A DNA stretch of 64,000 nt, taken from a virus. The DNA is taken from positions 32,281 through 96,280 of the IMG/VR virus record IMGVR_UViG_3300050026_000055; one strand, 5' to 3'. Below are positions 1 through 64,000 of the stretch, piece after piece. The position numbers and the translations under genes are program-made. How positions within the stretch are numbered: position 1 is the stretch's first letter; the number at the start of each line of letters is the position of its first letter. Below the pieces are notes generated by a model. It saw only the letters and a list, made by a program, of their open reading frames with translations, did not search any database and was not told the origin of the DNA.

Positions 1-1
1 C

Positions 2-820
2 TGCATCAAGATTGATTGCGGAGAGTATCAACTAGACCATGAAATTACCAAGCTAGTTGGTTCGCCTCCCGGTTATCTTGGTCACTCTGCGACAGCTCCA
101 CGCTTTAATACTGAAAAGGTACGCGAGCATTGGACAGAGCAATATCCGTTGACTGTGATTCTTTTCGATGAAATTGAAAAGGCAAGTCCTGATCTTCAAA
201 ATATTTTGCTTGGTATTTTGGACAAAGGAGTTATCACCACAGGCAGAAACGAGCGAGTTGATCTTACCAAGAGCATCGTCGTTATGACTTCAAACGAGGG
301 GTCAGCGAAGATGAATCAAGCATTAGAAGGTGGTATGGGGTTTGGTGGAATGACAGGAGCCAATACTCACGAAATCAACAGCATCGGACTGGCGGCTGTA
401 CGTCATAAATTTTCACCAGAGTTTGTCAATCGCTTAGATAAGATAGTGACATTCAATTCTTTGTCTAAGGCAAACATAACAAAGGTGTTGTTTACGGAAA
501 TACACCGTCTTCAGGATACCATTTTTCAGAAAACCTTTGCTGCACCGTTGCTAAGGATTTCCAACAAAGCGAAGGAAGCGTTGGTAGCGGAAGGATTTGA
601 TCCGAAGTATAATGCTCGTAATATCCGGCGTGTACTTGAACACAATATTCAAGAACCTCTGGCTAGAGCAATTGCCAGCGAACAATTAAAGCACTCGGAG
701 ACGATTTTTGTTGACATTAACAAGTCGGGGGCGTATACTTTCGGTGTAGTCGATGATCCAGAAAATAGCAAAAAAGCTATAGCATGTCCTAATCCAAAGA
801 TCGAGAGAGGTATGAATTGA
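2..820 (+). CDS. ClpA/ClpB-type AAA+ ATPase, C-terminal part (cut by left edge)
   Basis: The frame is open from base 2, so only the last 272 residues are present and the start lies outside the window. It reads as the second AAA+ domain of a Clp/HSP100 unfoldase: pore loop GSPPGYLGH near residue 21, Walker B VILFDEIEKA near residue 51, sensor 1 VVMTSNE, an arginine-finger region EFVNRLDKI and sensor 2 YNARNIRRV. The family threads proteins through a hexamer in an ATP-dependent way, in the cytoplasm. The Walker A motif would lie upstream. The stop overlaps the TTG start of the next gene by 4 nt, so the two are translationally coupled. Family assignment is firm; the phage role (remodelling or a protease partner) is unknown. 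Confidence 0.9.
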   Translation, partial: CIKIDCGEYQLDHEITKLVGSPPGYLGHSATAPRFNTEKVREHWTEQYPLTVILFDEIEKASPDLQNILLGILDKGVITTGRNERVDLTKSIVVMTSNEGSAKMNQALEGGMGFGGMTGANTHEINSIGLAAVRHKFSPEFVNRLDKIVTFNSLSKANITKVLFTEIHRLQDTIFQKTFAAPLLRISNKAKEALVAEGFDPKYNARNIRRVLEHNIQEPLARAIASEQLKHSETIFVDINKSGAYTFGVVDDPENSKKAIACPNPKIERGMN

Positions 821-1230
821 GAGCGGAGGCAGTTGGATTTACAGGAACATCACAAATCGGTGCAGTAACCGCCAAGCAGTTAAAAGATGGTGAGCGGTTA
901 CTGTACTCACTGTATTCGGAAGGATACAAAGAGTTCCACCACGGAGACTGTATAGGAGCTGACGAACAGTTTCATGCTATTGCCAAGCGCATTGGCTTTA
1001 AAATTATCATACATCCACCGGAGAACAATAGCAAGCGCGCTTTTTGTTTTGGTGCAGACACAGTTTTAGAAGAAAAAGCTTATCTAATACGCAATCACGA
1101 CATTGTTGATGAGACTAATGTATTGATTGCTGTTCCTAAATCAGCAGCGGAGGAGTTGCGGAGCGGAACATGGGCCACTGTTCGATATGCTCGTAAAGCG
1201 AAGCATCGTATTTACATATTAATGCCGTAA
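817..1230 (+). CDS. SLOG/DprA-like nucleotide-binding protein
   Basis: A 137-residue protein starting at TTG inside the stop of the Clp gene (TTGA overlap). It opens with a beta strand and the loop GFTGTSQIG. A second strand carries HHGDCIGADEQFHAIA, the G-D-C-x-G-A-D signature of small Rossmann-like SLOG proteins that bind nucleotide-derived ligands. The end has a strand and a basic tail. Such stand-alone SLOG proteins are common in phages and their ligand is usually unknown. Coupling to the Clp ATPase suggests one operon. No catalytic function can be claimed. Confidence 0.7.
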   Translation: MRAEAVGFTGTSQIGAVTAKQLKDGERLLYSLYSEGYKEFHHGDCIGADEQFHAIAKRIGFKIIIHPPENNSKRAFCFGADTVLEEKAYLIRNHDIVDETNVLIAVPKSAAEELRSGTWATVRYARKAKHRIYILMP

Positions 1231-1238
1231 AGGAGATT

Positions 1239-1487
1239 ATGCCATATATTAAAACTGAGGGCAGAGACACATTGGACAAATTAATTCGGCAGTTTGGTCC
1301 AATGTCGGCAGGTGAATTAAATTATTGCATGACGCGATTGTGCTCTAGATTTCTGGCATCTCGCATGAACTATGAAGGTATCGCTTTGGTAACAGGCGTG
1401 ATCGAGAACGTCAAGCAAGAACTGTACCGACGCGTGGCCACTCCTTACGAAGATCAGAAAATGAAAGCGCACGGCGATGTCTATTAG
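1239..1487 (+). CDS. Small conserved phage/bacterial protein (DUF6899-like)
   Basis: An 82-residue protein with the ribosome site AAAGGAG just before the ATG. It begins MPYIKTEGRD, has GELNYCMTRLC in the middle and ends with KQELYRRVATPYEDQKMKAHGDVY-type sequence. That framing (MPYIK... GELNY... LYRR...YED...NGDVY) is a recurrent small protein family of unknown function in phages and bacteria. No enzyme motif is visible. It sits between the SLOG protein and an HNH nuclease in the same transcription unit. Confidence 0.75.
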   Translation: MPYIKTEGRDTLDKLIRQFGPMSAGELNYCMTRLCSRFLASRMNYEGIALVTGVIENVKQELYRRVATPYEDQKMKAHGDVY

Positions 1488-1496
1488 GAGTTAATA

Positions 1497-2048
1497 ATGA
1501 AGTTAGCAACACTGTGCTCTCATGTTGATCGTAAACATTACAGCAAAGGTCTTTGTGAATCTTGTTATAAAACTTACACCAACCGAAACAATCCTGTAGC
1601 CAGATTACAAGCAAGGGCGAGATACAATAAATGGAAGGCCGCTAATCCAGGCAAAACGGCTGAATATAATAAAAAAAGTCGTGAAAAATATCGTGCTCCT
1701 TGTAGGCGGTGTGGTGCTACAATGCCGTTTCCGTCAATGGGCAAGAGATATTGCAATGAATGTTTGCCATTGGTTAGAAAAGATGGCAACACAAAAAGAT
1801 ATGAACTGCTGTCGGTAGAGTGGGATGAATACAAGCGCAGTTTAGGATGTTCAAGGTGTGGTTACAACAGGTGCGGAGCTGCTCTTGATTTTCATCATTT
1901 TGATGATAATAAAGAGCAGCGTATAACAGTCTCAAGTTGGAAGATGCCAAAAAGCCAAAACGAAATAAGTAAATGTGTTTTGTTATGTTCTAATTGTCAT
2001 CGCGAAATTCATAATGGTATAAAGGAAAAGATATGCGAGACTTTTTAG
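1497..2048 (+). CDS. HNH homing endonuclease with zinc knuckles
   Basis: 183 residues, preceded by AGGAG. An N-terminal zinc knuckle (CSHVDRKHYSKGLCESC) and a second pair (CRRCG...CNEC) lead to a C-terminal HNH core. The core has CSRCGYNRC, then LDFHHFDD as the first H-H, then LLCSNCHREIHNG as the N and final H with a zinc-binding CxxC. HNH enzymes nick or cut DNA and usually promote their own spread. Its stop lies 16 nt inside the next gene. It appears free-standing, with no split gene visible around it. One of 13 such genes in the window. Confidence 0.88.
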   Translation: MKLATLCSHVDRKHYSKGLCESCYKTYTNRNNPVARLQARARYNKWKAANPGKTAEYNKKSREKYRAPCRRCGATMPFPSMGKRYCNECLPLVRKDGNTKRYELLSVEWDEYKRSLGCSRCGYNRCGAALDFHHFDDNKEQRITVSSWKMPKSQNEISKCVLLCSNCHREIHNGIKEKICETF

Positions 2049-2557
2049 TTTATTTGGCCGGACCTATCGACGGACTTCTGTATAGTGAAGGTCAAGATTG
2101 GCGTAACTATGTCTCTACGCGCCTCCCTGTTGAAATACGGGGCATTTCTCCGCTACGCGGCAAGGCTCAACAGAACAGCCGTCTGGGTAAAATTTCAGGA
2201 ACCAATGAGTCCTGCCCGTTGACTTCGCAAGCTGGATTGACGACTCGGGATCGTAATGATTGTATCCGTGCTGATGCAGTCATTGTGAATCTCTTGGGGG
2301 CTACGAAAGTTAGTATTGGAACCATGATTGAGGTCGGTTGGGCAGATTTGTCAAGACGGCCTTTGATTCTGGTGATCGAAAAGCAGGGAAATATCCACGA
2401 TCATCCGATGCTCAAACATTGTGCCGGATTTAGGGTTGAGAGTCTAGATGAAGCCGTTAGCGTCTGCACGGCCATTTTGATGCCGGAAGGTTATGGAACA
2501 AATAGGACGCTTGACGAATTAGAAATTGAAGAGTTAGTTCCTAAGTGGCATGAATAA
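2033..2557 (+). CDS. Nucleoside 2-deoxyribosyltransferase-like protein
   Basis: 174 residues. It begins with a strand and LAGPIDGL, contains DRNDCIRADAVIVNLLGA, and then SIGTMIEVGWADLSRRPLIL. The latter is the GTxxExGxA motif whose glutamate is the nucleophile in nucleoside 2-deoxyribosyltransferases. The family swaps or hydrolyses bases on deoxynucleosides, which fits phage nucleotide salvage or base modification. It overlaps the preceding HNH gene by 16 nt and is followed by a strong terminator. Substrate unknown; a DUF4406-type relative without that activity is the alternative. Confidence 0.75.
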   Translation: MRDFLVYLAGPIDGLLYSEGQDWRNYVSTRLPVEIRGISPLRGKAQQNSRLGKISGTNESCPLTSQAGLTTRDRNDCIRADAVIVNLLGATKVSIGTMIEVGWADLSRRPLILVIEKQGNIHDHPMLKHCAGFRVESLDEAVSVCTAILMPEGYGTNRTLDELEIEELVPKWHE

Positions 2558-2569
2558 AGACAAAAAAAG

Positions 2570-2597
2570 AAGGACAGCTTTTTAGGCTGTCCTTTTG
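2570..2597. terminator. Bidirectional intrinsic terminator, copy 1
   Basis: A 9-bp perfect stem AAGGACAGC/GCTGTCCTT with a 7-nt loop lies between convergent genes. On the + strand it is followed by TTTTG; on the - strand by CTTTTTTTGTC, so it can end both the rightward operon and the long leftward block. An almost identical copy in opposite orientation lies at 57802. Confidence 0.93.
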
Positions 2598-2599
2598 TG

Positions 2600-3283
2600 T
2601 TATAACAAAAATTTAACTAAGAATCCCGAAACAAATCCTGCACCAAACCATCGTTTCTTAGCCTTGCGGTCTGCCGCTTTCACAGCGGCGATTTCTGTTT
2701 TACAAGCAACATTGCTGTCTACGATTTGTTTATTCAATCCTACAATCAAGTTTGTCTTGTCATTGAGTAGTATTCCTAATCCTGTGATCTGTTTGTCCTT
2801 ATTGGCATTAACCGTGGTCAAATCAGTAACGCTGGTTTGCAAAACAGGAATACGTTCCAGTTGGTTGACTGTTGAGCGTGCTCCTTGATCTGTAACGGTA
2901 ATGCCAGTAGTGGTAGCAGCAATATCGCTGTCACCGAGATTGCCCAAAGCCTTCCAGCGATTAGCTAGTTCAGGCAAGGGAAGAGTCTTGTCGATTGCTT
3001 GCTGCTTCGACAATGCAGCATTATTGGCCGCTATCGTAGCAAGTAGTACTTGATTCTGATGAGTAAGGCTGGCTACCATTGCTTGATATTGAGCCTGCTG
3101 TGAAGCGGTCTGAGATGCTAATGCAGCGTTAGATTGCTCCTGCTTAACTAATGCCGCCTGAGCCGCAGCAGCTTTACCGGCAGTCTCCGCAGCCGAATAA
3201 TTCAAGTACTTATTGCCTACAAATAAAAGACCAGTCATAACAATAAACGTTATGACTGTCTTTTCTAACTCTTTAAATGTCAT
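2600..3283 (-). CDS. Membrane-anchored coiled-coil protein, spanin-like
   Basis: 227 residues. An N-terminal hydrophobic segment (TVITFIVMTGLLFVG, residues ~9-23) is followed by a long Ala/Gln-rich coiled coil, a middle region, and a basic stretch KAKKRW before a short hydrophobic end (FGAGFVSGFLVKFLL). One N-terminal membrane anchor plus a periplasmic coiled coil is the layout of inner-membrane spanins (Rz), which disrupt the outer membrane at lysis, but no Rz1-type lipoprotein was found inside or beside it. Last gene of the leftward block. Function is inferred from topology only. Confidence 0.5.
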   Translation of the reverse strand: MTFKELEKTVITFIVMTGLLFVGNKYLNYSAAETAGKAAAAQAALVKQEQSNAALASQTASQQAQYQAMVASLTHQNQVLLATIAANNAALSKQQAIDKTLPLPELANRWKALGNLGDSDIAATTTGITVTDQGARSTVNQLERIPVLQTSVTDLTTVNANKDKQITGLGILLNDKTNLIVGLNKQIVDSNVACKTEIAAVKAADRKAKKRWFGAGFVSGFLVKFLL

Positions 3284-3651
3284 TTTACTCCTTTGCCAAC
3301 ATCTCTATCTAACAAAACTTCATACAGCAGTCCCTTAGCATTAAAAATAACGGCGCATAAAACCTCTTGCAAATCAGGGTCGTTTGCTTCTTTAGAATAT
3401 CCACGATGAATTAGTCTGGCATCCATAAAGTGACGCGATAATGACTTCATGTACGCATCTCTAGGTATTCCCAATGTCCAGTTATCCGAATTACGCATCG
3501 TGCCGTCCTTCTGCTTTCTATGCTTGTGCATATACTGTGCATATCTTTTTTCAACGATAGGCGACAGAAATCCTTCATAGTCAATCTTCTCATTATCATT
3601 GTCGCGAGTTGCCCCCGATGTAAACTCTCGCAAATAATTACCTTCGCTCAA
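3280..3651 (-). CDS. DUF5664-like protein (dATP/dGTP diphosphohydrolase N-domain-like)
   Basis: 123 residues, overlapping the next gene by 4 nt. Its pattern (TSGATRD near the start, LSPIVEKRYAQYM, NWTLGIPRDAYMKSLSRHF, then a helix with VLCAVIFNAKGLLYE) matches a small phage family described as the N-terminal domain of dATP/dGTP diphosphohydrolases. No HD metal motif is complete here, so catalysis is doubtful. It sits among small phage genes near the lysis end of the block. Confidence 0.6.
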   Translation of the reverse strand: MSEGNYLREFTSGATRDNDNEKIDYEGFLSPIVEKRYAQYMHKHRKQKDGTMRNSDNWTLGIPRDAYMKSLSRHFMDARLIHRGYSKEANDPDLQEVLCAVIFNAKGLLYEVLLDRDVGKGVK

Positions 3652-3817
3652 ATTTCCTCCCTAATTTTTCAAACATCCGATCAAACCAATACCAACGAAT
3701 TATAGATAACGCTGTGCTTGTTTTCTTTGTTATTTTATACGATTTGCCTTGTAAGAGGATAATATCTCCTACATCATTGTCCTCTATCTCAGCGCCGTCA
3801 TAATTCCAGCTTACCAT
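3638..3817 (-). CDS. Small hypothetical protein
   Basis: 59 residues from the ATG at 3817, chosen because GGAGGAG lies 4 nt upstream; an in-frame TTG at 3829 would put the ribosome site inside the gene. Starts MVSWNYDGAEIEDNDVGDI, with an aromatic middle (IIRWYWFDRMF) and a basic end. Overlaps both neighbours (7 nt upstream, 14 nt downstream), typical of a compact operon. No recognisable family. Confidence 0.6.
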   Translation of the reverse strand: MVSWNYDGAEIEDNDVGDIILLQGKSYKITKKTSTALSIIRWYWFDRMFEKLGRKFERR

Positions 3818-3897
3818 TTTCTCCTCCAAAGAGATAGCAGAATGCTGACACCAAGCACAACAAGAACTACAAACAGAAATTCAATTAACTTTTCCAT
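3811..3897 (-). CDS. 28-residue single-span membrane peptide
   Basis: A short frame starting at ATG 3897, 4 nt after the metallophosphoesterase stop. It encodes MEKLIEF, then an unbroken hydrophobic run of about 17 residues (FLFVVLVVLGVSILLSLW), then the basic end RRKW. The stop overlaps the next gene, whose Shine-Dalgarno lies inside it. Size, charge pattern and position resemble small phage membrane effectors (holin or lysis regulators), but this is inference. Its own ribosome site is weak, so it probably relies on coupling. Confidence 0.5.
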   Translation of the reverse strand: MEKLIEFLFVVLVVLGVSILLSLWRRKW

Positions 3898-3901
3898 AGT
3901 A

Positions 3902-5176
3902 TCAATCCACGTCTGTATAAACTACAGTGCCAATCAATCCTTCGTTTCGATTCCAGATGAATCCTTCTGCACTTCGTAGGTTACCAACGTAGCCCTGCTC
4001 CGCGTGCCAATCGTCCGGAGAACAAAGAGCACTAAGCGTGCGAACACGTACACCATACTTTTCTTCAAGACGAGTCTGGTGAATATGCCCGACATGCGCC
4101 TCACGGAACTTAGTCTCACCAAAATCCTTTGAGCATTCAGTTGCCATTAACAAAGGATACTCGTTCTTTTTTCCTTTGTCTCCGTGTGTCAGCATGAGTA
4201 AAACATTGCCAAATCTATGATACTTTCGGTAACGTGGCATGTTATCAATTTTAACATCCGCATAATTGTGAAACCAACATTCCAAAGAATCGCCCAAATG
4301 CCAAACCGAAAGAGTGTCGTGGTTTCCTTGAACCATGATTACCTTTACAGGAGCAATCTGCCGTAGCCTCTCAATGGAGTCAATAATCACATTACGAACT
4401 GTGGCAAACGTCTTTTGATAACGTCCGTCAGTGGTTACGACTGTACCGGATGTAGTCCTAGATTCAGCATCATCCGAATTAAAAAGATCATTACCAACAA
4501 TATAAACCAGTTCGTCAAACGAGTAGCCAGCGGAACGGCTGAGTAAGCAGTCCAACGCTTTTTTGTAGATACTGGCGGCTATCTTAACGTCATAGTTCTT
4601 TCCGCCTGTCTCAACGGCCCACGCCAGTTTGCCAAAGTGCATGTCAGGAAGATTTACTTCCAGCATGTTTCCTGATGGCTGTTGTCTAGTAATAAACGCT
4701 GGTGATGGAGGCGCATAACAGATTGCAGCAATCTTTAACGACTCCAGTTCGTCTTTAGCGTCAACGATATGCGTCTTTTTGCTACAGAACGCCTTGACCT
4801 GAAACAGCGGAGTTTGCGAAACGCCGACATCCCATTTATTGAATATGCATTTGTCAATGTTCCACACCGAAAGGTCAATCTTGCAATGTTCGATTAATTG
4901 CGCCTCGGTGCAAATCTGTGTCTTTGGCAAAGATATTATCCACTTGTCACCAGCAACCTCAGAAGATTCGTTTGGCTTCTGAGTTGGCTGTGTTTGGCAC
5001 AATCCTGCAGCATTCAAAAAATCTGTAAAGTTTGCGAAGACTTTGCGGTATGTGCGTTCTGAATAAACGCCCTGTGAACGATATGTTTTACGAGTAACTT
5101 TTCCTGAAAACTTGCTTGCCAATCTCTGAATATCCTTGATTAATTCTTCTTTGGTTATTTTATTCATGCTCTCCAT
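3902..5176 (-). CDS. Calcineurin-like metallophosphoesterase with N-terminal HNH-associated repeat
   Basis: 424 residues from ATG 5176 (421 from ATG 5167). The N-terminal ~60 residues (ITKEELIKDIQRLASKF ... FANFTDFLNAAGL) resemble the DNA-binding repeat found beside homing endonucleases. The C-terminal half has every metallophosphoesterase motif in order: LPDMHFGK (DxH), VGNDLFN (GDxx-type), GNHD, LTHGD and GHIH. Such proteins hydrolyse phosphomono- or diesters using two metals; a phage role in DNA or nucleotide processing is likely. A consensus promoter lies directly upstream, with the first ATG 8 nt after its -10 box. One of three such enzymes in the window. Confidence 0.85.
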   Translation of the reverse strand: MESMNKITKEELIKDIQRLASKFSGKVTRKTYRSQGVYSERTYRKVFANFTDFLNAAGLCQTQPTQKPNESSEVAGDKWIISLPKTQICTEAQLIEHCKIDLSVWNIDKCIFNKWDVGVSQTPLFQVKAFCSKKTHIVDAKDELESLKIAAICYAPPSPAFITRQQPSGNMLEVNLPDMHFGKLAWAVETGGKNYDVKIAASIYKKALDCLLSRSAGYSFDELVYIVGNDLFNSDDAESRTTSGTVVTTDGRYQKTFATVRNVIIDSIERLRQIAPVKVIMVQGNHDTLSVWHLGDSLECWFHNYADVKIDNMPRYRKYHRFGNVLLMLTHGDKGKKNEYPLLMATECSKDFGETKFREAHVGHIHQTRLEEKYGVRVRTLSALCSPDDWHAEQGYVGNLRSAEGFIWNRNEGLIGTVVYTDVD

Positions 5177-5184
5177 TTGAATAC

Positions 5185-5213
5185 ATAATACCACACGAAC
5201 GATAATTTGTCAA
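5185..5213 (-). promoter_or_regulatory. Sigma70-type promoter for the metallophosphoesterase
   Basis: On the - strand: TTGACA (5213-5208), 17-bp spacer, TATTAT (5190-5185). The first ATG begins 8 nt after the -10 box, so the transcript would start at or near the start codon. Confidence 0.8.
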
Positions 5214-5216
5214 GCG

Positions 5217-5702
5217 TTATTTCTTATTTATTGCTATTAATGTGCCGATAACACGATCAGAGCTACTGTTTATAGCATCCACCAATTTCTCATGGTTGTT
5301 TTGTGTTTTTTCAGCCACTCTCGCAATACCTGCTTCACTGATTTTCAAGGCTTCTTGCGTTTTTTCAGCCACTTTAGCGATGCCTTTTTCGCTAATTCTC
5401 AGGGCTTCTTCTGTTTTTTCGGCCACTTTAGCGATGCCTGCCTCACTAGTTTTTACAGCTTCGATCAGCTTTGCATGCCGTTTTTCTTCCATTTCTTTCT
5501 CTAACTCAGTATTTTTAGCAATTGCACTAACAATTTCTTCTTTGGCACCTACTAAGTGTGTATGAATAAAATGGTTAACAAATGTTTTTGTTTTCCAGCC
5601 TAATAAAAATAAGCCTGATAAAACTGAAAGAGGAGTCATATATGGATGAAATGCTTTAATTAAGTCAGATAAATTTCTTGCTGGATCATCGGTTACGAAC
5701 AT
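5217..5702 (-). CDS. Membrane-anchored coiled-coil protein with 19-residue repeats
   Basis: 161 residues. One hydrophobic span (residues ~22-36, PLSVLSGLFLLGW), then a charged helix containing three near-identical repeats of about 18-19 residues built on SEAGIAKVAEKTEEALRI, then the end SSSDRVIGTLIAI. The next gene upstream (5715-6095) shares the N-terminus (MFV..DP), the span and the C-terminus (SSDRxIxTLIAxN) but lacks these repeats, so the two are tandem paralogues. Unknown function; topology suggests a bitopic protein with a cytoplasmic or periplasmic coiled coil. Confidence 0.7.
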   Translation of the reverse strand: MFVTDDPARNLSDLIKAFHPYMTPLSVLSGLFLLGWKTKTFVNHFIHTHLVGAKEEIVSAIAKNTELEKEMEEKRHAKLIEAVKTSEAGIAKVAEKTEEALRISEKGIAKVAEKTQEALKISEAGIARVAEKTQNNHEKLVDAINSSSDRVIGTLIAINKK

Positions 5703-5714
5703 AGTGTTACCTTC

Positions 5715-6095
5715 TTATTTCTTTACATTCAGCGCGATCAGTGTGTCTATCAGTCGATCAGAGCTGGCCTTTAAAGCGTCAACAATTCTTTCGTGACCCT
5801 CGACTGCCTTTTTGGCCATAGCGTTCGAGTTTTCGGCGTTTTCTTTTATGGCTTCTACAATTCTTTCGTGCCCCTCATCTTCCGCCTTTATGATTTTTTC
5901 TAGAGACTCTTCGTTACGTTTTACTGCATCGGAAATATCTTGTTTGATATGTGCCAAATGGTTATTGATAAGTGTATCCACAAATCCCCTTACTCTCCAA
6001 GCGATTACTGCTAAGGTAGTAATGATGGATAGAGGAGCGACATAAATCTTGAGTGTTTCATAAAGTCCTATAACAGGATCAGAGTTAACAAACAT
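5715..6095 (-). CDS. Membrane-anchored coiled-coil protein, paralogue of neighbour
   Basis: 126 residues with a hydrophobic span at ~19-33 (APLSIITTLAVIAW), a charged coiled coil with a repeated EGHERIVEAIKE/EGHERIVDALKA element, and the end SSDRLIDTLIALN. The last part and the N-terminus are closely matched in the adjacent gene at 5217-5702. The pair looks like a tandem duplication followed by different internal repeat expansion. No known family recognised. It sits between a small HNH gene and the metallophosphoesterase. Confidence 0.7.
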   Translation of the reverse strand: MFVNSDPVIGLYETLKIYVAPLSIITTLAVIAWRVRGFVDTLINNHLAHIKQDISDAVKRNEESLEKIIKAEDEGHERIVEAIKENAENSNAMAKKAVEGHERIVDALKASSDRLIDTLIALNVKK

Positions 6096-6114
6096 GACAA
6101 AAAGAGCCCTTTAC

Positions 6115-6318
6115 TTAATTAAATATTCGATAGTCCGCGACTTGGGTGTGTTTGCTGTAATTACACGGACCGCAAAGTGGCTGGATGTTATCAATATTGC
6201 TGGAGCCACCCTTAGATACGGGAATTATGTGATCCGCAGTTGGCTTGTTAGTTGATGTGTATTCTATACCGCAGCATAGACATTTATTTCCATGCGATAT
6301 TCTTGGGTTGACATGCAT
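6115..6318 (-). CDS. Minimal HNH endonuclease
   Basis: 67 residues, essentially only the HNH core: CLCCGIEY zinc pair, ADHIIPVSKGG (His pair), NIDNIQPLCGPCNYSKH (N, second zinc pair, final H). Closely matches the core of the HNH gene at 56832-57341 (ADHIIP.AKGG, QPLCGPCN.SK), so the two probably share a recent ancestor. A small stand-alone nicking enzyme or the remnant of a longer homing endonuclease. Confidence 0.85.
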   Translation of the reverse strand: MHVNPRISHGNKCLCCGIEYTSTNKPTADHIIPVSKGGSSNIDNIQPLCGPCNYSKHTQVADYRIFN

Positions 6319-6323
6319 TTTCC

Positions 6324-6731
6324 TTACTTGAAGATGGTTAAAGGCCCCATATCCACAATCCGAGGATGAAGCTCTGGCTGGCCGATGATTATGTCCAAAA
6401 AAAACCTTGATTCCACATGGCGCAGGTCGGCCCAGAACATTCCGCCTTTTGCATAATCCTGAGTGTTATCGTAAATTGCCTCAATTTCGTGCAGCAATTT
6501 CACAAACGAGGGTTCCCAAATCGAAGGGAATACCAATTTTGGCTGTTCAATCGTCGCACTAAATTTGTGTAAATTCTGTAGAACTTCTAAATGCGTTCCC
6601 CATCCCGCTCGTATCCTGTTCATTATACAGGACATAATAAGACAGGACGCAAGGTGTCCACCATAAGGTAAACCGTGCGTGTAACCAACCAATACAATTT
6701 GTCCACGAAGGAAATCATCTTGACGTAAAAT
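6324..6731 (-). CDS. SleB-like cell wall hydrolase with apparent ATT start
   Basis: 135 residues if translation begins at ATT 6731. The frame stays open further upstream, but that part overlaps the promoter (6911-6939) and its transcript leader, and holds no ATG with a ribosome site. AGGAGGAG stands 4 nt before this ATT. The protein contains THGLPYGGHLASCLIMSCIMNRI, GWGTHLEVLQNLHKFSA and FWADLRHVESRFF, resembling phage relatives of SleB/hydrolase-2 amidase or transglycosylase domains that cut peptidoglycan. Probably part of lysis or virion entry. The catalytic glutamate of SleB is not obvious (T-H replaces G-E), so activity is uncertain. Confidence 0.65.
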   Translation of the reverse strand: MLRQDDFLRGQIVLVGYTHGLPYGGHLASCLIMSCIMNRIRAGWGTHLEVLQNLHKFSATIEQPKLVFPSIWEPSFVKLLHEIEAIYDNTQDYAKGGMFWADLRHVESRFFLDIIIGQPELHPRIVDMGPLTIFK

Positions 6732-6904
6732 TTTGCTCCTCCTTATAAATGTATATCCCGGCCAGTCGGCATTAACCAACCGTCCGGGGCTGTGCAAATG
6801 TTCGCGACCAGTCAGCCTTTGCACAACGATGTATAATAAACGAGTCAGGCCATTTGGGACGCGCCCCACGGCTAACTTTGTTCCTGACTCGTATCTTTTC
6901 AGAC
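6732..6904 (-). ncRNA. Structured 5' leader of the hydrolase gene
   Basis: About 170 nt lie between the expected transcript start (~6904) and the hydrolase ribosome site. It can form three consecutive helices: CGAGTCAGG/CCTGACTCG (9 bp), TGTGCAAA/TTTGCACA (8 bp) and CCCGG/CCGGG enclosing CGG/CCG. It ends just before AGGAGGAG. No known riboswitch class recognised; regulation of the hydrolase is inferred. Confidence 0.5.
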
Positions 6905-6910
6905 AAACAG

Positions 6911-6939
6911 ATAATACCATGACGCCGTCCGTTTGTCAA
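6911..6939 (-). promoter_or_regulatory. Sigma70-type promoter for the hydrolase
   Basis: TTGACA (6939-6934), 17-bp spacer, TATTAT (6916-6911) on the - strand. Unlike most promoters here it is followed by a long structured leader instead of an immediate ATG. Confidence 0.82.
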
Positions 6940-6952
6940 GAGCTGTTCTTGA

Positions 6953-7246
6953 TTATTTTTCAGGCAAATGTAAGGTCGAATCAGGTTCGTACTTTTTGAA
7001 ATACTGCTGCAATTCACTGGCCGAATGTTGTTTTAGGTTGAATGGAGAGGCATAGAAATGCCATTTACCGCCAACTTTCTTCCAATCGCCGCCTTCTTGC
7101 TCAGGTGTATTGTGTACACTTTCCTTAGAAAATGTAATATGATTTGGAAGTTTAAACTCGTCAGTCAAATGCTTACCGCCTGATTGATCCGGTTCTCCGT
7201 ACTTGGCCCTATATCCGGCGTAGTCATAGTCGTTAGACTCCTTTTT
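6953..7246 (-). CDS. Virion-associated domain, probably made as a +1 frameshift extension
   Basis: 97 codons from the shift point at 7246; the frame stays open up to 7306. The sequence (DYAGYRAKYGEP, KLPNHITFSKESVH, SASELQQYFKKYEPDSTL) resembles a conserved phage protein or domain usually near internal virion proteins. No ATG, GTG or TTG follows the AAAGGAG that precedes the conserved part. The upstream gene ends AAG GAG GCT CCC TAA; a +1 slip on CCC would read straight into this frame. An alternative is weak initiation at the ATG pair 7306/7303 inside the upstream gene. Confidence 0.6.
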   Translation of the reverse strand, partial: KKESNDYDYAGYRAKYGEPDQSGGKHLTDEFKLPNHITFSKESVHNTPEQEGGDWKKVGGKWHFYASPFNLKQHSASELQQYFKKYEPDSTLHLPEK

Positions 7247-7259
7247 AGGGAGCCTCCTT
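7245..7259 (-). promoter_or_regulatory. Candidate programmed +1 ribosomal frameshift site
   Basis: Read on the - strand: AAGGAG, GCT, CCC, TAA. The spacing (Shine-Dalgarno-like hexamer, one codon, slippery codon, stop) is that of the release factor 2 gene, where an internal ribosome site and a stop drive +1 slippage. CCC followed by T allows tRNA-Pro to re-pair on CCT. Confidence 0.6.
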
Positions 7260-9470
7260 CGCGCTATTACCGCCAAGCGGCAAGGCAGTACCTTGGTAGA
7301 CATCACGTATACCAGCTCTGTCAGACTTCGGCGGTTTGTTGCCTTTGCCGACTCCCTGAGTCACGGCAGTACTTTGAGCTGCATTTGCCAAACCTGTAGT
7401 CACCGGACTACTGGCAATTTTGCTACCAGCCCCAAATGTTTTCCAAAGAGCAGGATGAGTGCTCAAAAATTCCAAAACACTCTGGCCTGCCTTCATACCG
7501 CCAGCAGCACAAGAAAGCCCAACAATAACGGCGGCAGTTTCTACAGTATTATGACCAGTCAATTCAGTTGCTACACCGGCTCCACCAGCTACGCCAGCAA
7601 TTACACCAGCTTTTACTAATCGCTGCACCATCTGTGCGTTCTTAGCGTTAGAGATTACCTGTTGAGCAAACTTTCCGATTTCAGGCGGCATGTTTACCGG
7701 GCTTGGTCCTGTGCCAAACAATAGATTGAAGTTATCTTCCGTCAGCGTCTTTTGTGCTTTCGTAACCTGTTTTAACAAATCGCCCGGATCAAAACGACCG
7801 GTTTCCTTGTTTACAGCATCATCCATCCATGTCTTGAAAACATCTCTGCCGATTGGAAGCATTTTTTCACGGCTACCGATTAGATCACGTAGCGCGCTTA
7901 CCTTGCCATTAGAATCTCCTGACAACAGTTCTTTGCCTAAATCGTTGACAGCTTTACCCGGCTCTGTCTCAGCTAATCGTGAGATAGCCTTTGACTCCAT
8001 AAGAGCATTAGTGGTTCTATAATTACCACGCAACTTGGTATACTGATCTGCAACGGATTTAAGTTGAGGATCAGTCTTACCAGCTTTGTCAGCCATTTGT
8101 TGAATCGTGTCGTCCACGGATGTCATCATTTGCCGCCAAGTACGAGAATTGATGTCACCAAAGCCCATTCGACTCGTCGCGGCGTAATCATCTGCTCCTT
8201 TTCTAAGAGCCTGACGAAATGAAATAAGATCATTAATGGACCACGGTTTTACTTCCACTGGTTCAGCTTTTCCAGCAGGAGAAAAACCTTCCTCATAATT
8301 AAAAGTTCCCTCAGCCGCATCAGCCGCCTTAGCTGCCGGAAGTTCTCCCTTTTCTAAATTAGAAAGAAGATTCTTGGTTTTAGCATCAAATCCTTCCGGT
8401 GCTCTAGCTTGTGCAACAAATGGGTGTGTCTGTGCCGCTTCGTCTTCAGTGCCGGCCAGTATTTTACCTGCACGGCTAGCGATGGGATTGTCTTTAATAT
8501 CTATTGTTTGACCTTGCAATTTTTCTTTAATGTCATTAATACCGTGTTCAAAGTCGGTATGCATCTGCAATCGTTTGGCTTCAATCTCACTTCTGACTGC
8601 ACCGACAACTTCAGTCTTTTCCGGCGCTGTCTTTGCAACTTTAGCTAACTCATCAAGAGTCTTACCGGCTTTTGCACCAGCAGCCAAACCGCCTTTAATA
8701 GCCGCACCAGCCGCACCAACCGTGCCAGAAAGAGCAGCCATTGCACCGCCCTCTTTCAAAGCCTGACCGGTGTCACCAGTTTTAACTTTAGTCTGACCTG
8801 CCTGTACTGCGCCTTGACGAACGGCGTTGCCGACCACATTAGCAGCTTCAGGATGCTTTGCTACCATCTCTGTTCCATACTTCAACGCATTTACAATGCG
8901 TGGAGATAGTTCAAGAGTCTGAGCAATTTTAGCAGCCTTCATTAACTTAGCTCCGGTAGCTAACCCAGCCAAAGCAGGATCACCAAGAATAAATTCTGTC
9001 AAACTTTCGCCAGCATATCCTATACTTTCTGCAGTACCTTTAGGCGTAAGATCGGTTTGAAGTTGGCCTTGTGCATCTCGCATCTCAGAGCCGGTGGGTG
9101 AATCTTCAGGATTGATGCCGGAATATTCGGACGGCAACATTTGTTTGGTATTAGTAGGCACCGCATTTACAGCAGACCTAGCAATTCCTGAAATAGTTGA
9201 TCCAATGCCCTTCATGTATCCAGTAGCCGCGCCAAGCAAACCACCGGCTACTCTGGTAGCCCCCGCTTGGTTAGTGGCTGCATCTGAACCACTTAAAGGA
9301 CCGGCAGGAATAGCCTTCATTCCGTTTTGTGGAATCTCGACATTGCCGCTAGTATAGCCAGAACTAGACGCACCATTGCCCGCCTGAGATTGATCTTCAG
9401 GAGCAGGTGTAGAAGTTGGAGTCTGCCCCGGAAAGCTAACATTACCTGATGTATAGTCATTGCCTGCCAT
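7245..9470 (-). CDS. Large internal virion protein, Ala/Gly-rich
   Basis: 741 residues. The N-terminus holds two copies of a YTSGNV(S/E) element and a Pro/Gln-rich linker. Several Ala/Gly-rich, moderately hydrophobic stretches follow (GGLLGAATGYMKGIGSTISG; MAALSGTVGAAGAAIKGGL; VIAGVAGGAGVATELTG) among long charged helices. Such alternation is seen in podovirus ejection proteins that cross the cell envelope with the DNA. It lies directly downstream of the transglycosylase-bearing virion protein, supporting that role. Ends at a putative +1 frameshift site. Not identified by sequence family. Confidence 0.65.
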   Translation of the reverse strand: MAGNDYTSGNVSFPGQTPTSTPAPEDQSQAGNGASSSGYTSGNVEIPQNGMKAIPAGPLSGSDAATNQAGATRVAGGLLGAATGYMKGIGSTISGIARSAVNAVPTNTKQMLPSEYSGINPEDSPTGSEMRDAQGQLQTDLTPKGTAESIGYAGESLTEFILGDPALAGLATGAKLMKAAKIAQTLELSPRIVNALKYGTEMVAKHPEAANVVGNAVRQGAVQAGQTKVKTGDTGQALKEGGAMAALSGTVGAAGAAIKGGLAAGAKAGKTLDELAKVAKTAPEKTEVVGAVRSEIEAKRLQMHTDFEHGINDIKEKLQGQTIDIKDNPIASRAGKILAGTEDEAAQTHPFVAQARAPEGFDAKTKNLLSNLEKGELPAAKAADAAEGTFNYEEGFSPAGKAEPVEVKPWSINDLISFRQALRKGADDYAATSRMGFGDINSRTWRQMMTSVDDTIQQMADKAGKTDPQLKSVADQYTKLRGNYRTTNALMESKAISRLAETEPGKAVNDLGKELLSGDSNGKVSALRDLIGSREKMLPIGRDVFKTWMDDAVNKETGRFDPGDLLKQVTKAQKTLTEDNFNLLFGTGPSPVNMPPEIGKFAQQVISNAKNAQMVQRLVKAGVIAGVAGGAGVATELTGHNTVETAAVIVGLSCAAGGMKAGQSVLEFLSTHPALWKTFGAGSKIASSPVTTGLANAAQSTAVTQGVGKGNKPPKSDRAGIRDVYQGTALPLGGNSAKEAP

Positions 9471-9479
9471 TATTTGTCC

Positions 9480-12398
9480 TTATTTTGTCGCTCCCACACC
9501 AAGATCGTTGGGGTGTGCCCATTGTCCGGTCTGAGGATTCTTAACTGCAATTAATGCTCCATTTTTATACAAAGCGTTGCCTTGTATTGTCTTAGGATCA
9601 GGAAGATCGTTGGGTAATTCCACAGAAGGTGCCTGTGTCTTTCCCGTTAGTTCATTGACAGTCTTTCCACCCTTACCTGCGCCAGAAGCACTACCTGTAA
9701 TGCTGCCGCCACTCTTCATGTTTCCTAACAATTCGTTTACATAAGGATTGTTAATTTTCTGAATGGCCTTTACGGTATCTGGATAAATTAGATTATGGAA
9801 ATCTTCATTGAATGATTGCTTCCATTCTTCATTCAACGGAACAATACGAACAGCAGCCGTATGTGCCATTTCTTGAATTGAAGAATAAACGTTTTGCCAT
9901 GGTGATGTATCCTGAGATACCTGTGCTGCCATCTTTCTAGCGTCATCTGTCAAAGCGTGCTGATTGTTCAACAAGTTCTGCCAATCGGTAGAAGCCGTCT
10001 GCATGGCAACTTTAAATGCATTCCAGTCTGTATTGGTTCCAAATTTATCGTTCAACCATGCCATAGTCTTGTTGCTGTATTCAGAACTATTAAGATCAAT
10101 GCCGCTGCTTGCTTTAAGTTTATCCAAAGCGGTCAATGCGCCAGCCATGTGACCAAGAGACGTGTTGGCATTTTTAATGGCTGCTCCCTGACTAGTGGTG
10201 TTCGATCTGCCACTACCGGCAAAGTTTTCAAACAAACGAACCTTAGATTCAACTTCTTCTGGATTAAAGTCAGGATTACGCTTGTGGGCTTCTTGCTCCA
10301 AAGCTTGTCTACTGGCTTCATTACGAAGACTGGTGACATGCTTCAAATCAACCATTGACGGTCCACCCGGCACTTTATTTCCGTTTTTGTCAACACCGGA
10401 CAGTTGTGTAATTAGGTCGTCATTGTTTCGGATTGTATCCTCTCTAGACTGTTCCTTCAGACGCTCTGTTTTACCAACTGCCGCGTCAGCCTTTGTCTGC
10501 TCCGTGTTATGCAGTTCAGCCAAACGCAGTTTTTCTCTGTAATCGTTGATGAAGGATTGTCCTTGTAATTTGCCGTCTGGACTTTGCAGCAGACTCTTCA
10601 ATCGGTTTCCTGATTGCGGGTCGAAAGTGACTTTACCGCTCTTTGCCTGTTGGTCCAACATTTTGTCAATAGAAGATGGTTCGTTGCCTTTGCCGTCCAA
10701 AAATCCATTCATTCCACCGGGCAAACGATTGTACACGCCTACATCAGCTTTGGTTATACGTCCGGAACCTGCTGCGTCCATTACATCAACAGGTTTCATA
10801 GTAGGTTGAGGTAGTTCGCCTGATTCCTTTTGATCCTGTTGCTGCTGTTCAGTAGGCATTCCAGCCTTGTTGTGTACATCGTTGACGTACTTCTTAGTTT
10901 CAGGATAATTAGGCACTCCTCCGGCCTTGTTTACCGCAGGTTCACCAGCATTGTAGGCAGCTATAGCCTTTGTAGTATCTCCTTTGTATGCCTTCAACAA
11001 ATCGGACAGTAAATGCGTACCAGCATCTATGTTCTGTGCAGGATCAAATGCATCAGTAACTCCATACTTCTTGGCGGTTGCTGGCATTAATTGCATCAAT
11101 CCTTGAGCACCCTTTGGACTTAACGCATTAGGATTTCCCTTTGATTCAGTGTGCAATACAGCATTTACTAGACTGACAGGAACATCATACTTTGTAGCTG
11201 CTGTCTGAGTAGCGTCAGTAATATTTGTCGGAAGCGTAAAGTTTGTTTTCTTTATCTCAGTCGCAGGTTTTGCTGCTCCTGCCCCAACTACCTCAGTCTT
11301 TGTGGCAGATTTTCCTGTTGCATAACCATCCAAGTCTTTTTGCATATTCTTATAACCAGCTACTTCATTGATACCAGCTATAATTCGATAAGCACGTTCC
11401 TGATAGTCTTTGGGCAAGTTTAACATCTTTCCGTCTTTATCGACGTAACCTTGCACTTTATACTTAGCCAACAAATCTTTTACATCTTGCGGGAAGTCAA
11501 CCACTTTGCTTGGATCAATAATGGCGTATTTAAATTCGTATTGTTCTACACCATTTTGCATTAATGGCATTCCATCATCACCAATTTTTGGCACAATTCC
11601 AATGGGGATAGCACCATCTTTTGTTACATGATATTGCGCTAATTTGCTTGGCAGTTCACTAGCAGTGGCATAATCCTGAACACCATTAATACTCTGCAAA
11701 GCTGTGTGCAAAGATGTATACATGTCTACCATCGACTGTTGGTGTTCCATGCCCAATTTGTTTGCCTTCAACTGGTTGGTATATAAATCAAGGTTATTTT
11801 TAGTGATAGATGCCTGACGAGCAAAATCATCTTTCGCTCGTTGCTGTTGGCTTTGATCTATTTCTTTTGCATGAGCCATGCCGGCCTGACCGCCAGCAGC
11901 CAACCCGCGAGCGCCTGCTCCCGGACCACGCTGACCAGCACCAGCAAATAAACCTGTCAATGCGCCAGCAACAATGGAGTTGGCAAGTTGTGATTTAGTC
12001 TGTTGAACCTGAGTCCTTTCCATCTTGCCTGTATCAGCGTTCAAATTGTAGGTATATTTTGGGCCAGCTAACGCGCCCATTATGCTCCTAAAAATATCGT
12101 GCGGCTGATGTGACTGACTCGGACCGGCACCGGTGCCACTCTTATCAATGCCATTGTCATTCGATTGCATCGTTTTTTGAACGTCATTGTCAGCCGACTG
12201 CATAGTTTTTTGGACATCATTCGGCTGTGCTGCCGATTGTGCTGGCGGTTGAGCCGCTGGCTGTCCCATAGATTGTGCTGGCGGCTGAGTCGTGCCAGAT
12301 GCAGACGAAGAACTGTCTACAGGCGTACTAGACACAGGCATACTAGCCTGCGGCTGTATCTGATCGTTCGGTTGTTCGTTAGGAGCGTCGAGTGCCAT
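9480..12398 (-). CDS. Internal virion protein with lytic transglycosylase (SLT) domain
   Basis: 972 residues. The first ~100 are Pro/Gln/Ser low complexity with a repeated VQKTMQS element. Residues ~390-500 form an SLT domain: AVLHTESKGNPNALS with the catalytic glutamate, GAQGLMQLMPATAKKYG, then AIAAYNAGEPAV. The remainder is long helical sequence. The domain cleaves the glycan backbone of peptidoglycan; in podoviruses such proteins are ejected and open the wall for DNA entry. Neighbours on both sides are also internal virion proteins. Confidence 0.88.
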   Translation of the reverse strand: MALDAPNEQPNDQIQPQASMPVSSTPVDSSSSASGTTQPPAQSMGQPAAQPPAQSAAQPNDVQKTMQSADNDVQKTMQSNDNGIDKSGTGAGPSQSHQPHDIFRSIMGALAGPKYTYNLNADTGKMERTQVQQTKSQLANSIVAGALTGLFAGAGQRGPGAGARGLAAGGQAGMAHAKEIDQSQQQRAKDDFARQASITKNNLDLYTNQLKANKLGMEHQQSMVDMYTSLHTALQSINGVQDYATASELPSKLAQYHVTKDGAIPIGIVPKIGDDGMPLMQNGVEQYEFKYAIIDPSKVVDFPQDVKDLLAKYKVQGYVDKDGKMLNLPKDYQERAYRIIAGINEVAGYKNMQKDLDGYATGKSATKTEVVGAGAAKPATEIKKTNFTLPTNITDATQTAATKYDVPVSLVNAVLHTESKGNPNALSPKGAQGLMQLMPATAKKYGVTDAFDPAQNIDAGTHLLSDLLKAYKGDTTKAIAAYNAGEPAVNKAGGVPNYPETKKYVNDVHNKAGMPTEQQQQDQKESGELPQPTMKPVDVMDAAGSGRITKADVGVYNRLPGGMNGFLDGKGNEPSSIDKMLDQQAKSGKVTFDPQSGNRLKSLLQSPDGKLQGQSFINDYREKLRLAELHNTEQTKADAAVGKTERLKEQSREDTIRNNDDLITQLSGVDKNGNKVPGGPSMVDLKHVTSLRNEASRQALEQEAHKRNPDFNPEEVESKVRLFENFAGSGRSNTTSQGAAIKNANTSLGHMAGALTALDKLKASSGIDLNSSEYSNKTMAWLNDKFGTNTDWNAFKVAMQTASTDWQNLLNNQHALTDDARKMAAQVSQDTSPWQNVYSSIQEMAHTAAVRIVPLNEEWKQSFNEDFHNLIYPDTVKAIQKINNPYVNELLGNMKSGGSITGSASGAGKGGKTVNELTGKTQAPSVELPNDLPDPKTIQGNALYKNGALIAVKNPQTGQWAHPNDLGVGATK

Positions 12399-12400
12399 AA

Positions 12401-13276
12401 TTAATCCTTACCTACCTTAAAATTTGCTTTAAAGTATAACTTAGCTTTACGTAAACCAAAATCAAATATCGGTTTTAACAATCCACGCACTATTTTATAC
12501 TTGTATACCAACGGTGCTACATCTCTGCCTACCAAAGTATAAAGCCGCATAATTGCACGACCGAATAGACTCTCCTCAACCCACACCTTATTCAGCCAAT
12601 AGCGCATCATATAAGTATCCGGTGAGTAAGTTCCATATATCGCTTCTGCAATCCAACAGGTTCCCCAATTCTGTCCTACCTGAGTGATTGCATTTCCAGC
12701 AATTCCACCAAGAGCACCGGTAACCGAAGATACCCAAGAATTGTTTGCATTGGTAATGTTGTTGGCTGAAGTACTAGCCGCACTGCCTGCTCCGGTAGCT
12801 GCATTGTTTACATTAGCGGTGGTGTTAAACACACCGGGTGCTAACTCCAAAGCAGTTAGAGCAGAGTTATAATTTTTATTACCTTGATCGTAACTTGCTG
12901 ATGTAATGCCTAACTCTTGGTTTGACAACTGGTTAGCAGCAGAAACACCTAGTTGTTCTCTTTGCTGTAATTCTGCACCACTTGACACACTTGATCCACC
13001 GCCGTTGGCGGCTATTTTTGCATTCAATGCTTTACTAAGATTATCATAGCTACCGGCAGTGCTGCTGATTGCTTGTGAATTAAGAACCTGCTTTTCTTCT
13101 GCCGAATAGCCTTCCTGCGATGGACCGGCAGCCACAATGGGAGCAGTGGCAGCAGTAATCTCGCCAAACACTGCATTGGCCTTTCCAAATACTTCAGCGG
13201 CCTGTGCTGTGGTCTGAGCATAGAAATCTGCCTGTTCTTTTTCTAATTGCTTTTGTTCTGAACTAGCTCCACACAT
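12401..13276 (-). CDS. Internal virion protein
   Basis: 291 residues from ATG 13276 (MCGASSEQK), chosen because it is the first start after the preceding stop; an upstream in-frame start would overlap the preceding gene by 32 nt. The N-terminal half is Ala/Asn/Ser-rich helical sequence (EKEQADFYAQTTAQAAEVFG). A Gly/Ala segment is followed by a conserved-looking C-terminal block CWIAEAIYGTYSPDTYMMRYWLN, then aromatic and basic sequence. The CWIAEAIYG block occurs at the end of several phage and bacterial proteins. Position before the transglycosylase protein suggests a gp14-like ejection protein. Confidence 0.6.
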   Translation of the reverse strand: MCGASSEQKQLEKEQADFYAQTTAQAAEVFGKANAVFGEITAATAPIVAAGPSQEGYSAEEKQVLNSQAISSTAGSYDNLSKALNAKIAANGGGSSVSSGAELQQREQLGVSAANQLSNQELGITSASYDQGNKNYNSALTALELAPGVFNTTANVNNAATGAGSAASTSANNITNANNSWVSSVTGALGGIAGNAITQVGQNWGTCWIAEAIYGTYSPDTYMMRYWLNKVWVEESLFGRAIMRLYTLVGRDVAPLVYKYKIVRGLLKPIFDFGLRKAKLYFKANFKVGKD

Positions 13277-13277
13277 G

Positions 13278-13667
13278 TTATTTCCCCACTCTCGGTAAAA
13301 CCTTTTCATAAAGATTTGGCTCGTGTCTAAATCCTAGTCGTTTGTTGGTAAAGAAAGCGACCAACGATTTTACCTTGGAATCAAATTCTATTTTCAAACA
13401 ACCAGCAGTAGACAGAAACCCCTCCAACATCGGAAAACCTTTGCTGATAATCTTTGCATTTCTAAGTGTCTTTTTGGTGTCCATTTGTAAGTCTATGCGA
13501 GCGACCGGATTTATGCGAACAAACGCGGCCACACCATCTTCGTCTTCAAACACCAAAAGCTTCTTAGAAATCCAGTCGTCAGGCTTTAACTCTTTATGAT
13601 CGTCATCAGCCAGCATCCATTCACACAATAAAGTTTTATCTTCGTCTTTAAAATCTCTCATTATCAT
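13278..13667 (-). CDS. GNAT-fold-like phage protein
   Basis: 129 residues. Pattern of N-terminal charged helix (FKDEDKTLLCEWM), then strands (KKLLVFEDEDGVAAFVRINP), a helix, and LGFRHEPNLYEKVL near the end, as in GNAT-like proteins often found among podovirus tail genes. No clear acetyl-CoA loop (R/QxxGxG/A) is visible, so it may be structural. Ends 2 nt before the next start. Confidence 0.5.
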   Translation of the reverse strand: MIMRDFKDEDKTLLCEWMLADDDHKELKPDDWISKKLLVFEDEDGVAAFVRINPVARIDLQMDTKKTLRNAKIISKGFPMLEGFLSTAGCLKIEFDSKVKSLVAFFTNKRLGFRHEPNLYEKVLPRVGK

Positions 13668-13669
13668 AT

Positions 13670-14980
13670 TTAACCTAACTCTATAATTTGAAACTCACTC
13701 CAGTTTACAAGGCCTTGATCGAAAGTTGAAGCTGCTGCGGCAATAATTTGATAGTTATGCGATCCTGCTGTTGGATTATCCAAATAAGAAAGTGATGATG
13801 TAGTGAATAACGTTAATGAAGTACCAGTGCCAGTTTTGGCTTCACAGGTACAGGTGGCATTACCACTTACCAAAGAACCGTCTCTAAACAGAAAAAATGC
13901 ACCACCAGATAATAATGCACTACCTGTAGTTGCCAAAACAACATTAGCGTGAAATGTAATAAGTACTGGATTGCCTTTAAAGGTAGCTGTGATCGTATTA
14001 GTACCTAACTGTGCTGGTGTTGAAGACGGCGGAAAAGAAAGATTCGCCACACCTTGGTTGGCAGTCAGGATATTCTTTAACTGCAAATTACCGTTGGCAT
14101 AAATAGGAGTAATAGCTGTAGCATCTCCAGCAAACTCAGGAGTGCTCTCCAGTCCTATCTGATTTACAGATGTCACCCAATAGTAATCAACTGATCCTAA
14201 TGGCACCGTCTCTTGATATGTATATATACCGGTAGCTGATGGATCGGCTGTTAGGTTGGAAGGTTGTGACACAGCCTTTAGAAATCCTGCTGTTCCGGGA
14301 AATGAGTTACTTGAGTTTTTGTATATGTTATATCCCATTATAACATCTGCTGCTAAACCGGCTATATAATTAAACTGAAATTGATAACCAGTTGGTGTAA
14401 CACTTAACGAATTTGCAATTGATGGAGGCGACGGATTGGAAAGCACACCATTTATAGTAAGTGTAGTAGTCGGTGCAGTAGCAAATAATGGAAATACTCC
14501 TGATGGAGAAACCGAGTTAACGGTAATTAATACCGTTTCTTTTGTGGTTTCCACCAAAAAACTAACAGGAGAAATGTGCCCTGTAGTCATCAATTGAGGA
14601 TAGGGATTTCCGTTATACCCGGAAAACCATATCTGTATTCCAGACCAATTTACATCAACAGGAGGATCAAAACTAACAGATACCGCTGTAAACATCTGTC
14701 CATTCTTGTTCTTATAAGGAGACTCTGCAGCCGCCACAGAAGTGACATATGCTGGTATACCGCTAGGACTGCCACCACCACCACTAGTACCGCCAGTGCC
14801 GGGAACCACTATTGTATTGCTTACTGCTTGAGTAGGCGATACAATAGTGGTTGGAGCAGCTAGTGGTGTTTGCCAAGCAGCTTCAGTTGGAACAGAAGCA
14901 GACAAATTGGTTATATTCGTTTGTGTTATTGTATCCAAAACTGAATTTGGTATTTGACTTACTGTTGGAACACTACTCAT
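13670..14980 (-). CDS. Tail protein with fibronectin III-like domains
   Basis: 436 residues. A Ser/Thr/Pro/Gly-rich N-terminus with a glycine linker (GTGGTSGGGG) precedes beta-rich sequence. One segment, GYNIYKNSSN ... YTYQETVPLGSVDYYWVTSVNQIGLES, reads as a fibronectin III-like domain, matching a similar element (GYNIYGRTTGGEQ) in the tail protein at 15001-17301. Likely a virion surface or tail component involved in attachment. No catalytic motif. Confidence 0.6.
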   Translation of the reverse strand: MSSVPTVSQIPNSVLDTITQTNITNLSASVPTEAAWQTPLAAPTTIVSPTQAVSNTIVVPGTGGTSGGGGSPSGIPAYVTSVAAAESPYKNKNGQMFTAVSVSFDPPVDVNWSGIQIWFSGYNGNPYPQLMTTGHISPVSFLVETTKETVLITVNSVSPSGVFPLFATAPTTTLTINGVLSNPSPPSIANSLSVTPTGYQFQFNYIAGLAADVIMGYNIYKNSSNSFPGTAGFLKAVSQPSNLTADPSATGIYTYQETVPLGSVDYYWVTSVNQIGLESTPEFAGDATAITPIYANGNLQLKNILTANQGVANLSFPPSSTPAQLGTNTITATFKGNPVLITFHANVVLATTGSALLSGGAFFLFRDGSLVSGNATCTCEAKTGTGTSLTLFTTSSLSYLDNPTAGSHNYQIIAAAASTFDQGLVNWSEFQIIELG

Positions 14981-15000
14981 ATTTTTCCTTTATTCAATCT

Positions 15001-17301
15001 TTACTCTGGAATTGTTGATCCATAAATACTAAAACCTAAAATCTCATTAGGATAGTTTTCGGCAATGAAGTTAAGTTGAAGCTGCATGTGTCTCAACACC
15101 GTTGCTTGACTACTTTGTAACAAGTACCAGCGATAACTATACAACGACATGCTGGTTGGTAAGTTAGGAGGATCGGGAACAAATTGAGGCAAATAAGTAA
15201 ATGGACCAGATATTTCATCTAATAGTACTGAAACTAATGGCACAGCACCTATAGCCTTTGATTCAACAACGATAGAATCTACATCTGCCAGTTGACCGGG
15301 TTGTGCCAATGTAAAACTTCCCCATGTTGCACTAGCCAAATAGGTACTTCCGTTGTCCAGATTTGATGTCCAATCTCTGTACAAAATATTGTTACCAGAC
15401 CCAATCAACAATTGAATGACACCGTATGATGTCTCAACTGCCTTCATAGCTCCTACACCACCTGCAACCACTGCTGGTGGTGACCAACAAATACCGCTTT
15501 CTGGCATTTGTACTGGATTGCATCTCCAAGTATTACCAAGACCGTCATCAAAAAACAATGCTTGATCTTGTGTACCAAAGGCATAATAAGAGACGAAGAC
15601 ATTCGATGGAACAACACTACCCCAAAGATTAGACACAGGAAATCCCAAATCCGATACACTGGCAGATGGTGTTATCTGTAATAACCGTTTGTCGGTAGTA
15701 TAAGCGTAAATATTGCTACCAAAAACATCTGCTGCATTGTATGATGACAATCCCATTCCGGGCTGAAATATAGTGCAGTTAAATATAGTTCCACTAACAA
15801 ACTGCGCTCCTATCGCAGATATATTTCCCTGAACAATGTATACATCATCAGCAGTCCACACAATCAACCCTTGACTATATGGTATCAACTTATTGATTCT
15901 TGAAGGCACTTGAAAGTAGTTTAATGCAGGCCATGAAGCCTGACCGTCACCTGTAGTGGTATCCGGTCCTGCTGCATAGTATACATAGTTTCCTATAGTA
16001 CCCCACAAACGACCTGCCCAGTATTCCAAATTAATTAGACCTCCCGGCGGCGGAGAATTTCCACCAGCCAAAGGAGCCACAATAAAAGCATTTAACGATG
16101 TATCAGGCAATTCATCCCACTGATAAGTCCATTGTGCTCCCGGAACAGTTGAGTTTGGCACTGATGCGTCATAAAGATATGTCGCACCGCCATCAGTCGT
16201 CCTGAAAATCAAAATGGTGGTGACTTGTGGGTCAGTAGTACAAAATCCAGTCAAGCCTGTTTTAAACAGAAGTCGTGGACCTGTGTTTGCAGCAGCGCTG
16301 GCATTGCTAACACTAAAATAGCCCGGATCACCCGGAACCTCAGTCGCATAAGCATATACATATGACCAACCGGTAGGTTGGTAGGTATTAGCAGTACCTG
16401 CTGCAAACGAAAGAATCGGAGGAGTATTAGGAAACAATACGTCTGGTCCTGCTATGCCCCAATTCGATACTGTTGTTCCATTAAAAATTATCTGATCTTT
16501 TCCGTCGCCTATATAAATAAGGTTGCCAACTTCTTGATAAAATGCTTGACCTGCTCCTGCTGTCTTTGTAAAGATCGGTGTTATTGCGTTTGGATTGACC
16601 ACGTTTATGTTGGTAGCTGTATCGGCAAATAGAAGTACCGAGTTATTCAAACCGTGCCAAGAATAAAATGACATGGCTGGACTAGGCAATGACAAGGATG
16701 CAGTTGATGGCAATACACCGAAAGGAATAACACTGCCACTATCAGTAAACGTTTGAGTTGTAGACGCAAGCGGAATCGAAGTAAGCAGTTGCTCACCACC
16801 GGTAGTTCTGCCGTAGATATTATATCCAGTCGCGCCAATAACTGCTCCCCAATTGATTGTGGCAGTATTCAAATCGTTACCTGTAGCTGTATGTTGTGAA
16901 TACTCAGTTGAAGCTAAGGTAGTTCCAGAAGCATTAATAGCTGCCACTCTATAGTAATATGTTGTATTTCCAAGCAATGATCCGCCGCTATTAATCGTAG
17001 AAGCTGAAGCAATAACTGGAACCGCAAGAATACCAGGATCAACTATCGAGTTTTTTATGAAACTTGTATACCCCGGACGGCGAACTAGTGTAGTCTTGTT
17101 GGTAATCTCTACGTTGTAACCGCCAATAAGAGTGTCCGGGTGTCCACCATAAAACTTAATGTCAGGACGAGCGCCCGGACCACACAGCACGTTTCTATTA
17201 GTATACAGTCCAGTAAACTGAGTTCGTACAGTCAACGGAGTGTATTTTGTGGGTTTTGTGGGCTGATTGCCTAATGCTGCTAAAAGTGCTACATCTGACA
17301 T
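15001..17301 (-). CDS. Tail tubular protein B-like (gp12-type) protein
   Basis: 766 residues. The N-terminus (TQFTGLYTNRNVLCGPGARPDI, then GGYNVEITNKTTLVRRPGY) and the segment NLEYWAGRLWGTIGNYVYYAAGPDT are typical of large podovirus tail nozzle proteins in which a beta-propeller reads out as repeated strands. A fibronectin-like stretch (YYYRVAAINASGTTLAS ... GATGYNIYG) sits near residue 130. Probably forms the distal tail tube. Assignment by pattern, moderately sure. Confidence 0.65.
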   Translation of the reverse strand: MSDVALLAALGNQPTKPTKYTPLTVRTQFTGLYTNRNVLCGPGARPDIKFYGGHPDTLIGGYNVEITNKTTLVRRPGYTSFIKNSIVDPGILAVPVIASASTINSGGSLLGNTTYYYRVAAINASGTTLASTEYSQHTATGNDLNTATINWGAVIGATGYNIYGRTTGGEQLLTSIPLASTTQTFTDSGSVIPFGVLPSTASLSLPSPAMSFYSWHGLNNSVLLFADTATNINVVNPNAITPIFTKTAGAGQAFYQEVGNLIYIGDGKDQIIFNGTTVSNWGIAGPDVLFPNTPPILSFAAGTANTYQPTGWSYVYAYATEVPGDPGYFSVSNASAAANTGPRLLFKTGLTGFCTTDPQVTTILIFRTTDGGATYLYDASVPNSTVPGAQWTYQWDELPDTSLNAFIVAPLAGGNSPPPGGLINLEYWAGRLWGTIGNYVYYAAGPDTTTGDGQASWPALNYFQVPSRINKLIPYSQGLIVWTADDVYIVQGNISAIGAQFVSGTIFNCTIFQPGMGLSSYNAADVFGSNIYAYTTDKRLLQITPSASVSDLGFPVSNLWGSVVPSNVFVSYYAFGTQDQALFFDDGLGNTWRCNPVQMPESGICWSPPAVVAGGVGAMKAVETSYGVIQLLIGSGNNILYRDWTSNLDNGSTYLASATWGSFTLAQPGQLADVDSIVVESKAIGAVPLVSVLLDEISGPFTYLPQFVPDPPNLPTSMSLYSYRWYLLQSSQATVLRHMQLQLNFIAENYPNEILGFSIYGSTIPE

Positions 17302-17310
17302 ATTATGCTC

Positions 17311-18213
17311 CTATTGGTTAGAACGTACTTGCATTCCTTGCTTAAGATTAGCCTGTTGTTCGCCGGAAATGTTACTCCAGTTTTGAAGAAAAATGGAACG
17401 TGCTGTTTCATCCAATCCTTCGTTAGCTCCCAACAAATGTGCCACAAACTTTGCATTAGCCATTTGCCAACGCGGATCATCGGCAAATAACCACATCATT
17501 GTCAAGAATCCCCAGTTGTATATATACGAAAGTTCGTCTGGTATCGGTGCCCATGTTTGTAAAATATCAGAAAATACAGGGGACTTTTTCTGAATGTGAA
17601 TTGTTACCGGATATGCCTGATTAGGAACTGGAGTCATTGTAAAGCCAATATTACCGTTTCCATCATCATAATGAGCTGAAATGAAGCGCGGTCTTGCCGT
17701 AGATGAATCTAACGACAAGGACATTTCCGGCTGCATATCATACCATTTAGGAGGAGTCAATGTAATATCTTGAACAGAAGCGTGCTCTATCCATGCAAAA
17801 TCAGGACAACTAATAATGTACGTCTGTATATCACCAACAGTCCATGTCAAGTTTCCGTCGCTAGTAGTGCTCATGTTGGCTAGATTGGTGCCCCAAGTCG
17901 GTTGAGTGCCGCCACTCTGAAATGGTGTAGAACCTATAGATGTTACTGTCTGCATGTTACCATTCGGGTCTTTAAAACTATAACCCAATGGGTATGCTGT
18001 ACCTGCAGTCCATACGGCGGCCGGACTAAGACAAGTAAACTGATATTGGTTTCTATTCCAGCGCCACTCAAAAGGTGGACCTAAAATTGCCTGTATCACA
18101 CAATTAGCTGAAGTCAAAGCTGGTTCATTGCCAACTAAAGCACACGGCCTGCCTCTATTAAAGAAACTCGCCCATGTCATCGTTTTGTTTAGTGTATTTG
18201 TTGCATTAGGCAT
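17311..18213 (-). CDS. Tail tube-like structural protein, paralogue of 21871-22932
   Basis: 300 residues. Starts MPNATNTL and shares with the 353-residue protein at 21871-22932 the N-terminus (MPN.T), the FEWRWNRNQYQFT element (FNWKWNRFNVTPFT in the paralogue) and a C-terminal FKEEYA-type helix region. Such paired proteins next to tail tubular genes are probably tail adaptor or gatekeeper subunits (gp11-like). Function inferred from position and size. Confidence 0.5.
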   Translation of the reverse strand: MPNATNTLNKTMTWASFFNRGRPCALVGNEPALTSANCVIQAILGPPFEWRWNRNQYQFTCLSPAAVWTAGTAYPLGYSFKDPNGNMQTVTSIGSTPFQSGGTQPTWGTNLANMSTTSDGNLTWTVGDIQTYIISCPDFAWIEHASVQDITLTPPKWYDMQPEMSLSLDSSTARPRFISAHYDDGNGNIGFTMTPVPNQAYPVTIHIQKKSPVFSDILQTWAPIPDELSYIYNWGFLTMMWLFADDPRWQMANAKFVAHLLGANEGLDETARSIFLQNWSNISGEQQANLKQGMQVRSNQ

Positions 18214-18222
18214 TGTTTATCC

Positions 18223-20292
18223 TTATAACTCCGCTGACAATGTTACATAGGTTGATGTACCAGTAGTCCACCATTGCGCCGGATTACTGACTGTAACCAC
18301 TGTTGTCATACCAATAGTCGATGTTCCGGCTCCTGCAACATTAGGTTGAGAACAATTAGATGCCCCCCACGTGCCTACTACAACGGCAGTTGGTGATGTA
18401 CGCATTGTCACTGGCAAACTAAGATTGGTAGTTAGATTAGTACCTGTCTCGTTGTATCCGGCGACTAATATGTCGTAAACTACGGAACCACCTAACTTCT
18501 GGTAATACCGCTGACACATAACCAACTCTCTACCATAATCTCTGCGCTCAAACGGAGTAGCTACAGAACCCACCTCAAACTGAGTTTTACCGAGAGTGCC
18601 TGCATTGAATTCAACAGTCGCACTAGTGGCAGCCGTCAATCCAGTTACAGTAATTGGACTGGCCGCATAACTTCCAGCACCAACACGTCCCTGTGCGGTA
18701 CCTGCCCATGAAAGAGTATAAGTTCCGCCTTCGGGCAGATTCAAATCTTCAATAACCTGTTGTATTGTGCCAGCAGTAATAGTAATGGTTGTATCACCTT
18801 TAGTCTGAGTAAAGGTGTAAGTTCCACCACCAGCGCCAGCCTTCCATCTATCGTGCATATACACACCGGCAGAAGTGGCTGTACCTGACACATAAACACG
18901 TTGATTTATAACAAAATTGCCATTTATCAGTCTGTTCCGAAATCCATTCACGCTGGCGAGAGAAAGTCCAGAATCTTCAAGTAAAGTGCCTATTGTATTG
19001 TTAAATGATGCAATGTTGCCAGACACAGAACTGGCAGGACCAATCACGTTCCCCCCACTAGCAGGGGCAGCCCATGAAGTAGTGGTTCCATTAGAAGTCA
19101 ATATCTGACCGTTTGTTCCAACCCCCCCACTAATCTCTATAGCACTAGTAACATTGATGGTGGGTGTAGTTACTATTCCAGTAAATGTCGGATTGGCGAT
19201 AGGAGCATAAATAGTGTTTATATTTGCCCCACCGATCTGCAAAATAGAACTAGCATTAATAGTTGGTGCTGCCAGCGTTCCCGTAAAAGTCGGATTAGCC
19301 AGCGGTGCACGGCTGGTGTCGCTAGCATGAACGTGATCTTGACGGGAATATAGGGTAGACACACCTACGGCCACCGAACCGTCCATTACAGGATTTGAAG
19401 TTCCAGCTTGACCTAAAACAAAAGCTGTAGTTGCTAAATCTGTAGTATTATTATTAACACTCTGAGTAGTAGCTGTAGTACCATTAGGCAATGCTGGAGT
19501 ACCGCTCAAATTTCCTGCTGTAGTTGCAGAAGTAGCAGTAGTAGCATTTCCGCTGGTATTACTAGTGATACTACTCGGTAAATCGGCTGCTACTAGCGCC
19601 CTAAGAGTCGGAACTGCTGCCGTAACTCCGCTTGTATTCGTAGCATAGACATAATTAGGAATACCAGTAGTCGATATATTAGATGCTGTTCCAGTTGTAC
19701 TTTGATTCCATGTAGGAACTGTACCCGTTAACCCGGCATAAGGTGCAGATGTAGCAATAATACTGCCTGATCCACTTGCAGACAAACTGCCTAACGAACC
19801 AACATACATTGTAGCTGTACTAGTACCACTTAGTATACTAGAAAAAGGTACATCGCTAGTAATGCCCCCAGTGACAACTAATGATCCATAAATAGTTTGT
19901 ACCGCAGAACTTGGCGGATTGGAGACTATATAGTTAGGCAAATAAGGATTTGGTGTAGAAATCATAGGCGCAACTGCGCTCAAATCGAATGTCCCTGTGC
20001 CATTCAGAATGTATGGAATCTGAGCTATTTGAAGTCCTGCGTCAGAAACAAACGTAACCAAATAGTATGTACCAGACGGTGTAATTACATCATTTCCCCA
20101 TAATGCGGTGCTAAAAGCGCCCGAACCGTTGGCGGTAACGGATTGTACGGTTTCAACCAAAAATCCGGTGCCAGACACTCTCGGAACATTTAACCCATAA
20201 TTCTCAAGGGAAAAAATTATCTTATCATTAGGGTAAAGCACACCAAAGATATTTTCCAGATTTCCAGTTATAATAATTGTGGGGCTGCTCAT
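18223..20292 (-). CDS. Tail fibre protein
   Basis: 689 residues. Residues 1-115 form a beta-rich head domain (IIITGNLENIFGVLYPNDKI ... GTYYLVTFVSDAGLQIAQ) that is duplicated as the separate 110-residue protein at 20303-20635. The middle is Ser/Thr/Gly-rich shaft with repeated PTFTGTLAAPTINASS / PTFTGIVTTPTINVTS elements and the common fibre motif SRQDHVHASDTSRAPLANP. The C-terminal part (NGNFVINQRVYVSG ... YMHDRWKAGAGGG ... ERRDYGRELVMCQRYYQ) is a widespread phage fibre tip domain. It recognises the host surface. Confidence 0.85.
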   Translation of the reverse strand: MSSPTIIITGNLENIFGVLYPNDKIIFSLENYGLNVPRVSGTGFLVETVQSVTANGSGAFSTALWGNDVITPSGTYYLVTFVSDAGLQIAQIPYILNGTGTFDLSAVAPMISTPNPYLPNYIVSNPPSSAVQTIYGSLVVTGGITSDVPFSSILSGTSTATMYVGSLGSLSASGSGSIIATSAPYAGLTGTVPTWNQSTTGTASNISTTGIPNYVYATNTSGVTAAVPTLRALVAADLPSSITSNTSGNATTATSATTAGNLSGTPALPNGTTATTQSVNNNTTDLATTAFVLGQAGTSNPVMDGSVAVGVSTLYSRQDHVHASDTSRAPLANPTFTGTLAAPTINASSILQIGGANINTIYAPIANPTFTGIVTTPTINVTSAIEISGGVGTNGQILTSNGTTTSWAAPASGGNVIGPASSVSGNIASFNNTIGTLLEDSGLSLASVNGFRNRLINGNFVINQRVYVSGTATSAGVYMHDRWKAGAGGGTYTFTQTKGDTTITITAGTIQQVIEDLNLPEGGTYTLSWAGTAQGRVGAGSYAASPITVTGLTAATSATVEFNAGTLGKTQFEVGSVATPFERRDYGRELVMCQRYYQKLGGSVVYDILVAGYNETGTNLTTNLSLPVTMRTSPTAVVVGTWGASNCSQPNVAGAGTSTIGMTTVVTVSNPAQWWTTGTSTYVTLSAEL

Positions 20293-20302
20293 ATTTTTTC
20301 CT

Positions 20303-20635
20303 CTAAAATGGTGTTAAGGTCGATAAATCAACCGTACCAGAACCAACCAAGCTGTATCGGCACTGTGCTGTCTGCAAATTCTTGTCAGACATAAATGTTA
20401 CTAAATAGTATGTACCGCTTGGGGCAATAAGATCGTTGCCCCAAATCAAAGTAGAAATCAGACCATTTATATCGGCAGTTGCAGTTACTCTAGGCGAAAC
20501 CACGAATCCAGTGCTTATGACTCTTGGAACACTTGATCCATAGTTTTCTAACTGAAAAACAGGTGTTCCTTTTGGATAATTGGCACCGAATATGGACTGA
20601 ATATTGGCTGTAATTGTTAAACTCGGAGTTATCAT
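20303..20635 (-). CDS. Short copy of the tail fibre head domain
   Basis: 110 residues, matching residues 1-115 of the fibre immediately downstream: FGANYPKGTPVFQLENYGSSVPRV against FGVLYPNDKIIFSLENYGLNVPRV, and SGTYYLVTFMSDKNLQTAQ against SGTYYLVTFVSDAGLQIAQ. It ends where the fibre shaft would begin. Either a free-standing virion adaptor that docks fibres, or what remains of an older, truncated fibre gene; the intact ribosome context argues that it is expressed. Confidence 0.7.
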   Translation of the reverse strand: MITPSLTITANIQSIFGANYPKGTPVFQLENYGSSVPRVISTGFVVSPRVTATADINGLISTLIWGNDLIAPSGTYYLVTFMSDKNLQTAQCRYSLVGSGTVDLSTLTPF

Positions 20636-20642
20636 AATTACT

Positions 20643-21254
20643 TTACTTTATTTTCGATAAATCATTTTTATTGAAGTGCAACGCAAACGCACCGGCTAAA
20701 TGAAAGCTGTTGTATACATAACTAATGCTGTCTACATCCACAATTTCTCCAAAACTATTAAAAATGGCTGACCCAGAATCACCATTAGTGCTATTAAGAT
20801 CATATAGATATATATCATATACACCATTGAGTATTCCGGGTGCAGGGTCAGTTTCGGAAATACTTCCTGCAAAAGTGCCTTCCCTTACTATATTAGGAAG
20901 ACCTTTGGGATTACCACAAATCCATACATGCTGCCCAATTCTGGCTTTTTCATTAGAAAATCTAGCAAAATGTTTAAATTCTGTTTTTACAATCATCAAT
21001 TCATGGTCATAGTGGTCAAACACTTTCTCAATTATTATTGTAGATTCACCGTCTATAATTACAACATTATTTTCTGAATCACAATGTGTTGCAGTCAGTA
21101 AAGTATGCTTGCCCACAGCCGTAGCAGAACAGATTTTAGTGCCGTACCCTTCAGTAATTTCTATACGATGCGATGTATTAATAGCTATTTTAGTAGGATT
21201 ACACGCGGTACAACAAATAATCAATGACAGTAAAAATACAGATAGACTTTTCAC
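20643..21254 (-). CDS. Trypsin-like serine protease lipoprotein
   Basis: 203 residues from GTG 21254, which follows the upstream stop by 2 nt and has GGGAG ~8 nt before it. A signal peptide with lipobox (KSLSVFLLSLIICCTAC) predicts export and lipid attachment. The S1-type triad is visible: H in LLTATHCD, D in YDHELMIVK, S in NGDSGSAIF. GYGTKICSATAVG resembles the region before the histidine. An exported phage lipoprotein protease is unusual; it may process host surface proteins, tail proteins or act in superinfection exclusion. Fold assignment is firm, role unknown. Confidence 0.8.
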   Translation of the reverse strand: MKSLSVFLLSLIICCTACNPTKIAINTSHRIEITEGYGTKICSATAVGKHTLLTATHCDSENNVVIIDGESTIIIEKVFDHYDHELMIVKTEFKHFARFSNEKARIGQHVWICGNPKGLPNIVREGTFAGSISETDPAPGILNGVYDIYLYDLNSTNGDSGSAIFNSFGEIVDVDSISYVYNSFHLAGAFALHFNKNDLSKIK

Positions 21255-21256
21255 AA

Positions 21257-21856
21257 CTATGTCTCCCATTTATTCAAATAGTCCAAAAATTTTTGAATAT
21301 ACTTCTTGTCATCTTCCAGCTTTCCTAACAACAGACTGCACTTGGCGCAAAGTATGCCCCTGTGAGTACCCGGTTTAGTATGGTCGTGGTCAATGTGCCA
21401 AGTATTGTTAAATCCTTGCCCCCAATCACACCCGCCGGTGCCACAAACAGCGCAACGGTTACTCTGGGAGGCCAACAGAGCGTCACGGCTGTCTTCATCC
21501 AGCCCATAAAGGATTCTATTCTGTCGATTCATTTTTCCTCTTGCTCGTAACTCTGGGTGTCTTTTGTTGTATTTTAAACCATCTATACGATTACATATCC
21601 GGCATCTCCTACCATTCTTTTTGCCATTTTTTGTAAATAACGGAATGATGTTGTTGCCGACTAATTCGTGACCGTGCTTACAAAATTGACGCGGAATGCC
21701 GCCAGTTTTCTTAATCTCAGGGTTTTTAATCCTATACGACTTCATTGCCGCGATTGCATGACATTGTTTACAGTAATATTTGTCGTTACCGTTGCGTTTA
21801 TACCGGTAAATATTTTCTTCAACCAATACATGACCTAAGTTACATAAGTTCTTCAT
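21257..21856 (-). CDS. Recombination endonuclease VII-like (HNH) protein with zinc knuckles
   Basis: 199 residues from ATG 21856, chosen because it lies just after the upstream stop at 21871. Two N-terminal zinc-binding repeats (CNLGH...CKQCH; CKHGHELVGNN...CRICN) precede the endonuclease VII core: LLASQSNRCAVCGTG, WHIDHDHTKPG with the metal-binding D-H-D-H, and RGILCAKCSLLLG. The enzyme cuts branched or nicked DNA in relatives and also serves as a homing endonuclease. It separates a tail gene from the serine protease gene, as inserted homing genes do. Confidence 0.88.
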   Translation of the reverse strand: MKNLCNLGHVLVEENIYRYKRNGNDKYYCKQCHAIAAMKSYRIKNPEIKKTGGIPRQFCKHGHELVGNNIIPLFTKNGKKNGRRCRICNRIDGLKYNKRHPELRARGKMNRQNRILYGLDEDSRDALLASQSNRCAVCGTGGCDWGQGFNNTWHIDHDHTKPGTHRGILCAKCSLLLGKLEDDKKYIQKFLDYLNKWET

Positions 21857-21870
21857 TCTAAACCGTTTAA

Positions 21871-22932
21871 TTAGAAGGGGCCATAAGGACGAGCGGGTGT
21901 TATCTGGTATCCGGCCCAACCAACGTCCATGATGGACTGACTGGGGTAGAATCCAAAATCATCCATCTCGCGCTGGCCTGATCTTAGCGAATTATCTAAT
22001 GCTTTTAACCATAATGCGTATTCTTCTTTAAACTTTGTTCTTACTTTAGGATCGGGACTTCTACGGAAGCATTGAGCATAAAATCCTTGCTTAAAAAATG
22101 TTACATAATCATCAGGAATGGGCTCAAGCGTCTGCGCTAAATTAAGAAATGTTGGTGCTCGCATCTGTGAGACTACGTTTATCATCCATACCACTCCTGT
22201 TTGCGGAGGCGTAGGATTGAGTCTAAATGCCTGACCCTTTGGGTTGATTGCAGTCCATACGCAAGAACCGTCTGCAACTGTAGTGGCAACTATGTGTTGA
22301 CTGTTAAATGTAGGATAGACCGGAGTGGTCGGCCATGTCGGTTGCACTGAACCACAGACACCAAACGTGGTCAAACACCAAAGATTACCATTAGGGTCTT
22401 TAATGCAAGTCGTTGGATTGTTTGGCTGTGTAATCTGATTAATCGGATTTATATATACAACACCGGGACCGGGATTAGTCAAACCAGAGTCACTCACTAA
22501 TGCAGTTTGTCCCCATGTTCCTGAAATAGCCTGATCGTTAGGAATCCAGCAAATCTTGTCTGGATAACCGGTTTGCGAATAAGTTACCAGAAGATCACGT
22601 CGAACTTCTAGATCGACCTTCTCTTTTGGAATTGAAGTGCTATTGATGTTCGATGCCCATGCGTACTCTAACCAAGAAACATTGACCACACCGGGTACAA
22701 AATAATCTTGCTGCAAGGTAATGGTAGTAAATGGAGTCACATTAAAGCGATTCCACTTCCAATTAAAAGGCTGGCCGTCTGGACCCCCGAACAGCATATC
22801 GGCCATAACATCATTTGCCACACTCAATGCTGGAAGATCGGAATAACCGCCTGTGGCTAAAGCCGGCGCTAGATCACCAAATGAGTTGGCATCGTCTACG
22901 ATTTGCTGCAATGGTATTGTACTGTTGGGCAC
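21871..22932 (-). CDS. Tail tube-like structural protein, paralogue of 17311-18213
   Basis: 353 residues. Shares the MPN.T start, the FNWKWNRFNVTPF element and a C-terminal helix (KFKEEYALWLKALDNSLRSG) with the smaller protein at 17311-18213. Contains repeated GxxQPTW/VQPTWP elements (CVWTAINPKGQAF; NLWCLTTFG) also present in the paralogue (GTQPTWGTN, LTWTVGD). Probably a tail or neck subunit. Preceded by an intrinsic terminator, so it may be partly insulated from the upstream genes. Confidence 0.5.
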   Translation of the reverse strand: MPNSTIPLQQIVDDANSFGDLAPALATGGYSDLPALSVANDVMADMLFGGPDGQPFNWKWNRFNVTPFTTITLQQDYFVPGVVNVSWLEYAWASNINSTSIPKEKVDLEVRRDLLVTYSQTGYPDKICWIPNDQAISGTWGQTALVSDSGLTNPGPGVVYINPINQITQPNNPTTCIKDPNGNLWCLTTFGVCGSVQPTWPTTPVYPTFNSQHIVATTVADGSCVWTAINPKGQAFRLNPTPPQTGVVWMINVVSQMRAPTFLNLAQTLEPIPDDYVTFFKQGFYAQCFRRSPDPKVRTKFKEEYALWLKALDNSLRSGQREMDDFGFYPSQSIMDVGWAGYQITPARPYGPF

Positions 22933-22949
22933 ATTATCTCCTTAGACAC

Positions 22950-22982
22950 AAAAAAAAGCAGGCCATGACATTAATCATGGCC
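22950..22982 (-). terminator. Intrinsic terminator between two tail-region genes
   Basis: On the - strand an 8-bp stem GGCCATGA/TCATGGCC with a 6-nt loop is followed by TGC and eight T residues. It lies between the genes ending at 22989 and starting at 22932. Confidence 0.9.
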
Positions 22983-22988
22983 GAATAA

Positions 22989-23570
22989 TTACCGCAAGTT
23001 CACGTCAGCCATTTTCAAACGAGCATCGTCGCCTCCGTCACTATATCTGTATTGAATACTGCCGCTCGTAACATTTCTAGTCTGGAACTGAAGTGCGGTT
23101 TGATAATCGGAAACTGCTTTATTAAAGGACGCTTCATTAAACTTGCCGTTAGGAACAACCACGCCCTTTTCGTTGAACATAAACTGTTCTTTAATGGGCG
23201 GTTTCCAAGTCTGACCACAACGCAGACAGCGAACCCAGGTGTCTCCCCAAGGCATGATATGCTTCAGCACGCAGAACTGAGAGTCATCTCCCTGTCCACC
23301 TATAATGCCTTCAGCGCCATTGCCACCCTTTTTGTGGTTGCAGCGAGCCTGAGTTGCCTCGAATCCGCGCTTAATCTGTGCAAGAGTCTGTCCATTTGTA
23401 GTACTACGCTGACGTTTATTGTCGCGCTTTAATTCTCGTTCTTGAAGACGCTCTTCCAAATCCTGAAGTTCTGCCTTCTTTGCTTTGATTTCAAGCTGTT
23501 TTAGTTCTAACTCAGCTTTCTTCATTTCTGCATCACTAGGTTCTACAATTTTCATAAGATTTTCTGCCAT
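22989..23570 (-). CDS. Hypothetical protein with coiled coil and CxxC ribbon
   Basis: 193 residues with ribosome site GGAGAAGGAA. Residues ~10-55 are a highly charged coiled coil (EMKKAELELKQLEIKAKKAE). A zinc-ribbon-like segment follows: CNHKKGG ... CVLKHIMPWGDTWVRCLRCGQTW. The C-terminus is plain. Unknown family; gene order suggests a structural or assembly role. Followed by a terminator on the same strand. Confidence 0.6.
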   Translation of the reverse strand: MAENLMKIVEPSDAEMKKAELELKQLEIKAKKAELQDLEERLQERELKRDNKRQRSTTNGQTLAQIKRGFEATQARCNHKKGGNGAEGIIGGQGDDSQFCVLKHIMPWGDTWVRCLRCGQTWKPPIKEQFMFNEKGVVVPNGKFNEASFNKAVSDYQTALQFQTRNVTSGSIQYRYSDGGDDARLKMADVNLR

Positions 23571-23581
23571 TTCCTTCTCCT

Positions 23582-24232
23582 TTAAACAGCCGTTACCATT
23601 TTATTCCGCGCTTCATAAAACAATGAATTGTATTTAAAAGCTGCTGGACCTGTGGCTTTACCGAATACTCTTTCGATGACCGCCTCAGAAAGAAATCCTT
23701 TCAGCAGTATTTGCATCAAACAAGTACGCCATCCTCGATATTTTTCATTCAAAGGAATGCCGCGCTCATCGAACCGCATTATGGTAAACTCAGTCGTATA
23801 TCCGTTTTGTACCCAACATGCCACTTCGGGGTACGCATTTTTGTCTTTGCGTTGTACAAGAAGTGTTAATTTATCTGGATGTGGATGTTGACGATACCAG
23901 CAATTCAAGTTGCACTCTTCTCGCAGTTTTTTGATAAACTCGCTAGAGTGCATAACCTTGCCTTTTCTAGCCTCTTCATCGGCATAATCAGCAGGATCAA
24001 GCCAGCGATAATCTTTAACCACTTCGGCTGTCAATTCTTGCTGTCTACACAATTCTTCTTCATTTTGCTGGCTGCTGTGTTCGTGAACATGTTCAGCATA
24101 TCGCTCAATCTCACCTTCTAATTGTGGATCAAGTTTCTCCTCAAAACTGGCAGCATATGTTTCCCAAGGAGGCGCATCTTGCTTGCGAGTGCCTTGGTTT
24201 TTCATCATCTCTTGATACTGTTCTTGTTCCAT
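23582..24232 (-). CDS. Hypothetical protein, first of the tail-gene segment
   Basis: 216 residues from ATG 24232, chosen because GGAGG stands 3 nt before it; the upstream in-frame extension has no ribosome site and overlaps a structured leader. Acidic N-terminal half (QDAPPWETYAASFEEKLDPQ), then a compact segment (LNCWYRQHPHPDKLTLLVQRKD ... CWVQNGYTTEFTIMRFDERG) and a basic end. No recognised family. It is the first gene after the GC-rich secreted module. Confidence 0.6.
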   Translation of the reverse strand: MEQEQYQEMMKNQGTRKQDAPPWETYAASFEEKLDPQLEGEIERYAEHVHEHSSQQNEEELCRQQELTAEVVKDYRWLDPADYADEEARKGKVMHSSEFIKKLREECNLNCWYRQHPHPDKLTLLVQRKDKNAYPEVACWVQNGYTTEFTIMRFDERGIPLNEKYRGWRTCLMQILLKGFLSEAVIERVFGKATGPAAFKYNSLFYEARNKMVTAV

Positions 24233-24530
24233 TTTCCTCCAAAAATCTACCACACCGCCGAAGGCAATCACTCTCGGCGGGGGCAGTGCCACAACTCGGC
24301 TGGCCTGCCTGACAGTGTGGCAAAAGACTGTTGCATTTACTTTGGTATAAATAGTAATCCAACTATTGATACCATTCAATACAGCAGACAAAAAATTTAT
24401 TAATTTTTTCTTGACAAAACACCGGTGCCTATACTATTTTATACAACCTCGTTACCTGCCTAAAACCAGTTCCCCACCCATTTGCCCCCGGTGATGTAGT
24501 TGGAAATCGTGGTGCTGTTAACGACAGTCC
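24233..24530 (-). other. Intergenic region with hairpins upstream of 24232
   Basis: About 300 bp without a gene. On the - strand it can form TGTGGCA/TGCCACA (24316-24322 with 24287-24293) and, nearer the start codon, CCGCCGA/TCGGCGG (24274-24280 with 24255-24261; 7 bp, 12-nt loop), then TGTGGTAGATTTTT and the ribosome site. This may be an attenuator or processing site. A + strand TTGACA is also present (see 24411). Confidence 0.4.
24411..24440 (+). promoter_or_regulatory. Possible rightward promoter, antisense to the fibre module
   Basis: TTGACA (24411-24416) with TATTTT 18 bp downstream; a TATACT occurs at only 13 bp. No + strand gene follows, so it would read antisense to the genes at 24531-29477 or may be a relic. 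Confidence 0.3.
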
Positions 24531-25316
24531 CTACCTAAACACGCCCTTGCCAACCCCGTAGAGCACCGTACCGCCAGAACCGCCACCTGAATAACTCAGC
24601 GCGTGCATCGCATTTCCCAGTGCCGTGCGGGCCGACTGCAAGCCCGTTCCACTGGTTTCAAACGTGTAGGAGTTTGTGATCCAACTTGAAATTTGCGCTG
24701 AGACCAAAGAGCTTTTTCCGTTGTTCTTCAAGACATTCAGATATTCGTAATCCTGTACTCCGTCGCGGATTAACTTGAGACGCACACTGGGAAGAATGAG
24801 CGGCGTGGTTACACCGGAGCCCATGTAACACACTGCACTGCTATTACTGCTGCCTACGCACCCTGGATAAACGAGTGTTCCATCACCCCAACCGCCAGAA
24901 TAGTAAATCCCATTCCAGGGGTTCCACGTCACGCCAGACGGGACGCAATAGGGGTTGTAAGAAGGAGTGTTGCAGACATCAGCAGCATAGTAGAGTTCGC
25001 CCGTTTGTCCGTGCAAATAGGTTAGCCACTCCATCGCGCGGGCCGCTGCTGGTTTGCCATCGACGTTATAGTTCGGCCATGTGGTGTATGTGTATCCTGA
25101 CGGACTAGGACCAGGTACTCCATTCGAACAGGTTCCGGCTTCTGAACACGATTGATAAGACCACTCGGTGCCAGTAAGGGCGCAGGCTGATGGGCAGCCG
25201 TTTGATGTGGGAGCGGTCGCTGTTACCGTTTGCGCCGGAAGGCTGCTGACGTTTTTCTGCGCCTGAGCGACACACGAGATAAGTAAAAGAAGCGAGATTG
25301 CTAAAATCTTTTTCAT
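24531..25316 (-). CDS. Secreted protein with DUF4091-like C-terminus
   Basis: 261 residues with a clear signal peptide (KKILAISLLLLISCVAQAQ). Many Cys, Trp and Gly residues; the central part (ARAMEWLTYLHGQTGELYYAADVC ... WNPWNG) and especially LPSVRLKLIRDGVQDYEYLNVL match the end of DUF4091-type glycoside-hydrolase-associated proteins of environmental bacteria. It lacks the usual large N-terminal catalytic region, so it is a fragment of a longer host-type protein. GC-richer than flanking phage genes, which suggests transfer from a host. Confidence 0.65.
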   Translation of the reverse strand: MKKILAISLLLLISCVAQAQKNVSSLPAQTVTATAPTSNGCPSACALTGTEWSYQSCSEAGTCSNGVPGPSPSGYTYTTWPNYNVDGKPAAARAMEWLTYLHGQTGELYYAADVCNTPSYNPYCVPSGVTWNPWNGIYYSGGWGDGTLVYPGCVGSSNSSAVCYMGSGVTTPLILPSVRLKLIRDGVQDYEYLNVLKNNGKSSLVSAQISSWITNSYTFETSGTGLQSARTALGNAMHALSYSGGGSGGTVLYGVGKGVFR

Positions 25317-25369
25317 GTTAGTTCACCTGCTCTAAAGTGCAAGCTGCGTTCGCTAGTACCGTAATCTCG

Positions 25370-27121
25370 TTACCTGTAAACCCCTGCCCGATTGTTGCTC
25401 CCACGATTCGGGGGAGGCATTGAACCACTCGGGTTAAACGTTGCGGTTACTGTGCAGTTGCTCGCTGGCATGTTGCCCGTGAAAGTTGTCGTGCCCGAAC
25501 CGCCGCAACCGCTTACGGTCGCCAGGGTCGAACCGCCCGACGCTGATACTGTGCAGGAGTATGCCGTGCCGCTGCTTATACCGCTCCCAGATGGCGAGCA
25601 TGACACTGTGCCTGATCCGGTGCCAGCCGTAGCCGTGCTTAGGGTGTAGGTCGATCCACCGCAGCTCTGTGTGATTGTCGGAGTAAGCCCAAGAAGCGAG
25701 CTATCAATCCCGACCGTTCCCACATTGCAATAGGTGAGGCTCACGGTATCATTCACTAAGTTTCCGCTAGTGGCCGCAGTGCGCTCGTTTTGCGCGGTGA
25801 ACTTGTCACCAGTGCCAGCTTGCCCAGGGATTGCCGATGCGTTCTCATTATTCAGGGTAATAATCGAGCGTGTCCCGTTGCCTTGCGGCTGTACAGCTCC
25901 ACCGCCCCAAGCGCCAGTGCAGCCACCCGCATTGCAGGTGTAGGTGTTGCCTGAAAAGAGAATACCGTTCGTCGATGACCAGGCGCGAAGGAAATAAATG
26001 CCAGACCTTCCTGGCCCCAGGTCACACTGATTATTGGTTACGGTTAAGCCTTGCAGGTCGTTATCTCCGTTGTCCGGGTCGCCGATGTGGAAGCAATGGG
26101 CATTCGTACTATTACTTGGGTCGAGCACAGATAAGCACTGGTTATTGTTCCAGGTCGTGTTGATGGAGTTGCGGGTGCGGAAGCAACGATTGTTATTGGC
26201 AATGACCGTGTTGTTATATGCCTGCGCTCCTGCGCTGCCTATTACATTCAATGGCGAAGTGTACGTACCGCTAACAGCTTCTCCCCCATCCAAGATGATA
26301 CCGCGACCAAAGCTGTTATTTGGATAGCTGCTCTCGGGAAGTAGAGTGTTGGCGACCAGATTGATGTAGTTGTTGTGGACGAGGCTGTTGGCGATGTTGT
26401 AGAGCGCTATTCCTTGGCAGCTTGAAGACGTTGCCGGACAGGTCAGGTTGTTGTAGTAGACCTCAAACGGATCGTAACCCGCGCTGCTGCCCAACAGGTA
26501 AAAGTTTGCCGTTCTGGAACTGGTGGTGTTCGCCGGGGCGGTTGAGGTGATGTTGTAAATTTGGACTGTCGGGTTCACTGAGCACTGACTTGCCGGTGGT
26601 CCCGAACTCACGAACAAATTGAAATCAGCGTCCACGCCAGAGGTGACGGTTAGGTGGTGCAACCGAAGCGGAGACGACGCGGGGCAACCCAAACCCGTGA
26701 AGTAAATTCCCGCATAAGAGTACATGCCAGCGGCGATCTGTTGGTCGTACCCTATGTCGTGGGTCACGGAGCCGTTATAAATTTCTGCATCCTGGGCGGT
26801 GCTGTTGGCGTAGATGCCGCCAGTGACCGTGTGACCGTTCAGGTTCAGCGTGATCCCTGTACCGGCCAAACTAAAACAAGCCGACTGTGCTGCCGTGTTC
26901 GTGCTATAGGGGGTGGCAGTCACGTCTTGCGTGAGATAGTAACTTCCTGCTCCAAGTGAGAGGTTGCAGGCCGAGAGCGGTGTTTGCCCGACGGTCGAGA
27001 AACTGCCACCTACGTTGCCGCAAGTGCTTTGATCGGTTCCAGTCCCGCAGCCCGCTGGTAAAGCGAAAGACAAGCGGGCTGCCAGCAGGAGAACACAAGC
27101 GAGTTGAAATAGTCGCCTCAT
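25370..27121 (-). CDS. Secreted right-handed beta-helix protein
   Basis: 583 residues with a signal peptide (RRLFQLACVLLLAARLSFA). Long runs of short strands with Asn ladders (NNYINLVAN, YNNTVIANNNRCFRTRNSINTTWNNNQC, GLTVTNNQCD) indicate a pectate-lyase-like beta helix. The end carries a GSGTVSCSPSGSGISSGTAY ... TVTATF repeat of the kind found at the end of bacterial surface proteins. GC-richer than its surroundings. A role as fibre, depolymerase or secreted host-modifying protein is possible; no catalytic residues can be assigned. Confidence 0.65.
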   Translation of the reverse strand: MRRLFQLACVLLLAARLSFALPAGCGTGTDQSTCGNVGGSFSTVGQTPLSACNLSLGAGSYYLTQDVTATPYSTNTAAQSACFSLAGTGITLNLNGHTVTGGIYANSTAQDAEIYNGSVTHDIGYDQQIAAGMYSYAGIYFTGLGCPASSPLRLHHLTVTSGVDADFNLFVSSGPPASQCSVNPTVQIYNITSTAPANTTSSRTANFYLLGSSAGYDPFEVYYNNLTCPATSSSCQGIALYNIANSLVHNNYINLVANTLLPESSYPNNSFGRGIILDGGEAVSGTYTSPLNVIGSAGAQAYNNTVIANNNRCFRTRNSINTTWNNNQCLSVLDPSNSTNAHCFHIGDPDNGDNDLQGLTVTNNQCDLGPGRSGIYFLRAWSSTNGILFSGNTYTCNAGGCTGAWGGGAVQPQGNGTRSIITLNNENASAIPGQAGTGDKFTAQNERTAATSGNLVNDTVSLTYCNVGTVGIDSSLLGLTPTITQSCGGSTYTLSTATAGTGSGTVSCSPSGSGISSGTAYSCTVSASGGSTLATVSGCGGSGTTTFTGNMPASNCTVTATFNPSGSMPPPNRGSNNRAGVYR

Positions 27122-27122
27122 G

Positions 27123-29477
27123 TTATTGATGCTCCAACAGCAAGTTGAGTGCAGACCATCCAGTACTCCAACTAAGGGTTCCGGTACACCCCTTTGACCC
27201 GTTGCTGCTTATTAGTTGATCACCCACCACAAGGTAGTTATCGTCTACGGATAACCGTGTGGTTGCACCATTAGTCCAAGTAATGCCTGGATCACCGCCG
27301 CCAGAGTTATAAAACGCGCAAATCTGCGTGTCCGGTTGTGCCGATGCCGTGACGGAGCCGCTAGACAATGCCGTGCCTGTCCCGCCGGTTACAACGGGAG
27401 TACCATCCAGCGTGCATGATCCGCTGCTGTGCTCGAGCTCTACTATTCCGCCGTAGTTCGTCACGTTCGATAGAGTAATGGTTCGACTTCCGCCCGGAGA
27501 ACTTGCCAGACAAAAAGCGTAGAAAGAATGTCCAGTACCGTCAGGAATACCGCCAGTGCCAAGCAAAGGCGTATAGGCGTTGCTTAGATCATCGACCATT
27601 GAAACACCGTAGAAGTTTGCTGCGCCCGAAAAGAATAAGGTAATTCGGTTTCCTGATGTCGAACTAAACGCCGTCAGATTGCAGGGTTCTGATGAGCAAG
27701 TGCCAAGAGGATGTGCAACGACAAACGCCGGATTAGACGCAGCTATCGTGTACACTGCGTCATGCTCCGCGCTGGCTGCATAATTGGCTTTATACCCGAT
27801 GCTCTTGAGCGTGAACGTTGAACCCGGAGAAGTGAACGCGCCTGTATAATGCGTGCCTGTTGAGCAGCTCGAAGCTGTCCCCGCTGGCGTCGAACCGTTC
27901 GCCGTGTAGCACTTGTAATCACCACTCGATCCACCGCCAAGCGTTACCGACTGCGCCCCTCCATAGCTGCCAACTCCCGGCGAGTCAGTAATCGCACCGA
28001 CTTGGAAAGTCAGATCACTTCGCACCGGAGCCGAGGTCTGGAAGTGTGCTTCCTCGCACCGTGAGGCAAAACTGGCCTTAGTGCTGGAATCTGGCACAAC
28101 CGAAACGCCCGTAGTGTAAGCGGTGACTCCAGCAAGCGTGCAAGACGTTCCTTGGCAGCTTGAATAATAGGGAGTGCCGCCGCTGCACCCTGTAACGGTT
28201 TCAGTCACGTCATTGTTGACCGTCGCTGTGGTCTGCGAATTGACCGTTACGGGAGCCGTGGGCCAATCCGTTGAGCCTGCCGAAACCGTGCAGCTACCAC
28301 CCAAGGCGCAAGTCTGACCATTGACCGTGGTGCTAGCGTTCGAGGCTGCCTTGGTGTCGGCGTAGGTCTTGACGGCTTTCTGTGACGGAACTTTCGTATC
28401 GTCAGTGCCGAGCGTTCCGGTTGTGTCCAGCTTTGCCGAAGGAATAAACGTACTTTGCGGAACTGAGCCACCGTTCGTTTGCAGATCGCCCGACGATCCG
28501 GCAGCAGGACTTCCGCCCTTGAGCGTCCACGTATCGCAATTTCCGGTCGTCAAGTGCGTGCAAGCGTAATCCTGCTGTTTCGTTCCGCCACCAGCCGGAC
28601 AATCACCGTCGTAGACGCTCACCGTTTCATACAGGGTTGATCCGGTCAAAGCCGCCATTTGAGCGCAGGTTTTCGGGCCGCCTCCAGCTACTATCGCGCT
28701 TGCCTCGAGGGTACCTGGCGTCGAGATGTTTCCAGAGCTGTCGATGGTCACCGGCGTAGTCTTCACGTCGCCGTTGCCGGCCACCACCACCACCTTGCTG
28801 GCGTTGCCGCTGCTCAGATCGGCCGCGGTGTTGGTCACCGTTGTGGCGCAGGACACAGATCCATCCGTGCCGATGGATTGTACAAATTGGCTGGGGCAGG
28901 CATTTGACTCCACCCCACCCAACGTGGATGCGGTTGGTGCTGGCAGTTGTGCTGCTGGAATCTTTGTATTTGAATCCAGTGAAGCTATGCCGCTCGCTGC
29001 GCCTACCGATGAGGTTGGAACCTTGGTTGAATCGTAAACCGTGCAACTGGAGCCTAGAGCGCAGGTCTGACCATTTACAGAAGTGGAAGCACTGGAAGCA
29101 GCCTTCGCATCGAGCGCAGTCTGAGTGGCGGAACTGATTGGCTTGTTGGCGTCGGATGTGTTGTCCACGTTCCCCAGGCCGACATCGCCTTTAGCCTTTG
29201 CACCAACTGCTACCCAAGCCGAGCCGTTGGACCGGCAAAGCGCGGGCGTCGTCCCGCTGCCGACTGTGCAATCGGTTACGCTTGCCGCATCGCTGACGAT
29301 GGTTGTGCAGCCCGAACAGGAGGCCGCAGCTGGAAGCTGATTTGCGCCTGAGCCGATGGTCTTGGGACCGAGTATTATCGTGCCCGCCGCGGATGAACCC
29401 GCCGCGGATGAAGGATTTTGTATTTGGCTAAATAGTGGCATTGATAATAGGCACATAATAATAAATAATTTTTTCAT
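27123..29477 (-). CDS. Fibre-like protein with N-terminal signal sequence
   Basis: 784 residues. The N-terminus looks like a signal peptide (KKLFIIMCLLSMPLFSQ), yet what follows is phage fibre sequence: GDVGLGNVDNTSDANKPIS, a recurrent collar/shaft element, and two copies of SVNGQTCALGSSCTV-type repeats. Near residue 510-590, GSYGGAQSVTLGGGSSGDYK ... FTLKSIGYKANYAASAEHDAVYTI matches a chitobiase C-terminal-like carbohydrate-associated domain. GC-rich relative to neighbours. Likely host-surface binding; why it carries a signal peptide is unclear. Confidence 0.65.
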   Translation of the reverse strand: MKKLFIIMCLLSMPLFSQIQNPSSAAGSSAAGTIILGPKTIGSGANQLPAAASCSGCTTIVSDAASVTDCTVGSGTTPALCRSNGSAWVAVGAKAKGDVGLGNVDNTSDANKPISSATQTALDAKAASSASTSVNGQTCALGSSCTVYDSTKVPTSSVGAASGIASLDSNTKIPAAQLPAPTASTLGGVESNACPSQFVQSIGTDGSVSCATTVTNTAADLSSGNASKVVVVAGNGDVKTTPVTIDSSGNISTPGTLEASAIVAGGGPKTCAQMAALTGSTLYETVSVYDGDCPAGGGTKQQDYACTHLTTGNCDTWTLKGGSPAAGSSGDLQTNGGSVPQSTFIPSAKLDTTGTLGTDDTKVPSQKAVKTYADTKAASNASTTVNGQTCALGGSCTVSAGSTDWPTAPVTVNSQTTATVNNDVTETVTGCSGGTPYYSSCQGTSCTLAGVTAYTTGVSVVPDSSTKASFASRCEEAHFQTSAPVRSDLTFQVGAITDSPGVGSYGGAQSVTLGGGSSGDYKCYTANGSTPAGTASSCSTGTHYTGAFTSPGSTFTLKSIGYKANYAASAEHDAVYTIAASNPAFVVAHPLGTCSSEPCNLTAFSSTSGNRITLFFSGAANFYGVSMVDDLSNAYTPLLGTGGIPDGTGHSFYAFCLASSPGGSRTITLSNVTNYGGIVELEHSSGSCTLDGTPVVTGGTGTALSSGSVTASAQPDTQICAFYNSGGGDPGITWTNGATTRLSVDDNYLVVGDQLISSNGSKGCTGTLSWSTGWSALNLLLEHQ

Positions 29478-29489
29478 TTAAAATCCTTG

Positions 29490-29774
29490 TTAAACAATAT
29501 ACAAAACATCTATTACATCGTTTTGTGTACCTATAATATACCACTCATTCAAATTAGTAACATTATTAATATTAAAGGCTCCTGCGTTAATGGACCCTCC
29601 TCCACCACCGCTTTGTGTTACTAATTCAATGCCTTTAGTCGTTGAAACAGTAGAATCTCCAACTCTACAACTATGTGCGGCATTATTTTGAATCATTAAT
29701 TGCCGTATTCCGACTTTTGTAGCTGAAATCTGTGTAGCTCCTGCTCCTAATGTTATTTGTAAAAGATTAAGCAT
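29490..29774 (-). CDS. Small structural protein
   Basis: 94 residues: LLQITLGAGATQISATKVG, IQNNAAHSCRVGDSTVS, a glycine linker (SGGGGGS), then NLNEWYIIGTQNDVIDVLYIV. The all-beta pattern with a VGDSTVS turn is common in small phage virion proteins. Lies between the fibre module and the duplicated decoration-like genes, just after an intrinsic terminator. Confidence 0.6.
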   Translation of the reverse strand: MLNLLQITLGAGATQISATKVGIRQLMIQNNAAHSCRVGDSTVSTTKGIELVTQSGGGGGSINAGAFNINNVTNLNEWYIIGTQNDVIDVLYIV

Positions 29775-29789
29775 AATTTTTTCCTCAAG

Positions 29790-29817
29790 ATAAAAGGGGA
29801 GAATTAAGTCTCCCCTT
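29790..29817 (-). terminator. Intrinsic terminator after the decoration-like genes
   Basis: 9-bp perfect stem AAGGGGAGA/TCTCCCCTT with a 6-nt loop, followed on the - strand by TTATCTTG after the stem's own TT (CCCCTTTTATC). It lies directly after the gene 29828-30451. Confidence 0.8.
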
Positions 29818-29827
29818 ACTACACAAA

Positions 29828-30451
29828 TTACTCCATAGACATTGTGAATTCAGTGATTGCACATGTCTCAGACGTATCAGATACACTATTCAAAACCGAT
29901 GCACAGAACGAAATGGCCGGGGTATTATTACCAAGCGGGGGCGTTATATAGCCCGAACTCGGGGTCGAATTGGCGAACAAAGCTGTGTTCAAATTCGGAC
30001 AAGTCAAAGCAGCAGTAACGGTACTAATCGAAACCGCAGCTCCACAAATCATAACCGAAGGCAAAACAGCAACTATTGTTCCAGCATTTACATCACCAAA
30101 GAATTCCTGCTCAACACAGAAATCATAGTATGTGCCTGCTGTCAATGTTCCAGATGCAGCCGTGGTAAAGGTATCAGCTGGAGAGCCAGTCAATGCCAGC
30201 CCAGACCATGCCTGCCACAAAAGACCAAGTTTCACAGTCTGAGAAGTACCGTGAGCCTTAATCCATCCACCAAGGTTAACCTTAAATCGCTTGCCCTGCA
30301 TCTGATTCGCAGAAGGGCCATTCAGATAAAGATTACCGGCAGTTTGACCAGCAAGTACACCAGCAGCATCAACCTGTATAATCTGCTCCGCTAATCCAGC
30401 AGCGGTAGTGAAAGCACTGTAAATTTCATATGCTCTTGCAACGATAGCCAT
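29828..30451 (-). CDS. Virion (decoration-like) protein, tandem paralogue 1
   Basis: 207 residues, beta-rich: SAFTTAAGLAEQIIQVD, NQMQGKRFKVNLGGWIKAHG, ADTFTTAASGTLTAGTYYDF, ending TCAITEFTMSME. The adjacent gene 30490-31125 encodes the same architecture with many identical positions and the same end (TCALTEFTLSME), and both start codons are preceded by the identical AAGGAGATTTTT. Position between fibre and capsid genes and the all-beta pattern suggest head decoration or another abundant virion protein. Confidence 0.65.
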   Translation of the reverse strand: MAIVARAYEIYSAFTTAAGLAEQIIQVDAAGVLAGQTAGNLYLNGPSANQMQGKRFKVNLGGWIKAHGTSQTVKLGLLWQAWSGLALTGSPADTFTTAASGTLTAGTYYDFCVEQEFFGDVNAGTIVAVLPSVMICGAAVSISTVTAALTCPNLNTALFANSTPSSGYITPPLGNNTPAISFCASVLNSVSDTSETCAITEFTMSME

Positions 30452-30489
30452 AAAAATCTCCTTAAAAATTGTGTGTTCCTTGGTCTAAA

Positions 30490-31125
30490 TTACTCCATAG
30501 ACAAAGTGAACTCAGTCAAAGCGCATGTCTCAACCAAATCAGAAACCTGCGTGTTTGTTATCGAAGCACAGAACGCTATCACCGGAAGGTTCATACCAAC
30601 CGTAGGTGTAAGATAACCAGTGCTCTGTCCAGAGGCTTGCCATGCGGCACTCGCATTTAGGTTCGGACACGTTAATGGGGCAGTCACAGTGATGGTAGTC
30701 ACCGGAACGCCTGCAATCGTAACCGAAGGCAGATAAGCGATTATCTTTCCGGCATTAGCATCACCAAAAAACTCCTGTTCAATTACGAAGTCATAATAAG
30801 TGCCAGCCGTAAGTGCAGCCGATGCAACCGGGGTAAACGTGTCAGCCGGTGTAGAATTCAATGCACCTGCCGAAGTATATGCCTGCCACAAAAGGCCGAA
30901 TGCTACAGTCTGAGAGGCACCGTGGGCCTTCAACCAGCCGCCAACATTAACCTTAAATCGCTTTCCAGAAAGTTTATTACCGTCAGGACAGTTGTTAAGA
31001 TAAAAATTGCCAGCAGTTAGACCGGCGATAACTCCGCTAGTACTAACAGGAATAATCTGTTCAGATGTTCCCGCAATCGACGTGTATGCGGAAAATGCAA
31101 CTGGCGCTTGTGCTAGAATAGCCAT
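30490..31125 (-). CDS. Virion (decoration-like) protein, tandem paralogue 2
   Basis: 211 residues. Matches its downstream neighbour along the whole length, for example GKRFKVNVGGWLKAHGASQTV, EQEFFGDANAGKI and ISFCAS/IAFCAS near the end. Tandem duplication with divergence. Structural role inferred from context; no catalytic motif. Confidence 0.65.
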   Translation of the reverse strand: MAILAQAPVAFSAYTSIAGTSEQIIPVSTSGVIAGLTAGNFYLNNCPDGNKLSGKRFKVNVGGWLKAHGASQTVAFGLLWQAYTSAGALNSTPADTFTPVASAALTAGTYYDFVIEQEFFGDANAGKIIAYLPSVTIAGVPVTTITVTAPLTCPNLNASAAWQASGQSTGYLTPTVGMNLPVIAFCASITNTQVSDLVETCALTEFTLSME

Positions 31126-31148
31126 AAAAATCTCCTTTACTACTTTGA

Positions 31149-31304
31149 TTACTCTTTAACCGGAACGTCAAGAACTGGAGTTAATTGGGCCAACCAATAT
31201 TCACAATCCTGAACAGCACCGTTCAAAGCATTATAATTGGCGTGGACTGCTGCCATTTGATTCTTCAATTCAGCAATCCGCGCCTCAAGTGCTTCTTTAT
31301 TCAT
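31149..31304 (-). CDS. Small coiled-coil protein
   Basis: A 51-residue frame with a strong ribosome site (GGAGGAG, 4 nt before ATG 31304). Sequence MNKEALEARIAELKNQMAAVH is a regular amphipathic helix, followed by YNALNGAVQDCEYWLAQL and the end TPVLDVPVKE. It fills the gap between two virion genes and is clearly translated in context. Function unknown; a small assembly or accessory protein is plausible. Confidence 0.7.
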   Translation of the reverse strand: MNKEALEARIAELKNQMAAVHANYNALNGAVQDCEYWLAQLTPVLDVPVKE

Positions 31305-31340
31305 TTTCTCCTCCATTATTAGTATTACGCATACAACTCG

Positions 31341-31889
31341 TTACCCAAGATACTTCAGACGAAGATGAAATGAGTATTTCATTTGAGCAGCAGTATCCGA
31401 AGTATATCCAACAGCATACTGGATTACCGAAGCAGCCTTAGCATTAACTGTAGCCGAACCGGAAAGCATTGTGGTCGTCAAGTTACCAGACGAACCGGCA
31501 ACACCAACTGTGCTAGGAATCGTAGAATCATCTTTATCTGTGTAAGTAAAGACAACTCCAGTAGAACCAGTCAACGTAGATGTTCCAGCACCAGTGCTAG
31601 CAACAGTCGTTACCTTTGCTTCCCAATCAATTTTATAAAGACCCGCCATATTAGCCGGAACTGTATAAAACGTTGTTGCGCTAATCGCTGCGGCCTGTGC
31701 CAATAAATCTAGTTTAGTTACAACAGACCCAAGCAACGGAACCCAACCGTTGCCCATAGACACGTAACTAGTACCATTTAATGTATCCAAACCGATAGAT
31801 GGATATTGCGCAGAGCCGGGAGCAACAATTGCGCCACTTCCAGTACCAGTCGGGGGAACGCCTTGAAAAATATAATCAATATTTGCCAC
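31341..31889 (-). CDS. Virion structural protein
   Basis: 182 residues, beta-rich with Ser/Thr/Gly loops (IFQGVPPTGTGSGAIVAPGS, ATTFYTVPANMAGLYKIDWE, STVGVAGSSGNLTTTML). Located immediately downstream of the capsid gene, as head accessory proteins usually are. Resembles small jelly-roll-type decoration or fibre-associated proteins, but no family recognised. Confidence 0.55.
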   Translation of the reverse strand: MANIDYIFQGVPPTGTGSGAIVAPGSAQYPSIGLDTLNGTSYVSMGNGWVPLLGSVVTKLDLLAQAAAISATTFYTVPANMAGLYKIDWEAKVTTVASTGAGTSTLTGSTGVVFTYTDKDDSTIPSTVGVAGSSGNLTTTMLSGSATVNAKAASVIQYAVGYTSDTAAQMKYSFHLRLKYLG

Positions 31890-31910
31890 AAATTTCTCCT
31901 TAAAATCAAC

Positions 31911-31943
31911 CCAAAGGTGCCCAAATTAATGAGCACCTTTTGG
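31911..31943 (-). terminator. Hairpin after the major capsid gene (partial terminator)
   Basis: 8-bp stem AAAGGTGC/GCACCTTT with a 12-nt loop begins 18 nt after the capsid stop on the - strand. It is followed by GGGTTGATTTT, a poor T tract, so it may reduce rather than stop transcription or protect the mRNA 3' end. Confidence 0.55.
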
Positions 31944-31957
31944 TATTGTTGATTTTA

Positions 31958-32040
31958 TTAACTGATAGCAGAACCAGCGTCGATATAACGCAGACGAATC
32001 GTGGTATCAGGCCCAAGACTAACTGTAAAATGGACCTTAT
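31958..32040 (-). CDS. Major capsid protein, exon 4
   Basis: 83 nt encoding the last 26 residues, (Y)KVHFTVSLGPDTTIRLRY to the stop. The first codon TAT is completed by the final T of exon 3. Too short to be recognised as a separate gene. Confidence 0.82.
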
Positions 32041-35000
32041 CATTCTGTTATCGTGATATTATTTAATTCCTTGGCGAGTTGTTCGACTTCTCGTACTCGT
32101 CGTAGAACTGTGTCGTCATCAACTTGTTTTCCACAAGCACGCGACATGTTAATTTTCATCCAAGAGAATAAAGTAAACTTTGATTTACTCACTTGGCATG
32201 ACATATAAGCGCTATTTTGATTTGAAGAGCAGCATGGAACAAGATTTCCCGGTTTGTGACCAAAATTTGAATCAACTCTGTCCAGCCCCCAAACCTTGCT
32301 ATCTGGCGGATAAGCCCCGCAGTAAGCACATGGCCGTGGTTTTCCAGTTTCATCCAAATAATAATGAATCGCTTGCGTTGGATTATCAAACCCAAATTCT
32401 CGATTCTCTACTTTATCTGTCCATTTCATCCCTAAGTATCGTTTTCTTAAAGATGGATAATATCCTCTTGACATTATCTTTGCTTTTTGTGAAAACTCCA
32501 TGCCAGCTTTTACATAAGCCGTTAAGAGTCCTTCTTTTCTCCAAATGCCCGCCCAACTTTCGATAGTTACAGGTAAAATACCGGTTCTATTGGTAATTTC
32601 CTTGTACGCTCTCTTAGATTGCAGCAGTTCAAGCACTTGTTGCTTCTGTTCTTTCGAATATGTCATAATTAACTAATTATACCACAGGTTAAGCATTTCT
32701 GTCAACCTCTTTTGATTGTTTTTCTCAAAAGTTCGGACTATCACATCACCACGTTAGTGGTGCTCTCTTGTTTAGTCTCTCACGGTGCCTTGCGGCTTCC
32801 GCCTTGTTGTCATTTCAGATTTCAAGTCAATTAAAGAGAGTTCTCACATTTGCTTTTCAGCAAAGTGACCCATACTTTTTAGGATGTCCATCCCGGAATC
32901 AAACCTTCCGGATCAGCTACCGATGGCTCGGCATTTTGCACGACATTGCATTTTATATTCTGCCACTCGCCCGAATCATAGCCCGTATCGCCCTGTGCGC
33001 CAAGATTAATGGCGAACACGCCGTCACGACCAAAGATATAGGTACGAAGCGCAGTCAGACCAGTAATCGCACCAGAGCCGGGATTGTAGTTGGCAGTCGT
33101 AGTAACAAGGTTTGTCTGGAAGAAATGAACGCCGGAAGCCGGAAGTTCGATAACTTCAGTCAAATCTGTACTAATCAACTCGTCCATCTTTGCAAAACCC
33201 ACCGGGGTGTGCTTCAAAATGTCGATAGGAGCATCGTTGCTATTATCGGCCAATATGTCACCAAGAGCAAACGGGTGAATACATTTGTGTTTAGGCTAAA
33301 TCAGAAACAATTTCTGAACCCTGATTCACATCAGGTGCGCTCTTACTGTCACCAGTAAGATCAGACTCTCTCATCACAGATTCATCATCTGCGTTTAGCG
33401 TATTAGTCGTTACGGATAATCCACGTTTATTTAGTGCTTGACACTCAAGCATCAGTTCCTTACGCCTATCTACATTTTTTAGTTCAGTACCACAAGACTG
33501 ACCTAAACGAATGTACTCAAGAATAAGTTTTGCTTGTTTTCTTTTTATCACTAAATACGGCAGAATTCCGAGAATCAATTCCTCAGTATTCTTTTTACCT
33601 TTAGGACGCCAACTATAAGCAATTTTATGTATTTCTTTTGCTCTACGGTGATGATAATAAACACCGCCAAAGTTTTTTATCAACCACTCCATCAGTTCGA
33701 TGTTAGTGTTTGTTATTTCAACCCTTTGGTTGGTGAAATTATATTGCCTTTCTTCACCAAGTTTAGTTGTGTAATAATTACCGTGATTTTGATAAATTGA
33801 AAATGTTCCTTCACCATCAAACAATCCGGCCAGATACGACCAGTACACCTTGTCAGGTGTTTTCATTTGGACTCTTTCCTCGGTATTGTCTCAGAAGCGT
33901 TCTGAGAGTTTCACCGATATAGCTAAATTATAGGGCGCTATTATAAACTAACGCCAGCAAACGACTTGCTTGCTTCATCGAACGGACGAACCGAACGACC
34001 AGCAAGAGACTGCACTTGGTTACGAATCTGAGACAGACTCAGAGTTGTAAAAGCAGTGGTACTTGCAGCAGCCAACTTTACAGCTACCGAACTATCAACA
34101 GTAGCCGCGCCATCAACAACCGCACGCACCAGAGCCGACAAAGACTCACCAAGACGATAAGACATCTCGCGAGCCACATTCTCAACCGTATTATCAATGG
34201 CAGTTGCCAAACTAAGCGAACTGAAATTTGCATAATCCTGTGTTGTTTAGGCTACCTGTATCACTACAGGAGCACTCTTATAGTTTTACCTATAAGATCG
34301 GACTCTATCATCACGTAAAATTACGTGTCTAACGTATTAGTCTCTAGGGATTTCCCACTATTAAGAGCCATACAAGCTACATGAAGTTCGGCTCGTCGTA
34401 AAGGATTTTCTTGTCCTCTCATACGAACCCATTCAAGTGCTATCAACGCCTGCTCTCGTTTTATGATATGATAAGGAAGAGTGCCAAGAAGAATAATTTC
34501 CATTCTCTCGTAACCACCATTTACAAACCATTCAAAACAGGTCTGTACACCTAGTTTACCCTTCTGCTTCGGCCTAAATTCTCCACCAAAATATCGTACC
34601 AACCAGCGCATCAACTTCATTGATGTGTTTGCTACCGATACTTTTAGATCGTATCCGAAGTATTCGTTGCCCTTTTTAGTTTGAAGTGTTGTTCTTGATA
34701 TTCCAATACAACCTTCGGCATCAATTGCCATAGCTAAACGAGCCCATTTAGTCTTATCATTAGTCATAATCTTAGGTCTTTCCTCGGTATTGTCTAATCA
34801 GACTGAGCTGAATAGGTTTTCACCGATATAGTTAGATTTTGATTACCGAGAACGCCAATTAAGCAAAAGCGTACTCGCCGATCACAGCAGTCGTAGTCAG
34901 GACGGAAACCTGAATCGGATTGCCGACTGTACCTTCCGAAACCTGAGAGGTATTGCCTGCCAGCGGAACGTACATAAACATCTGATACTGATTGCCGGAC

Positions 35001-35143
35001 TTAGTAGGCAGATCGAGACGTTCTGCACAAGCTACAAACGGAGTTTGAGCCTTTAGATTCTCCCGAAATTTTTTGTCGTAGTACTTCACTGTGCTCTGAG
35101 GGAGGTTACCAGTGTTGTTTACTGCAGGATTAAAACCAGCCAT
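31958..35143 (-). CDS. Major capsid protein (N4-gp56 family), gene split into four exons
   Basis: Exons on the - strand: 35143-34861, 34230-33951, 33281-32881, 32040-31958. Joined they give 1047 nt, exactly 349 codons without internal stop (348 residues). The product reads like an N4-gp56-type capsid: KYYDKKFRENLKAQTPFV, MFMYVPLAGNTSQVSEG, AIDNTVENVAREMSYRLGES, then across junctions FAGV/IHPFALGDI and PGWTS/YKVHFTV. Each 5' exon ends in T and each intron in G. Exon boundaries were set by frame, family pattern and these group I rules; they could shift by a few nt. Flanked by scaffold-like and decoration-like genes. Confidence 0.88.
32040..32666 (-). CDS. HNH homing endonuclease in intron 3
   Basis: 208 residues. 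An N-terminal helix-turn-helix-like part (YSKEQKQQVLELLQSKRAYK) precedes a zinc/HNH-like nuclease core (CAYCGAYPPDSKVWGLDRVD ... NLVPCCSSNQNSAYM), in which the aspartate-containing GLDRVDS replaces the usual His-His. The stop TGA at 32042-32040 straddles the 3' splice site. It has its own promoter inside the intron, so it need not wait for late capsid transcription. Confidence 0.85.
   Translation of the reverse strand: MTYSKEQKQQVLELLQSKRAYKEITNRTGILPVTIESWAGIWRKEGLLTAYVKAGMEFSQKAKIMSRGYYPSLRKRYLGMKWTDKVENREFGFDNPTQAIHYYLDETGKPRPCAYCGAYPPDSKVWGLDRVDSNFGHKPGNLVPCCSSNQNSAYMSCQVSKSKFTLFSWMKINMSRACGKQVDDDTVLRRVREVEQLAKELNNITITE
32041..32880 (-). ncRNA. Group I intron 3 of the capsid gene
   Basis: 840 nt, of a different subtype from introns 1 and 2. 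The core lies at the 5' side: TTGACTTGAAATCTG and AAGGCGGAAGCCGC (P/Q region), R GAGACTAAAC (~32779-32770), hairpin CACCACTAACGTGGTG, S GATAGTCC (~32742-32735); R and S pair GACTA/TAGTC as P7. The endonuclease gene follows the core and its stop overlaps the final ATG of the intron. Confidence 0.83.
32676..32705 (-). promoter_or_regulatory. Promoter inside intron 3 for the HNH gene
   Basis: TTGACA (32705-32700), 18-bp spacer, TATAAT (32681-32676); the ATG starts 9 nt later. Same near-leaderless layout as other early promoters in the window. Confidence 0.8.
32881..33281 (-). CDS. Major capsid protein, exon 3
   Basis: 401 nt, beginning T ATT CAC (IHPFALGDILAD) and ending ACA TCC T. It contains KHTPVGFAKMDELIS and TALRTYIFGRDGVFAINLG. 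The IHP element is typical of this capsid family and is created by joining GT and T across the junction. Confidence 0.85.
33282..33950 (-). ncRNA. Group I intron 2 of the capsid gene
   Basis: 669 nt, homologous to intron 1: TATATCGGTGAAACT ... ACAATACCGAGGAAAG (P4 CGGT/ACCG; P5 CTCAGAA/TTCTGAG), R ACGACTAATACG (~33410-33399), P8 CAGAT/ATCTG, S GAGAGAGTCT (~33372-33363) and a following hairpin TCTTACTG/CAGTAAGA. The last hairpin differs from intron 1 by compensating changes. Ends in ATG. Confidence 0.85.
33291..33866 (-). CDS. LAGLIDADG homing endonuclease in intron 2
   Basis: 191 residues. Motif LAGLFDGEGTFSIY near residue 13, then MEWLIKNFGGVYYHH and LILGILPYLVIKRKQAKLILEYI. Homologous to the intron 1 enzyme, but where that one ends at TNTLDT this frame continues through TNTLNADDESV and over the P8, S and 3' hairpin sequences to 9 nt before the splice site. 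So its C-terminal ~30 residues are encoded by ribozyme core. Confidence 0.88.
   Translation of the reverse strand: MKTPDKVYWSYLAGLFDGEGTFSIYQNHGNYYTTKLGEERQYNFTNQRVEITNTNIELMEWLIKNFGGVYYHHRRAKEIHKIAYSWRPKGKKNTEELILGILPYLVIKRKQAKLILEYIRLGQSCGTELKNVDRRKELMLECQALNKRGLSVTTNTLNADDESVMRESDLTGDSKSAPDVNQGSEIVSDLA
33951..34230 (-). CDS. Major capsid protein, exon 2
   Basis: 280 nt, beginning CA AAT TTC (NFSSLSLATAID) and ending at GGC GT. It holds NVAREMSYRLGES and IRNQVQSLAGRSVRPFDEAS. It has no ribosome site or convincing start of its own, supporting exon rather than gene status. Confidence 0.85.
34231..34860 (-). ncRNA. Group I intron 1 of the capsid gene
   Basis: 630 nt. Near the 5' end P and Q elements (TATATCGGTGAAA; ACAATACCGAGG) pair as CGGT/ACCG to form P4, with a P5 hairpin between them. 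Near the 3' end R (GAGACTAATACG, ~34344-34333) and S (GATAGAGTCC, ~34309-34300) form P7, separated by a P8 hairpin CACGTAA/TTACGTG. A TCTTATAG/CTATAAGA hairpin follows. Ends in ATG. Carries a LAGLIDADG ORF. Confidence 0.85.
34321..34767 (-). CDS. LAGLIDADG homing endonuclease in intron 1
   Basis: 148 residues. A single LAGLIDADG-type motif is visible as LAMAIDAEGCIGI near residue 11, with KLMRWLVRYFGGEF and a second-domain-like IILLGTLPYHIIKREQALIALEW later, so it probably works as a homodimer. The last codons (ETNTLDT) are encoded by the intron R element. The enzyme would cut intronless capsid alleles. A paralogue lies in intron 2. Confidence 0.88.
   Translation of the reverse strand: MTNDKTKWARLAMAIDAEGCIGISRTTLQTKKGNEYFGYDLKVSVANTSMKLMRWLVRYFGGEFRPKQKGKLGVQTCFEWFVNGGYERMEIILLGTLPYHIIKREQALIALEWVRMRGQENPLRRAELHVACMALNSGKSLETNTLDT
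34861..35143 (-). CDS. Major capsid protein, exon 1
   Basis: 94 codons plus one base, from MAGFNPAVNN to TTAVIGEYAFA. Without splicing the frame stops one codon later (TAA at 34861-34859). The last exon base is T, as group I introns require. Confidence 0.85.
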
Positions 35144-35158
35144 AAATTACACCTTTAT

Positions 35159-36094
35159 TTATTGAGGTTGTCGCGATTTTTTCCATTCAGGAATGAGTAC
35201 TTTTCTTTTGTACTCTTCTGAACCCATCCGATCAATCTCTTCCTGTGAATAGCCTCTCTTTGGTTCAATACCGGTGTCTGAAGATTGTGTTCGATTCAGA
35301 CCAGATGAAGCTTCTCTCACAGTACGCTTTGTTTGCGCCGGTTCAACGTCAGTAATCCGACTGACATCTTCCTGTGCTGGCGGCGTATTTGCCAGCGTTC
35401 TCTCCGGTTCTACAACTACCGGAATTTCCTCACGCACAATTGGAGCCTCCAGAAGTAATCCGACTTCTGTTAGCTTGCTGAATGCTAGTTGAAAGTTTGC
35501 GCGAACTGGTGCCAAATCATTCTTGACCATCCAATTCGTAATAGTTTCAAAGTTTTCATTACAAGGGTAATACTCTGGGGTTGTTGCTACCCAAAGTTCT
35601 GCTTCCATCTTAGCTCGCATGGAAGAAATGTTTTGCTGAGAACTGTTCAATACTGCGCGAATCTTGTCAGGAGATGCGCCGATTGTTGCTTCAAACAACT
35701 TTTTGGAAGCCTCATCAAATCTTTCGGGATCATTTAAATCCCTCGACAACGTAAACCTCTCCTCTGGTGTAAGAGTCACTGGATTAAATTCAACCGTCTC
35801 TGAACCAAAATGAGCGGCATCGTCAGGAATCTCATCGTTGTCATACTTTCCAATCCGCATATTCTTTTTCAATTCGCGGTTCAATTTTATTAATTCTTTA
35901 TTAGCGTTAGCAACTTTATCTAAAACTTCTTGCGCTGTAGCTCCTTTAAATACCTGCTTTGCTCCTAGAGCGCGGCCGCTATCATCAACGGCCTGATACT
36001 CATAGACAAACAGTTCTGGCACTACCACAACCTGCTCTACAACAGGTTCTACAACTACTTCGACAATAGGTTCTTGCACAATCTCAGCTTCCAC
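35159..36094 (-). CDS. Scaffold-like capsid assembly protein
   Basis: 311 residues from GTG 36094 with AAGGAGG 9 nt upstream. Strongly acidic, with an EPIVEVVVEPVVEQVVVVPE N-terminus, a helical middle (AQEVLDKVANANKELIKLNR) and a charged C-terminus (GYSQEEIDRMGSEEYKRKV). Size, charge, helix content and its place between portal and capsid genes are those of a scaffolding protein, which helps shell assembly and then leaves. No sequence family recognised. Confidence 0.65.
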   Translation of the reverse strand: MEAEIVQEPIVEVVVEPVVEQVVVVPELFVYEYQAVDDSGRALGAKQVFKGATAQEVLDKVANANKELIKLNRELKKNMRIGKYDNDEIPDDAAHFGSETVEFNPVTLTPEERFTLSRDLNDPERFDEASKKLFEATIGASPDKIRAVLNSSQQNISSMRAKMEAELWVATTPEYYPCNENFETITNWMVKNDLAPVRANFQLAFSKLTEVGLLLEAPIVREEIPVVVEPERTLANTPPAQEDVSRITDVEPAQTKRTVREASSGLNRTQSSDTGIEPKRGYSQEEIDRMGSEEYKRKVLIPEWKKSRQPQ

Positions 36095-36108
36095 TTTGAA
36101 TATCCTCC

Positions 36109-36420
36109 TTATTCATCCAACAATGCCTCAGTAATATCAGGCATTGGTTCATCATTTTCTCTTGGCACATGACTGTAAATCTCAATCTCATTGTTTAAAC
36201 GACTTATGAGAGCTACATAAAACTGAGCGGCAGCTTGTGCTATAGAATGCCGCTCAACCAATTCTTCAGTATTTCCCGGTTTCACATTGATTAGTGCAAC
36301 CTTAAACTTCTCAACCTCACTTTCGCATATTTTCTGAAAAATCTGAAATCCGTCAGTTTTAACTAAATATGCTATATGTGCTCTTTCTTGAGCTGTTAAT
36401 TCAAACTCTGGATCAATCAT
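36109..36420 (-). CDS. Small conserved head-region protein
   Basis: 103 residues: FELTAQERAHIAYLVKTDGFQIF, then VEKFKVALINVKPGNTEELVERHSIAQAAAQF, acidic C-terminus. A short helical protein of this pattern often lies between portal and capsid genes in phages of this type. Unknown function, possibly assembly. Confidence 0.6.
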   Translation of the reverse strand: MIDPEFELTAQERAHIAYLVKTDGFQIFQKICESEVEKFKVALINVKPGNTEELVERHSIAQAAAQFYVALISRLNNEIEIYSHVPRENDEPMPDITEALLDE

Positions 36421-36427
36421 TCTCCCC

Positions 36428-37261
36428 CTAAAATACCTTCAATGCTGTGCCACACTGTGAACAAAAACTGAATCGACTTGGATTCACTTTTCCGCAGGTC
36501 ACACAAATAGGTTTACGATCAACTGTTATTGGTCTACTTATCACCGAACCGTTGCATTCACCGACCAGTCGTAGTATCATTATGTTGTTTTGATCTTCAG
36601 TGTTAAACCAACCACCTTGTCTAAACTTTTGTGTACTCTCACTGCCCGGAACAGTAATGCCGGTTTCCGACACACAATTTGAAAGCGAATTACATAAACA
36701 ACTCATTGCCTTAATAGAAGACATTGATGGTATTCCAGCAGAAATCTGTGCTTGACCTGTTCCATAACTTGCAGTATTGGTATTTCTAACAATTCCGGTT
36801 GCCCCACTAAGCACTGTGTTTGAATTATACCACTGTGTCTGGTAGATTGGGGTCGAATATGTATGTTGAATAGGCCAGTAATTACAGTTATAGTTGTAAA
36901 TCGTAGGCGGTTTCTCAAACTTATATTCTATCCTAATCAAACCGTCTTCTACTCCTATACCGCGATGTTCCTCAATTTGTTCTGTTCGTTCAATAAATCG
37001 AAATCTATTTCCTTTTTCAAAATTGCCTTTGCGAATAGACCGTTCCAGCTCCAAATGGCTATTTGCATACACAATCAATCCGATTCCACCTGTAATATCA
37101 TCGCCATCAATAAATATGTTAACAAGCGCTCGAACTGTATTCATATTCTTTAACAATATGTTGTACTCAGAACCAAATGGCAACATTACTACTTCTTTAT
37201 TCTCTCTTAAAATACGCCCATCTACTTTAATGGCCGCGACCATCTTCTGTGAATACATCAT
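36428..37261 (-). CDS. Hypothetical protein with C-terminal zinc ribbon
   Basis: 277 residues. N-terminal half is beta-rich (YNILLKNMNTVRALVNIFIDG, GIGLIVYANSHLELERSI). A Tyr/Asn/Gly linker follows. The last 25 residues are a classic zinc ribbon: CVTCGKVNPSRFSFCSQCGTAL. Found between portal and scaffold-like genes, so probably a virion or assembly factor. Preceded on the mRNA by a strong hairpin (37319-37367). Confidence 0.6.
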   Translation of the reverse strand: MMYSQKMVAAIKVDGRILRENKEVVMLPFGSEYNILLKNMNTVRALVNIFIDGDDITGGIGLIVYANSHLELERSIRKGNFEKGNRFRFIERTEQIEEHRGIGVEDGLIRIEYKFEKPPTIYNYNCNYWPIQHTYSTPIYQTQWYNSNTVLSGATGIVRNTNTASYGTGQAQISAGIPSMSSIKAMSCLCNSLSNCVSETGITVPGSESTQKFRQGGWFNTEDQNNIMILRLVGECNGSVISRPITVDRKPICVTCGKVNPSRFSFCSQCGTALKVF

Positions 37262-37318
37262 TTTACTCTCCTTTTAACCGCTCATAGGCTAAGAGCGCAT
37301 TGTTTAAAGCCTATTAGT

Positions 37319-37367
37319 GTGGCCGTGCTCTGGGTAACTTCGTTCGTGTCCAGCAATACACGGCCAC
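37319..37367 (-). promoter_or_regulatory. Hairpin between portal and the next gene
   Basis: A 9-bp perfect inverted repeat GTGGCCGTG/CACGGCCAC encloses a second stem CTGG/CCAG. It begins 6 nt after the portal stop. No T tract follows on the - strand, so mRNA processing or stabilisation is more likely than termination. Confidence 0.5.
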
Positions 37368-37372
37368 TACAC

Positions 37373-39475
37373 TTACGCAATAGTAGGTGTTTCAGCAGCA
37401 CCTTGAAGACCATTGGCGCTAGGTTGACCAGTTTCAGCCTGACCCATAGCAGAGTTTCTGAATGACTCTCTAACAATGTCTCGCTTAATACGATTGTCAG
37501 TTCCTTCGTCGTCCAACTTCTGTTTGTTTTCAAACTTCTGTTGTTCGGATTGCTGACTAACTGCGGCCTTGCTTTGTGCCAAGGCTTGTTGAGACGCTGC
37601 TGCCTGTTTCTGTTTCATTTCAGGAGTCATCTTCTTAATGATGTCCTGCTTGTTCTTCCATTCACTTGACTCCATCCACATTTCAAGTATTGGTTTAAAA
37701 TCGATATACTCTTCGTTGATGTCAGCCAAATTCTTTTGGATGTTAGGTTGTGAGAATATCTGAGTAATAAGAGTCATGGACTGAGCCATAATTCGCTTTG
37801 CAGCCAGACTAGCTCCTGCCAAGACTTCATACTCATGTTTGGCATCATGGAACTCTTGCATGTCCAAGACGTATTCTTTGCCTAACTCTTCGCCGATGAT
37901 CGATTTGATTTCAGCGTCCGAAATGTAATGAAAAATCAAATAATCTAGAATGTATAAGAATGGTTTAAATACCTGTTCAATGAAGTTATCAAGTGGTCCA
38001 TCTAAGCGAGTGGCAGATGCACTGGCCAGAATTCCGGCACCACCAGCAGTCCTACCCATCGATGAACGCGGACCTGCGGTACTTCCTTGAACCAACATTT
38101 GGTCTGCACCGGAACTAGATTCACTTGCTTTTTCCGATTCGGATAATGCTTGCCATACTTCAGGAGGAACCTTGGGAACCTCAAGAAGATGATAAGCTTC
38201 CTTGGCATTGCCGTCTACGGTAAGAATTTTGCCTAATCCGGTACGAATCATCTGAGTGGGGCTATTTGCACCACGATTGCGCAGATAAATCGGATTTACA
38301 CCAAAACTCAACACCTTCAAAATAGCATTGATTGTTCCTTGATCGACTCGTTGGTTTTGACCAACGATTAATCCAAGGCCCATTCCATAAAATGCTTTTG
38401 GGCGATTCCACCAGTTAGCAGATAAAAATGGTATCTGTTTAAACTTATTTTCGCCTGTGTATATTACCTTTTTGCGATCCAGAACTAAAATCTTTCGCTG
38501 CTTGTCCCAGTATTCCAGTATTTCTAGCTTTTTAAGCAACGGGTCTGGGCCAACCTTGATGTTTTCATCCTCGGCGTGATGCACAGCGCCCGTAATATAC
38601 GCCTGCTGATCGGTTGCTAGTTTTGGGGCAACATTGTCTTCTGGTGGCAACCACAGGTTTATTAATGATGTCGGAAAACTCCAACCCTCTAATGATCTTC
38701 CTTTTTCATCAGAGTTGGTTTCCTTCAATTCCTTCATTTGATAGAAGTCCATGTAACGAACATCAATCACATGGTCAGCTTCTCTAATGTCACCGACCAG
38801 TAGGTGTGGATCAACAAGCACTCTAGCAATTGGTCGATACTCAAAAAATGGTCTAGGAACAAATTTAACAGTAGTTGTTATATCAGGTTCATCATCTAAA
38901 GGAACACTTACATTTGATCCTGCGACTCCTGATGGACCAGACTTAATGGTAGTAGTCGTTGCTTTTCTAGTAACGATTTCAACTTTTTCGTAACAAATTC
39001 CCCACTTCCAAATACTTGTGCCAAGTTGAGCCATTTGTTCCAGACCCCACTTGGTATCGCGTCTAAATTTACAGGCGTCCAACAAGTAAGAGAACATGGC
39101 TGTTTTAGCAGTAGTAATGTCTTGCGATGTGCCCGGTCTAGGACGAAGAATCATGGGCGGATCAGCATAGAATAATCCTTTATACAACTGCGGCACCACT
39201 GCATTACAAATCTTAGCTACAGTAAATCTCTGTACGTTCGGTTCCAGAACATAGGTGTTCTCATAAACCGTCATAGGTCGTGGATTTTGATAAAGTAAGT
39301 CAACATCTCTCCAGAGCAAAGCCCACTGCTTGTTAGCGATAAAATCTTCAGCAACCGATGCTGACTGAACCACTAACGCTAAGTCTCCGCTTTTTGTTTT
39401 TATCTCGCCGTCATTAGTAAAATCCTCTTTTACTAAATTGCGGTTGGCGTTGCCTTCTGATTCAATCATCGACAT
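37373..39475 (-). CDS. Portal protein
   Basis: 700 residues. Features of large podovirus portals: DLLYQNPRPMTVYENTYVLEP near the start, VPQLYKGLFYADPPMILRPRP, FFEYRPIARVLVDPHLLVGD, a central region (KQIPFLSANWWNRPKAFYGMGLGLIVG) typical of the clip and stem, and a Gln/Lys-rich coiled-coil C-terminus (AAASQQALAQSKAAVSQQSE). It forms the dodecameric gate through which DNA is packaged and ejected. It follows the large terminase gene with a 13-nt gap. Confidence 0.85.
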   Translation of the reverse strand: MSMIESEGNANRNLVKEDFTNDGEIKTKSGDLALVVQSASVAEDFIANKQWALLWRDVDLLYQNPRPMTVYENTYVLEPNVQRFTVAKICNAVVPQLYKGLFYADPPMILRPRPGTSQDITTAKTAMFSYLLDACKFRRDTKWGLEQMAQLGTSIWKWGICYEKVEIVTRKATTTTIKSGPSGVAGSNVSVPLDDEPDITTTVKFVPRPFFEYRPIARVLVDPHLLVGDIREADHVIDVRYMDFYQMKELKETNSDEKGRSLEGWSFPTSLINLWLPPEDNVAPKLATDQQAYITGAVHHAEDENIKVGPDPLLKKLEILEYWDKQRKILVLDRKKVIYTGENKFKQIPFLSANWWNRPKAFYGMGLGLIVGQNQRVDQGTINAILKVLSFGVNPIYLRNRGANSPTQMIRTGLGKILTVDGNAKEAYHLLEVPKVPPEVWQALSESEKASESSSGADQMLVQGSTAGPRSSMGRTAGGAGILASASATRLDGPLDNFIEQVFKPFLYILDYLIFHYISDAEIKSIIGEELGKEYVLDMQEFHDAKHEYEVLAGASLAAKRIMAQSMTLITQIFSQPNIQKNLADINEEYIDFKPILEMWMESSEWKNKQDIIKKMTPEMKQKQAAASQQALAQSKAAVSQQSEQQKFENKQKLDDEGTDNRIKRDIVRESFRNSAMGQAETGQPSANGLQGAAETPTIA

Positions 39476-39488
39476 CTGTTAACCTCTC

Positions 39489-41429
39489 TTAGAACAAATC
39501 CTTAAATGGATCAACATCACTCAAAACTTCCGGGCTATTCTCCATATGGAAAACTGTAACCGGATTATCCTCAAGTGCATAATTGATGTTATATTTACTA
39601 TACTTGCCTAAACCATAAACCATATCATGCATCTCTTGTGCTTGACGATCTGCTACATATTGAGAGGAAACAAAGTTTATTTTAGCATCCATATCAGCAT
39701 AGGCCGCAAACTGATCCACTAATATTGATAAACCAGAAACGATGTCATCGTGTGTTCCGTTTGGAAACTTACTTAACTCGTTATAAATATCTTCCATACC
39801 GGCGCATGAATTTGAAAAATATAGTCTCTCATCACCTAACAATCTTAACACCGGCTTGGCTTTTACTTCTTTTGATTTTGTCTTATTTCCGGCACCCAGA
39901 GAAACGTATTCAACTGGTATGCTTATACTCAATTTATCCATCTCTCTACGAAGTTCACGGCTAAACCAGCGAACTCCTACAGAATCCTCGATTGCTATGC
40001 GCTTTGGCTTCCATTTGAATCCAACTCCCGCGATTACTGCTGGAAGTTCAAATTCATTGTATCGTCCTCTAGCCATGTCAATGACGTAGAATTTACCAGC
40101 AAATATTAACGATGTGAGAATGACTGTGTAATCTGCAAAACTCTTGGTTGAATATGCTGTGTCCACTGTTGTGACAATCATACCGCTTGACGGCAATGAG
40201 TTGGCTGGAATGGTTCGTCTAATTAATAATTCTTTTGGAAACTTGACTTGATGAACCTTACGCGGATCGTTCAGATATTTTAACGCAAATCCAACAGGAT
40301 CACGCCGTAGTTCTGTCATCAAAAACTTATAAGACAACCCTTCAGGAAACCAAAGAACCCAGTCGGCTTCTTTCATTTCCTCTTCAATTTTACCTACTTT
40401 AATAGCTTCATCAGTAGGCCACCATGCTGCCTTCAAATACACAATTATGGTTGGTGCTTCGCCGTCTGCTTTTAGTTTGTCTTCAGCAGCCATGTCTAAA
40501 CCATAACTGTCCATTTCATCGTACCATGTTCCGATTTTGTCGTAAAATCCATAGGTATGAAGCATGGCTTTGTTGATACTAATTTGGCGATTAACAGATT
40601 CCAGACGAGTAATCGTGCAACTATTTTCGTTACTAACCACGTCATCTAACTTCATTATACAGTAGTGGAATCCAGACAATGCCTGTTCAATACTGGCGGC
40701 TGTAACCGTCGCTTCTTTATCCGGCATTCTATTGGCCGGTGTATTAAACTCTGCTTGTTTATCATCTCCCGGTTTAATGCAATGTTCAGGAAATAAAATC
40801 TGAAACAAACTTGGTGTTCCATCTTGCGTTAATTTAGGACCATATGCCGGTTTGTTGTCAGCTCCTAACTTGCCTGTACTCTGTAAAGTAAAATGCTCTC
40901 TTAACTCACCCACAAACTTTGTAGCCAATGCCAAAGTTGCAGTCATAATCAAAATTGTAACTTCGGGAAAACAAACAATCCATTGAGCACAATCAGCCAC
41001 ATCAATGCTGGACTTAAACCCGCCTCGCGGAACTAACAGCAATCTTTCTTTTAGATCACTATAGGACTTTGCAAAATCTTTGAAACTGTTAAAATTGGCC
41101 GGGTCTTTTTTAACGAAGAAGGAGTTGCATATCTCTTCGTGCGTTCGTAAAGTTGTGTCTCTATATTTCTCTAAGACATGACACAAAAAGTATAGGTTTG
41201 TTTGGCAAAGAAATCGATAAAATGCCAGTTCTTTTCCGTCAACTTCCAACTTGTTTTCGTCACAAAACTTCTTCCAACTATTAAGTACCAATTCGCGATC
41301 CGAGTCAATCAATCGTTTCAAACTAAGAGAAGCCAGTCTATCTAATTCTTTACGATCCATTCCTTTATACTGATAGTTTGGGTTATTTATTGCTTGCTCT
41401 GCTAATTCTTTTAGTTTTTCTATCTTCAT
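39489..41429 (-). CDS. terL: Terminase large subunit
   Basis: 646 residues. Packaging motor with N-terminal ATPase (Walker A-like RLLLVPRGGFKSS; Walker B region near ILIMTATLALATKF and the later CIMKLDDVVSNE) and C-terminal RNase H-like nuclease (MIVTTVDTAYSTKSFADYTV with the metal-binding aspartate, then RIAIEDSVGVRWFSRELRRE and PNGTHDDIVSGLSIL). It translocates DNA into the head and cuts it. Neighbours are the portal and small genes that may include the small subunit. Confidence 0.9.
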   Translation of the reverse strand: MKIEKLKELAEQAINNPNYQYKGMDRKELDRLASLSLKRLIDSDRELVLNSWKKFCDENKLEVDGKELAFYRFLCQTNLYFLCHVLEKYRDTTLRTHEEICNSFFVKKDPANFNSFKDFAKSYSDLKERLLLVPRGGFKSSIDVADCAQWIVCFPEVTILIMTATLALATKFVGELREHFTLQSTGKLGADNKPAYGPKLTQDGTPSLFQILFPEHCIKPGDDKQAEFNTPANRMPDKEATVTAASIEQALSGFHYCIMKLDDVVSNENSCTITRLESVNRQISINKAMLHTYGFYDKIGTWYDEMDSYGLDMAAEDKLKADGEAPTIIVYLKAAWWPTDEAIKVGKIEEEMKEADWVLWFPEGLSYKFLMTELRRDPVGFALKYLNDPRKVHQVKFPKELLIRRTIPANSLPSSGMIVTTVDTAYSTKSFADYTVILTSLIFAGKFYVIDMARGRYNEFELPAVIAGVGFKWKPKRIAIEDSVGVRWFSRELRREMDKLSISIPVEYVSLGAGNKTKSKEVKAKPVLRLLGDERLYFSNSCAGMEDIYNELSKFPNGTHDDIVSGLSILVDQFAAYADMDAKINFVSSQYVADRQAQEMHDMVYGLGKYSKYNINYALEDNPVTVFHMENSPEVLSDVDPFKDLF

Positions 41430-41457
41430 TGACTGTTAATCCTTAATACGAACACCT

Positions 41458-41673
41458 TTACAGTTTGCGCGTGCCGTCTTTTATAACCTGACCTGCCAAT
41501 TTAGCCATCGCTTCTTTTATTTCATCGTTGACACGAATCATATCGCCGCGATTTATATGATAACAACAACTACCTTCTGCTTCACCCTCTTGTTTGTTCG
41601 ATTGTTCAGATTCTTTAAATACCGATGGAACAGGGTTATCGTCATCAGCTTTTATTTTCTTAATCATTGCCAT
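41458..41673 (-). CDS. Small hypothetical protein
   Basis: 71 residues from ATG 41673, one base after the previous stop; an in-frame upstream extension would lie wholly inside the preceding gene. Charged N-terminus (MAMIKKIKADDDNPVPS), a pair of Cys followed by YHINRGD, and a C-terminal helix (EIKEAMAKLAGQVIKDGT). Unknown function; just upstream of terL. Confidence 0.55.
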   Translation of the reverse strand: MAMIKKIKADDDNPVPSVFKESEQSNKQEGEAEGSCCYHINRGDMIRVNDEIKEAMAKLAGQVIKDGTRKL

Positions 41674-41674
41674 G

Positions 41675-42016
41675 TTATGCTCCCATTCCGGGCATCGGTG
41701 CAGCTCCACCGGCAGGCGGTGCTCCAGCCGCAGGTGCTCCAGCCGCAGGTGGTGCAGCACTCGCATCCTGACCTTCGCCGGCATTTGGTGTACCCATATG
41801 CTCCATCATGTGACTAGCTAACTCGTCGTTCCCGTTTGTCGTATGTTCTTCCATCGGGTGATCTACCGGATTAGTGTGATGATGTTCAATAATATGGCCA
41901 TGATTCTTGGCCTTACGAACTCGAACTTCTTTTACTTCCTTTTTCGACTTAGGTGCTTCCTTTTTGGCCTCATGACCACCCAAAGCGCCCTTAACCACTG
42001 CCATAGATTCGTGCAT
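41675..42016 (-). CDS. His- and Pro/Ala-rich low-complexity protein
   Basis: 113 residues from ATG 42016, with GGAG about 9 nt upstream inside the end of the lysozyme gene. Basic N-terminus (KKEAPKSKKEVKEVRVRKAK), a His-rich middle (HGHIIEHHHTNPVDHPMEEH) and a Pro/Ala/Gly tail with repeated PAAGAP elements. The His cluster might bind metal. No family recognised. Confidence 0.55.
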   Translation of the reverse strand: MHESMAVVKGALGGHEAKKEAPKSKKEVKEVRVRKAKNHGHIIEHHHTNPVDHPMEEHTTNGNDELASHMMEHMGTPNAGEGQDASAAPPAAGAPAAGAPPAGGAAPMPGMGA

Positions 42017-42017
42017 T

Positions 42018-42446
42018 TTATTTTTCTCCAAACTCTTCTTTTTCGGCTAGTCGCCTTCGTAACAATCCGGCCACAACTATACCGCCAGCTTTGTCCCACT
42101 TTTCAAACTCGTTGACCGCATCTAACAAATCATTTTTGTTTATCAGAATAAGTAACGTTGAGTGCTCAAAATTTCCTGTGCCACAATTAAACACAAAATC
42201 AACACAAGCGTCAAATTCTGGTTGTGTGAGTTGTATCTTGACCAATAGGTTTACTCGTCTAGATGCCCACTGAATATCTTCAGCCAACCACAGACCGGCC
42301 TGTTCAAGTGTGCAAGTCATTCCTAAATATACTCCTGCTGTATGACCATAACCGATGGTAGGAATTCCATTTGAATCCAAGTAGGCGACTAATCTACATC
42401 CTTCAAACTGTTCAGTAAGAACCAACCCTTTATTGCTGTATGTCAT
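42018..42446 (-). CDS. Phage lysozyme (GH24, T4 type)
   Basis: 142 residues from ATG 42446 (MTYSNKGLVL). The catalytic Glu-Asp-Thr arrangement of T4-type lysozymes is visible in the first 35 residues: LTEQFEGCRLVAYLDSNG then PTIGYGHT. CVDFVFNCGTGNFEHSTLL matches the following substrate-cleft helix. Cuts peptidoglycan at the end of infection. It overlaps the phosphatase gene by 17 nt; no signal peptide, so a holin is needed. Confidence 0.92.
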   Translation of the reverse strand: MTYSNKGLVLTEQFEGCRLVAYLDSNGIPTIGYGHTAGVYLGMTCTLEQAGLWLAEDIQWASRRVNLLVKIQLTQPEFDACVDFVFNCGTGNFEHSTLLILINKNDLLDAVNEFEKWDKAGGIVVAGLLRRRLAEKEEFGEK

Positions 42447-42963
42447 TGGCAGTAGCATTCTTGTACCTCAATTTTGCGTACTTCATTTTAGTGTATTGCT
42501 CAACGCCTTGGCCGGGATCATATTTAGGATATAGTGCCTTCATAACTTTTTCGGCATTCCTAAATACATCGTTTCTAAACTCTCCTATTGTTTCCAAATA
42601 CAAGAGAGTAACACTTGGCCCTCTACTGTGCCCTTGATTGCACGCAACTAAGACATTGTTTCCATCTGCCAGTTTCTTGCCTATAAACTCAAGTGCGTGA
42701 TCGATACCGTCATCCGGCATAAAATGCGGATCATCTAAATCTAAAATATTTATAGCTAGAATGTTACCTTTGATGACGTACTGATAATGCGAATCTTTTG
42801 GGGCGCCTACTGTCTTGTAACCTAGTAATGCTCTGTGTCCACCCGGACCTTCCTTACAGCACCTTACGAAACTAAATCCAGACTTGTCTTCAGTCTTTGT
42901 AAAATCGTTGTCATCTCCTATGTACAGTTTGCCTCCACTCGGATGTACATAAATCTCAGTCAT
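42430..42963 (-). CDS. Dual-specificity phosphatase-like protein
   Basis: 177 residues. The active-site loop VACNQGHSRGPS fits the Cys-x5-Arg signature of cysteine phosphatases, and DLDDPHFMPDDGIDHALEFIG supplies the general-acid aspartate region upstream. The fold dephosphorylates Tyr/Ser/Thr or other phosphoesters. A second cysteine phosphatase is at 62358-63380. Placed with lysozyme and terminase genes; target unknown. Confidence 0.8.
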   Translation of the reverse strand: MTEIYVHPSGGKLYIGDDNDFTKTEDKSGFSFVRCCKEGPGGHRALLGYKTVGAPKDSHYQYVIKGNILAINILDLDDPHFMPDDGIDHALEFIGKKLADGNNVLVACNQGHSRGPSVTLLYLETIGEFRNDVFRNAEKVMKALYPKYDPGQGVEQYTKMKYAKLRYKNATANDIQQ

Positions 42964-42964
42964 C

Positions 42965-43198
42965 TTAACCTTCCAAAACTAATTTTTCTTTTTCTGCTGC
43001 CAATCTTAACTGCACCTGTGCTTCAATAACCTTTGCCATATTCGCTTCTGCTTGAACAAAAAATGATTTTAGCACTACATTTGCAAAATCAGTGGCGAAT
43101 GTCAAAGCAACGTTGTCTAACGGAACAGCAACACCGTTGTAATTCCACACGTTGCTAAACTTCTTTGCTTCATCTTTATTCACTGATGGCACTAGCAT
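42965..43198 (-). CDS. Small hypothetical protein
   Basis: 77 residues from ATG 43198 (MLVPSVNKDE), preferred over the ATG at 43204, which lies directly against GGAGGAG. NVWNYNGVAVPLDNVALTFAT is followed by a long charged helix (QAEANMAKVIEAQVQLRLAAEKE). Overlaps the preceding gene by 23 nt. Unknown function. Confidence 0.55.
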   Translation of the reverse strand: MLVPSVNKDEAKKFSNVWNYNGVAVPLDNVALTFATDFANVVLKSFFVQAEANMAKVIEAQVQLRLAAEKEKLVLEG

Positions 43199-43496
43199 CT
43201 TCATCTCCTCCGAAAATCTGATTGGACATCTTTTTTAAAACTTCTTGCGCCTCTACGCGCTCTTTTGTTTCTTTTATGTCGCCTTCGACGGTGGCACTTT
43301 TATCAGTCCATTGAATAGATTTGGTTCCATACGCTCTCTCAACCAACGAGATTGGGATCACCCCCTCAACGTACATGCATACCAGCGTGGCGTAAAGACG
43401 ACGAGACGGCTGGAGCTGCTCGTTCCTTGCTAATTTACGCAACGTAGCTATGTGTATTCTTAATGAATTTTTTGATGGTATTTTTGTAGTTTCATT
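43176..43496 (-). CDS. Hypothetical protein, candidate small terminase subunit
   Basis: 106 residues from ATG 43496. N-terminal helices (SKNSLRIHIATLRKLARNEQL, PSRRLYATLVCMYVEG) could form a DNA-binding domain, followed by a charged helix (DIKETKERVEAQEVLKKM) and an acidic tail. First gene of the packaging cluster, where the small terminase subunit is often found; this identity is inference only. A terminator hairpin sits just upstream. Confidence 0.5.
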   Translation of the reverse strand, partial: NETTKIPSKNSLRIHIATLRKLARNEQLQPSRRLYATLVCMYVEGVIPISLVERAYGTKSIQWTDKSATVEGDIKETKERVEAQEVLKKMSNQIFGGDEDASAISE

Positions 43497-43501
43497 CATA
43501 A

Positions 43502-43543
43502 ATAGAAAACGGAACACAGGGGATTTGCCCGATCTGTGTTCCG
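43502..43543 (-). terminator. Intrinsic terminator upstream of the packaging genes
   Basis: Perfect 10-bp stem CGGAACACAG/CTGTGTTCCG with a 14-nt loop, followed on the - strand by TTTTCTATTT. It would end transcripts coming from the membrane-protein genes at 44.5-43.8 kb. Confidence 0.82.
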
Positions 43544-43619
43544 CTCATTAATTGCCCCAAGAGAGGCAGGGCCGTGTTATTAAAATATTAATGTACGGCT
43601 TATTAAAAAAACTATCGTA

Positions 43620-43634
43620 GTGTATATTATACAC
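43620..43634. promoter_or_regulatory. Palindrome overlapping a TATAAT box
   Basis: GTGTATA-T-TATACAC is a perfect 15-bp palindrome. On the - strand it contains TATAAT, but no good -35 box lies 17 bp upstream, so it may be an operator or a regulated promoter for the packaging genes. Confidence 0.4.
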
Positions 43635-43644
43635 TTTCTCACTC

Positions 43645-43680
43645 CGAAAAGGAAGGAGGCCAGAGTGTTTAACTCTGGCC
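43645..43680 (-). terminator. Intrinsic terminator after 43810-44235
   Basis: 8-bp stem GGCCAGAG/CTCTGGCC with a 7-nt loop; on the - strand the following sequence is TCCTTCCTTTTC. It forms a tandem pair with the terminator at 43502, about 120 bp on. Confidence 0.65.
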
Positions 43681-43809
43681 CGAGCCGAAGAAACGTGCGG
43701 TGTTTTAAAACTCGCGCCGTTGGAGGAGGTCTTCGGCAAAATTCAAGCGGTTCGCGTAATAATACTCTCTCTTATCTTGAAGAGTGCTTCAACCGCTTGT
43801 TACAACATC

Positions 43810-44235
43810 TTACGAATTAGGACCAGCAGCGGGTGCCACAGGCGCTACAACCTTCGGCTTCAATGCGGCCACAAGGTCTGCAAAATTTCCCGTCAACGCT
43901 TCAACTGCGGCAGCATACTTAGTCTCATCAGCAACTTCATTAGCAGTCAGTAGACCGCTGTTTTTAATCAACATATCTACTGCCGGAACAGCAATTGCTA
44001 GTTTATTTACACCAGTAGCAGCAGCGCTCACCGTATTAGCAATAGCACCAGCACCAGTAACAATAGTAACCAACTTAGCCACAAACGGATCAAATGCAGC
44101 CAATCCTTCAACGCCAAGAACAACTTCAACACCAGCGCCGACTGCGGGAGCAATCCTAGCTGCTACTTGCAACGCTTTTCCTGCATCCTTCTCAGCAACC
44201 TTCAAAAAGCTTTCAAAACTAGTAACAAGACTCAT
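43810..44235 (-). CDS. Ala/Val-rich virion or membrane-active protein
   Basis: 141 residues, mostly Ala, Val and Gly with regular helices: QVAARIAPAVGAGVEVVLGV, KLVTIVTGAGAIANTVSAAATG. Lacks strong signal sequence. Its partner gene 44237-44488 encodes a membrane protein directly upstream (1-nt gap), so the pair may act together at the membrane. No family recognised; holin-like function cannot be shown. Confidence 0.55.
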   Translation of the reverse strand: MSLVTSFESFLKVAEKDAGKALQVAARIAPAVGAGVEVVLGVEGLAAFDPFVAKLVTIVTGAGAIANTVSAAATGVNKLAIAVPAVDMLIKNSGLLTANEVADETKYAAAVEALTGNFADLVAALKPKVVAPVAPAAGPNS

Positions 44236-44236
44236 T

Positions 44237-44488
44237 TTATTTTCCTTTTGTAATTTCTGTTTCTGGAAATCGGCTTATGGGCGGATTTTCCTCCGGTGTA
44301 GACCCTAATGTATTATCCATACGATGATTCATCGTTAGATTTGGTATTGGAAGCAAATGAAGGAAATGGTAAAAATATCTGTATTTCCTAGAATCAGTAG
44401 GCTGCAACTCCATTGCACCGATAGCGGCAGCAAGAACCACGAGAAGCGCACCACTAACGTGCGGCCAGTACATAGCCAAAAAATTCAT
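44237..44488 (-). CDS. Small membrane protein
   Basis: 83 residues with ribosome site GGAGGAG. One hydrophobic segment (HVSGALLVVLAAAIGAM, residues ~10-26) and a polar C-terminal half with HFLHLLPIPNLTMNHR. Resembles short bitopic phage membrane proteins of lysis or exclusion modules. Function unknown. Confidence 0.6.
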   Translation of the reverse strand: MNFLAMYWPHVSGALLVVLAAAIGAMELQPTDSRKYRYFYHFLHLLPIPNLTMNHRMDNTLGSTPEENPPISRFPETEITKGK

Positions 44489-44596
44489 AAACTCCTCCTA
44501 TCTCTATCTTTAATTATAATAACACACTCGTCAAGACCTTAGTCATGCGGCCATCATATAAGTATATAAGAACAAAGCAAATATTTTAATCTTTTT

Positions 44597-45142
44597 TTAA
44601 TCTTTGTTCTGCAAAATTAACCAAGGATGTATGATTTTATGGCAAGATTCACACAAAGGCACTATATTATCGGCAGTATTTTCTCCACCATTCATTAAAG
44701 ATATTTTATGATGTCTATGGCAAGCCAATGCTCCGCAACAATAACACACCGTATTCTTGTTAAAGGGGTGTATTCGAGTTTTCATTCTGTTAAATGCCGC
44801 TCTACGCCTACCTAACCATTTTCCGATCAATGGGCAAGAAATGGTGACAATCTTATTCATCGCCAATATATAATTTATTCTATCCTGAGTCGTAGTCTTT
44901 AGCATCTTAAAGCACGCCTCAAGTTGGGTAGACACTTCTGGATTTGAGTGATACCATACAGGCTTAGTTGCATCCTTCTTCTTTGCTCTCTTAGTTTTTG
45001 CTGCCTGCGCTGCCTGCACTTCCGCATACTCAACCGATTCCTGACGACGAACGTCTCCTAGCTGCTTTGTCTCTATAACTGGCTTATAATCAGATTTTTT
45101 ATATTCATTAATAATCCTGTCTATTTCTTGACTAAAATTCAT
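44597..45142 (-). CDS. HNH homing endonuclease
   Basis: 181 residues, ribosome site AGGAGAAAA. Basic helical N-terminal half, then HNH core: VCYCCGALACHRHHKISLMNGG and NIVPLCESCHKIIHPW. The core is closely similar to that of the HNH gene at 45693-46295 (CFCCYKPATIRHHKI, NLVPLCETCHMNIHPW), so they are paralogues. A 550-bp non-coding stretch separates the two. Confidence 0.88.
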   Translation of the reverse strand: MNFSQEIDRIINEYKKSDYKPVIETKQLGDVRRQESVEYAEVQAAQAAKTKRAKKKDATKPVWYHSNPEVSTQLEACFKMLKTTTQDRINYILAMNKIVTISCPLIGKWLGRRRAAFNRMKTRIHPFNKNTVCYCCGALACHRHHKISLMNGGENTADNIVPLCESCHKIIHPWLILQNKD

Positions 45143-45692
45143 TTTTCTCCTAAACCGCGCAGAAATTACACACTTTCTATAAGTCCTTTGTTTTCAACAA
45201 ACCTGTCCTCAGAGCAGGCTTCGCCCATTCCCTACCGGATGTCTTACGACTCCGATAAAGCTATATTACTGTATAGAATATATGGTATATACAGTAATAT
45301 ATTAATATGCTTAATGCTGGTAAATGATTGAATTGATTGGTTGTTAACCGGATCGTTATGCCGATTCTGCCAATCTTGGATGTCAACTGCCGACCTAAGT
45401 TATATCAAGCATAATAAAACACTTATACTCGACATGGCTAACAAGCGCAATGCTAATAGTCCATGTTTGGTTCAACTTATGTCCAGTGCCGCCATATCCT
45501 ACAGCGCACCTTCGGTTGTTCAGGCCGCCCTATGCAGGTTCCCGTTCCGTTCAATGCGGAACATCATCGTCTGTGTTTAGCTACCCTATTACTAGGCCGT
45601 ATAGGTTCCATAAAAGTTTTTTGAACACTTCGCAGGCATAACCGCGAGGGCTATGGGCTGCTCAAAATAACACAGGTAGATGTTGTTGTCCA
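45143..45692. other. 550-bp non-coding stretch between two HNH genes
   Basis: No convincing gene on either strand. It contains a 14-bp inverted repeat at 45262-45301 and, on the - strand, several GC-rich helices (GTTCCG/CGGAAC near 45545-45570; GGC-GAA-GCC near 45215). It could encode a structured RNA, but no group I P7 element was found. Confidence 0.4.
45262..45301. repeat. 14-bp perfect inverted repeat
   Basis: TATATTACTGTATA (45262-45275) and its exact reverse complement (45288-45301), separated by 12 nt. No T tract follows on either strand. It could be a protein-binding site or a cruciform. Confidence 0.65.
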
Positions 45693-46295
45693 TTAAGCCA
45701 AGTTTACCGCTTGCCTTAATTGACTTAGTACGCCGTTCTCGCGCACGTTGCCAGCAGTTACGACAGGCATGTATACCTGACCGCCTTGCATTTCTGGCAT
45801 CTGTTTTAGCTCTGTATGCAGAGCAGATTTATTGTCTAACTCATTATCAATTGGATTTATGAAATCCATCCACGGATGAATGTTCATATGACACGTTTCA
45901 CACAACGGTACAAGATTATAAGGCTCGTTAGTACCGCCGTTTGTTAATAAAATTTTGTGGTGCCTTATTGTTGCCGGTTTATAGCAGCAAAAACACAATG
46001 TATCTTCGTGCAACGGTAAAAGTTTATGTCTATGTGCCTCATAATAAAGTCTTTTTTTAGACAATTTAGCCACTCCGGTTTTATTTTTTGCACCTATTTT
46101 ACTGCACTTAATGAGATACCGCAAACGATCTTCAACTGTTATTAGATTTTTTTTCTTAGTTTTTGGTGTTTTTGGAGCATTATCTAACTTCTTGCGCTTT
46201 TTTGGATGCTTCTTCGCGCTGACATTGTGATTTGCATAGTTAAGTGACAGATCACGATACCGATCCCCAATCGTTTTGGCTAAACCTTTTTCCAT
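45693..46295 (-). CDS. HNH homing endonuclease
   Basis: 200 residues from ATG 46295 (MEKGLAKTIG), fixed by the promoter at 46303-46331, which leaves no room for a longer start. Basic N-terminus (KKHPKKRKKLDNAPKTPKTK), HNH core CFCCYKPATIRHHKI ... NLVPLCETCHMNIHPW, then ~60 extra residues. Paralogue of 44597-45142. The ATG starts 7 nt after the -10 box. Confidence 0.87.
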   Translation of the reverse strand: MEKGLAKTIGDRYRDLSLNYANHNVSAKKHPKKRKKLDNAPKTPKTKKKNLITVEDRLRYLIKCSKIGAKNKTGVAKLSKKRLYYEAHRHKLLPLHEDTLCFCCYKPATIRHHKILLTNGGTNEPYNLVPLCETCHMNIHPWMDFINPIDNELDNKSALHTELKQMPEMQGGQVYMPVVTAGNVRENGVLSQLRQAVNLA

Positions 46296-46302
46296 TTTCC
46301 CT

Positions 46303-46331
46303 ATTATACTCCTTTGAAGAGCAAATGTCAA
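46303..46331 (-). promoter_or_regulatory. Consensus promoter for the HNH gene
   Basis: TTGACA (46331-46326), 17 bp, TATAAT (46308-46303) on the - strand, ATG 7 nt further. Confidence 0.88.
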
Positions 46332-46344
46332 GCAAAATCTTTAA

Positions 46345-46803
46345 CTAAATCACCTTAACACTTTGGTGTGCCTTAGATAAAATGTCGCACTCTTCGTTCT
46401 TTTCTCGTGGAATCCAATCAATACATACAGTTACACCGAGTTTACGAATTTTCTTTAAAGCATTGACAGCTCGTATGTACTCGTGATAATATGGCTTATT
46501 AGAATGTGCTGACCACTTTTTGTTTAATTGATTAATAACTAACATAGAATCACCACGAACGAGTAGTAATTTAGGAAGAAAATAACCTAATGACACACAG
46601 TATTCATAAAACCAATTTAACCCTTCGGCGCACGCGAAGTGTTCGGCTAAATTGTTCGTAAAATTAGGCCCAGAACCAATGACTCCATGTTTATCAACAA
46701 CATGTCCGCTGGAAGAAGAAATCAAGAATCCATAAGCGGCCGTGCCACCGGGATTGATCGGTCCACACGAACCGTCAAAATTAAGTACATATGTTTCAAT
46801 CAT
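46345..46803 (-). CDS. Ribonuclease HI-like protein
   Basis: 152 residues from ATG 46803. All four acidic residues of RNase HI are visible: D in YVLNFDGSCG, E in NNLAEHFACAEG, D in LLVRGDSMLVI and D in KNEECDILSKA. Degrades the RNA of RNA-DNA hybrids, for example replication primers, which fits the nearby DNA polymerase. An in-frame TTG further upstream coincides with the -35 box and is rejected. ATG begins 6 nt after the -10, so the mRNA would be leaderless. Confidence 0.9.
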   Translation of the reverse strand: MIETYVLNFDGSCGPINPGGTAAYGFLISSSSGHVVDKHGVIGSGPNFTNNLAEHFACAEGLNWFYEYCVSLGYFLPKLLLVRGDSMLVINQLNKKWSAHSNKPYYHEYIRAVNALKKIRKLGVTVCIDWIPREKNEECDILSKAHQSVKVI

Positions 46804-46809
46804 AAAAGC

Positions 46810-46839
46810 ATTATAACATGCCGACCGCTTTTCTGTCAA
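46810..46839 (-). promoter_or_regulatory. Consensus promoter for the RNase HI-like gene
   Basis: TTGACA (46839-46834), 18 bp, TATAAT (46815-46810) on the - strand, ATG 6 nt further. It stands back to back with the rightward promoter at 46864, forming a divergent control region. Confidence 0.88.
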
Positions 46840-46863
46840 GAGAAAAATAAATAAAAAAAGTGC

Positions 46864-46892
46864 TTGACAAAACTGCGTCTGGGGTATATACT
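46864..46892 (+). promoter_or_regulatory. Rightward early promoter of the replication block
   Basis: TTGACA (46864-46869), 17 bp, TATACT (46887-46892). First ATG 11 nt later at 46904. Confidence 0.88.
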
Positions 46893-46903
46893 CTTTAAAT
46901 CAT

Positions 46904-47080
46904 ATGGAAAAGCCAATTTTCAAAATTACAATCGAAACCGATAAATTTACCGAAGCGGCTAGTACCGCATTCGATTACACATTTACTGGGTTGTACACAC
47001 GAATATATAGGGGACTTATATACTTAACTCCCCGAAAGACACGAAAGACACGAAAGGCAGGATATGACGGAAATTGCTAA
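46904..47080 (+). CDS. Small hypothetical protein, first in the rightward unit
   Basis: 58 residues: MEKPIFKITIETDKFTEAAS, then a Tyr-rich stretch and a basic end containing repeated RKT (from a 9-bp DNA repeat ACGAAAGAC). It starts 11 nt after a strong -10 box and overlaps the start of the next gene by 17 nt. The C-terminal part runs over an inverted repeat (47004-47023), so only the first ~30 residues look protein-like. A leader peptide or a short real gene. Confidence 0.45.
   Translation: MEKPIFKITIETDKFTEAASTAFDYTFTGLYTRIYRGLIYLTPRKTRKTRKAGYDGNC
47004..47023. repeat. Left arm of inverted repeat flanking 47064-47624
   Basis: TATATAGGGGACTTATATAC. Its reverse complement recurs at 47633-47652 with 19 of 20 positions identical. 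The two arms bracket a single GC-richer gene. Confidence 0.75.
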
Positions 47081-47624
47081 GAACACACTTGAAGTCGGCA
47101 CAAATGGAGCTGGGGAGGTAGTAGTCAATCACCCCGATTTACAGCCGGACGCAAATGGCGTCGGGCACATCGTATTCTCGCCCGAGCAGGCCCGCCAGCT
47201 AGCGTTTCTTCTTCAGCAAAAAGCACACAACGCAGAGGAAGAGATAATCGCAAAACTGCGGGCGGAAGCCGAGAAAATTCCTGTTGACCGAAGCGCTCAA
47301 GTCCTTACGAATGGCTCGCCGGTACCGACAGATCGGAGCCACACTACGCTTCGCGCCGATGGGCAGCAAGAAGGCTATGTGGTGTTGACTCCTGAAGAGA
47401 GAACCAAGGGTTTCGTTCGGCCATATCGTGACGCCTACCGCCACTTGAAATGCGGGAAGATCACAACCATGGGCCGCTCCATTGCGGAAACCTACGCCCG
47501 TGACCCAGACTTCTACACCGGCACATTCTGTATAACGTGCGGAGGGCATTTTCCGATTGGCGAAGGTGGAGAATTCGTTTGGTACGAGATGGATGGGAAA
47601 ACAGGGCCAAAGGTTGGAACTTAG
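47064..47624 (+). CDS. Conserved phage protein with CxxC motif
   Basis: 186 residues. N-terminal helical part (SPEQARQLAFLLQQKAHNAEE), then a C-terminal domain GFVRPYRDAYRHLKCGKITTM, SIAETYARDPDFYTGTFCITCGGHFPIGE, FVWYEMDG that recurs in many actinobacterial and soil phages and has unknown function. Codon choice is GC-richer than its neighbours and it is flanked by a 20-bp inverted repeat, suggesting separate acquisition. First well-supported gene downstream of the early promoter. Confidence 0.75.
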   Translation: MTEIAKNTLEVGTNGAGEVVVNHPDLQPDANGVGHIVFSPEQARQLAFLLQQKAHNAEEEIIAKLRAEAEKIPVDRSAQVLTNGSPVPTDRSHTTLRADGQQEGYVVLTPEERTKGFVRPYRDAYRHLKCGKITTMGRSIAETYARDPDFYTGTFCITCGGHFPIGEGGEFVWYEMDGKTGPKVGT

Positions 47625-47632
47625 GGAGTCAT

Positions 47633-47652
47633 GTATATAAGTCCCATATATA
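47633..47652. repeat. Right arm of inverted repeat flanking 47064-47624
   Basis: GTATATAAGTCCCATATATA, matching the reverse complement of 47004-47023 except one base. Located 14 nt before the DNA polymerase start codon. Confidence 0.75.
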
Positions 47653-47665
47653 GGTAAAGGATCGA

Positions 47666-50125
47666 ATGTCTGAAACAGCAGAACTAAAACCGATGGTATT
47701 GATGCCGCCTCTAAACCCAACACTGGTTACAGATGGCGCTGGTCTTGAAAAAATTAAATCATTTCTAAATCGATCTGTAGATAAGATTATCGGATGGGAC
47801 AAAGAAACAACTCCGACGAAGGATTTTTATTGGCGGAAGGATCGGACTTGGCAGATTGGTGACAAAACCGAGCAATACGTTGTCGATCTGCTGGCGTTCG
47901 TTGATGGAGATTCTGACCTGCTGTATTCCTGTCAAGGTGAATACGGCAAAAAGATGAGTCCTAAGTTACAGCCGGTAATTGATGTGTTTGATCCGGCATT
48001 GTGTACCAAAGAATTTTTGAAGGTCGGCGTAAATCTTGGATTTGAATATGAGCAGTCGCGTTGGAACTTCGGGCAGAGAACATGGAATTTCTATTCCGTG
48101 GATATGGTTGAGCGTGTAATTTGCGCTGGACTGCATTCGCTGAAGGATTATGACTACTATTCTTTGGCCGAAATGATGGCTCGTTATTTCAAGATGTATG
48201 TTGATAAAGAGTTGCAGACATCGTTTAATTTAAGTAACCCTCTGACGCAGGCACAAGTTGAGTATGCCGCGCTAGATACTAGGCTACCACTGGCGTTGCG
48301 TCGATCACAGCTCAAGACTATTAAAGCAGATGGACTTGAAGAGACGTGCAAAATTGAGAATGATGCTATCGGTGCATTTGTCGATATGCACATTCATGGA
48401 CAGCGCATTAATAAAGAAAAGTGGATCATACGCGACAACAAGTACCGCGCTGAAGTAGCGATAGCGATTGCCGAATTAGACAGTCATTTTCTACCAATCG
48501 TAGGTTCTAAGAACGTACAGATTACAGACGCAGAAATAGCTGAAGCCGACCTGAAGTGGAAATCATACAACAAGATTTCTGATGATGAGTTGAGTCTGAA
48601 AAATGAAATAAAGAAATCAAAAACTGCGACTGGCATAGAATTACTAATTGAAAAAAAGAATGGCCTTGAAGTTGCTCGTAAAATTGAGAAAGAATATTAC
48701 AAGCAGATAAAGTCCGAACTTGGTAAAAAACGAACCAAAGTTAACAAACTAATTGACAAGTGCGAAGGAGAAGCATTAATCAATTACGGCTCTGGTGCTC
48801 AACTGTTGGCTGTGTTTGCCGGTATGAAGGGACTCAAGAGTTTAAAAGACACTGAGGACGATACTCTTGAAAAATTCAAGAATGTTCCGGTAATTGCTTC
48901 TTTACAGAAGTTTAGGAAAGCAAGCAAGCAGGTAAGCACATATGGTATACAGTGGACACAACAGTGGGCCACTAAACCGTGTAATGAAGAAGGTTGGCTG
49001 CATCCGGGGGATGGCAGACTTCATTCTAAATTTAATCAGTTAGAGGCAGAGACAGGACGAAGTAGTAGTTCACAACCTAATGGTCAAAATCTGCCAAAGG
49101 ACAAAGATACTCGTTCTTGTTTTATCGCTGATTCACCGGATGAAGAAGAGCCGGAAGGTTATTGCTTAGTTACTGGTGATATGGCTGGTGCCGAACTTAG
49201 AATTCTAGCTGAATTGTCAGAAGAGAAGGTTTGGCTAGAAGCATTTCTAAAAGGGCAGGATGTTCATGAAGTTTGCGCCGAAATGATGTATCCGGCCGAG
49301 TGGCCGGGATGGGCAGTAGACGGTTGTGCTTTTTATAAAATCAATCCTGAAACTAATGAGCCGTTTAAGTTTAAATGCGATTGTCCTATTCATAAGGAGA
49401 AAAGAGACGAAGCTAAAGTACCAAACTTCTTGATTCCGTATGGTGGCGGTCCACCGAATCTTGCTGCACAGACCGGAAAAACTATTGAAGAGGCTAAAGC
49501 TATTTTAGCGCACCATAAAGAAAGCTTTCCTACACTTTGGAAGTATCTTGATGAAAGCGGCAAAATGGCCAAATTGAACAAAGAGTCTCGTTCAATGTAT
49601 GGTCGCAGGCGGCTGTTTCCTGATCCGACTTGGGAATTGGCAATTGAAAAAGCAAAAGATGATCGTGAAAAACAACTCAAGTTACCTAAAGAAGAGGCTG
49701 ATAAAAATGTTGCGACATTCTTAGCGTTACATAATCGTAAGCCGACAAGCGCCGAAAAATGGTTTCTTGTTCATAGAATGCCAAATCAAAAAGAAATCGC
49801 AAATGCGTATGCTGCGATGTTTAGCACAATTGAAAGAAGGGGCAAGAATCACGCAATTCAGGCTAGCAATGCTGACATAATTAAGCTGGCTATGGGCTGC
49901 GGTCACGATAAAAACGGCAAGCCTTATTTGTGGCATATTTTTCCAAAGTTAGGAGCTAAGTTGATAGCAATGATACATGACGAACTGCTTATTCAGGTGC
50001 CAAAAAGAAATGCCGCACTTGTAGTGGAGGCTATAGGCGATGCTTTTAAACGAGCGGCGGCAGAAAAATTTACTAAAATTGCCATGGAATTCGACAGCCA
50101 TGTGTCAGATTGCTGGACTAAATAA
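47666..50125 (+). CDS. DNA polymerase, family A, with 3'-5' exonuclease
   Basis: 819 residues. Exonuclease motifs: GWDKETTP (DxE) near residue 44 and YAALDTRLP (YxxxD) near 202. A coiled insertion follows. Polymerase motifs: A in VTGDMAGAELRILAELS, B in KVPNFLIPYGGGPPNLA and C in MIHDELLIQVP. The set is complete and the C-terminus is ordinary, so no intein or intron is evident. It is the replicative enzyme. Downstream is an HNH gene starting on the last base of its stop. Confidence 0.95.
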   Translation: MSETAELKPMVLMPPLNPTLVTDGAGLEKIKSFLNRSVDKIIGWDKETTPTKDFYWRKDRTWQIGDKTEQYVVDLLAFVDGDSDLLYSCQGEYGKKMSPKLQPVIDVFDPALCTKEFLKVGVNLGFEYEQSRWNFGQRTWNFYSVDMVERVICAGLHSLKDYDYYSLAEMMARYFKMYVDKELQTSFNLSNPLTQAQVEYAALDTRLPLALRRSQLKTIKADGLEETCKIENDAIGAFVDMHIHGQRINKEKWIIRDNKYRAEVAIAIAELDSHFLPIVGSKNVQITDAEIAEADLKWKSYNKISDDELSLKNEIKKSKTATGIELLIEKKNGLEVARKIEKEYYKQIKSELGKKRTKVNKLIDKCEGEALINYGSGAQLLAVFAGMKGLKSLKDTEDDTLEKFKNVPVIASLQKFRKASKQVSTYGIQWTQQWATKPCNEEGWLHPGDGRLHSKFNQLEAETGRSSSSQPNGQNLPKDKDTRSCFIADSPDEEEPEGYCLVTGDMAGAELRILAELSEEKVWLEAFLKGQDVHEVCAEMMYPAEWPGWAVDGCAFYKINPETNEPFKFKCDCPIHKEKRDEAKVPNFLIPYGGGPPNLAAQTGKTIEEAKAILAHHKESFPTLWKYLDESGKMAKLNKESRSMYGRRRLFPDPTWELAIEKAKDDREKQLKLPKEEADKNVATFLALHNRKPTSAEKWFLVHRMPNQKEIANAYAAMFSTIERRGKNHAIQASNADIIKLAMGCGHDKNGKPYLWHIFPKLGAKLIAMIHDELLIQVPKRNAALVVEAIGDAFKRAAAEKFTKIAMEFDSHVSDCWTK

Positions 50126-50706
50126 TGAGTACAAATCTGTGTGAATGTGGATGTGGAACGGAAACAAGTACTGGCAAACGTTTTGTTGTCGGGCACAATT
50201 GTAGGTGTGAGGATTTAACCGGAAAGATATTCGGTAAGTTGATAGTCATAGGGGTATCTGATAAACCAAAAAAGAGATGGAGTAGGTACTGGCTATGTCG
50301 ATGCGATTGTGGCAAAGAATATCCAGTACTTAGCCAAAGGTTAAAAAACGGCAGAAGCAAGGGATGTAGATTGTGTAATAATTATAAAAAAAGACCATAC
50401 GAGTCCTTATATAATAGGCTATGTAGTCAGGCGTTCGCACACAACAAAAATGTTAACTTAACATACAATGATTATTTATTGTTAACAGACACAAAAGAGT
50501 GCCATTATTGTGGAAAACTGGTAGTTTGGAAAGAGTACAACAACTCTGGATACGGCCATAACATTGACAGAAAAGATAACAACATTGGATATGTCAAGGA
50601 AAACTGTGTTGTATGTTGTCCGCGGTGTAATTGGGCCAAGCAGGACCAGTTTACTTACGACGAGTGGTTACAAATCGGTAAACTTATTAAGAGCTGGCAA
50701 AAATAG
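50125..50706 (+). CDS. Phage HNH-type endonuclease
   Basis: 193 residues starting on the final A of the polymerase stop. Zinc pairs CECGCG and CRCDCG...CRLC in the N-terminal half, then a nuclease core ECHYCGKLVVWKEY, GHNIDRKDNNIGYVKENCVVCCPRCNWAK in which NIDRKDN-GY replaces the usual His pair. This pattern belongs to free-standing phage homing enzymes. The polymerase gene is intact, so it sits next to, not inside, its likely target. Confidence 0.82.
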   Translation: MSTNLCECGCGTETSTGKRFVVGHNCRCEDLTGKIFGKLIVIGVSDKPKKRWSRYWLCRCDCGKEYPVLSQRLKNGRSKGCRLCNNYKKRPYESLYNRLCSQAFAHNKNVNLTYNDYLLLTDTKECHYCGKLVVWKEYNNSGYGHNIDRKDNNIGYVKENCVVCCPRCNWAKQDQFTYDEWLQIGKLIKSWQK

Positions 50707-50709
50707 TTC

Positions 50710-50738
50710 TTGACAAGATGGCTTTTGGAGAGTATAAT
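50710..50738 (+). promoter_or_regulatory. Perfect consensus promoter
   Basis: TTGACA (50710-50715), 17 bp, TATAAT (50733-50738). ATG of the next gene begins 8 nt later; AGGA lies between, so the leader would be 0-3 nt. Confidence 0.92.
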
Positions 50739-50746
50739 AGGAAAAT

Positions 50747-51013
50747 ATGGCAAAAGAAACAGAAGTTAAGAAAGCAAAGACATTAGAACCGACAGAGACG
50801 GAACAGATGAGGCTGGAAAACCTACAGTTGAGAGCACTTTTGTTCCAGACACGCGGAGTTAACGCACAAAAAGAAGTTGAATCGCAGAACCAAAACTTTC
50901 AGGCTGCTGTTAAAGCGCTGAATGAGTATGGGCAAGAAGTAATTAAGGCTCACGATTGTAACTCTGAAGATGTTAACTTTGATGCTAATACATTAAAGTT
51001 CACTTGCAAGTAA
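50747..51013 (+). CDS. Small hypothetical helical protein
   Basis: 88 residues. Long charged helix (ETEQMRLENLQLRALLFQTRG, NAQKEVESQNQNFQAAVKALNEYG), then a short end with two Cys (HDCNSEDVNFDANTLKFTCK). Driven by the best promoter in the window, so strongly expressed early. No family recognised; coiled-coil early proteins of this size are often host-takeover factors, but that is inference. Confidence 0.65.
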   Translation: MAKETEVKKAKTLEPTETEQMRLENLQLRALLFQTRGVNAQKEVESQNQNFQAAVKALNEYGQEVIKAHDCNSEDVNFDANTLKFTCK

Positions 51014-51030
51014 AATATAGAAAGGCCGAT

Positions 51031-51390
51031 ATGCTTAAACAGGTGAGTCTAAAAGTACACCAAGGCGATTATATCAATATTGAGGATGTCGGCCCGGTGT
51101 ATTTAAAAGCACCAACACATAGGTATCTAGTTAATACTCGTACCTCTGGAGTGGTGATTGGGGAAATCAAGTGGTACAGTCAGTGGCGAAAATACGCTTT
51201 CTTTCCGACTGATGCAATTTTTGAACAAAATTGTTTAAGAGATATTGCTGACTTTCTTGAGTTAGTGACTGTTGAACACAAACACAGGAAATGGCGGCGA
51301 TATAACCCGCTTCCAAATCCTAGAATAGTCTCGGTTACGAAGCAGGTCTTGGAAGAAAACGAACGAAAACGTTCTCAGACGAAGAACTGA
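51031..51390 (+). CDS. Hypothetical protein
   Basis: 119 residues from ATG 51031, which has AAAGG 5 nt upstream; a frame-extended start would overlap the previous gene. Beta-rich first half (LKQVSLKVHQGDYINIEDVG, RYLVNTRTSGVVIGEIKWYS), then basic helices. No family recognised. Last ORF before the structured RNA and tmRNA region. Confidence 0.6.
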   Translation: MLKQVSLKVHQGDYINIEDVGPVYLKAPTHRYLVNTRTSGVVIGEIKWYSQWRKYAFFPTDAIFEQNCLRDIADFLELVTVEHKHRKWRRYNPLPNPRIVSVTKQVLEENERKRSQTKN

Positions 51391-51398
51391 GTGGTGGA

Positions 51399-51555
51399 GG
51401 GCCGTTGGCCCCTAAAGTTTGCGTAGCGGCGTGGATGGACATGCGCCCGATCACGATGGGGTAAGTGGAGTTGGGAATGACAGTTTAAAGTCGTGAATCT
51501 GTCAGGTAAACCCAATTAAATCGCTCCGAACTGGAATCAAGTACAGTCTACGCAA
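51399..51555 (+). ncRNA. Structured RNA of unknown class
   Basis: After a small hairpin GGGCC-GTT-GGCCC (51399-51411), the segment 51419-51555 is closed by TTGCGTAG/CTACGCAA (8 bp). Inside are GGCG/CGCC (51428-51431 with 51444-51447), GGAG+TTGGG paired with CCCAA+CTCC (51467-51475 with 51511-51527) and TGACAG/CTGTCA (51478-51483 with 51499-51504). The nested helices cover about 140 nt without coding potential. It might be an ncRNA, a ribozyme remnant or a leader for the nuclease gene. Confidence 0.5.
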
Positions 51556-51576
51556 TGCAATAAGGCGCTGTAAGTT

Positions 51577-52071
51577 ATGCATTGTAAAGATAGTGACATT
51601 TATATGAAACAGGTTCACCTTGGTAATGGCATGTCGGCATTAGTTGATAATACCGACTACGATAACATACGCACATATTCGTGGCACGCCGTTAAGTATC
51701 CAAAGCGTAATACGTGGTATGCGGTCACTGCTATTGGGGGCAAGACTGTTCAAATGCATCGGCTTATTTTAGGTTTATGTGCCGATGATCCACAAGTTGA
51801 CCATGCCAATTGTTACGGCCTAGACAATCAGAGACACAACATTAGGATAGCAACTGGGTCGCAAAATGCGATGAATCGACCTCCCAAACAGGGTCGCAGG
51901 TTCAAAGGCATCTACAAAACAACTACTGGTAAATGGGCCGCAAAAATTCAAACTCCGGGTAACGAACAGCATTATCTCGGTGTATGTACTTTACCAGAAG
52001 ACGCAGCGCGGCTTTATGATGCTGCGGCAATGATATATTTTGGAGAGTTTGCATATCTGAACTTTCCTTAA
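51577..52071 (+). CDS. HNH-AP2 homing endonuclease
   Basis: 164 residues (155 if the second ATG at 51604 is used). N-terminal part VHLGNGMSALVDNTDYDNI and YSWHAVKY..NTWYAVTAIGGKTVQMHRLILG lead to a reduced HNH core DDPQVDHANCYGLDNQRHNIRIAT. The AP2-like DNA-binding domain follows: KQGRRFKGIYKTTTGKWAAKIQ ... AARLYDAAAMIYFGEFAYLNFP. This fusion is a classic phage homing enzyme. It lies between a structured RNA and the tmRNA. Confidence 0.9.
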   Translation: MHCKDSDIYMKQVHLGNGMSALVDNTDYDNIRTYSWHAVKYPKRNTWYAVTAIGGKTVQMHRLILGLCADDPQVDHANCYGLDNQRHNIRIATGSQNAMNRPPKQGRRFKGIYKTTTGKWAAKIQTPGNEQHYLGVCTLPEDAARLYDAAAMIYFGEFAYLNFP

Positions 52072-52075
52072 CGAG

Positions 52076-52352
52076 AACGCATGTCAACCATTTAATGCAG
52101 TATAATCGGACCCGGTTAGCATATACCGGCAGGTCCACCATACTAATACATACTTCATAAATGTTGTTGTTTTAATTTGGGCCTGACAAGATTCGACGGT
52201 TGTATCTTGGTTAAGTGTTCGTGCAACGGAAGTATGTCCCGTTTAATAAATACATATAAACTAAAAAACGCCAATGAGGAAACTCTGGCTATGGAAGCCG
52301 CCGCGTAAGTTGCGGTTTTCGGGGTCTGGCCCACCTAGCAACAGAACGGGCC
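52076..52352 (+). ncRNA. ssrA: Circularly permuted (two-piece) tmRNA
   Basis: Acceptor piece first: P2 strand, T-arm-like CCGGT/ACCGG (loop non-canonical), CAGGTCC and A-CCA ending at 52140. A spacer of about 38 nt follows, then the coding piece starts GGGCCTG (52179-52185). The two halves pair in all 7 positions with G3-U70, the alanine identity pair, and A73. D-loop ATTCGACGG is conserved. P2 pairs GGTTGTAT with GTATAATC and TGGTT with AACCA. The tag frame GCC AAT GAG ... TAA gives ANEETLAMEAAA, its stop in the loop of CCGC/GCGG. It would rescue stalled ribosomes and tag proteins. Confidence 0.88.
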
Positions 52353-52365
52353 AATTATTTTTTAT
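52328..52365 (+). terminator. Terminal hairpin and terminator of the tmRNA
   Basis: GGCCC/GGGCC stem (52328-52332 with 52348-52352) with the loop ACCTAGCAACAGAAC, followed by AATTATTTTTTA. It probably forms the 3' end of the coding piece. Confidence 0.75.
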
Positions 52366-52374
52366 AGAGGATAA

Positions 52375-54027
52375 ATGACAGAAGACTCGATGCAGATGGG
52401 AGAATTTTCTCGAACGATTTTTAATGAACGGTATGCTCAGGAAGTAGAAGGAAGAAAAGAAACTCTTCAAGAAGTTGGTCAACGATGCGCTAACGAGGTA
52501 GGTAAGTCAGTAGGCATGAAGAAAGCTTTGCGCGGGGAGATAGCTCGCTTGATTACACTCCGCAAGTTTCTTCCCGGTGGCAGGTATCTCGCACAAACCG
52601 GAAAGCCATACCATCAAGTAAATAACTGCCTGATGCTTAGAGCAGAAGATAGTCGTGAAGGTTGGGCTGAAATAATGCACAATGCTTCTCTCGCTTTGAT
52701 GACAGGCGCAGGCATTGGTGTTAATTATAGTCATGTTAGACCAGAAGGAAAACCTATCCGCAAAACAGGCGGTACAGCAACCGGACCGCTAGCATTGATG
52801 CAGATGGTCAACGAATCGGCACGATGGATTAGACAAGGTGGAACACGTAGAGCAGCGTTGTGGGCCGGATTGAACTGGAAGCACGCTGACATTCATAAAT
52901 TCATTACATTAAAGAACTGGGTTCCAGAAGTACGAGCATTAAAAGCTAAGAACGTAGACTTTCCGGCAGCAATGGATATTACCAATATATCTATCGGGCT
53001 GGATGACGAATTTTTTAAAGCGTACAACGACGAGAAGCATGCATTAAACTCTCTTGCCACTTCCGTCTACCGTACTGCTGTCGAACGTATGTTAAAAACA
53101 GGGGAACCGGGGTTTTCAATTGACACAGGAATTAACAATGGCGAAGATTTGCGAAATGCTTGCACCGAGTTGTGTAGTCGTGATGACAGTGACATTTGCA
53201 ATCTCGGTAGCATTAATATGTCTAGAATCGATACCTTGGAAGAAATGCGGGAAGTTACTGAAATTGCTACAGCGTTTCTTTTAGCTGGCACTGTGTATAG
53301 CGATGTGCCTTATGCCAAGGTCGATCAAATAAGGACTAAGAACCGTCGTCTTGGTTTAGGGTTAATGGGAATCCATGAATGGCTTTTGAAGCGTGGCAAG
53401 AAATATGGGCAGGACGACGAACTGGCAAAGTATCTGGAAGTCTACCGTGACGAGAGTAATAGAGCGAGTGCTCAGTACGCCGAACAATGGGAATTGAGCA
53501 AGCCATTGAAGTGTAGGGCAATTGCCCCAACGGGCACTATAAGTATTTTAGCCGAAACTTCTGGGGGAATTGAACCCATATTTGTTTCAGCGTATAAGCG
53601 TTTGTACTATAAAGGAAATCAACGGTATTACCAATATGTAGTTGACCCTACAGCTAAGAAACTTATAGAAAGTGGCATAGAACCAGACAACATTGAAGAT
53701 GCTTATGTGTTGGCTGAAACTCCCGAAAGGAGAGTTAAGTTTCAAGCATGGGTTCAAAAATATGTAGACCACTCTGTATCATCAACAGTTAATTTGCCCC
53801 ATTGGGGATCAGAAATTAATAATGAAACTAAAACGATAGAATTTGGCGACATGTTGATAAAAACTTTACCAAGTATACGTGGTATTACTGTCTATCCAGA
53901 TGGAGCGCGATCAGCGCAACCAATGCAGCCTGTAAGTTACAAAACCGCCATAAAACATGTTGGCGAAGTGTTTATAGAAACAAGCAATATTTGCGATATA
54001 ACAGGTGGCGGGACATGTGGTTCGTGA
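52375..54027 (+). CDS. nrdJ: Class II (B12-dependent) ribonucleotide reductase
   Basis: 550 residues. FLPGGRYLAQTGKPYHQVNN leads to the first redox Cys (NNCLML). NACTELCS holds the thiyl-radical Cys with its Glu (NPCxE-like), DICNLGSINMSRID follows, and AIAPTGTISILAETSGGIEP matches the phosphate-binding region. The C-terminus CDITGGGTCGS offers the shuttle cysteines. Size and the lack of an R2 partner or ATP cone indicate the cobalamin-dependent class. It makes deoxynucleotides without oxygen or a radical subunit. An endonuclease gene follows 7 nt after the stop. Confidence 0.85.
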   Translation: MTEDSMQMGEFSRTIFNERYAQEVEGRKETLQEVGQRCANEVGKSVGMKKALRGEIARLITLRKFLPGGRYLAQTGKPYHQVNNCLMLRAEDSREGWAEIMHNASLALMTGAGIGVNYSHVRPEGKPIRKTGGTATGPLALMQMVNESARWIRQGGTRRAALWAGLNWKHADIHKFITLKNWVPEVRALKAKNVDFPAAMDITNISIGLDDEFFKAYNDEKHALNSLATSVYRTAVERMLKTGEPGFSIDTGINNGEDLRNACTELCSRDDSDICNLGSINMSRIDTLEEMREVTEIATAFLLAGTVYSDVPYAKVDQIRTKNRRLGLGLMGIHEWLLKRGKKYGQDDELAKYLEVYRDESNRASAQYAEQWELSKPLKCRAIAPTGTISILAETSGGIEPIFVSAYKRLYYKGNQRYYQYVVDPTAKKLIESGIEPDNIEDAYVLAETPERRVKFQAWVQKYVDHSVSSTVNLPHWGSEINNETKTIEFGDMLIKTLPSIRGITVYPDGARSAQPMQPVSYKTAIKHVGEVFIETSNICDITGGGTCGS

Positions 54028-54034
54028 GGCAATA

Positions 54035-54607
54035 ATGTGGAAAGTTATAGAAGAAATTACACACAATAAAAGAAAACAGTTCAAAGTGGTATGTGATTGT
54101 GGAAGGATAGAGATTAGGCGCAAAGATCATGTTTTAAGTCACAGAACTATCGAATGTAAATCATGTAGCGCAAAGAGAACTGTTAGCACACATCCAATGT
54201 ACCATAAAGAAACAGGTCTGGGCCTAATATCTGGAACACTTTGGACACACATACGAGCAGGTGCTCGTAGAAGGGGCATTGAATTTAAGATTACTCCGGA
54301 ATATGCCTGGGATTTATTTGAAAAACAGAACAGGCTTTGTGCGCTATCTGGTGTGCCAATACTTTTATCAAGAAAGAATAGGAACAACGGTCCAGACTAT
54401 AGCAAGATAACCGCATCATTGGACAGGATACATCCTGGTTATGGTTATATAAATGGTAATGTGCAGTGGGTACACAAAACAATGAACTATGTAAAAAGAG
54501 ACTTGCTGAACAGAGAGTTTATAAACTGGTGCAAATTGGTTGGAGACAATAATAGAAGTTTTATCTCAAAAGACGCCGGGGGGTACATGTGGATCGTAAA
54601 TCATTGA
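54035..54607 (+). CDS. Free-standing phage endonuclease next to nrdJ
   Basis: 190 residues from ATG 54035. Zinc pairs CDCG and CKSC in the N-terminal half, then NRLCALSGVPILL and ITASLDRIHPGYGYINGNVQWVHKTMNYVKR. The SLDRI-x-GY-x-GN-x-QWVH pattern is that of a phage HNH-like nuclease family commonly seen beside replication genes. The reductase gene is intact, so it is a neighbour-targeting homing enzyme. Confidence 0.8.
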   Translation: MWKVIEEITHNKRKQFKVVCDCGRIEIRRKDHVLSHRTIECKSCSAKRTVSTHPMYHKETGLGLISGTLWTHIRAGARRRGIEFKITPEYAWDLFEKQNRLCALSGVPILLSRKNRNNGPDYSKITASLDRIHPGYGYINGNVQWVHKTMNYVKRDLLNREFINWCKLVGDNNRSFISKDAGGYMWIVNH

Positions 54608-54771
54608 CGTGGAACGAACTGACAGATAGTGAGCGCGAATTTATTAGTGGTATTGTAGATATGAATTATAATTCAGAACAGTATGCTATGCGATACGAAC
54701 CTGTCTTTATAAAAGGAAAGTTGCAATTAGTCTTGACAAAACCTTCAAAAAAGAGTAGGATAAAGAAATGA
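54589..54771 (+). CDS. Small hypothetical protein
   Basis: 60 residues with a GTG start, overlapping the previous gene by 19 nt and the dCMP deaminase start by 4 nt. MDRKSLTWNELTDSEREFIS, then a plain middle and basic end KPSKKSRIKK. The TTGACA of the next promoter lies inside its 3' end. Unknown function. Confidence 0.5.
   Translation: MDRKSLTWNELTDSEREFISGIVDMNYNSEQYAMRYEPVFIKGKLQLVLTKPSKKSRIKK
54733..54761 (+). promoter_or_regulatory. Promoter for the dCMP deaminase unit
   Basis: TTGACA (54733-54738), 17 bp, TAGGAT (54756-54761), ATG 6 nt later. Same leaderless layout as the other early promoters, with a weaker -10. Confidence 0.7.
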
Positions 54772-55208
54772 TGTTTACTGAAAAGTGGGACAAACGATTT
54801 TTGGAAATGGCAACACTGGTGTCTACTTGGTCTAAAGACCCTAGTACTCAGTGCGGAGCAGCTATTGTGCGGCCCGATAAAACTGTGGTATCAGTCGGCT
54901 TTAATGGATTTCCAAAGCAGATGCCAGATAGTCCTTCATGGTATGATAACCGAGAAGATAAGTATTCTCGCATTGTCCATTGTGAAATGAACGCGGTGTT
55001 GCACGCATATGAAAAGTTAGAAGGGTGCGTGTTATATACAACCGGGCCGTGTTGTGATAGGTGTGCGGTGCATATGATTCAAGCAGGCATTACGCATTTT
55101 GTTGCCTATACTGCTCCTGAAATGTGGGAGCGATGGGGCGAAGCGTTTGCTAAAACATTTAGGTATTATGACGAATGTGGCGTAACACACAAAGAGTACA
55201 GCAAATAA
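54768..55208 (+). CDS. dCMP deaminase
   Basis: 146 residues. Zinc-dependent cytidine/deoxycytidylate deaminase: KDPSTQCGAAIVRPD, the catalytic HCE in RIVHCEMNAVLHA and the zinc ligands in TTGPCCDRCAVHMIQAG. Converts dCMP to dUMP, feeding thymidylate synthesis, in line with the adjacent ribonucleotide reductase. Two consecutive ATGs; either could be used. Confidence 0.93.
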   Translation: MMFTEKWDKRFLEMATLVSTWSKDPSTQCGAAIVRPDKTVVSVGFNGFPKQMPDSPSWYDNREDKYSRIVHCEMNAVLHAYEKLEGCVLYTTGPCCDRCAVHMIQAGITHFVAYTAPEMWERWGEAFAKTFRYYDECGVTHKEYSK

Positions 55209-55222
55209 TCGAGGATAATTAT

Positions 55223-55765
55223 ATGAAGGTATGGCTCTACACTGATAGTCACTTTTTTCACGACAAGATGGTGGAGTTTTGTGGCCGTCCGGTTGACCAT
55301 ACTGAACGTCAGGTGGCGAACTGGAAGCGTCTAGTTGCGCCAGAGGATTTAGTTTTTCATTTGGGAGACGTTGCACTTGGAGTAGGCGGTAGAATGCGGG
55401 AGCTACAGGCACTACTCCAAGGTCTGCCGGGTAAGAAGGTTCTTATACTTGGAAACCACGATAAGCAGAGTCCTACTTGGTATATGCGTAACGGATTCGA
55501 TGCGGCAGTAACCAGCATAGTTTATAAAAGAGTGTTCTTGACTCATAAACCTGCCGATAGATTGCCGCCCGGTGCATGGCTGAACGTTCATGGACATCTA
55601 CATAACTCACCGCACCATAAATGGGAGCACATAGAGAAGCCGTGGCATAGACTGCTTCATATCGAAGATCGTTTAGAGCCTGTTGAATTTGACAAGTTCG
55701 TTAATGCTGATCTTAGTCGTGAGCAGATACGAAGAGACATGGTTAAGAGACTTAACTATGTGTAG
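55223..55765 (+). CDS. Metallophosphoesterase (small phage type)
   Basis: 180 residues from ATG 55223. Motifs in order: YTDSHFFHDKM (DxH), VFHLGDVAL (GD), LILGNHDKQS (GNHD), LTHKPADRLP (TH) and NVHGHLH (GHxH). A two-metal phosphoesterase of a small family common in phages. Located with nucleotide-metabolism genes; substrate unknown. Confidence 0.88.
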   Translation: MKVWLYTDSHFFHDKMVEFCGRPVDHTERQVANWKRLVAPEDLVFHLGDVALGVGGRMRELQALLQGLPGKKVLILGNHDKQSPTWYMRNGFDAAVTSIVYKRVFLTHKPADRLPPGAWLNVHGHLHNSPHHKWEHIEKPWHRLLHIEDRLEPVEFDKFVNADLSREQIRRDMVKRLNYV

Positions 55766-55919
55766 AGTAAAGACTTGTTTTTGGTGTGAACATGAAGACA
55801 AGTTTCCGATAGAATGGGATGCCACACCGATGTATGGGGGCGTGTGGCATCGCATTGATGAAGTCACTGTTGTTGCGTGCAGTGGAAAGGAGAGTTACCA
55901 TTCCTATCAGGGAGTTTAA
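55758..55919 (+). CDS. Small Cys-containing protein
   Basis: 53 residues from ATG 55758, overlapping the previous stop by 8 nt. VKTCFWCEHEDKFPIEWDAT with one CxxC, then a Trp/His-rich middle and a final Cys (VVACSGKESYHSY). Could bind one metal together with a partner. The FmdB-like gene begins inside its 3' end. Unknown function. Confidence 0.5.
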   Translation: MCRVKTCFWCEHEDKFPIEWDATPMYGGVWHRIDEVTVVACSGKESYHSYQGV

Positions 55920-56103
55920 ATGCATAATGGGACATGTTACTGAAGAAATTCTTTTTGGACAACTTGATGAGGTACAGACAGTTGTGCTATGTCCTAGATG
56001 CGGAGAATTTGCCAAACGGCAAGATGTATCACGGCCCGGTGCTCCAATTTTAAAAGAGGGTAACGGGGGATTCTATAAGCCTAGTAGAGAGGAACGAAAA
56101 TGA
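55900..56103 (+). CDS. FmdB-like zinc ribbon protein with apparent ATT start
   Basis: 67 residues if ATT 55900 is read as Met. The family start is M-P-I-x-E-(Y/F)-x-C, and here the codons are ATT CCT ATC AGG GAG TTT AAA TGC (PIREFKC), preceded by AAAGGAG 7 nt away; no ATG, GTG or TTG fits. Then CIMGHVTEEIL and LCPRCGEFAKR complete a ribbon (one Cys replaced in the first pair) and RPGAPIL follows. FmdB relatives are small putative regulators. Overlaps the neighbours at both ends. Confidence 0.6.
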   Translation: MPIREFKCIMGHVTEEILFGQLDEVQTVVLCPRCGEFAKRQDVSRPGAPILKEGNGGFYKPSREERK

Positions 56104-56750
56104 AAGTCTGTTGTATTTCCGATACGCACGGTCAGCACCGGTGTAAATCTATGGCTATTCCTAAATGTGATCTGTTGATTCATGCAGGTGACATTGCCGG
56201 CAAGGGTTCATTTGCAGTTATACGCGATTTCAATGATTGGATCGGTGAACTGAAGTCTAGTAATGTTGTAGGAGAAGCAGTCGTTATTCCGGGCAACCAC
56301 GACTTGTCTCTTGATCCAGTTAAGGTAGGCAGGCCATGCAACGATGCAATAAGTTTGTTTACGAACTGTGAGTTGTTGATAGATGCAGGAATAGAGTTGA
56401 ATGGCATAAAGATTTGGGGCAGTCCGTATACGCCAGCGTTTATGGATTGGGCATTTAACAAGAAGCGCGGGCAAGAGTTGAGAGAACAGTGGGAGAAGAT
56501 TCCAGAGAATCTTGACATTCTAATTACGCACGGACCGCCGTATGGAATTCAAGATAAAGCAATGGTTCAGCATTTAGGAGATATAGAATTGTATGATGCA
56601 ATTGTTACAAAGTCGCCTAGAGTGCATATCTTTGGACACATTCACGGCGGTTACGGCATAGCGGTTGGCTTTGGAACGCTGTTCGTAAACGCATCACTGC
56701 TGGATGAAGATTATCATATCGCCAACCAGCCAATAGTATTTACGATCTAA
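56100..56750 (+). CDS. Metallophosphoesterase
   Basis: 216 residues with full motif set: CCISDTHGQH (DxH), LLIHAGDIAGKG (GD), VIPGNHDLSLD (GNHD), ILITHGPPYG (TH) and IFGHIHGGYG (GHxH). The sequence between, LNGIKIWGSPYTPAFMDWAFN, is typical of the 5'-nucleotidase-like calcineurin group widespread in phages and eukaryotes. The stop abuts a tRNA-like sequence. Confidence 0.9.
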   Translation: MKVCCISDTHGQHRCKSMAIPKCDLLIHAGDIAGKGSFAVIRDFNDWIGELKSSNVVGEAVVIPGNHDLSLDPVKVGRPCNDAISLFTNCELLIDAGIELNGIKIWGSPYTPAFMDWAFNKKRGQELREQWEKIPENLDILITHGPPYGIQDKAMVQHLGDIELYDAIVTKSPRVHIFGHIHGGYGIAVGFGTLFVNASLLDEDYHIANQPIVFTI

Positions 56751-56822
56751 GCCACGTGTCTCTACGCGAGAGAAATTCCTTTGTAAGGGATTGAGGTGGT
56801 TGAACTCCGACTCGCGGCTCCA
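56751..56822 (+). tRNA. Degenerate tRNA-Thr(TGT)-like sequence
   Basis: 72 nt right after the phosphoesterase stop. The anticodon arm is perfect (ATTCC-TTTGTAA-GGGAT) and carries TGT. The 3' end is TCGCGGC-T-CCA. The acceptor stem has two mismatches, the D arm (CTCT-ACGCG-AGAG) lacks the usual GG, and the T loop is TTGAACT. Its anticodon loop and ending are the same as in the intact tRNA-Thr at 57347. Either a decayed copy or an atypical functional tRNA. Confidence 0.5.
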
Positions 56823-56831
56823 AGAGTATTT

Positions 56832-57341
56832 ATGGAAACTAATAAAGAAAATCGAGAAGAAGTAATTGCGTATGCTAAGAAGTATTATGCCGACAATAAA
56901 GAAAAATTAAAGTCATACACGAAAAACTATCGTGTTGCCAATTTAGAGAAAGTCAAGGCGGCTGTTAAAAAATGGCAGCACGACAATCCTGATAAAGTGA
57001 AGGCGTACAGTAAACAACATTATGCTGCTAATGCTGACAAAAGGAAGGCGTATAGTAGTAAGTGGCAGCGTGCCAACCCAGAGAAAGCAAAAGCGTTCTG
57101 CCATAAACGTCGAGCAAGGAAGGCCGGTAACGGCGGTTCTTTCTCTACTGAAGAATGGCAAACACTGTTGGTGCTCTACGAGAATAAATGTGTGTGTTGT
57201 GGGCTTGAGTGCAAGCTAGAAGCAGATCATATAATTCCTATAGCTAAGGGCGGCACCAGTAATGTTGATAACATTCAGCCACTTTGCGGTCCGTGCAATC
57301 GCAGCAAAGGTACTAAAACCATTGATTACAACAAGACGTAA
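56832..57341 (+). CDS. HNH homing endonuclease between two tRNA-Thr sequences
   Basis: 169 residues from ATG 56832 (METNKENREE). The N-terminal half has four repeats of a Lys/Tyr-rich pattern (YAKKYYADNKEKLKSY, WQHDNPDKVKAYSKQHYAAN). HNH core: CVCCGLECKLEADHIIPIAKGG then DNIQPLCGPCNRSKG. Core very similar to the mini-HNH at 6115-6318. It occupies the whole gap between a degenerate and an intact tRNA-Thr. Confidence 0.88.
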   Translation: METNKENREEVIAYAKKYYADNKEKLKSYTKNYRVANLEKVKAAVKKWQHDNPDKVKAYSKQHYAANADKRKAYSSKWQRANPEKAKAFCHKRRARKAGNGGSFSTEEWQTLLVLYENKCVCCGLECKLEADHIIPIAKGGTSNVDNIQPLCGPCNRSKGTKTIDYNKT

Positions 57342-57346
57342 TATTA

Positions 57347-57422
57347 GCCGGGATAGCTCAGTTGGTAGAGCAGTGGTTTTGTAAACCTCAGGTCGCAGGT
57401 TCGATTCCTGTTCCCGGCTCCA
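57347..57422 (+). tRNA. tRNA-Thr (anticodon TGT)
   Basis: 76 nt including encoded CCA. Acceptor GCCGGGA/TCCCGGC is perfect, D arm GCTC..GAGC with AGTTGGTA, anticodon loop TTTGTAA, T arm GCAGG-TTCGATT-CCTGT. One T-T mismatch in the anticodon stem. It reads ACA codons. Confidence 0.95.
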
Positions 57423-57468
57423 CACTTTATTCATGTATAGACAATGAACCAATATTATTTAGGTGTTT

Positions 57469-57813
57469 ATGAAAAATGGAGACTATAATTTAATAATAGC
57501 GCCGATAGATTATCCCGGCAAACGGTATCGTGGTCGTTATGCATATGAACACATCGTTGAATTTTGGAAAACCACAGGAAGACTGCCTATTCCGGGGCAT
57601 ATAATTCATCACGACAATGAGAATAAACGAGACAATGTTTTTTGTAATCTTAAAGAGATACAAAATGGTGTACACACAAGTATGCACCATTTGCCATCAA
57701 CCGCTGAACATGGAACTGCAACGCGGTATCGGCGCGGTTGCCGCTGCATAGATTGTAGAGTAGCAAAAACAGAGTCACAAAAACGGTGGCGTAACAGAAA
57801 AAGGACAGCCTAA
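57469..57813 (+). CDS. HNH homing endonuclease
   Basis: 114 residues from ATG 57469 (MKNGDYN). HNH_3-type core: YAYEHIVEFWKTTGRLPIPG, HIIHHDNENKRDNVFCNLKEI, then QNGVHTSMHH; the C-terminus adds a basic RRGCRCIDC zinc-type element. Last gene of the rightward early block, and its stop lies inside the second terminator. Confidence 0.87.
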   Translation: MKNGDYNLIIAPIDYPGKRYRGRYAYEHIVEFWKTTGRLPIPGHIIHHDNENKRDNVFCNLKEIQNGVHTSMHHLPSTAEHGTATRYRRGCRCIDCRVAKTESQKRWRNRKRTA

Positions 57814-57834
57814 AAAGCTGTCCTCTTTTTTTTG
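57802..57834. terminator. Bidirectional intrinsic terminator, copy 2
   Basis: Stem AGGACAGC/GCTGTCCT with loop CTAAAAA, then CTTTTTTTTGTC. The 23-bp hairpin is the exact reverse complement of that at 2571-2593, and similarity continues into the T tract and GTCT. Confidence 0.93.
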
Positions 57835-57859
57835 TCTATATATTATTATTATTTAGTTA

Positions 57860-58039
57860 TTACCTTTCTTTCCACCAATTGCATAGGCTATCCCAGATAC
57901 GCGGCCCATGCCTGTCATCTGGAGACGTGTGGCAATAATTAGAGCCATCACTCTCTCGTACCCACATACAACGGTCTGCAGCGAACACTAAATCGTATAC
58001 AATACATTTATTACAAAAGCGACATCTAGCTATCTTCAT
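57860..58039 (-). CDS. Small zinc-binding protein
   Basis: 59 residues from ATG 58039, with AGGAGG 4 nt upstream. KIARCRFCNKCIVYDLVFAA holds a CxxCxxC cluster, a second Cys/His set follows (MWVRESDGSNYCHTS), and the end is DSLCNWWKER. Likely binds zinc. Third gene of a leftward three-gene unit ending at the terminator. Confidence 0.6.
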   Translation of the reverse strand: MKIARCRFCNKCIVYDLVFAADRCMWVRESDGSNYCHTSPDDRHGPRIWDSLCNWWKER

Positions 58040-58235
58040 ATTCCTCCTTGATGTAACTCTGACAGCGTAATTCTCTTCCACACATCCGCTCGTAAAAATA
58101 CGCATCAAATTTCGGGATAAAGACTATTCTTGTACTATCAGGCGGCGGCGACTCTTCCCACGGTCCAAATAGCGAGTAGAAATAAGATACCGGACGGTTG
58201 GATAGCCTTAGCTTAATTCTTGTCTTTTGTCTCAT
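58026..58235 (-). CDS. Small hypothetical protein
   Basis: 69 residues; ATGA overlap with the upstream gene and 14-nt overlap with the downstream one. Basic start (MRQKTRIKLRLSNRPV), aromatic middle (SYFYSLFGPWEESPPPDS) and an end rich in Glu. Unknown function; overlaps argue it is translated. Confidence 0.5.
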   Translation of the reverse strand: MRQKTRIKLRLSNRPVSYFYSLFGPWEESPPPDSTRIVFIPKFDAYFYERMCGRELRCQSYIKEEYEDS

Positions 58236-58441
58236 TTTGAGACACTATTTTCAATATTCAAGAGTCGCCTGAGTATTTCATTATGAGAACAGACACATTC
58301 ATCATAAGGATACTTACAGACAACGCAAGTGCAGCACGGACCATGACAGCCGGGAAAAGAGTTCTTAGGAAGTATCTCTACGCCCTTCAGAACGCCTTCG
58401 TCAATAAGAACAGAGAGTATACGTTCCATAACTTTAGTCAT
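58232..58441 (-). CDS. Small Cys-rich protein with leaderless start
   Basis: 69 residues from ATG 58441. MTKVMERILSVLIDEGVLKG is an amphipathic helix; then SFPGCHGPCCTCVVCKYPYDECVCSH clusters seven Cys, probably binding zinc, followed by a helix. The ATG begins 6 nt after the -10 box of a consensus promoter, so no 5' leader is expected. Confidence 0.6.
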   Translation of the reverse strand: MTKVMERILSVLIDEGVLKGVEILPKNSFPGCHGPCCTCVVCKYPYDECVCSHNEILRRLLNIENSVSK

Positions 58442-58447
58442 GCAAAC

Positions 58448-58476
58448 ATAATAACACACCAGAGGCATACTGTCAA
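58448..58476 (-). promoter_or_regulatory. Consensus promoter for the leftward three-gene unit
   Basis: TTGACA (58476-58471), 17 bp, TATTAT (58453-58448) on the - strand, ATG 6 nt later. Confidence 0.88.
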
Positions 58477-58663
58477 GATAAAAAGAAGCGATTTGCGAAG
58501 CTAGAGCATAAGATAATGTACACCATATAGAGTAGGGTTAAGAATCAGACCACAATAGATAATAGTGTATAGCGTACCAAAAATTTTAAAAAATATAGGG
58601 CACCTATCTCATACAAAACAAAAAGAAAAGAGACACGCAGAAGTATATAGAAACCTAAATCTG

Positions 58664-58698
58664 AAACGTCACGGAACGTCACGGAACGTCACGGAACG
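58664..58698. repeat. Tandem 10-bp repeat
   Basis: AACGTCACGG repeated 3.5 times without error. Confidence 0.85.
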
Positions 58699-59017
58699 GC
58701 GTGAGGCCGGGTAAGCATAGGCTGGCGTGCGAGACGGCGTGGGGCGCTCTGGCGCCCGGTAAGGCAAACACTTTAGGTACTACTAACGCCATTAGAATCA
58801 TATAGATACAGACCAAACTTATACATCTATAAGCTGTGCTTATGGCCGCGAATAACTGGGTCGATCTGGTTTAAACTTGGCGCGATTCGCCCGCCCCGTA
58901 ATTCTCTGGTAACATTGGAGTTACCCGTACTATACATTATAGTGTAGTGTATAGCCAACAGCTCACGTCCGCCCCCGTCCGTCTCATTTTGAGAATGGCA
59001 GCAAAATTGCCGGGCTT

Positions 59018-59121
59018 GCGGGTCGCTTCGTTCGTCTCTGTTCTTGTGTCGTGCTGGTTGCGGGTCGCTTCGTTCGTTCGTGTGTCGTGTCTGCTGGCTG
59101 GCTGCAGGTCGCTTCGTTCGT
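59018..59121. repeat. Three dispersed copies of a 17-bp element
   Basis: GCGGGTCGCTTCGTTCGT-type copies begin at 59018, 59060 and 59104 (42 and 44 bp apart; the third has GCAGG). They are followed by an array of TTCGTCTCTGG/TTCGTGTCTGG units. Confidence 0.8.
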
Positions 59122-59431
59122 CTCTGGTTCGTCTCTGGTTCGTGTCTGGTTCGTGTCTGATCTGGTCTGATCTGGTTCGAGTGTATACGGTACACTCAGC
59201 TTTCTGGCGTCTCTGATCTGTTCGTCTCTGGTCTGTCTGTCTGTCTCATTCTATTTTGTTCGTCTCTCATTCTGTCTCTGTTCTGTTTCAGATGACTAGC
59301 ACTTTCGTCTTATTAACTATTAGTAACTATCTGTTCAAGACTAGTAATTAATCATACACTCCACAGTTTGAACGCATATAACAATGATAAAATCGGACGT
59401 TAAAATCTGCTCGTTATTATCACTGCTATCT

Positions 59432-59447
59432 GTGATCAGCATCACAG
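59432..59447. promoter_or_regulatory. CRP-family-like operator 1
   Basis: TGTGATCAGCATCACA fits TGTGA-N6-TCACA, the CRP/FNR-family half-site pair, with flanking C/G extending the palindrome. It lies 71 bp before the gene at 59519; TATACT at 59495-59500 has no good -35 box, as in activator-dependent promoters. Confidence 0.5.
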
Positions 59448-59518
59448 AATTACGGCACGTTATACGCTAGTCTAACCAAGTCGTAAGCACAGAATATACT
59501 AGTTACTAGGGAGATAAC

Positions 59519-59701
59519 ATGCAAAATCGTGATACGGAATCTATTGAATTTTGGGCCATGATAGGCTCAAGTCTATCTGTACCTCACATATTGGCCGATG
59601 CGTCAATCGTTCTGCCCGCGCCCACAATAGTTCGGACGATTCAACCCGTAGCTAAGGGCAACGGTTTACTGTCACTCGAAGTATTCAAAAGGAGTGTATG
59701 A
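59519..59701 (+). CDS. Small hypothetical protein
   Basis: 60 residues, ribosome site GGGAGAT. MQNRDTESIEFWAMIGSSLS, a hydrophobic middle (VPHILADASIVLPAPTIV) and the end LEVFKRSV. That end is encoded by a 29-bp cassette that recurs at the end of the gene at 59912-60109 and couples the next start. Unknown function. Confidence 0.55.
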   Translation: MQNRDTESIEFWAMIGSSLSVPHILADASIVLPAPTIVRTIQPVAKGNGLLSLEVFKRSV

Positions 59702-59706
59702 CAATG
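59678..59706 (+). repeat. Coupling cassette, copy 1
   Basis: 29 bp identical to 60086-60114. It contains AAAAGGAG, the end of one gene and the start ATGACAATG of the next. Confidence 0.85.
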
Positions 59707-59928
59707 TTACATTTACTTTTTCTTGGTTTCATGTTCGGCTTATTAATTCGTGCATGTTATGTCGTCTACTATGCTGGTTGGGGAGCAGCGCGCAAAGAGT
59801 GCAAAGAATTGAAAGCAAAAAGGCTGCAAGAAGCAAACTGTTCAATAGGCAAGCATGATTATGCTTATGGCTTAATGGTGTGCTCTTGCAGACACAAATG
59901 GGGCGTGCCTAATGACTCGAATCTGTAG
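59698..59928 (+). CDS. Small membrane protein with Cys tail
   Basis: 76 residues starting inside the previous stop (ATGA). One N-terminal span (LHLLFLGFMFGLLIRACYVVYY), a basic helix, then CSIGKHDYAYGLMVCSCRHKW with clustered Cys/His that could bind a metal. Overlaps the next gene by 17 nt. Unknown function. Confidence 0.6.
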   Translation: MTMLHLLFLGFMFGLLIRACYVVYYAGWGAARKECKELKAKRLQEANCSIGKHDYAYGLMVCSCRHKWGVPNDSNL

Positions 59929-60109
59929 CACTTGCAAAATTGAACTTGGCGAAAAATGCGAAAAATGTGGCGTTAAAATCACTGCGACTTGGGCAGAGGG
60001 CGAGGGCGCTTTTGTCTGTACTTGTGGGCACACGTTTGATAAGGGTTCGGGCGGAATCTCTCATGGCTATTGTAGCCCGTGTCTTGAAGTATTCAAAAGG
60101 AGTGTATGA
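59912..60109 (+). CDS. Small zinc ribbon protein
   Basis: 65 residues. CSTCKIELGEKCEKCG and FVCTCGHTF ... HGYCSPC give four Cys pairs, probably two zinc sites. Ends in LEVFKRSV, the same eight residues as the gene at 59519, because both ends are encoded by a duplicated 29-bp cassette. Unknown function. Confidence 0.6.
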   Translation: MTRICSTCKIELGEKCEKCGVKITATWAEGEGAFVCTCGHTFDKGSGGISHGYCSPCLEVFKRSV

Positions 60110-60114
60110 CAATG
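60086..60114 (+). repeat. Coupling cassette, copy 2
   Basis: Exact copy of 59678-59706, again linking the end of one gene to the ATGACAATG start of a small membrane protein. Confidence 0.85.
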
Positions 60115-60234
60115 CCTAACGATATGCTTGGTAAAATCGTTTTCGTTTCACTGTTTTTGTTCTTGCAGTGTTTGTTAGCTTATGGTGTCGGGCGTCTAAT
60201 TATGTTTTTGTTCTGTATGCTCACAAAAGCATAA
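60106..60234 (+). CDS. Small membrane protein (42 residues)
   Basis: Starts ATG ACA ATG inside the previous stop. MTMPNDMLGK, then about 28 hydrophobic residues (IVFVSLFLFLQCLLAYGVG and RLIMFLFCML) ending LTKA, one or two spans. Its start and position parallel the membrane protein at 59698, so the two cassette copies each introduce a membrane peptide. Unknown function. Confidence 0.55.
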   Translation: MTMPNDMLGKIVFVSLFLFLQCLLAYGVGRLIMFLFCMLTKA

Positions 60235-60245
60235 TCACCATGGTC

Positions 60246-60261
60246 TGTGACCAGTATCACA
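60246..60261. promoter_or_regulatory. CRP-family-like operator 2
   Basis: TGTGACCAGTATCACA, again TGTGA-N6-TCACA. It lies 49 bp before the gene at 60310; both sites are followed by ACAGAA(T/C)TA and, 20-24 nt further, TCTAA(C/T)C. Confidence 0.5.
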
Positions 60262-60309
60262 GAACTATATTGCTCGGAAGTCTAATCTTGTTTCAAGGAG
60301 ATTATTAAA

Positions 60310-62307
60310 ATGACCATTGCGACACAAGGCGTGGAATACGGTCTTGAGCCGTTATATCGCACGCAAAAAGCAAAAGGAATTAAGGCACTTAAAGACTCAG
60401 GGTTTAAAGTCCCCGAGTTTGCAGTGTACGAGATAGAACAGTTTGTGGAATCTAACTTGGGGTTCGGAAAATTATCGCCTGATGTTTTGATTGGGCGATT
60501 CGTGCGCCCGTGCCCTATGGTTCCGCGTCATGGTTTTGTAGACTCTCGCCCAATCCGTAACACGCAAGAAGCCGAACAGATAATTGCAGAGACGTATGCC
60601 GTAGAACACGAAGCCGAACTAGTTTCAATGCCAGTAGTCAACGCGGACTATAGTGCGATTTTTACTAATGGCAAGCTAATCGTTGGGCCTAATAACGATG
60701 GCGCAACGGCGGGTATCGGGAGTAGAGTTATTCCGACTATTGGAAAGCCCCACTTGCACGATTATAAATGGTCAGAAGCCTGCGAACGGGCGGGAATAAC
60801 AGAGGAACCTTTTGCTGAGTTACTGTGGAATAAAATCAGCTCTGAAGAATACTATTGCTCCTTCGTTCAATTACGGAATGGGCCCAAAGTCCCCGATGTA
60901 CGCGACTTTATACCCGCTGAAACAGTAGTCAAAAAGATAGTGCAATGCATTACTGCGGAAATTGACGGCAAACCCGCCGTAGTCGACGAAAACGGCGTGC
61001 TAATTGACTTGGTAGCATGGGAGACTACTGTAAAGACGTTCACCCCCGGGACTGTAGTCTATTTTCCGGGCGGAACACTAGCTGCGCATATTGGGATCCA
61101 TTGTTTTTTGTCCAATGTACCTGTAGTCACTACGTTCAAACCAGAAGTCGGGCAAACCTTGAAACAATTGGAAGCAAAACCAGAGCAAAGTATTGATAAA
61201 ATCAAGGCGGGCTTTGTGCTGGGATGTAATGCTAAAATCAGCTATAAGGTAGCTTGTTATGCAATGTTAGCGGGCTGCCATAGTATTACAGCATGGTCCG
61301 GGCGACAGGATGTACTGTTAGGCTTTGCGCTGGGTTGCTGTTATCGGCTGCTAATCACTGCGGGCTTGGGGGAATATCGCCATTCGCCAAAGAGAGAGAG
61401 GGCGCGAAAACCTCACAGAGACTCAGTATACTCTCACTGCTGGAATAAAATACTTGCTCAAACCACGCGCGCAAAATACTGCAAAAGTATTGACTCATTT
61501 GCAAATGAGCCATGGGGCGCGTCTTTTGGCGGGAAAAATTGGCTGCTACTTACAGGCTATGCGGGGTTAATCTTCAATAGCCTGCTAGATGGCAGTATAA
61601 AATCAGCTTTGGAAAATTTAAATCTTGCAGTAAACTGTTCGCATAATGGCGGGTGGGGCTTCAATAAATTCGTGTCGGAAGCTACCATGAGCGAAGCCGC
61701 AGAGTCGCCCGCCGCAATGTTACTTAGATGCGCCCCAGAGCTATACCAAGCTATTCTGGCGGACGAAGGCAACCCAAAGCTGGCTTCGTGGTTTGTAAAG
61801 CGTAAACACTACGATCTGTCAGAATTAGATGGCATCGAAAACAAGTCATTCAAGTCGGAAGAATTAGACGAATCTTGCAACTGCGGCGAATGTAATTGCG
61901 GCGAATGTAATCCAGATGGGGACTGCGGAAATTCTGACTGCGATTATTGCTATCCCGATCACGACAGTGAGCCGAAAACCAGCAAAACAAAATTAACTAG
62001 TGGGCCGATAGTTTCAGCTCAAGTAAAAATCGTAGAAAATAACGACAATACACTGCTGGCGCATATACAGTACAGACAGCAGACAATGGCTTCCGGATTG
62101 TCGCATCTTACTAAAAATATCACTGTTTCGGGTGGTGAGGTTTACCTGTTAAAGCAGATTGCAAGCAAAACAAGTGCAAGTAAACTAAGCCATACAGGGA
62201 GCAAAACAGAATACTTCCCACTAGTGCATAGTGGTAACTCTAGCTACTGGGTGCTCGGGGAATTGGGAATCCATGGGTTCTATTTTAAATTGCTAGTCAA
62301 CGAATAA
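60310..62307 (+). CDS. Large protein with phosphohistidine-swivel-like segment and Cys cluster
   Basis: 665 residues, ribosome site AAGGAG. The N-terminal third has RFVRPCPMVPRHGFVDSRPI. Residues ~245-285 (FTPGTVVYFPGGTLAAHIGI, HCFLSNVPVVTTFKPEVGQT) resemble the swivelling phosphohistidine domain of PEP-utilising enzymes, with a GG-x4-H-x-xI pattern and the histidine in place. Later there is a Cys-rich insert near 520-545 (CNCGECNCGECNPDGDCGNS) and a beta-rich end. No ATP-grasp motif could be assigned. Function unknown; a phosphotransfer or amidoligase-associated role is speculation. Confidence 0.5.
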   Translation: MTIATQGVEYGLEPLYRTQKAKGIKALKDSGFKVPEFAVYEIEQFVESNLGFGKLSPDVLIGRFVRPCPMVPRHGFVDSRPIRNTQEAEQIIAETYAVEHEAELVSMPVVNADYSAIFTNGKLIVGPNNDGATAGIGSRVIPTIGKPHLHDYKWSEACERAGITEEPFAELLWNKISSEEYYCSFVQLRNGPKVPDVRDFIPAETVVKKIVQCITAEIDGKPAVVDENGVLIDLVAWETTVKTFTPGTVVYFPGGTLAAHIGIHCFLSNVPVVTTFKPEVGQTLKQLEAKPEQSIDKIKAGFVLGCNAKISYKVACYAMLAGCHSITAWSGRQDVLLGFALGCCYRLLITAGLGEYRHSPKRERARKPHRDSVYSHCWNKILAQTTRAKYCKSIDSFANEPWGASFGGKNWLLLTGYAGLIFNSLLDGSIKSALENLNLAVNCSHNGGWGFNKFVSEATMSEAAESPAAMLLRCAPELYQAILADEGNPKLASWFVKRKHYDLSELDGIENKSFKSEELDESCNCGECNCGECNPDGDCGNSDCDYCYPDHDSEPKTSKTKLTSGPIVSAQVKIVENNDNTLLAHIQYRQQTMASGLSHLTKNITVSGGEVYLLKQIASKTSASKLSHTGSKTEYFPLVHSGNSSYWVLGELGIHGFYFKLLVNE

Positions 62308-62357
62308 CTGCTAATCGGAAAACGTAGTCAAAATTTAAACAAAAGGAAAACAAGAAA

Positions 62358-63380
62358 ATGAGCAAAAACAAAAAAAGTAAGAGTAAGCCGATTAGCACCC
62401 CAGAATTGCAGAACTTAGTTCTGGAAAGTTCCTCTGTGTCTAATCCAGTGAACGTTTCAAAATTCGATATTGAGCATATAACAGGAATTACGGGTACCTG
62501 GCAAGATGCGCTTTGTGTGTGTCCCTGGTGCAATGGGGATCAGTTTGTTTACGCTTTTGAAGACCACCAAACATTTTACTGTGCAGAATGTAGTGAAGAA
62601 TTTTCTAAAGATGATTGTGACGATTATATGTCCGAAAAAGCGATTGATACCTCGGGAGTAACTCCAAACCAGTACTTGTCTGAAGAGATAGCAGAAGTTA
62701 AAAAGGCATCGGAAGCCGCTTACCAGCGGGGTATAGATGCTGCACAAGACTTGAATAAACAGACACAAGGTAATACATCACAGATACAGCGCGATATCGA
62801 CTTGTCTATTGGAATAACTGGAAAGCAAAAGTCTTTCGATAATTGGAAACCCCAGTTAAAATGCTGCCATGCACCCCAGCAGTTAATAGCAGGTAAGGGC
62901 TGGGGAGTTTGGGCGGGAACAAAAAGCGATTGTTTAGACTCTGCAAGGAATTATGATGTAGTTATGAATCTTACATTTTCCAGTATTAAAGAAAATCACA
63001 GCATCCCAATTCCTGAATTGCAAAAATGGGAGAATTATTCTAGTCCATTTATAGAACTGCAAATGGATTGGCCCGACTACGGTGTTATTGGATTACCGCG
63101 TGCCTTTTGGGAAGATCTAATTACCTACTTGGAACGAAATCATGCAAAGTTGTTAGTGTTTTGCCAGGGTGGGCACGGGCGAACGGGTGCGGCAATCGCT
63201 TGCCTTATGGTAACAGGATTAGGCTATACTGCAAAACAAGCCATAGCATGGATTAGGAAAAATTATTGTGCATCGGCCATAGAGTCTACCTCACAAGAAA
63301 ATTACATTCGCAAAATTGCACGCAAAAGCCGTAAACAAGACGAACCGGAAGTCAAGGCATACGAAGCCGAAAGCAATTAA
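62358..63380 (+). CDS. Zinc ribbon plus cysteine phosphatase protein
   Basis: 340 residues. Near residue 53 a zinc ribbon (CVCPWCNGDQ ... FYCAECSEEF). The C-terminal ~150 residues form a tyrosine/dual-specificity phosphatase: VWAGTKSDCLDSARNYDVVMN, the general-acid region MDWPDYGVIG, and the active site LVFCQGGHGRTGAAIACLM (Cys-x5-Arg-Thr-Gly). It directly follows the swivel-domain gene, separated by 50 nt. Target unknown. Confidence 0.8.
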   Translation: MSKNKKSKSKPISTPELQNLVLESSSVSNPVNVSKFDIEHITGITGTWQDALCVCPWCNGDQFVYAFEDHQTFYCAECSEEFSKDDCDDYMSEKAIDTSGVTPNQYLSEEIAEVKKASEAAYQRGIDAAQDLNKQTQGNTSQIQRDIDLSIGITGKQKSFDNWKPQLKCCHAPQQLIAGKGWGVWAGTKSDCLDSARNYDVVMNLTFSSIKENHSIPIPELQKWENYSSPFIELQMDWPDYGVIGLPRAFWEDLITYLERNHAKLLVFCQGGHGRTGAAIACLMVTGLGYTAKQAIAWIRKNYCASAIESTSQENYIRKIARKSRKQDEPEVKAYEAESN

Positions 63381-63386
63381 ACAATC

Positions 63387-63426
63387 GCTGTAATGGTCTG
63401 CAATTGAGATAGTGGGCCATTACAGC
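63387..63426. promoter_or_regulatory. Inverted repeat after the phosphatase gene
   Basis: GCTGTAATGG (63387-63396) and CCATTACAGC (63417-63426), 10 bp perfect, 20-nt loop. No T tract follows, so mRNA protection or protein binding is more likely than termination. Confidence 0.55.
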
Positions 63427-63455
63427 ATTATAGCCGAACACGAAAGGACAAGAAA

Positions 63456-63731
63456 ATGACTAACTGCAAACCTAATCCAGTTTATTCAATGTATACAGCA
63501 AAAGACTACAGAGACGAACCCATGTATTCACTGTATGCTGATTCAATTGACTTCGAGCAGATGTTAAAAAGACAGAACGAACACGGAAACCTATCTAACG
63601 GGTATTGGGCTGCATGGTTTGCTGCTCGTCGTACGGCTGAGTCTCTCTTAAATGAGGCCAGAGCTATTGGCTGTACTCCAGAGCAATTGGAAGCCTTGAG
63701 AGTAGTTGCTGCCCGAGTTGCGACAGATTAA
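63456..63731 (+). CDS. Hypothetical helical protein
   Basis: 91 residues, ribosome site GAAAGGA. PVYSMYTAKDYRDEPMYSLYA carries two YSMY/YSLY elements; then a helix with RQNEHGNLSNGYWAAWFAARRTAESL, CTPEQLEALRVVAARVA. No family recognised. Followed by a promoter. Confidence 0.6.
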   Translation: MTNCKPNPVYSMYTAKDYRDEPMYSLYADSIDFEQMLKRQNEHGNLSNGYWAAWFAARRTAESLLNEARAIGCTPEQLEALRVVAARVATD

Positions 63732-63752
63732 AAAGTCCATAAGATTTTCTTA

Positions 63753-63781
63753 TTGACTTATTAGTTCAAAAGTGCTAATAT
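63753..63781 (+). promoter_or_regulatory. Promoter of the repeat-peptide ORF
   Basis: TTGACT (63753-63758), 17 bp, TAATAT (63776-63781). Confidence 0.75.
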
Positions 63782-63824
63782 AGATTCAGGTTTTGATAAG
63801 GAAATCTAATCTATGTTAGCACTT
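63770..63824. repeat. 14-bp inverted repeat spanning -10 box and start codon
   Basis: AAGTGCTAATATAG (63770-63783) and CTATGTTAGCACTT (63811-63824) pair with one unpaired T. The left arm covers the -10 box and the right arm the ATG, so it is a candidate operator. Confidence 0.6.
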
Positions 63825-64000
63825 ATTATTTATAAGCTGTTTTCGCCATTTTCTACAATTCCACAATTCTGCTGGAATATCGCACAAAATAGCTTGCACA
63901 GTTTAACTGTGAGACGTTCACGAGCCAGCGGTGAGCCAGCACGCCGTCCGATGGCCAGCGGTGAGCCAGCACGCCGTCCGATGGCCAGCGGTGAGCCAGC
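63813..64000 (+). CDS. Decapeptide-repeat protein, cut by right edge
   Basis: 62 codons to the window end, no stop reached. AAGGAA lies 9 nt before ATG 63813. MLALIIYKLFSPFSTIPQFC is hydrophobic, followed by NIAQNSLHSLTVRRSR and then the repeat ASGEPARRPM, 2.6 copies before the edge. The repeat arises from a 30-bp tandem DNA repeat, GC-rich unlike the gene start. No family recognised. Confidence 0.55.
   Translation, partial: MLALIIYKLFSPFSTIPQFCWNIAQNSLHSLTVRRSRASGEPARRPMASGEPARRPMASGEP
63924..64000. repeat. 30-bp tandem repeat at the right edge
   Basis: Two full identical units (63931-63960, 63961-63990) plus partial units on both sides; GC-rich, and a multiple of 3 in length. Total length is unknown because the window ends inside it. 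Confidence 0.9.

Follow-up and report, generated by a model that had tools for sequence, protein, structure and literature searches.

The window, by which we mean the whole 64,000-nt stretch analysed here (positions 32,281–96,280 of the 96,280-base IMG/VR virus record IMGVR_UViG_3300050026_000055, hereafter G000), contains a complete two-piece tmRNA gene of the circularly permuted type at 52079–52355 on the plus strand. The new elements are a soil phage lineage in which a two-piece tmRNA is strongly conserved and largely syntenic, a virus-borne class of this RNA with an 8-nt T-loop, and an unannotated copy in a cultured acidobacterial phage. Taken as a whole, the observations are very probably best explained by a working phage two-piece tmRNA for ribosome rescue. 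G000, a soil phage record, is a genuine phage record as judged by protein-profile matches to terminase, portal and DNA polymerase and by its kinship to the isolated phage Tunturi_3; it also has a ribonucleotide reductase (RNR) gene.

A preliminary description of this DNA had proposed a phage-encoded circularly permuted tmRNA, and cmscan bore the proposal out on the same strand. RF04321 (tmRNA_permuted) matched window positions 52079–52308 (+) in a scan of the whole window (62.0 bits; gathering threshold, 47; E 1.4e-9), and RF01849 (alpha_tmRNA) matched 52027–52355 (+) over its full length of 1–355, including the 3′ extension (59.9 bits; gathering threshold, 50; E 5.5e-14). The latter was the single alpha-type tmRNA match in the whole G000 record. 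Both scores lie above gathering, but their moderate size counts against the preferred explanation. A strict T-arm/acceptor/D-loop scan gave 0 matches in 0.56 Mb of shuffled sequence, indicating that the architecture of the window tmRNA did not arise by chance.

The acceptor piece comes first and begins, at the start of the RF04321 match, with the 5′ strand of P2 (GCATGTCAACCATTTAATGCAGTATAATC, 52079–52107), which pairs with the region after the D-loop. This is followed by a T-arm at 52112–52129 (CCGGT-TAGCATAT-ACCGG) with five of five stem pairs, compensatory changes at all five of them, and a non-canonical T-loop at 52117–52124, which has 8 nt in place of the expected 7. The 3′ acceptor strand CAGGTCC (52130–52136) and an encoded ACCA (52137–52140) form the predicted mature 3′ end of this piece. 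The intervening segment (52141–52178) is predicted to be removed, as suggested by its position in the permuted family models, and its length in relatives is 11–219 nt. The 5′ acceptor strand GGGCCTG (52179–52185) is where, according to the Rfam models, pairing and fold, RNase P is predicted to cut and the mRNA-like piece to begin; it forms seven of seven pairs with the 3′ strand, G3-U70 included, and the pairs and the boundaries at 52140 and 52179 agree with those described earlier. Then come the D-loop (ACAAGATTCGACGG, 52186–52199), with AG where the canonical loop has GG, and the 3′ strand of P2 (52200–52223), which was placed by the minimum free energy (MFE) fold, the duplex and the RF04321 structure line. 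The tag frame (52270–52308) was set by its reading frame and by alignment to the alpha_tmRNA consensus; it runs from the resume codon GCC at 52270 to the last codon GCG, which ends at 52305, and the stop TAA at 52306–52308, and encodes ANEETLAMEAAA, which ends as a small hydrophobic degron. The unguided MFE fold of 52079–52365 (z -2.2 versus shuffles) recovered P2 with 5+8+10 pairs, both the T-arm and the acceptor stem, and a hairpin holding the UAA in its loop; the separately computed P2 duplex came to -18.0 kcal/mol. The D-loop, P2, the tag frame and the stop in a hairpin loop, all claimed previously, are present.

The 3′ end (52326–52366) consists of a hairpin, GGCCC-(loop)-GGGCC before ATTATTTTTTAT, followed by a T-rich tail; the hairpin corresponds to the conserved 3′ hairpin in the alpha_tmRNA consensus; its conserved loop motif, CACCTAGCAACAGAAC, recurs in relatives such as G471 and G463. 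The terminator claimed earlier stands as far as the hairpin and tail are concerned, but a terminator scan allowing loops of 3–8 nt found none at this end, because the loop is about 15 nt long, and termination here is accordingly only presumed. Two observations on relatives concern the same parts. The 219-nt spacer of the permuted tmRNA L016 (G010:11458–11857) includes two T-arm-like stretches, GTGCAGGTTCGATCCCGGC and GTAGGTTCGAGTCCTAC, which are possibly decayed tRNA genes, and the acceptor of the G462 tmRNA (L260) seems to end in ACCC instead of ACCA, so that its CCA may need post-transcriptional completion.

ARAGORN reported tRNA-Thr alone and no tmRNA in the window, probably because of the unusual 8-nt T-loop UAGCAUAU, which is not of the GGCRGUR type of RF01849 tmRNA; likewise, it found none of the 8-nt-loop copies tested. 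The loop, UAGCAUA[U/A/G], occurs in three lineage members (the window phage, G070 and G469) and also, on different stems, in G042, G069, G071, L205, L207 and L289/L290. The G042 copy had first come up in a search that did not rely on the loop, so its loop identity is independent. A search for the TAGCANAT loop in Alphaproteobacteria was negative in all 385 sampled genomes, and the usual GGCNGTR loop was detected by the same kind of pattern in 45 of 58. We assessed the coupling between T-loop and D-loop over 98 distinct viral copies. TTC-type T-loops were accompanied by GG in the D-loop in 36 copies, plus 2 that were read one base off; NGC- or TAGC-type T-loops were accompanied by AG in 54, plus 4 that read as GG with the fixed offset falling one base late in AGG; and two unusual T-loops went with GG. 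The window tmRNA retains this coupling, which suggests that the 8-nt loop behaves as an alpha-type loop with one extra base. We infer that the tRNA contact 19/56 would be kept and the 18/55 contact changed; a literature search on the tertiary contacts between T-loop and D-loop in two-piece tmRNA yielded nothing direct. With its 8 nt, the T-loop could impair contacts with EF-Tu, SmpB or modification enzymes.

A tblastn search with the terminase identified Tunturiibacter phage Tunturi_3, an isolated podovirus of Acidobacteriota (PMC11924767), as the nearest match at 49% over the full length, the next listed being at about 22–24%. Of the proteins of the window phage, 40 had a match in Tunturi_3, 54 in IMG/VR record G070, 46 in G004 and 48 in G010, and in all five phages the tmRNA lies after the DNA polymerase gene and shares its strand. 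The permuted tmRNA of Tunturi_3 (63.3 bits, cmscan) is located at 88172–88396 on the minus strand of PP885686 (L233:39273–39497); it is not annotated in that record, and the word 'tmRNA' is absent from PMC11924767. We then searched IMG/VR using an alignment of five polymerases (A1) and took 32 polymerase relatives, two more weak partial matches being excluded. RF04321 matched 22 of the 32, every one on the polymerase strand, and 19 of these tmRNAs were 0.49–2.40 kb downstream of the polymerase; those off position were in G471, near the opposite end of its record, and in G466 and G478, 20–24 kb from the polymerase. Near-identical overlaps of 8–13 kb showed that L253/L281, L266/L280, L265/L279 and L275/L259 are the same species, indicating that several apparent absences are fragments of carrier species (L253=L281, L266=L280, L275=L259); others of the apparently tmRNA-free contigs end soon after the polymerase. 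Only G475 (3.4 kb) and the G465/G476 species (2.3 kb) lacked a match despite having more than 2 kb after the polymerase, and these may be true absences. The tmRNA is therefore near-constant in this phage lineage, to which a virus of Acidobacteriota belongs, and is largely syntenic beside the DNA polymerase gene. The presence of three T-loop classes at one syntenic locus points to replacement or switching over time.

In the window, this conserved upstream neighbour, a family A DNA polymerase, lies at 47666–50125 (+) (phrog_17, E 1e-72). An HNH endonuclease gene (51577–52071, +; phrog_99, E 7e-26) is directly upstream of the tmRNA and separate from it. tblastn found no homologue of it in the compared relatives, so the endonuclease is a local neighbour and was rejected as a mobile carrier of the tmRNA. 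Downstream is a class II-like RNR gene (52375–54027, +; PF02867, E 1e-53), and a tie with it was rejected as well, RNR being located elsewhere in the genomes of relatives. Integration into ssrA genes is common (PMC4383910, PMC9004378), and the gene might accordingly be a passive relic, that is, a host ssrA fragment from imprecise prophage excision or a carried integration site. This explanation is scarcely credible, as both halves are complete and covary in many phages, the place beside the polymerase is largely kept, and the T-loop type was not seen in the sampled Alphaproteobacteria. The tmRNA matched none of 50,697 phage records by BLAST, so it does not closely copy any phage tmRNA deposited there.

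Conservation as RNA was examined in an alignment (A2) of 23 distinct tRNA-like domains, 19 from the lineage and four from other viruses sharing the 8-nt T-loop. In the T-stem and acceptor stem, 276 of 276 pairs were standard, compared with 72.8% in shuffles, and double (compensatory) changes were observed at 8 of 12 pairs. The covariation score was 0.689, as against 0.142 for shuffled alignments and at most 0.075 with the partners slid. Since the halves had been located by a pairing-aware search favouring paired solutions, the complete pairing is partly by construction; this caveat does not touch the double changes or the independent Rfam matches. G3-U70, the identity pair for alanyl-tRNA synthetase (AlaRS), was invariant in all 23 copies. 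These features also bear on a possible decoy role, in which the phage RNA would titrate SmpB and thereby block trans-translation in the host; such a role has been proposed for the RNA of mycobacteriophage DS6A, which consists of a tRNA-like domain only (PMC4131195). The unusual T-loop and the phage context would suit such an inhibitor, but a decoy would need neither the AlaRS pair nor the tag parts, and the window tmRNA, unlike that of DS6A, retains a complete tag frame, resume region and stop hairpin; we consider this explanation very unlikely. Together, the covariance models, the fold, the covariation across related phages and the conserved gene position support the reading as a ribosome-rescue RNA put forward in the preliminary description, rescue itself being deduced from the anatomy.

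The tags of the lineage are diverse and mostly long, the start codons of the longest having been judged by eye. They include ANTNVLAMSAAAGA (G473), AKNNKRAAFKTFAPKAMAVAA (G466), AETLVSKRSAKVIPFVSRKVRALVPQTAMLLAA (G004), ANSTYDKMVAGLLAETSDVQSTELVMA (G479) and ATKSVGSRIASFVKGLFSFDGFAIPVLA (G471), with others read by frame. A majority end in LAA, VAA, MAA or LV[ML]A; ends other than Ala-Ala (LVMA, VLA and one VKV) occur in some members, suggesting that the host may not degrade tagged proteins in every case. The VKV case is the G463 tmRNA (L262), whose tag frame ends GEFVKV and may not be a proteolysis tag. The exact tag DNA of the window tmRNA was found nowhere else in IMG/VR. G042, which shares few genes with the window phage, nevertheless has both its loop and its tag style (ANEFAMAAAA), and the tag frames of L062 and L065 end AMAAAA, resembling the LAMxAAA style of the window tag.

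It had been suggested that the tag directs proteins to a different protease in concert with a Clp-type ATPase. G000 does encode a stand-alone ClpB/C-D2-like AAA+ ATPase (G000:C1:32027–33100; window -253 to 820), after a PP2C phosphatase and a radical SAM gene, and its MGF motif, positioned by eye, is presumably where ClpC has its ClpP loop. In such a tag-switching device, the phage tmRNA would compete with that of the host, and the phage tag, possibly read by the phage ATPase, would send proteins to another protease fate. Tags do differ among phages, and both lineage members found to have the ATPase, G000 and G473, have LAM[ES]AAA-type tags. However, of the 16 tmRNA carriers compared, only three (G000, G473 and G069) had the ATPase and 13 lacked it, and with this poor co-occurrence we rejected a link to the tmRNA and regard the suggestion as unsupported. 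G000 and G473 are close kin (polymerase identity of 52%, the highest in the IMG/VR relative search), so the pairing of ATPase and tag style may reflect shared ancestry, and the wide tag variation argues against one dedicated reader. Tag switching is thus an unlikely explanation, though the MGF motif and the shared LAMxAAA style are compatible with it. The best reading is that selection has kept the tRNA-like domain and its position, while the tag drifts. Diverse tags on a conserved domain suggest that selection acts mainly to keep ribosomes available under the control of the phage, and that the tag has to serve mainly as a working degron.

For a working two-piece tmRNA, we envisage the following course. 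The precursor would be cut by host tRNA enzymes, with RNase P acting at 52179, 3′ processing to the CCA at 52140 and removal of the spacer 52141–52178, and the two pieces would stay joined via the acceptor stem and P2. After charging by host AlaRS through G3-U70, the tmRNA, with host SmpB and EF-Tu, would, in the infected cell, enter ribosomes halted on mRNAs that are broken or lack a stop codon; Ala plus ANEETLAMEAAA would be appended, and the ribosome and a degradable protein released. The window tmRNA probably acts with the SmpB of its host. The G000 record has no SmpB gene, but the record may be incomplete, so that absence from the phage is not proven. Proteins with an RF-1 domain, possibly a second rescue factor, are encoded by some tmRNA carriers: Tunturi_3 (82616–82783, ArfB-like in size), G480 (8534–8710), G042 (29740–30054) and, weakly, G070. 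Such an ArfB-like partner was rejected for the window phage, which lacks it.

Tunturi_3, at about 50% protein identity, is the only basis for assigning a host to the window phage. The bacterial lineages with two-piece tmRNA that the preliminary description listed may hint at a host of that kind; the nearest isolated phage infects Acidobacteriota. The tmRNA of Acidobacteriota is probably one-piece. It is an evenly balanced proposition that an Acidobacteriota phage lineage keeps its own two-piece tmRNA, including a virus-restricted subclass with the 8-nt T-loop, as a core gene beside the polymerase, and that in the same cell the rescue RNAs of host and phage, different in structure, then share one SmpB.

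The tmRNAs of Bacillus phage G and the mycobacteriophage Bxz1 group have the standard one-piece form. These phages and DS6A, which has the tRNA-like domain alone, likewise carry a phage-borne ssrA (PMC4131195), and phage tmRNAs, two-piece ones included, have been published before (PMC4131195, PMC9004378, PMC11915505); Bradyrhizobium elkanii phages also carry a tmRNA (PMC12656738). Closest in form are the two-piece tmRNAs of the marine phages Melnitz (OM43) and Mosig (Pelagibacter) (PMC9004378), which are circularly permuted, broadly of the alphaproteobacterial type, and show that the host need not share the form. In contrast to these, the window tmRNA has no adjacent glutamine-riboswitch match in cmscan of the window, and it belongs to a soil lineage akin to an acidobacterial podovirus, with the 8-nt T-loop, a conserved place after the DNA polymerase gene and diverse, often long tags. 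It resembles alphaproteobacterial RF01849 tmRNA (e.g., that of Caulobacter) in its permuted order, P2, AG-type D-loop and 3′ hairpin with a GCAACAGAA loop. The metagenome-assembled genomes (MAGs) L020, L022 and L024 have exactly the same CAGGTCC/GGGCCTG acceptor stem; however, the T-loop of such bacteria is GGCRGUR (7 nt) as against UAGCAUAU (8 nt), and their RF01849 scores are 191–229 bits as against 60. The Tunturi_3 tmRNA shares the phage lineage, neighbourhood and permuted form of the window tmRNA, but differs in its canonical TTCGACC T-loop and a long tag ending FATMLAA.

Phage tmRNAs have so far been treated as occasional pick-ups, whereas the near-fixed position and strong RNA covariation in this soil phage lineage indicate that the tmRNA matters to the phage. 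Two-piece phage tmRNAs were reported as mostly marine (50 of 53, counted with ARAGORN; PMC9004378); such earlier counts are probably underestimates, as ARAGORN overlooks many copies, including every 8-nt-loop copy tested. With the isolated pair Tunturi_3 and Tunturiibacter psychrotolerans, one can directly test why a phage carries a tmRNA, and which parts of a tmRNA are dispensable can be read from the natural variation in tags and T-loops.

Several further observations were made along the way. Permuted matches at L049, L054 and L055 were regarded as false, the one at L049 being overlapped by a standard tmRNA (RF00023, 93 bits). In the same 138-kb viral contig, ROOL RNA (L049:9400–9988 and 10132–10558; 379 bits) adjoins the standard tmRNA and a tRNA array. 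A 996-aa primase-helicase ORF of G000 (G000:C1:21610–24600) has LAGLIDADG and Hom_end domains mid-protein, suggesting an intein. Finally, permuted tmRNAs were also present in the huge-phage IMG/VR contigs L032, L062 and L065 (332–463 kb).
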